From Eubacterium sp. (GTDB taxonomy: Bacteria > Bacillota > Clostridia > Oscillospirales > Acutalibacteraceae), in the NCBI GenBank assembly GCA_029054965.1, contig JAIDEF010000330.1, forward strand, positions 1 through 11,393: a stretch of 11,393 nt of DNA, read 5' to 3'. Below, in pieces: positions 1 through 11,393 of the stretch. The position numbers were made by a program, and so were the translations under genes. Position 1 is the stretch's first letter. Each line of letters begins with the position of its first letter. A model generated the notes under the pieces. It saw only the letters and a list, made by a program, of their open reading frames with translations. It did not search any database and was not told where the DNA came from.

Positions 1-840
1 AGACACCTCGTTGCCAACATTATTTGAAGTTGAACCGGTTGCTTGTTCAATTGCACACGGATATATAACTAACAACAGCCCTACAGATAAGGCTACTGTT
101 AATCCAAACAGCATTCCTTCCTTAAAATTCTTTTTAAAGAATTTATATAAGCAGTAAGATAACGTTACAAAAAAGGCAAATAAAATAAAGTAATAATGTG
201 TAAACACACCTAACAAAGAAAATGTAAAAAGGAAAAAGCAACGCTTTAAATTGAAACCTTTTTTCAGGCTTCGTACCGTCATATATAAAAAACCTATTGA
301 GCACACGGCCAGCAACATATACATTCTTATAAACAAAACCGTATTTATACATGCTAAAGAAATACCCCATAACAGTACAGGCAATACCGCTGCTGTTTTA
401 TTATTGATAAATTCTTTTGACAAAAGGTATATTAAAACATCAGCAATCAGCATTAAAAACATATTTAATGCTATTCCGAACCAAATAGTGTATTGATCCG
501 TAAATACTGAACATACAGTATGCAACAATGCATAAAACAACGGAGGATGGCAATCGAAAGAGTTGTTATAGTAAACCTTATCATACGAAAACGCTTCACC
601 CTTTTGAACGGTAATCGTTTCCATTAAAGAATTCCCGTCAATCCATTGCTCCCAATAAGAATCTATTGTGCTGATTTTACTTCCATCGTAACTGTTTGCC
701 AATACATACGAATACATTTCATCTATGTGAGTACCTTTGATTTCAGCTCTTTGTGCTCCAAGATATGACACCAGACCAATTTGACAAATCATTATAAGCA
801 CCAATATTATAACCGGTAGCTTAGCCTTGAATTTTTCCAT
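1..840 (-). CDS. GT-C fold membrane glycosyltransferase (GT39/ArnT-like), 3' end outside window
   Basis: The frame is open from ATG at 838-840 to base 1, giving 280 codons with no stop, so the C-terminal part is missing. An AGGA at 847-850 lies 6 nt upstream of the ATG. Residues 8-28 form a first membrane helix, followed by an extracytoplasmic loop with D40-E41. GT-C enzymes place a catalytic acid in this loop. HPPLFY at 98-103, RMY at 172-174 and THYY at 214-217 are motifs typical of bacterial PMT/ArnT-like GT-C transferases. Further hydrophobic helices lie near 120-140, 150-188, 200-235 and 242-262. Such enzymes move sugars from polyprenyl-phosphate donors to cell-surface acceptors outside the membrane. 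The donor and acceptor cannot be told here. It follows lysS on the same strand after a 92-nt gap containing a hairpin, so it is probably a separate unit. The family call is fairly secure; the substrate is unknown. Confidence 0.8.
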   Translation of the reverse strand, partial: MEKFKAKLPVIILVLIMICQIGLVSYLGAQRAEIKGTHIDEMYSYVLANSYDGSKISTIDSYWEQWIDGNSLMETITVQKGEAFSYDKVYYNNSFDCHPPLFYALLHTVCSVFTDQYTIWFGIALNMFLMLIADVLIYLLSKEFINNKTAAVLPVLLWGISLACINTVLFIRMYMLLAVCSIGFLYMTVRSLKKGFNLKRCFFLFTFSLLGVFTHYYFILFAFFVTLSYCLYKFFKKNFKEGMLFGLTVALSVGLLLVIYPCAIEQATGSTSNNVGNEVS

Positions 841-868
841 AAACATTCCTTTTCATCATATATAATCA

Positions 869-897
869 CAGCCGGAATAACAAATTTATTCCGGCTG
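869..897 (-). terminator. Putative hairpin terminator after lysS
   Basis: A 12-bp perfect inverted repeat (869-880 with 886-897, 5-nt loop) lies between the lysS stop and the start of the glycosyltransferase. The stem is strong, but neither strand has a clean run of U after it, so termination may be partial or the element may act as an mRNA 3'-end stabiliser. Confidence 0.5.
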
Positions 898-932
898 ATT
901 ATAGGTGTAAACCCTTTGATTTACAGATTTTT

Positions 933-2765
933 TCATCCCAGAGGCTTCATTGTCGGGAACAGCAGTACATCACGAATTGAGTAGCTGTTTGTAAGAAGCA
1001 TAACAAGTCTGTCAATACCGATACCAAGACCGCCTGTGGGAGGCATACCATACTCAAGAGCAGTTACGAAATCGTGGTCAATCATATTAGCCTCATCGTC
1101 ACCTGCTTCACGCAGCTTCATCTGTGCCTCAAAGCGTGACATCTGGTCAATTGGGTCATTAAGTTCTGAATAAGCGTTACCATATTCACCGCCGAGAATG
1201 AACAGCTCAAAACGCTCTGTAAGAACAGGACAGTCAGGCTTTCTCTTGGTAAGCGGAGAAATCTCAACAGGATAATCCATAATAAATGTAGGCTGAATAA
1301 GGTTAGCTTCAACAAATTCCTCAAAGAAGGAATTGAGAATATCACCCCAGGTTGCCTTACCGTTTTCAATTTCGATGCCCTTTTCTTTAGCTATTTCAAT
1401 TGCCTTTTCATCATCGCTCATAAAGTCAGCAAAGTTAACACCGCTGAATTTTTCAACAGCCTCAACCATTGTCATTCTTGCGAACGGAGTTTCAAGGTCG
1501 ATTTCTGTACCATTAAGTACGATATGAAGGGTGTCGCAAACCTCATTTGCAGCATTGCGGATAATGTTCTCGGCAATATCCATCATTCCGTGGTAATCAG
1601 TGAATGCCTGATAAAGCTCAATACATGTAAACTCAGGATTATGTCTTACATCCATTCCCTCGTTTCTGAAGTTTCTGCCGATTTCATAAACTCGCTCCAT
1701 ACCGCCGACAATAAGACGCTTTAAGTAAAGCTCTGTAGCAATACGAAGGTACATATCCATATCAAGTGTGTTATGGTGAGTAATAAACGGTCTTGCAGCA
1801 GCACCGCCTGCGATAACATTAAGCATCGGTGTTTCGACCTCAATAAAGCCGAGATTGTCAAGATATGCTCTGATTGATGAAATGATTTTTGAACGCTTGA
1901 TGAAGGTATCCTTAACATCAGGATTCATAATCATATCAAGATAACGCTTTCTGTAGCGTGTGTCTGTATCTGTTAAACCATGGAATTTTTCAGGAAGCGG
2001 AAGAAGTGACTTTGACAGAAGTCTTATTTCCTGTGCATGAACAGAAATCTCACCTGTTCTTGTTTTGAAAACAAAGCCCTTAACCTCAACAATATCACCG
2101 AGGTCCCAGGTTTTGAATTCCTTGAACTTGTCCTCACCGATGTCATTCATTCTGACATAAGCCTGAATACGGCCGTTTCTGTCCTGAACATCAATGAAGT
2201 TAGCCTTACCCATATCACGCCATGTCATAATACGACCTGCAATTGTAACTTCCTTTTCCTCAAGTGCTTCAAAGTCTGCCTTGATTTCATCACTGTGGTG
2301 AGTTTGGGTTGCAAGAGTGATTTCAAACGGGTCATTACCTGCAGCCTGCATAGCCTTAAGCTTATCTATTCTGATTTGCTTCTGCTCGTTTTCACTGAGC
2401 ACAACCTCTGCCATAGCCATAGGAGCAGCATTTGCATTGTTGCCGATTTTTTCAATCATATCAAGCACATCAGCCTCGCAGTCAGCACTGCCGCTGAGAG
2501 CAACAGCACCAGTCTGCAAAAACAAAGTATACTTAACCTTATCGCCGTCAGCCTCAATCAGATATTTAGGATTTGTTTTTTCTTCGTCACCGGCAAGGGT
2601 ATTCTGTGTTTTCATTCTGCTGTTTTTCTTAACAGCCTTAACACCCCTTTTGCACTCATCCTCTTTTTCGAAAACAGGACTTCTGCCCACTGAGTTATCA
2701 TCTATTAAAAATTCAAAACTGAAAGTACCATCACCGGCCTTGGTGATTTCAAACCTTCCTGCCAT
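933..2765 (-). CDS. lysS: Class II lysyl-tRNA synthetase with N-terminal DUF1508/YegP-like tandem domain
   Basis: The cytoplasmic enzyme charges tRNA-Lys with lysine using ATP. Residues about 172-255 are the OB-fold anticodon-binding domain. The catalytic core follows, with FHGLTDTDTRYRKRYLD (261-277), motif 1 around GFIEVETPML (306-315), motif 2 FRNEG...RHNPEFT (366-380) and motif 3 GLGIGIDRL (579-587). The protein is 610 aa, whereas bacterial LysRS is usually about 490-500. The extra N-terminus has GRFEITKAGDGTFSFEFL (3-20) and CKRGVKAVKKNS (38-49), which resemble a YegP/DUF1508 repeat. A more diverged second copy spans 66-111. A GAGG (2774-2777) lies 8 nt upstream of the ATG at 2763-2765. 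An internal ATG pair at M116/M118, where an ordinary LysRS would begin, has no visible ribosome binding site, so the long form is the likely product. greA ends 25 nt upstream. No T-box or L-box leader is present. LysRS identity is near certain; the DUF1508 call is from pattern only. Confidence 0.97.
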   Translation of the reverse strand: MAGRFEITKAGDGTFSFEFLIDDNSVGRSPVFEKEDECKRGVKAVKKNSRMKTQNTLAGDEEKTNPKYLIEADGDKVKYTLFLQTGAVALSGSADCEADVLDMIEKIGNNANAAPMAMAEVVLSENEQKQIRIDKLKAMQAAGNDPFEITLATQTHHSDEIKADFEALEEKEVTIAGRIMTWRDMGKANFIDVQDRNGRIQAYVRMNDIGEDKFKEFKTWDLGDIVEVKGFVFKTRTGEISVHAQEIRLLSKSLLPLPEKFHGLTDTDTRYRKRYLDMIMNPDVKDTFIKRSKIISSIRAYLDNLGFIEVETPMLNVIAGGAAARPFITHHNTLDMDMYLRIATELYLKRLIVGGMERVYEIGRNFRNEGMDVRHNPEFTCIELYQAFTDYHGMMDIAENIIRNAANEVCDTLHIVLNGTEIDLETPFARMTMVEAVEKFSGVNFADFMSDDEKAIEIAKEKGIEIENGKATWGDILNSFFEEFVEANLIQPTFIMDYPVEISPLTKRKPDCPVLTERFELFILGGEYGNAYSELNDPIDQMSRFEAQMKLREAGDDEANMIDHDFVTALEYGMPPTGGLGIGIDRLVMLLTNSYSIRDVLLFPTMKPLG

Positions 2766-2790
2766 ATAAACTACCTCTTTTAATTTTATA

Positions 2791-3258
2791 TTATTCTACA
2801 GACTTAATTTCAAGCTCAAGATTGCCGATAGGAGCTTCAACAACAACAGTTTCGCCCTTCTTTGCACCCATTAATGCCTTGCCGACAGGACTTTCATCAC
2901 TGATTTTACCATCAGCAGGATTTGACTGAGCAAAGCCAACAATCTCATAGGTTGCCTCAACCTTATCATTCTTTCTGATAACTGTAACCTTTGAACCCAT
3001 GCTTACTGTATCTGAACTTACTGAGTCAATAATTACAGCATTGTCAAGCTGGTATTCAAGCTCGCTGATACGAGCCTCAATCTTTGCCTGCTCTGATTTT
3101 GCTTCATCATATTCACTGTTTTCTGAAAGGTCACCGTATGAACGTGCAACCTTAAGTTTTTCTGCTATGTCAATTCTGCCTTCGGTTTTTAAAAAGTCAA
3201 GTTCTTTTTCAAGTTCTGCCTTACCTTCTGCAGTCATTTTGAATTGTTTCGTTGCCAT
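2791..3258 (-). CDS. greA: Transcription elongation factor GreA
   Basis: GreA enters the secondary channel of RNA polymerase and stimulates cleavage of backtracked transcripts. The 155-aa product matches the usual length of about 158. It has an N-terminal coiled coil ending in the signature ARSYGDLSENSEYDEAK (38-54), whose acidic tip residues D43 and E46 are the ones that coordinate the catalytic Mg in this family. The C-terminal globular domain carries SPVGKALMG (123-131). The frame extends 46 codons further upstream, but that stretch is low-complexity Ile/Leu/Phe/Cys, runs through the promoter and does not resemble GreA. An AAGGAG lies 9 nt before the ATG at 3256-3258, which fixes the start. 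It is the first gene of a greA-lysS operon, a gene order common in Firmicutes. Confidence 0.97.
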   Translation of the reverse strand: MATKQFKMTAEGKAELEKELDFLKTEGRIDIAEKLKVARSYGDLSENSEYDEAKSEQAKIEARISELEYQLDNAVIIDSVSSDTVSMGSKVTVIRKNDKVEATYEIVGFAQSNPADGKISDESPVGKALMGAKKGETVVVEAPIGNLELEIKSVE

Positions 3259-3294
3259 AATAAAAATCTCCTTATCGCATTTTCTAATCATTTT

Positions 3295-3323
3295 ATTATA
3301 TATTATAATTATTATAGTGTCAA
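3295..3323 (-). promoter_or_regulatory. Consensus sigma-A promoter of greA-lysS
   Basis: On the minus strand TTGACA (3318-3323) is separated by exactly 17 nt from TATAAT (3295-3300), matching both consensus hexamers fully. The greA start codon lies 36 nt downstream of the -10, leaving a short leader with no room for a riboswitch or T-box. It is the only evident promoter for greA and lysS. Confidence 0.9.
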
Positions 3324-3377
3324 GTTTATATAAAAAATTCACACATATGCATAGCTTAATACAAAAAGAAAAGCTGA

Positions 3378-3524
3378 ATGTTAATAGCAACAACAAGCAA
3401 AAGCATTAGATTTCCTAACAATATAATTGATGATGTAGAAAAGGTCATTCAGAATAACAACTGTACCTTTACTGCATTTGTTGTTGAGGCAGTAAAATTT
3501 GCACTTGACAACATCCAATTATAA
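3378..3524 (+). CDS. Small ribbon-helix-helix (Arc/CopG-like) protein, 48 aa
   Basis: This short frame runs from ATG at 3378 to TAA at 3522-3524. It reads as a ribbon-helix-helix fold: a beta-strand KSIRFPN (8-14), helix A around IIDDVEKVIQ (16-25), a turn NNNCTFT, and helix B FVVEAVKFALDNI (34-46). The R-F-P strand and the (T/S)xFVxEAV pattern are typical of Arc/CopG DNA-binding dimers, including small phage-type proteins of this class. A TGA lies directly upstream of the ATG, so no longer in-frame start exists nearby. The A-rich stretch upstream is a poor ribosome binding site and no clear promoter is visible, so expression is uncertain. It lies between the greA promoter and the peptide promoter, reads in the same direction as the peptide, and has no toxin gene beside it of the type II kind. 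It could regulate the adjacent promoters; that is inference. Confidence 0.6.
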   Translation: MLIATTSKSIRFPNNIIDDVEKVIQNNNCTFTAFVVEAVKFALDNIQL

Positions 3525-3547
3525 TATAATAGCTGCCTTTTGATTTA

Positions 3548-3576
3548 TTGACAAACAACATATTTTACTATATACT
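3548..3576 (+). promoter_or_regulatory. Strong sigma-A promoter of the small hydrophobic peptide gene
   Basis: TTGACA (3548-3553), a 17-nt spacer and TATACT (3571-3576) give a near-perfect vegetative promoter on the plus strand. The transcript should start near 3582-3585, at or just before the GATAAGGA at 3584-3591. It lies 23 nt after the ribbon-helix-helix gene stop. Confidence 0.85.
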
Positions 3577-3583
3577 CAGTACG

Positions 3584-3660
3584 GATAAGGAAAACTACCA
3601 TTCACGGTAGGCGGTTAAATCTTACCCCAACCCTGCAAAGGGTAAAAGGGGGTGCTACTT
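3584..3660 (+). promoter_or_regulatory. Structured 5' leader that can hide the peptide ribosome binding site
   Basis: The predicted leader has three elements. A 5-bp hairpin CTACC/GGTAG spans 3595-3610. A hairpin ACCCT/AGGGT spans 3630-3643 and is capped by a GCAA tetraloop. Outside it, ACCCC (3624-3628) can pair with GGGGT (3649-3653). This outer pairing covers the ribosome binding site AGGGGGTG (3647-3654), which sits 6 nt before the ATG and matches the anti-Shine-Dalgarno except for one G-U wobble. A strong but occluded binding site is usual for type I toxin mRNAs. The structure is read by eye and not energy-calculated. Confidence 0.6.
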
Positions 3661-3735
3661 ATGGATTATCTTGTTATTATGGCAATCATTATCATTGTTT
3701 CAACAGGCTACATAGTTGCAATAAAAAAGAAGTAA
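3661..3735 (+). CDS. 24-aa hydrophobic membrane peptide, candidate type I toxin
   Basis: The frame ATG 3661 to TAA 3733-3735 encodes a peptide starting MDYLVIMAIIIIV, with one hydrophobic segment at residues 4-20 containing S14-T15-G16, and a basic tail KKK (22-24). One membrane helix plus a charged tail is the layout of Fst/Ldr/TisB-like type I toxins, which damage the membrane when overproduced. It has its own strong promoter, an excellent but hidden ribosome binding site, and an antisense RNA facing it. Its last codons and stop lie inside the left arm of the transcription terminator (3725-3737). I do not recognise the sequence as a named toxin. A small non-toxic membrane regulator is the alternative. 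The gene structure is well supported; toxicity is inference. Confidence 0.75.
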   Translation: MDYLVIMAIIIIVSTGYIVAIKKK

Positions 3736-3810
3736 TCGCCTCTCCTACAAGTTGATTACTTCTTTTAATTAACCGCAGGGGCTAACCGTCTATCGGCAAG
3801 CTCCTTATCT
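3722..3810 (-). ncRNA. Antisense RNA facing the peptide mRNA, candidate type I antitoxin (about 90 nt)
   Basis: From the promoter at 3817-3845 a minus-strand RNA should start near 3810 and end at the shared inverted repeat 3725-3766, with a U-rich tail at about 3728-3722. It has no credible reading frame. It begins with GATAAGGA (3809-3802), then a hairpin (3801-3794 with 3788-3781, 5-nt loop, one mismatch and one G-U pair), then CCCC and a repeated CGGTTA (3788-3783 and 3775-3770). It is fully complementary to the peptide mRNA over the terminator and the final codons. Its CCCC stretch could also meet the G-rich ribosome binding site in trans. The role as antitoxin is inferred from architecture. 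Confidence 0.65.
3725..3766. terminator. Shared bidirectional terminator of peptide mRNA and antisense RNA
   Basis: A perfect 13-bp inverted repeat (3725-3737 and 3754-3766) flanks a 16-nt loop. Read on the plus strand it ends the peptide mRNA (tail TTTTAATT); read on the minus strand it ends the antisense RNA with a better U run (TTTTTTATT). The peptide stop codon lies inside the left arm. The loop contains CTCTCCT on the plus strand, which could pair with the peptide's own G-rich ribosome binding site or with the matching loop of the antisense RNA. Confidence 0.85.
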
Positions 3811-3816
3811 GCTTTT

Positions 3817-3845
3817 ATATTAGCATATGAAAATAAATTTGTCAA
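3817..3845 (-). promoter_or_regulatory. Strong extended -10 promoter of the antisense RNA
   Basis: On the minus strand TTGACA (3840-3845), a 17-nt spacer and TAATAT (3817-3822) preceded by TGC make an extended -10 promoter. The distance from the -10 to the GATAAGGA leader sequence is 7 nt, the same as at the peptide promoter. The -35 overlaps the base of the hairpin at 3844-3865. Confidence 0.8.
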
Positions 3846-3868
3846 CACCACAGCATTGTGGTGTTTTT
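3844..3868 (+). terminator. Plus-strand intrinsic terminator just past the sigG stop
   Basis: A 9-bp perfect stem (3844-3852 with 3857-3865) has a 4-nt loop and is followed by a T run to 3868 on the plus strand. In the minus direction, after sigG, the stem is followed by GACAAATTT, a poor U tract. The good orientation is therefore plus, where the only upstream transcript is that of the peptide. It may catch read-through and protect sigG from antisense transcription. Confidence 0.7.
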
Positions 3869-4634
3869 ATTGTCCCTTTATCCTCTTTAATGCATTCTTT
3901 TCAAGTCTGCTGACCTGTGCCTGAGATATGCCTACCTCCTTGGCAACCTCCATCTGCGTTTTGCCCTGCATAAAGCGAAGATACATTATATTGCGTTCTC
4001 TGTCATCAAGGCGATTAATTTCATCCTTAATCATTATTTCATCTATCCAGTCGGTATCTGAATTACTGTCGCCAACCTGATCCATTACATAGATTGTGTC
4101 ACCGCCGTCGTTATAGACAGGCTCATAGAGCGAAACAGGGTCAACGATTGCTTCAAGTGCAAGAACAACATCGCTCTTTTTCATACCAAGCTCTTTTGCG
4201 ATTTCCTCAACTGTCGGCTCCTTCTGATTTTCATTAATAAGACGCTCCTTCACCTGCATTGCTTTATAGGCGGTATCTCGCATTGACCTTGAAACACGTA
4301 CAGCATTATCATCACGAAGATAACGTCTTATTTCGCCGATACACATAGGCACTGCATAGGTACTGAAGCGGACATCCAAATCAAGATTAAAATTATCAAT
4401 GGCTTTAATTAATCCGATTACACCTACCTGAAAGAGATCGTCCATATTTTCGCCCCTGTTGGAAAATCTCTGAATAACAGAAAGAACCAGTCTTAAGTTA
4501 CCTTTAATCAGTTCATCACGAGCCTGCTTATCACCACTGTGTGCCTTTTTCAGCAGTTCAATTTTTTCGCTTTCCTTAAGCACCTTCAAATCATTTGTAT
4601 TAATTCCGCAGATTTCAACCTTATTAAATTGCAC
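3867..4634 (-). CDS. sigG: RNA polymerase sporulation sigma factor SigG
   Basis: Sigma-G directs late forespore gene expression during endospore formation. The product is 255 aa, against 260 in B. subtilis. It opens with KVEICG (5-10), a characteristic sigma-G N-terminus. Core-binding region 2 includes NLRLVLSVIQRF (46-57) and DDLFQVGVIGL (65-75). FSTYAVPMCIGEIRRYLRD (90-108) leads into region 2.4. EPVYNDGGDTIYVMDQ (171-186) matches the sigma-G linker. The region 4.2 helix-turn-helix is TQMEVAKEVGISQAQVSRLE (226-245). The frame is open to a TTG at 4668-4670, but a GTG at 4632-4634 has AAGGA 8 nt upstream and aligns with the known N-terminus, so it is taken as the start. No spoIIGA-sigE lies beside it in the window, unlike the common cluster. 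No clear sigma-F/sigma-G promoter could be made out. Confidence 0.95.
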   Translation of the reverse strand: MQFNKVEICGINTNDLKVLKESEKIELLKKAHSGDKQARDELIKGNLRLVLSVIQRFSNRGENMDDLFQVGVIGLIKAIDNFNLDLDVRFSTYAVPMCIGEIRRYLRDDNAVRVSRSMRDTAYKAMQVKERLINENQKEPTVEEIAKELGMKKSDVVLALEAIVDPVSLYEPVYNDGGDTIYVMDQVGDSNSDTDWIDEIMIKDEINRLDDRERNIMYLRFMQGKTQMEVAKEVGISQAQVSRLEKNALKRIKGQ

Positions 4635-4684
4635 ATTATCATTCCTTAAAATTTTATGTACAAAAAACAAATGATAATGTTAAA

Positions 4685-4715
4685 GCACCGCTGTCTTTAG
4701 TATTGACAGCGGCGC
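4685..4715 (-). terminator. Intrinsic terminator of the AraC-type regulator gene
   Basis: An 11-bp stem (4685-4695 and 4705-4715) with a 9-nt loop directly follows the regulator's TAG. The one imperfect pair is a G-U wobble in the minus-strand RNA but an A-C mismatch in the plus-strand RNA, so it is built for the minus direction. The U tract (GCTTTAAC) is short. Confidence 0.65.
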
Positions 4716-4716
4716 T

Positions 4717-5331
4717 CTATTTTATAAGCTCAACAGGAATATATATTTCAATAAATCTTTTTCCCTCATCATTAAAGGAACAGTTAACAATCAAATCAGA
4801 AAATGATTTAAGGCGATAGTTTGTGCTCGGCAGCCACTCGCAGTAAATCTGTCTGCATATTTTTCTGCAGGCTGCTGCCGAATTCTGACCTGAGTCGATT
4901 TTAAAAACAGCATATGTTGATTTAGGCAGCTCTTCAATTGAATATTCAAGCAAATTTCCGCCCTCATCCAATTCATACACTGTCAGTCGTGAATAGGATT
5001 TCAGCTTAGCTCCTTCCTTTTTTGCCTCGGATGGAGTTATACCATGAAATTTTGTAAACGCCCTTGCAAAGCCCTCCTGACTTTCATAGCCGTACTTAAT
5101 AGCAACATCAATTATTCTTGCCTGAGGATTTTTCAGTTCAGCAGCCGCAAGGGTCATTTTTCGTGCCCTGATATATTCACCAAGGGTACAGCCTGCAAAA
5201 ACAGAAAACATTCGCTGAAAGTGATAGCTTGAACAAAATGCAGCAGAAGCTATATCATCATAATCAAGCTTGTCAGTAATATGGGTTTCAATATATTCAA
5301 TTGCCTGTTCTGTACTTGTAATCCAGTTCAA
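4717..5331 (-). CDS. AraC-family transcriptional regulator with shortened GyrI-like domain
   Basis: Residues 1-105 are a two-HTH AraC DNA-binding domain. They include SSYHFQRMFSVFAGCTLGEYIRARK (34-58) and IIDVAIKYGYESQEGFARAFTKFHGITPSE (73-102), both matching the family closely. The rest (about 115-204) resembles only the second half of a GyrI-like effector domain: TYAVFKIDSG (139-148), IYCEWLPSTNYRL (162-174) and FIEIYIPV (193-200). Relatives with this layout are near 290 aa, so roughly 80 residues seem to be missing in the middle without a frameshift. The frame reaches a TTG at 5353-5355. A TTG at 5329-5331, starting MNWITS as homologues do, follows a G-rich Shine-Dalgarno (AAGGGGGG) by about 8 nt and is preferred. 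A TATAAT at 5355-5360 (minus) is a possible -10, without a good -35. It is divergent from the hydrolase gene and may control it; that is inference. Confidence 0.85.
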   Translation of the reverse strand: MNWITSTEQAIEYIETHITDKLDYDDIASAAFCSSYHFQRMFSVFAGCTLGEYIRARKMTLAAAELKNPQARIIDVAIKYGYESQEGFARAFTKFHGITPSEAKKEGAKLKSYSRLTVYELDEGGNLLEYSIEELPKSTYAVFKIDSGQNSAAACRKICRQIYCEWLPSTNYRLKSFSDLIVNCSFNDEGKRFIEIYIPVELIK

Positions 5332-5412
5332 GAGCACCACCCCCCTTTCAGTCAATTATAACATAAAATCAATAAATAAGCTTGACTTTTTGTGCTTTTT
5401 GCTTAATTTTAT

Positions 5413-5441
5413 TTGACTTTTCTTTTTGGAGCAATTATACT
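5413..5441 (+). promoter_or_regulatory. Sigma-A promoter of the secreted hydrolase gene
   Basis: TTGACT (5413-5418), a 17-nt spacer and TATACT (5436-5441) form a good vegetative promoter 34 nt upstream of the ATG. A second TTGACTTTT at 5382-5390 precedes it by 31 nt without a matching -10. The pair of direct repeats may be a binding site for the divergent AraC-type regulator, which is speculative. Confidence 0.75.
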
Positions 5442-5475
5442 GATATTATAAAAATAAATTACAAGGAGTATAGCT

Positions 5476-7140
5476 ATGAGGAAAGCATTGAAAATAACCA
5501 TTTGTTTTGTCCTGACGCTTGTTATGATTTTATCAAGCACAAGTGCTGCGTTTGCAAAGGATGATGTTACACCTGTTGTCGTAATTCATGGTATCGGCGG
5601 AACACAGCTTTATAAGGACATTGGAACAGAAAATGAAACCACTGCAGCCGCATTTGACATATCCTCCATTTTCAGCACCTACAACAGTTTGCTGAAAAAG
5701 GTTATGACAAGTGCCACAGGTGAAAAAATTGATGCATCTGCACTCATTGATGAGATAGCAGAGGTTATGAATGACTTTGCCGACATTGCCTGTGACAAAA
5801 ACGGCAATCCTGCTTATAATGTAGGCATTAAGGATTACTGGACCGACAGCCTTGCAAACCACAAAGATTACATCGACGGCAGAGGCTCTGCCGAGCCTGC
5901 CATTGCAAATCAGGTAAGTGATATAGTAGGTCCTGAAAATGTTTATCTTTTCAGATATGACTGGCGTCTTGATGCCTGTGAAAATGCAAAGATATTAAAC
6001 AGTCTTATTGATAATATCAAAGCAGAAACAGGCAAAAGCAAGGTAACTATAGTAAGCTGTTCCGAAGGTACAGTTGTTGCTTCTGCTTATATTGACCAGT
6101 ATATGTATAAAAATGATATCGCAAAAACTGTTTTTGTTAATGGTGCATTCAATGGTGTTTCTATCTGCAACCTTTTTGCAAAGGATGTTTATATTGACAA
6201 GGATACATTGCTCAGTTATTTCTGGAATCTTCTCCATGAGCTAAATAATCCAAGCTTTGATTTAAAACAGCTTGCTTTCCTGTCAACAACTCTCGATGAT
6301 GCAGTAGGCAATCTATGCGAGCTTCTCAATGAAGTAAAAAATACTCCTGAGCTTTTCAACAAACTTTATAACGACGTGCTCTACCCTGTTTTCGGATGTA
6401 TTCCGATTTACTGGGAATTTATCCCCTATGACTATTTTGATAAGGCTGTATACGAGATGAGTTCAATAGGCTTCCTTGACAAGAGCGGTGCTCTGTACAG
6501 TAAGCTGCAGAAATATCATCAGGTACAGGGCAGACTTGAAAGCAACCTAAAAACACTCAAGTCAAAGGGTGTCGAGGTAGCTGTTGTTGCAAATTACGGT
6601 ATTCCTACTGTTCCGATGACTTCACTGCATAAGGCACAGGCAGATGTTCTTATTGAAACAAAATATGCATCAGTTGGTGCAACCGTCGCTGACTATGGCG
6701 AAACACTAAACAAAACAGGAAAATATATTTCTGACGATAAAATTATTGATGCATCTACCTGTGCACTGCCTGACAGCACATGGTTTGTTAAGGGTATCCA
6801 GCATATGGATTTCTGGTATAACAGCGAAGCTTGTCAATTCCTTGCCGCACTGATTACAACTAACACCTCACTTGATATAGACAGCATTCAGAATGAAACA
6901 GGTGTAGGTCAATTCATTGGTACAGACAGTCAGCAGAAAATAGTCAATGTAACAAAGAGCGGTTCAACCGCAGGACTCCTTAACGCAAGCAATATATCAA
7001 CCACTGCAAAGGCTGAGAAAAAATCTCCGCCGACAGGCAGCGGCGACATTTTAATTGCCGGCTTTGTATCATTCACAGTCGCACTTACAGCAATGATAAC
7101 CATACTGTATTTCAAAAGAAAAAAACTGAATAGCAAATAA
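5476..7140 (+). CDS. Secreted LCAT-like alpha/beta hydrolase with SPPTG cell-wall anchor
   Basis: The 554-aa product has a signal peptide (1-27, likely cleaved after AFA). VVVIHGIGGTQLY (34-46) gives the oxyanion-hole loop, and YLFRYDWRLDACENAKILNS resembles the F-x-YDWR segment of lecithin:cholesterol acyltransferase-like lipases. The nucleophile elbow reads S194-C-S196-E-G198, in the place of the usual G-x-S-x-G. D425 (KIIDAST) and H443 (GIQHMDFW) are candidates for the remaining triad. The C-terminus has SPPTG (517-521), a hydrophobic helix (about 524-543) and KRKK, the layout of a sortase substrate; the motif fits the (S/P)PxTG form known for clostridial class B sortase. A surface lipase, esterase or acyltransferase is likely, but its substrate is unknown. 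AGGAG (5464-5468) lies 7 nt before the ATG. It is a single-gene unit with its own promoter and terminator, divergent from the AraC-type regulator. Confidence 0.85.
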   Translation: MRKALKITICFVLTLVMILSSTSAAFAKDDVTPVVVIHGIGGTQLYKDIGTENETTAAAFDISSIFSTYNSLLKKVMTSATGEKIDASALIDEIAEVMNDFADIACDKNGNPAYNVGIKDYWTDSLANHKDYIDGRGSAEPAIANQVSDIVGPENVYLFRYDWRLDACENAKILNSLIDNIKAETGKSKVTIVSCSEGTVVASAYIDQYMYKNDIAKTVFVNGAFNGVSICNLFAKDVYIDKDTLLSYFWNLLHELNNPSFDLKQLAFLSTTLDDAVGNLCELLNEVKNTPELFNKLYNDVLYPVFGCIPIYWEFIPYDYFDKAVYEMSSIGFLDKSGALYSKLQKYHQVQGRLESNLKTLKSKGVEVAVVANYGIPTVPMTSLHKAQADVLIETKYASVGATVADYGETLNKTGKYISDDKIIDASTCALPDSTWFVKGIQHMDFWYNSEACQFLAALITTNTSLDIDSIQNETGVGQFIGTDSQQKIVNVTKSGSTAGLLNASNISTTAKAEKKSPPTGSGDILIAGFVSFTVALTAMITILYFKRKKLNSK

Positions 7141-7144
7141 AAGC

Positions 7145-7174
7145 AACACACCTTGGAAAACTCCAAGGTGTGTT
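7145..7174. terminator. Bidirectional terminator between hydrolase and sugar kinase genes
   Basis: A perfect 13-bp stem (7145-7157 with 7162-7174) has a 4-nt loop. On the plus strand a T run continues to 7177. On the minus strand the stem is followed by GCTTTTATTT. It lies between two converging stop codons and can serve both genes. Confidence 0.9.
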
Positions 7175-7179
7175 TTTGA

Positions 7180-8271
7180 TTATAATGATTTAATTATGTT
7201 TTCCATTTCGTCCATATGCTTTTCCATATCGGCAACAAGAGCAAGCTGATCCTTTGCACGAACAAGGTTATGCTCCGGATAGGCAGTTCTGAAATATGTA
7301 TCTCCATTAAGATAATCTGTTAAAAATCTCATTCCGCATTCAAGAGTCATAAGCTTTGCAGAAAAAGCAAGGTTATCCTTTTCAGCTTGGGTAAAACTTT
7401 CACCTGCTTCGTTTAAAAAGCCCTGAGCATAAGCTTTAAAATAATCAAGATTGATTGCAACCTTGGATGTATCCTTTTCATCCTCGGCACAGGTATTTGC
7501 ACCAAATCGAATAGAGTCACCGAAATCATATAGTGCAAGACCGGGCATTACTGTATCAAGGTCAATAACACAGATAGCCTCGTCACTGTCATTGTCAAAC
7601 AAAACATTATTAAGCTTTGTATCATTATGTGTTACACGAATCGGAATTTCACCCTTAGCAATCAAATCAGTAAGACGGCTGCAGTCACTTTTTCTATTCA
7701 TAACAAATTCAATCTCGTTCTTACACTGCTCAGCCCTGCCTGACTTATCGGCTTTAACTGCGGGCAAAAACTCATTCTCAAATCTCCATATTGTATTATG
7801 AAAATCAGGGATTGTTTCTTTGAGCGTTGTTGCAGGGAAATCACTCAAATATTTTTGAAATCTGCCAAAAGCAAGACCGCTTTTTTTGAATATTTCTGCT
7901 GAAGAAACACTGTCACAGCATTTGCTGTTATCGACAAATTTGTAAGCTCTGTAACAACTGCCATTCTCAGCTCTGTAATACAAATCGCCATCTGTCGTTT
8001 TCATAAAATTCAATGTTTCCCTGTCAGGATTTCCGCCATTCGATTTAATTTTATCACGCAAAAACGATGTAACAGCAAACACATTTCCCATCAAATCATC
8101 AATATTTTTAAACACGTTGGTATTAACCTGCTGAACAACATAACTGATAATCTTATTATCAGCTTCATATTTAGCAAGGTATGTTGTATTAATGTGACCT
8201 GAACCAAATCTTTCAATCTCAAGGAGCTTGCCTTCAAAATCAAAGCAGCCCAAAACTTCTTTAATATCCAA
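7180..8271 (-). CDS. nahK: N-acetylhexosamine 1-kinase-like phosphotransferase (NahK/LnpB type)
   Basis: The 363-aa cytoplasmic protein belongs to the aminoglycoside-phosphotransferase/choline-kinase fold. It matches the pattern of Bifidobacterium NahK (359 aa): RFGSGHINTTYL (21-32) in the nucleotide loop, VVQQVNTNVF (45-54), LKETIPDFHNT (150-160), and the catalytic loop THNDTKLNNVLF (214-225) with D217 as base. VIDLDTVMPG (235-244) holds the metal-binding acids, followed by LYDFGDSIRFGA (247-258). NahK phosphorylates GlcNAc/GalNAc at C1 for the lacto-N-biose/galacto-N-biose route. No phosphorylase or sugar transporter lies beside it here, so the true sugar is uncertain. The start is a TTG (8269-8271), set by AGGAGG (8280-8285) 8 nt upstream. 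It is a single-gene unit between two terminators. Confidence 0.85.
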   Translation of the reverse strand: MDIKEVLGCFDFEGKLLEIERFGSGHINTTYLAKYEADNKIISYVVQQVNTNVFKNIDDLMGNVFAVTSFLRDKIKSNGGNPDRETLNFMKTTDGDLYYRAENGSCYRAYKFVDNSKCCDSVSSAEIFKKSGLAFGRFQKYLSDFPATTLKETIPDFHNTIWRFENEFLPAVKADKSGRAEQCKNEIEFVMNRKSDCSRLTDLIAKGEIPIRVTHNDTKLNNVLFDNDSDEAICVIDLDTVMPGLALYDFGDSIRFGANTCAEDEKDTSKVAINLDYFKAYAQGFLNEAGESFTQAEKDNLAFSAKLMTLECGMRFLTDYLNGDTYFRTAYPEHNLVRAKDQLALVADMEKHMDEMENIIKSL

Positions 8272-8300
8272 AGTATTATCCTCCTAATTAAATATGGTTT

Positions 8301-8329
8301 ATATTAACATAATTTAAAAAATAATGCAA
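8301..8329 (-). promoter_or_regulatory. Promoter of the sugar kinase gene
   Basis: On the minus strand TTGCAT (8324-8329), a 17-nt spacer and TAATAT (8301-8306) preceded by TGT form an extended -10 promoter 29 nt upstream of the TTG start. Confidence 0.65.
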
Positions 8330-8337
8330 CAGTAAAA

Positions 8338-8373
8338 AAATCCTCACAGTGACTTTATTCACTATGAGGATTT
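8338..8373 (-). terminator. Intrinsic terminator after the permease gene
   Basis: A 15-bp stem (8338-8352 with 8359-8373) has a 6-nt loop and is followed on the minus strand by a T run. The single imperfect pair is a G-U wobble in the minus-strand RNA, so it ends the adaptor-permease transcript 9 nt after the permease stop. Confidence 0.85.
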
Positions 8374-8382
8374 AATAACAAT

Positions 8383-9633
8383 TTACTCGCTTCTGAGAGC
8401 ATCAATCGGGCTCATCTGTGCCGCCTTACGTGCAGGATAAATACCGAAGAACAATCCAACACCGCTTGAGAACAATAACGATACAACGATTAACCACCAA
8501 GTAATATTCGGTTGAATATCAATAATTGAACAAGCAGCAAACGCACCTGCTATACCTATAGTCAAGCCGATTACACCACCAATTAAGCAAAGAATTATTG
8601 ACTCTGTCAAAAATTGAAGTGTTATAACCTTTGTCTTTGCACCGAGTGATTTCCTGATGCCGATTTCCCTCGTTCGTTCTGTAACTGATACAAGCATAAT
8701 ATTCATAACACCTATACCGCCTACTATAAGAGAAATTGCACCTACGCATGCAATAAACGCAGTAAGAACTGACATAATTATATCAACAATATTAACATAT
8801 GTTGCCATATTCTGTGCAGTATACATACTATTGGAATAATTTCCATGCGCTGATTTCAAATAGTTAACTGCAGCATTACCTACAGCATCATAATCGGCAC
8901 CCTCGTGAGCAATTACAAATACACTGCTGAGCTGTGCACTTGCACCTGTTATCTGAGTCAGTGTAGTACACGGCATAAACAGAGCAATCATAAGCTTGTC
9001 AGAACCGCTGGTGAACATACTCGTCATATTGCTGCTGCCGCCCAAAGAGCTGGTCAGTGCATCAATATTTGCAACACCGCACACTCTGACCTGCATTGAT
9101 TTACCGCTTGATGAAACGGTTATATATTCATTTGTAACATCCTGATAGCCGAATGCCATTTCTGCTGAATTTGTACCGATTACAGCAATAGGAGCATTGG
9201 CATCATACTCTTCATCTGTAAAAAACCGCCCGTATTCACAGGTATTCGTCAGTGCAAACTGGACATCACTGTTAACACCAACAAGCATAGCTGTTGCCTC
9301 AGTAGCAGTTTTATTAATAGTAGCTCTGCCGAATCCCATCAGCATAGGTGAGCATCGCTCTACGCCGTTAACCTTAGTCTTAATATTCTGAACATCATCG
9401 AGAGTAATGAAATCATTATCCGTGGCACTTGTGGCATCAACACTGATAAGCACCGCATTTGAGCCCATATCCTCAATTAATCCGACAATATAATCCCTTA
9501 CACCTGTACCTGCACCTATAATCATAATTACAGAGCTTATACCGATGATAATACCCAGCATTGTAAGGAGGCTGCGCATCAGGTTAGACTTAATACATTT
9601 AACCGCGATTTTCAGACTTTCACTAATATTCAC
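8383..9633 (-). CDS. MacB/YknZ-like ABC transporter permease
   Basis: The 416-aa membrane protein has the MacB-type layout: one N-terminal helix (about 21-41, LLTMLGIIIGISSVIMIIGA), a large extracytoplasmic domain (about 43-280), then three helices (about 284-312, 344-372, 379-398). VSVTERTREIGIRKSLGAK (315-333) is the coupling segment that contacts the ATPase, and GIYPARKAAQMSPIDALRSE (397-416) is the conserved family end. Such permeases act by mechanotransmission with an ATPase and an adaptor to export peptides, toxins or lipoproteins. It starts at GTG (9631-9633), with AAGGAG 8 nt upstream, 20 nt after the adaptor stop, so the two are cotranslated from one transcript. The ATPase partner is not between them. 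Substrate unknown. Confidence 0.92.
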   Translation of the reverse strand: MNISESLKIAVKCIKSNLMRSLLTMLGIIIGISSVIMIIGAGTGVRDYIVGLIEDMGSNAVLISVDATSATDNDFITLDDVQNIKTKVNGVERCSPMLMGFGRATINKTATEATAMLVGVNSDVQFALTNTCEYGRFFTDEEYDANAPIAVIGTNSAEMAFGYQDVTNEYITVSSSGKSMQVRVCGVANIDALTSSLGGSSNMTSMFTSGSDKLMIALFMPCTTLTQITGASAQLSSVFVIAHEGADYDAVGNAAVNYLKSAHGNYSNSMYTAQNMATYVNIVDIIMSVLTAFIACVGAISLIVGGIGVMNIMLVSVTERTREIGIRKSLGAKTKVITLQFLTESIILCLIGGVIGLTIGIAGAFAACSIIDIQPNITWWLIVVSLLFSSGVGLFFGIYPARKAAQMSPIDALRSE

Positions 9634-9653
9634 TCTGAAATCTCCTTACCTAA

Positions 9654-11360
9654 TTACTTAGTAACAACCTTAACCTTAAATGTATCGTCTGCATAATCAC
9701 TTGCAGGAGCTGATACAATCTGGTCACCTACATTAAGACCTGATTTTACCTGATAAGAGGTTACTGATGAAGCACCAATATCAATCGGAGTTTTTGTAAC
9801 CTCACCCTCTTCTGCATTGTAGAGGTATACAAAAGCACCTTCCTTTTCAAGCTTAATTGAACCAATCGGAACTGCGGTTACACCAAGATATTCGCCTGTC
9901 TGAATTTCAACATTCGCATCAAATCCGGCAGTTATATTTTCATCTGTTTCCGGAATAGATATGATACATTCAACACCTGCACCGCTGTCAGTAAGACTGG
10001 AAAGACCGCTGATACCTGCCATTGAGCCAACACTGTCAAGAATACTGCCGCTTGAGCCACCTGTTGCAGTAGGTGCAATAGAAGTTACCTCACCCTCATA
10101 GGTACCGAAAGCGGTTGTAATAGTTGCTTCCATACCAAGCTTAACCTTGTGTAAATCATATTCGCCGAGGCTTAATTTAACAGCCATTGAATCCAAATTT
10201 TCCAATGTGATACCTGAGCTGAGCATAGTTGTCTGCACATCAGGAGTAACATCAACTGCTGTGATAGTACCGTCAAATGCGGCAACCCAGCCTGCTGACA
10301 AATCCTGCTTCTGGTCTTTCAAAATATCGAGTGCCTGCTTTGTAGCATTTACTGATTTTTTCTGAGCATTAACTAATGTGCCGTCAGCCTGAACATCAAA
10401 CAATGCCTTTTGACCTTCAAGTGAAAGCAATTGAACCTGTGCTGCTGTGAGCTGTGCATTTTCAGTATTAGCAACAGCTTTTGCAAACTCGTCAATATCA
10501 ATTGCGTCAACTATCTGTTTTGCAACATCTTCAGCAATACCGCTTTCAATAAGATTCTCAATAAGCTTATCTGCAATAGCCTCATTATCAAGACTGCCGG
10601 AAAGCTCAACGATAGTAGTTGCTATAATCTGTGTAGTTTCTGTCAGTGTTGCAATATCATTTGTAAGCTTTGTAAGAGTCTGGTTCAGCTCCTCAACAGC
10701 ATCCGCAAGACCACCAAGAGAGGGCTGTGATGATGTTGTTAATTCAATATCAGGAATAGACGGATTGAAGTCACTTGGGAGCGTCGGAATATCCTTTGCA
10801 TACAAATCTGCATTTTCTGTAACAGTCTTTGTTGTATTAGGAGCTTTTACAGTAGTAGTTTTAGCAGCCTCGGTTGTTTTAGCTGATGTTGAAGGATAAT
10901 TGCCCTTTTCCATTTCAGCAATAAGCTTCTGAAGCTCTGTGATTTTAGGGGCAAGTGCATCAGACTTGCTCTTTGCAGTTTTCTGTGCATCAACAGCCGA
11001 ATTGTAAGCCTTTAAAGATTCATTGTAGCTTGACTGCAGTGAATTTATCTGTCCGTCAAGATTTGACACATCAAAGGTTGCGAGAACATCACCCTTTTTC
11101 ACATTGTCGCCGACCTTAACAAAAACTTCCTTGACGGTTGCAACAGTACCAACCTTATATTCCTTGGTTGTACCTGCTGTAACAGCACCTGTCAATGAAA
11201 CAGTTTCAATTATGTCTTCGGCAGCGATAGTATGTAGAGAAACCTCTGTACCGCTTTTTGATTTTGTTACAACAACGATTGATGTAACAGCAATCACAAT
11301 TGCAAGCACAACACAAACAATTGCAATTGCGTTATAGTTACTTTTCTTTACAGGTGCCAT
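9654..11360 (-). CDS. MacA/YknX-like efflux adaptor (HlyD family) with a large Thr-rich/helical insertion
   Basis: The product, 568 aa from the ATG at 11358-11360, has a membrane anchor (about 11-32, AIAIVCVVLAIVIAV). A lipoyl-type half-motif VATVKEVFVKVGDNVKKGDVLATFD (73-97) is followed by a coiled-coil arm (about 104-152). The second half, AAFDGTITAVDV (360-371), comes much later, followed by the beta-barrel and C-terminal membrane-proximal domains. Between the two coiled-coil arms lies a Thr/Ser/Pro-rich linker (about 155-215) and a further helical stretch (about 216-350), making the protein much longer than the usual 380-400 residues. A Gly/Ser-rich insertion (433-461) interrupts the barrel. 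The frame stays open to base 11393 and includes another ATG at the very edge. No good ribosome binding site precedes 11360, so the start may lie upstream, outside the window. It partners the downstream permease and probably links it to the cell envelope. Confidence 0.85.
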   Translation of the reverse strand: MAPVKKSNYNAIAIVCVVLAIVIAVTSIVVVTKSKSGTEVSLHTIAAEDIIETVSLTGAVTAGTTKEYKVGTVATVKEVFVKVGDNVKKGDVLATFDVSNLDGQINSLQSSYNESLKAYNSAVDAQKTAKSKSDALAPKITELQKLIAEMEKGNYPSTSAKTTEAAKTTTVKAPNTTKTVTENADLYAKDIPTLPSDFNPSIPDIELTTSSQPSLGGLADAVEELNQTLTKLTNDIATLTETTQIIATTIVELSGSLDNEAIADKLIENLIESGIAEDVAKQIVDAIDIDEFAKAVANTENAQLTAAQVQLLSLEGQKALFDVQADGTLVNAQKKSVNATKQALDILKDQKQDLSAGWVAAFDGTITAVDVTPDVQTTMLSSGITLENLDSMAVKLSLGEYDLHKVKLGMEATITTAFGTYEGEVTSIAPTATGGSSGSILDSVGSMAGISGLSSLTDSGAGVECIISIPETDENITAGFDANVEIQTGEYLGVTAVPIGSIKLEKEGAFVYLYNAEEGEVTKTPIDIGASSVTSYQVKSGLNVGDQIVSAPASDYADDTFKVKVVTK

Positions 11361-11393
11361 AATATGAACTCTGTTGAAAATAATATTATGCAT

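Follow-up and report, generated by a model that had tools for sequence, protein, structure and literature searches.

A dispersed clostridial family of putative type I toxin‒antitoxin modules of bsrG/SR4 design, with a 5' tag common to toxin mRNA and antisense RNA

The window analysed here, an 11,393 nt stretch of Eubacterium sp. DNA (contig JAIDEF010000330.1), carries at nt 3548–3868 a gene for a small hydrophobic peptide that is faced by a convergent antisense RNA gene. The unit is probably a type I toxin‒antitoxin module of the bsrG/SR4 kind, in which the toxin mRNA would read through its first terminator and fold end to end, and the antisense RNA would act by strand displacement. The type I reading as such is well supported by comparison (a recurring family, a conserved peptide frame, and covariation within the units), with putative toxin and antitoxin roles.

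A preliminary description, made from the letters of the window, had proposed convergent near-consensus promoters, a 24-aa ORF with a hidden ribosome-binding site, an antisense RNA of about 90 nt facing the peptide gene and a 13-bp palindrome at the stop codon, and this anatomy was confirmed (Table 1). The ribosome-binding site AGGGGGTG and the CCCC that pairs with it can be read directly from the sequence, the antisense layout coincides with a covariance-model match at nt 3721–3811, and the palindrome AAAAGAAGTAATC/GATTACTTCTTTT is perfect over its 13 bp (3725–3737 with 3754–3766). When three forms of the window RNA were folded, the CCCC:SD helix had about four expected pairs and the SD was about 25% unpaired in each. 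The leader motif, read as GCGGUUAA, is also complementary to UUAACCGC at nt 3769–3776. Single promoter matches prove little, as the region contains nine promoter-like sites against 3.5 ± 2.1 in shuffled sequence; the pair of promoters recurs, both sites matching at least 9/12 consensus positions in 97 of 133 related units (sense 106, antisense 118; random single windows 39 of 399). Another promoter-like site (10/12) lies directly upstream of the toxin promoter, at nt 3498–3525 (+). The unit does lie at a chromosomal site between greA and sigG, as had been described, and this location proved uninformative: of 30 sigG loci from the genus, covered with flanks reaching up to about 1.5 kb, one has greA next to sigG, namely the window itself (nt 2791–4670). 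This is either a point of rearrangement or an artefact of contig joining in the fragmented assembly (421 contigs). A 48-aa ORF upstream (nt 3378–3524, +) matches NCBIfam NF041551 (YlcI/YnfO family N-terminal) above the cut-off, with E 7.1e-9.

Table 1. Features of the putative toxin‒antitoxin unit, in window coordinates.
Feature	Position (nt)	Strand	Remarks
Toxin mRNA promoter, TTGACA-17-TATACT	3548–3576	+	11/12 consensus match; 5' end expected at about 3583
5' tag of toxin mRNA, GGAUAAGGAA	3583–3592	+	Matches the antisense RNA 5' end, GAUAAGGAGC (complement of 3800–3809)
Leader hairpin, CUACC/GGUAG	3595–3610	+	Predicted fold; motif recurs across units
Leader motif, GGCGGUUA	3610–3617	+	Complementary to UAAUCGCC at the stop codon, 3733–3740
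Hairpin masking the ribosome site	3625–3653	+	CCCC (3625–3628) with GGGG of AGGGGGTG
24-aa hydrophobic peptide MDYLVIMAIIIIVSTGYIVAIKKK, putative toxin	3661–3735	+	ORF; purifying selection in relatives
T1, 13-bp hairpin across the stop codon and the lysine codons before it	3725–3766	.	Antisense terminator; possibly in part that of the toxin mRNA
Antisense RNA, putative antitoxin, about 90 nt	3721–3810	−	5' hairpin with loop GAUAGAC, then T1
Antisense RNA promoter, TTGACA-17-TAATAT	3845–3817	−	10/12 consensus match
T2, second + strand terminator	3844–3865	+	Immediately beyond the antisense promoter; possible actual 3' end of the toxin mRNA

The family was traced with R1, a covariance model built from 23 antisense RNAs, which matches the window with 79 bits (E 1.3e-14), the window unit being itself part of the seed. 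The terminator helix is 96% paired, with 5/8 pairs changed on both sides, and the 5' hairpin 81% paired with only 1/9 such changes, so that the hairpin is less secure than the terminator helix; the RNAalifold consensus taken alone is weak (−6.5 kcal/mol). By DNA, the unit was matched in 15 of the 40 genomes searched, the window's own included, and the loci of relatives keep this layout while their peptides diverge. A covariance search had been expected to find the unit in other contexts and it did: at E ≤ 0.001, and with the window's own genome counted in each sample, R1 matched 44 of 80 genomes in the genus sample; in the order sample it matched 79 of 295, spread over 52 of 148 genera and with as many as 14 copies in one genome, in the class sample 67 of 291 (45 of 181 genera) and in the phylum sample 19 of 299 (15 of 215 genera). 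The window's genome has a single copy. At least 117 stretches of genome contigs hold an 18-base motif of the antisense RNA, the carriers among the matches listed being mostly Lachnospiraceae, Oscillospiraceae and other clostridia, along with Anaerovibrio and Phascolarctobacterium. Culturable carriers of units include Coprococcus comes and Butyrivibrio hungatei (L124, L120). The few matches from other phyla (Bacteroides, Myxococcales metagenome assemblies) may be binning errors; the Myxococcales stretch gave no R1 match. The motif also occurs in 17 viral contigs, and in the three inspected were found an integrase, a tail fibre protein and a holin, and a ParB-like protein with a replication initiator and an endolysin, respectively. 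Plasmid and phage collections gave no match to the DNA, nor to one Hol_Tox peptide searched with the low-complexity filter on.

At 176 of 220 R1 matches, among which some units are counted twice because they carry two names, a 15–60 aa ORF that has a ribosome site and encodes a hydrophobic stretch terminates where the antisense RNA has its 3' end. Random positions in these loci gave such an ORF in 31 of 1949 cases, in a control that did not avoid the units; the R1 matches are therefore not chance. The matches that entered the counts were 97 of 99 from one set, 66 of 81 from another (four repeats and 11 weak matches were dropped) and 57 of 58 loci from a third (one had no ORF). The 162 distinct units with a ribosome site were reduced to 144 and then to the 133 in which both 5' modules were recognised by pattern, a step that favours units with canonical cores. 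Arrays of R1 matches were seen, with five matches within 2.4 kb in one genome (G187:C1:290500–292900; a weak sixth, on the opposite strand, is omitted) and seven within 3.4 kb in another (G110:C17:40100–43500). In genome G013, two antisense RNAs stand tail to tail about 50 nt apart (L289, 505–738), with no convincing toxin ORF between them, which makes them an antitoxin-only pair, and elsewhere in the same genome (C1:223836–223947) an antisense RNA lies beside an apparently decayed toxin region and is a possible orphan antitoxin.

The preliminary description had held that an unconserved peptide frame would speak against it. In pairs of related ORFs that overlap in membership and so are not independent, pN/pS was 0.228 (374 pairs), and for the window-like group (94 pairs) it was 0.411; on this measure the peptide frame is under purifying selection. 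The window peptide is of the type MxYLxxxxIxIxATGYIxxIKK, and the same RNA accompanies several other peptide types. It gave no Pfam match up to E 1 and no NCBIfam match, in keeping with the earlier remark that it does not resemble Fst, and PADLOC returned nothing for four proteins, including this peptide and the product of the 48-aa upstream ORF. Peptides of other R1 units do reach Pfam Hol_Tox (PF16935, cut-off 23.3 bits), with 32 bits for L071, 32.5 for L083, 30.9 for L136 and 36.8 for L221. The cut-off is not reached by the window peptide or by six of its sisters, which are of the window type or short. By sequence, the sister peptides grade into Hol_Tox, the family that includes bsrG. NCBIfam ComI and PepG1 were rejected for L136-type peptides, the matches being below cut-off. 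In 30 genomes chosen by R1, all six Hol_Tox matches over the cut-off adjoin an R1 match. In the class sample, chosen regardless of R1, Hol_Tox exceeds the cut-off in 31 of 291 genomes; R1 (E ≤ 1) matches 17 of 30 such loci, mostly weakly, and 16 of the 17 matches are convergent at the toxin 3' end (L277 is the exception), while the other 13 loci gave no R1 match.

A single hydrophobic helix with a basic tail would fit a small membrane regulator, its level set by the antisense RNA, as well as a toxin. We consider a regulator unlikely, because the ORFs vary widely (169 distinct among 191 units) while the RNA logic is kept, the copies are dispersed, some of them on phage-like contigs, and, of the characterised relatives found, the nearest is a type I toxin.

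The most distinctive property of the putative toxin‒antitoxin family is that the two RNAs of a unit share a 5' tag peculiar to that unit (e.g. GTGCTACC, GCGCTGCC, GGCAACC or AAGGTAATCGG). Over the 133 units the likeness of a unit's own two tags scored 17.2, compared with 11.2 for permuted pairs (sd 0.27, maximum 11.9 of 200), and in the short-peptide subset of 39 units own tags scored 29.8 against 26.0, a value reached in 0 of 500 permutations. Comparison of 57 units within six genomes gave 20.04 for the own tag and 18.59 for permuted ones (sd 0.40), none of the 500 permutations reaching the own value, though the own tag was best or tied in only 21 of the 57 units and one genome (G187) went the opposite way; this set, from a crude extraction, used 59 of 61 matches, 57 units having enough leader, and includes some copies without a clear toxin.

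Matched tags could also be left behind by gene conversion or inversion between the inverted repeats, with RNA pairing playing no part, and a few units have similar promoter regions for both RNAs as well (scores up to 39), while mirrored terminators flank some units. What makes this origin improbable is that promoter regions are in general hardly more alike than permuted ones (own 20.1, permuted 19.4, sd 0.35), which leaves conversion of whole promoter regions unsupported as the source of the tags, that 112 units with unlike promoters are still tag-matched (16.9 against 11.2), and that sense-specific and antisense-specific core motifs stay distinct.

Because the tag is identical in both RNAs, it is complementary to the mRNA 3' UTR only if the mRNA crosses the antisense gene. 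Folding of such long RNAs gave at least five expected 5'–3' tag pairs in 129 of 133 units with the own tag and in 104 of 133 with swapped tags (p = 1.6e-14). Complementarity covaried with the tag most in the tag itself (z 6.6), the next values being 3.3 for the antisense core and 2.5 for the upstream region; pairing of the tag with the start region, coding region, terminator or linker of the toxin mRNA was rejected, as none gave clear complementary covariation. The window RNA, folded to the antisense start, has 7.5 tag pairs, and its leader makes 7.6 with UUAACCGC; when it is folded to T2 or nt 3872 the tag pairing is 0.73 and the leader:UUAACCGC pairing is kept. A contact between the leader and the antisense 5' loop is not claimed, since for most of 23 units the duplex scores lie within about 1 sd of shuffles (exceptions, for the leader against the antisense 5' part, include L027, L013 and L021). 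More tentatively, the tags might constitute a private RNA bar code: the first 10–15 nt of the antitoxin would repeat the 5' end of the toxin mRNA from its own unit, strand exchange would take place at the closing 5'–3' helix, and covarying codes could keep up to a dozen sister modules per genome from cross-silencing.

How the toxin mRNA ends bears on this fold. At least six T are found in the 10 nt examined in the antisense direction in 114 of 133 units and in the sense direction in 24 of 133, so that, going by T runs, the T1-type hairpin of the family would serve well to terminate the antisense RNA and usually not the toxin strand. In the window T1 is T-rich on both sides. Of the shared bidirectional terminator first proposed, the palindromic hairpin stands, while the toxin-side T run is weak in most units of the family. 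The antisense RNA has the expected length of about 90 nt by layout, while the toxin mRNA may reach about 290 nt, instead of the 185 nt first proposed, because of T2, a second + strand terminator that had gone unmentioned. Outward terminators occur 50–100 nt past the antisense start in 22 of 126 units on the + strand (control strand 7 of 126) and 50–100 nt past the toxin start in 17 of 126 (control strand 8 of 126), and a + strand terminator lies within 200 nt past the antisense start in only 33 of 126. The one-sided T run, together with this enrichment past each start, makes read-through of T1 by the toxin mRNA plausible.

These findings also bear on the parallel drawn in the preliminary description with the Fst/par system of plasmid pAD1, where one terminator serves both RNAs and these pair through repeats close to where translation begins. 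The unit has in common with Fst/par, as that system is presented in the available part of PMC7472228, convergent promoters, a hairpin across both RNAs (palindromic and lying over the stop codon) and a hidden ribosome site, and the window hairpin is T-rich on both sides. The family, however, lacks the direct repeats: compared with the leader, the antisense 5' module scores 31.1 in the same sense and 15.0 as reverse complement, with 13.3 for shuffled sequence (n = 144), which is an inverted repeat in the DNA giving identical, not complementary, 5' regions, so that the antisense tag equals the leader. The hairpin is mostly a one-sided terminator, and Pfam returned no Fst family for the window peptide and 27 sister peptides. 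The match to the Fst/par architecture was thus not borne out, and we think a module of that type very unlikely. A mobile repeat with no function is hardly credible: the units are dispersed, multi-copy and also found on mobile elements, and 29 of 220 R1 matches failed the ORF filter, yet purifying selection on the frame, the two promoters and the covarying tags are all kept.

A second predicted long-range helix of the toxin mRNA would join the leader to the stop codon. In most units inspected, GGCGGUUA in the leader has its complement, UAACCGCC, at the stop codon. In the main set, own pairs scored 18.7, permuted pairs 18.6 and shuffled leaders 13.1, that is, complementarity without covariation, because both sides are nearly invariant. 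Covariation was found among the Hol_Tox relatives, where in 27 of the 30 loci own pairs scored 17.6 against 15.5 for permuted ones (sd 0.54, 0 of 1000 permutations). On folding, the helix (at least three pairs) forms in 120 of 133 units in the nascent RNA, in 53 of 133 in the T1-ended RNA and in 5 of 133 in long forms; in the window, GGCGGUUA:UAAUCGCC has 7.7 expected pairs in the nascent RNA and 0.0 in the T1-ended and long forms. The SD accessibility of folded units hardly changes between RNA states (0.16–0.22), so that folding does not show a translation switch, and, with the ribosome site hidden in all folded forms, activation needs a further step, for example processing. The leaders of many units (e.g. 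L122 and L099) contain successive blocks CCCUC, GAGGG, CCCUC and GGAGG-like, which could pair 1:2 and 3:4, hiding the ribosome site, or 2:3, leaving it free, in the manner of an attenuator; in several Lachnospiraceae units ATTACATAGAAA comes after these blocks.

In the bsrG/SR4-type reading that we favour, transcription of the toxin mRNA would start at about nt 3583 and at least partly read through T1 to T2 (about nt 3870). A local hairpin on the ribosome site would keep this mRNA poorly translated. The leader GGCGGUUA would pair first with the region of the stop codon as it is transcribed, and the 5' tag would pair with the 3' UTR. The antisense RNA would start inside the mRNA 3' UTR with the mRNA's own 5' tag and, being complementary to about 90 nt of the 3' part of the mRNA, could displace the 5' strand; the long duplex would be cut by RNase III, as described for SR4, SR5 and RatA. 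Should the antisense supply fall, the peptide would be made and might damage the membrane. The scheme applies less cleanly to the window, where the predicted tag pairing is lost when the RNA is folded to T2.

Searches of the literature on 'holin-like toxin', type I terms and PF16935 gave no account of the antisense family in the sources covered, among which subscription papers were scarce, and an earlier description elsewhere is possible. For C. acetobutylicum a holin-like toxin gene with a mapped transcription start has been reported, the available part of the paper mentioning no antisense partner (PMC9045289). A toxin‒antitoxin-like branch with no Rfam family at gathering score is present in 67 of the 291 sampled clostridial genomes; its shortest peptides match no protein family, and the antisense RNA finds the units whatever the peptide. 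The covarying tags also make it testable how many near-identical type I modules can coexist without cross-talk.

The preliminary description had allowed that the window RNA might belong to an already named RNA family with another role; no Rfam match at gathering score covers it. Matches to psRNA6 (nt 3468–3547, 25 bits, E 0.00083), RsaJ (nt 3624–3760, 23.3 bits, E 0.042 and 0.0017), ctRNA_pT181 and others are far below gathering scores and were taken as chance. Among 19 member loci, Rfam likewise gave no family at gathering score, bar one unrelated riboswitch, a THF riboswitch near an R1 unit (L093, 1257–1361, −). Of the other known systems, CD2517.1-RCd8 and its relatives in Clostridioides difficile are also convergent, overlapping type I modules with several copies per genome, with toxins of 50–53 aa for which the available part of the source reports no homology (PMC6563280), and they are set apart here by description. 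In the clostridial Hol_Tox loci the antisense RNA, as detected by R1, is convergent in 16 of 30, and the same leader:stop and tag logic is seen where inspected. They differ in their longer peptides, which pass the Pfam cut-off, whereas the window peptide is below it.

It is through these loci that the family connects to bsrG/SR4 of the Bacillus subtilis prophage SPbeta. The bsrG peptide passes the Hol_Tox cut-off, and its RNA matches Rfam RF01412 (BsrG), a family whose curated structure contains both long-range helices; both had been inferred from comparison before that structure was examined. RF01412 also matches three of 12 loci tested, L252 (42.6 bits), L259 (36.4) and L261 (24.1), against a gathering score of 55, all three being clostridial Hol_Tox loci also found by R1, and none of the other nine. 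It aligns to L252 over the full length, with its helices on the tag (GGUAAUCGG with CCGAUUACC) and on the leader:stop pairing. The window RNA has no RF01412 match up to E 10, and R1 does not detect SR4 (the best match in that locus has 14.9 bits and lies elsewhere). Since neither the peptide nor the RNA of the window reaches PF16935 or RF01412, the window unit is linked to bsrG stepwise, via intermediates. According to the available part of PMC6562991, used here for bsrG regulation and sizes, SR4, SR5 and RatA bind the 3' ends of their toxin mRNAs over 100–140 bp and RNase III cuts the duplexes. With bsrG/SR4 the window unit has in common a small hydrophobic peptide with a basic tail and a hidden ribosome site, and the family a convergent antisense RNA over the toxin mRNA 3' end and predicted helices between the 5' end and the 3' UTR and between leader and stop codon (11 pairs of complementarity in bsrG). 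The sizes differ, with 24 aa in the window against 38 for bsrG, and about 90 nt for the antisense RNA against 180 for SR4 (PMC6562991, available part). A further difference lies in the position of the antisense start: in the family it falls at the 3' strand of the predicted panhandle and gives the shared 5' tag, whereas bsrG and SR4 have no shared tag (likeness 11.0, shuffled 11.8). The comparison ties a family annotated as 'putative holin-like toxin' to the experimentally studied bsrG/SR4 mechanism.
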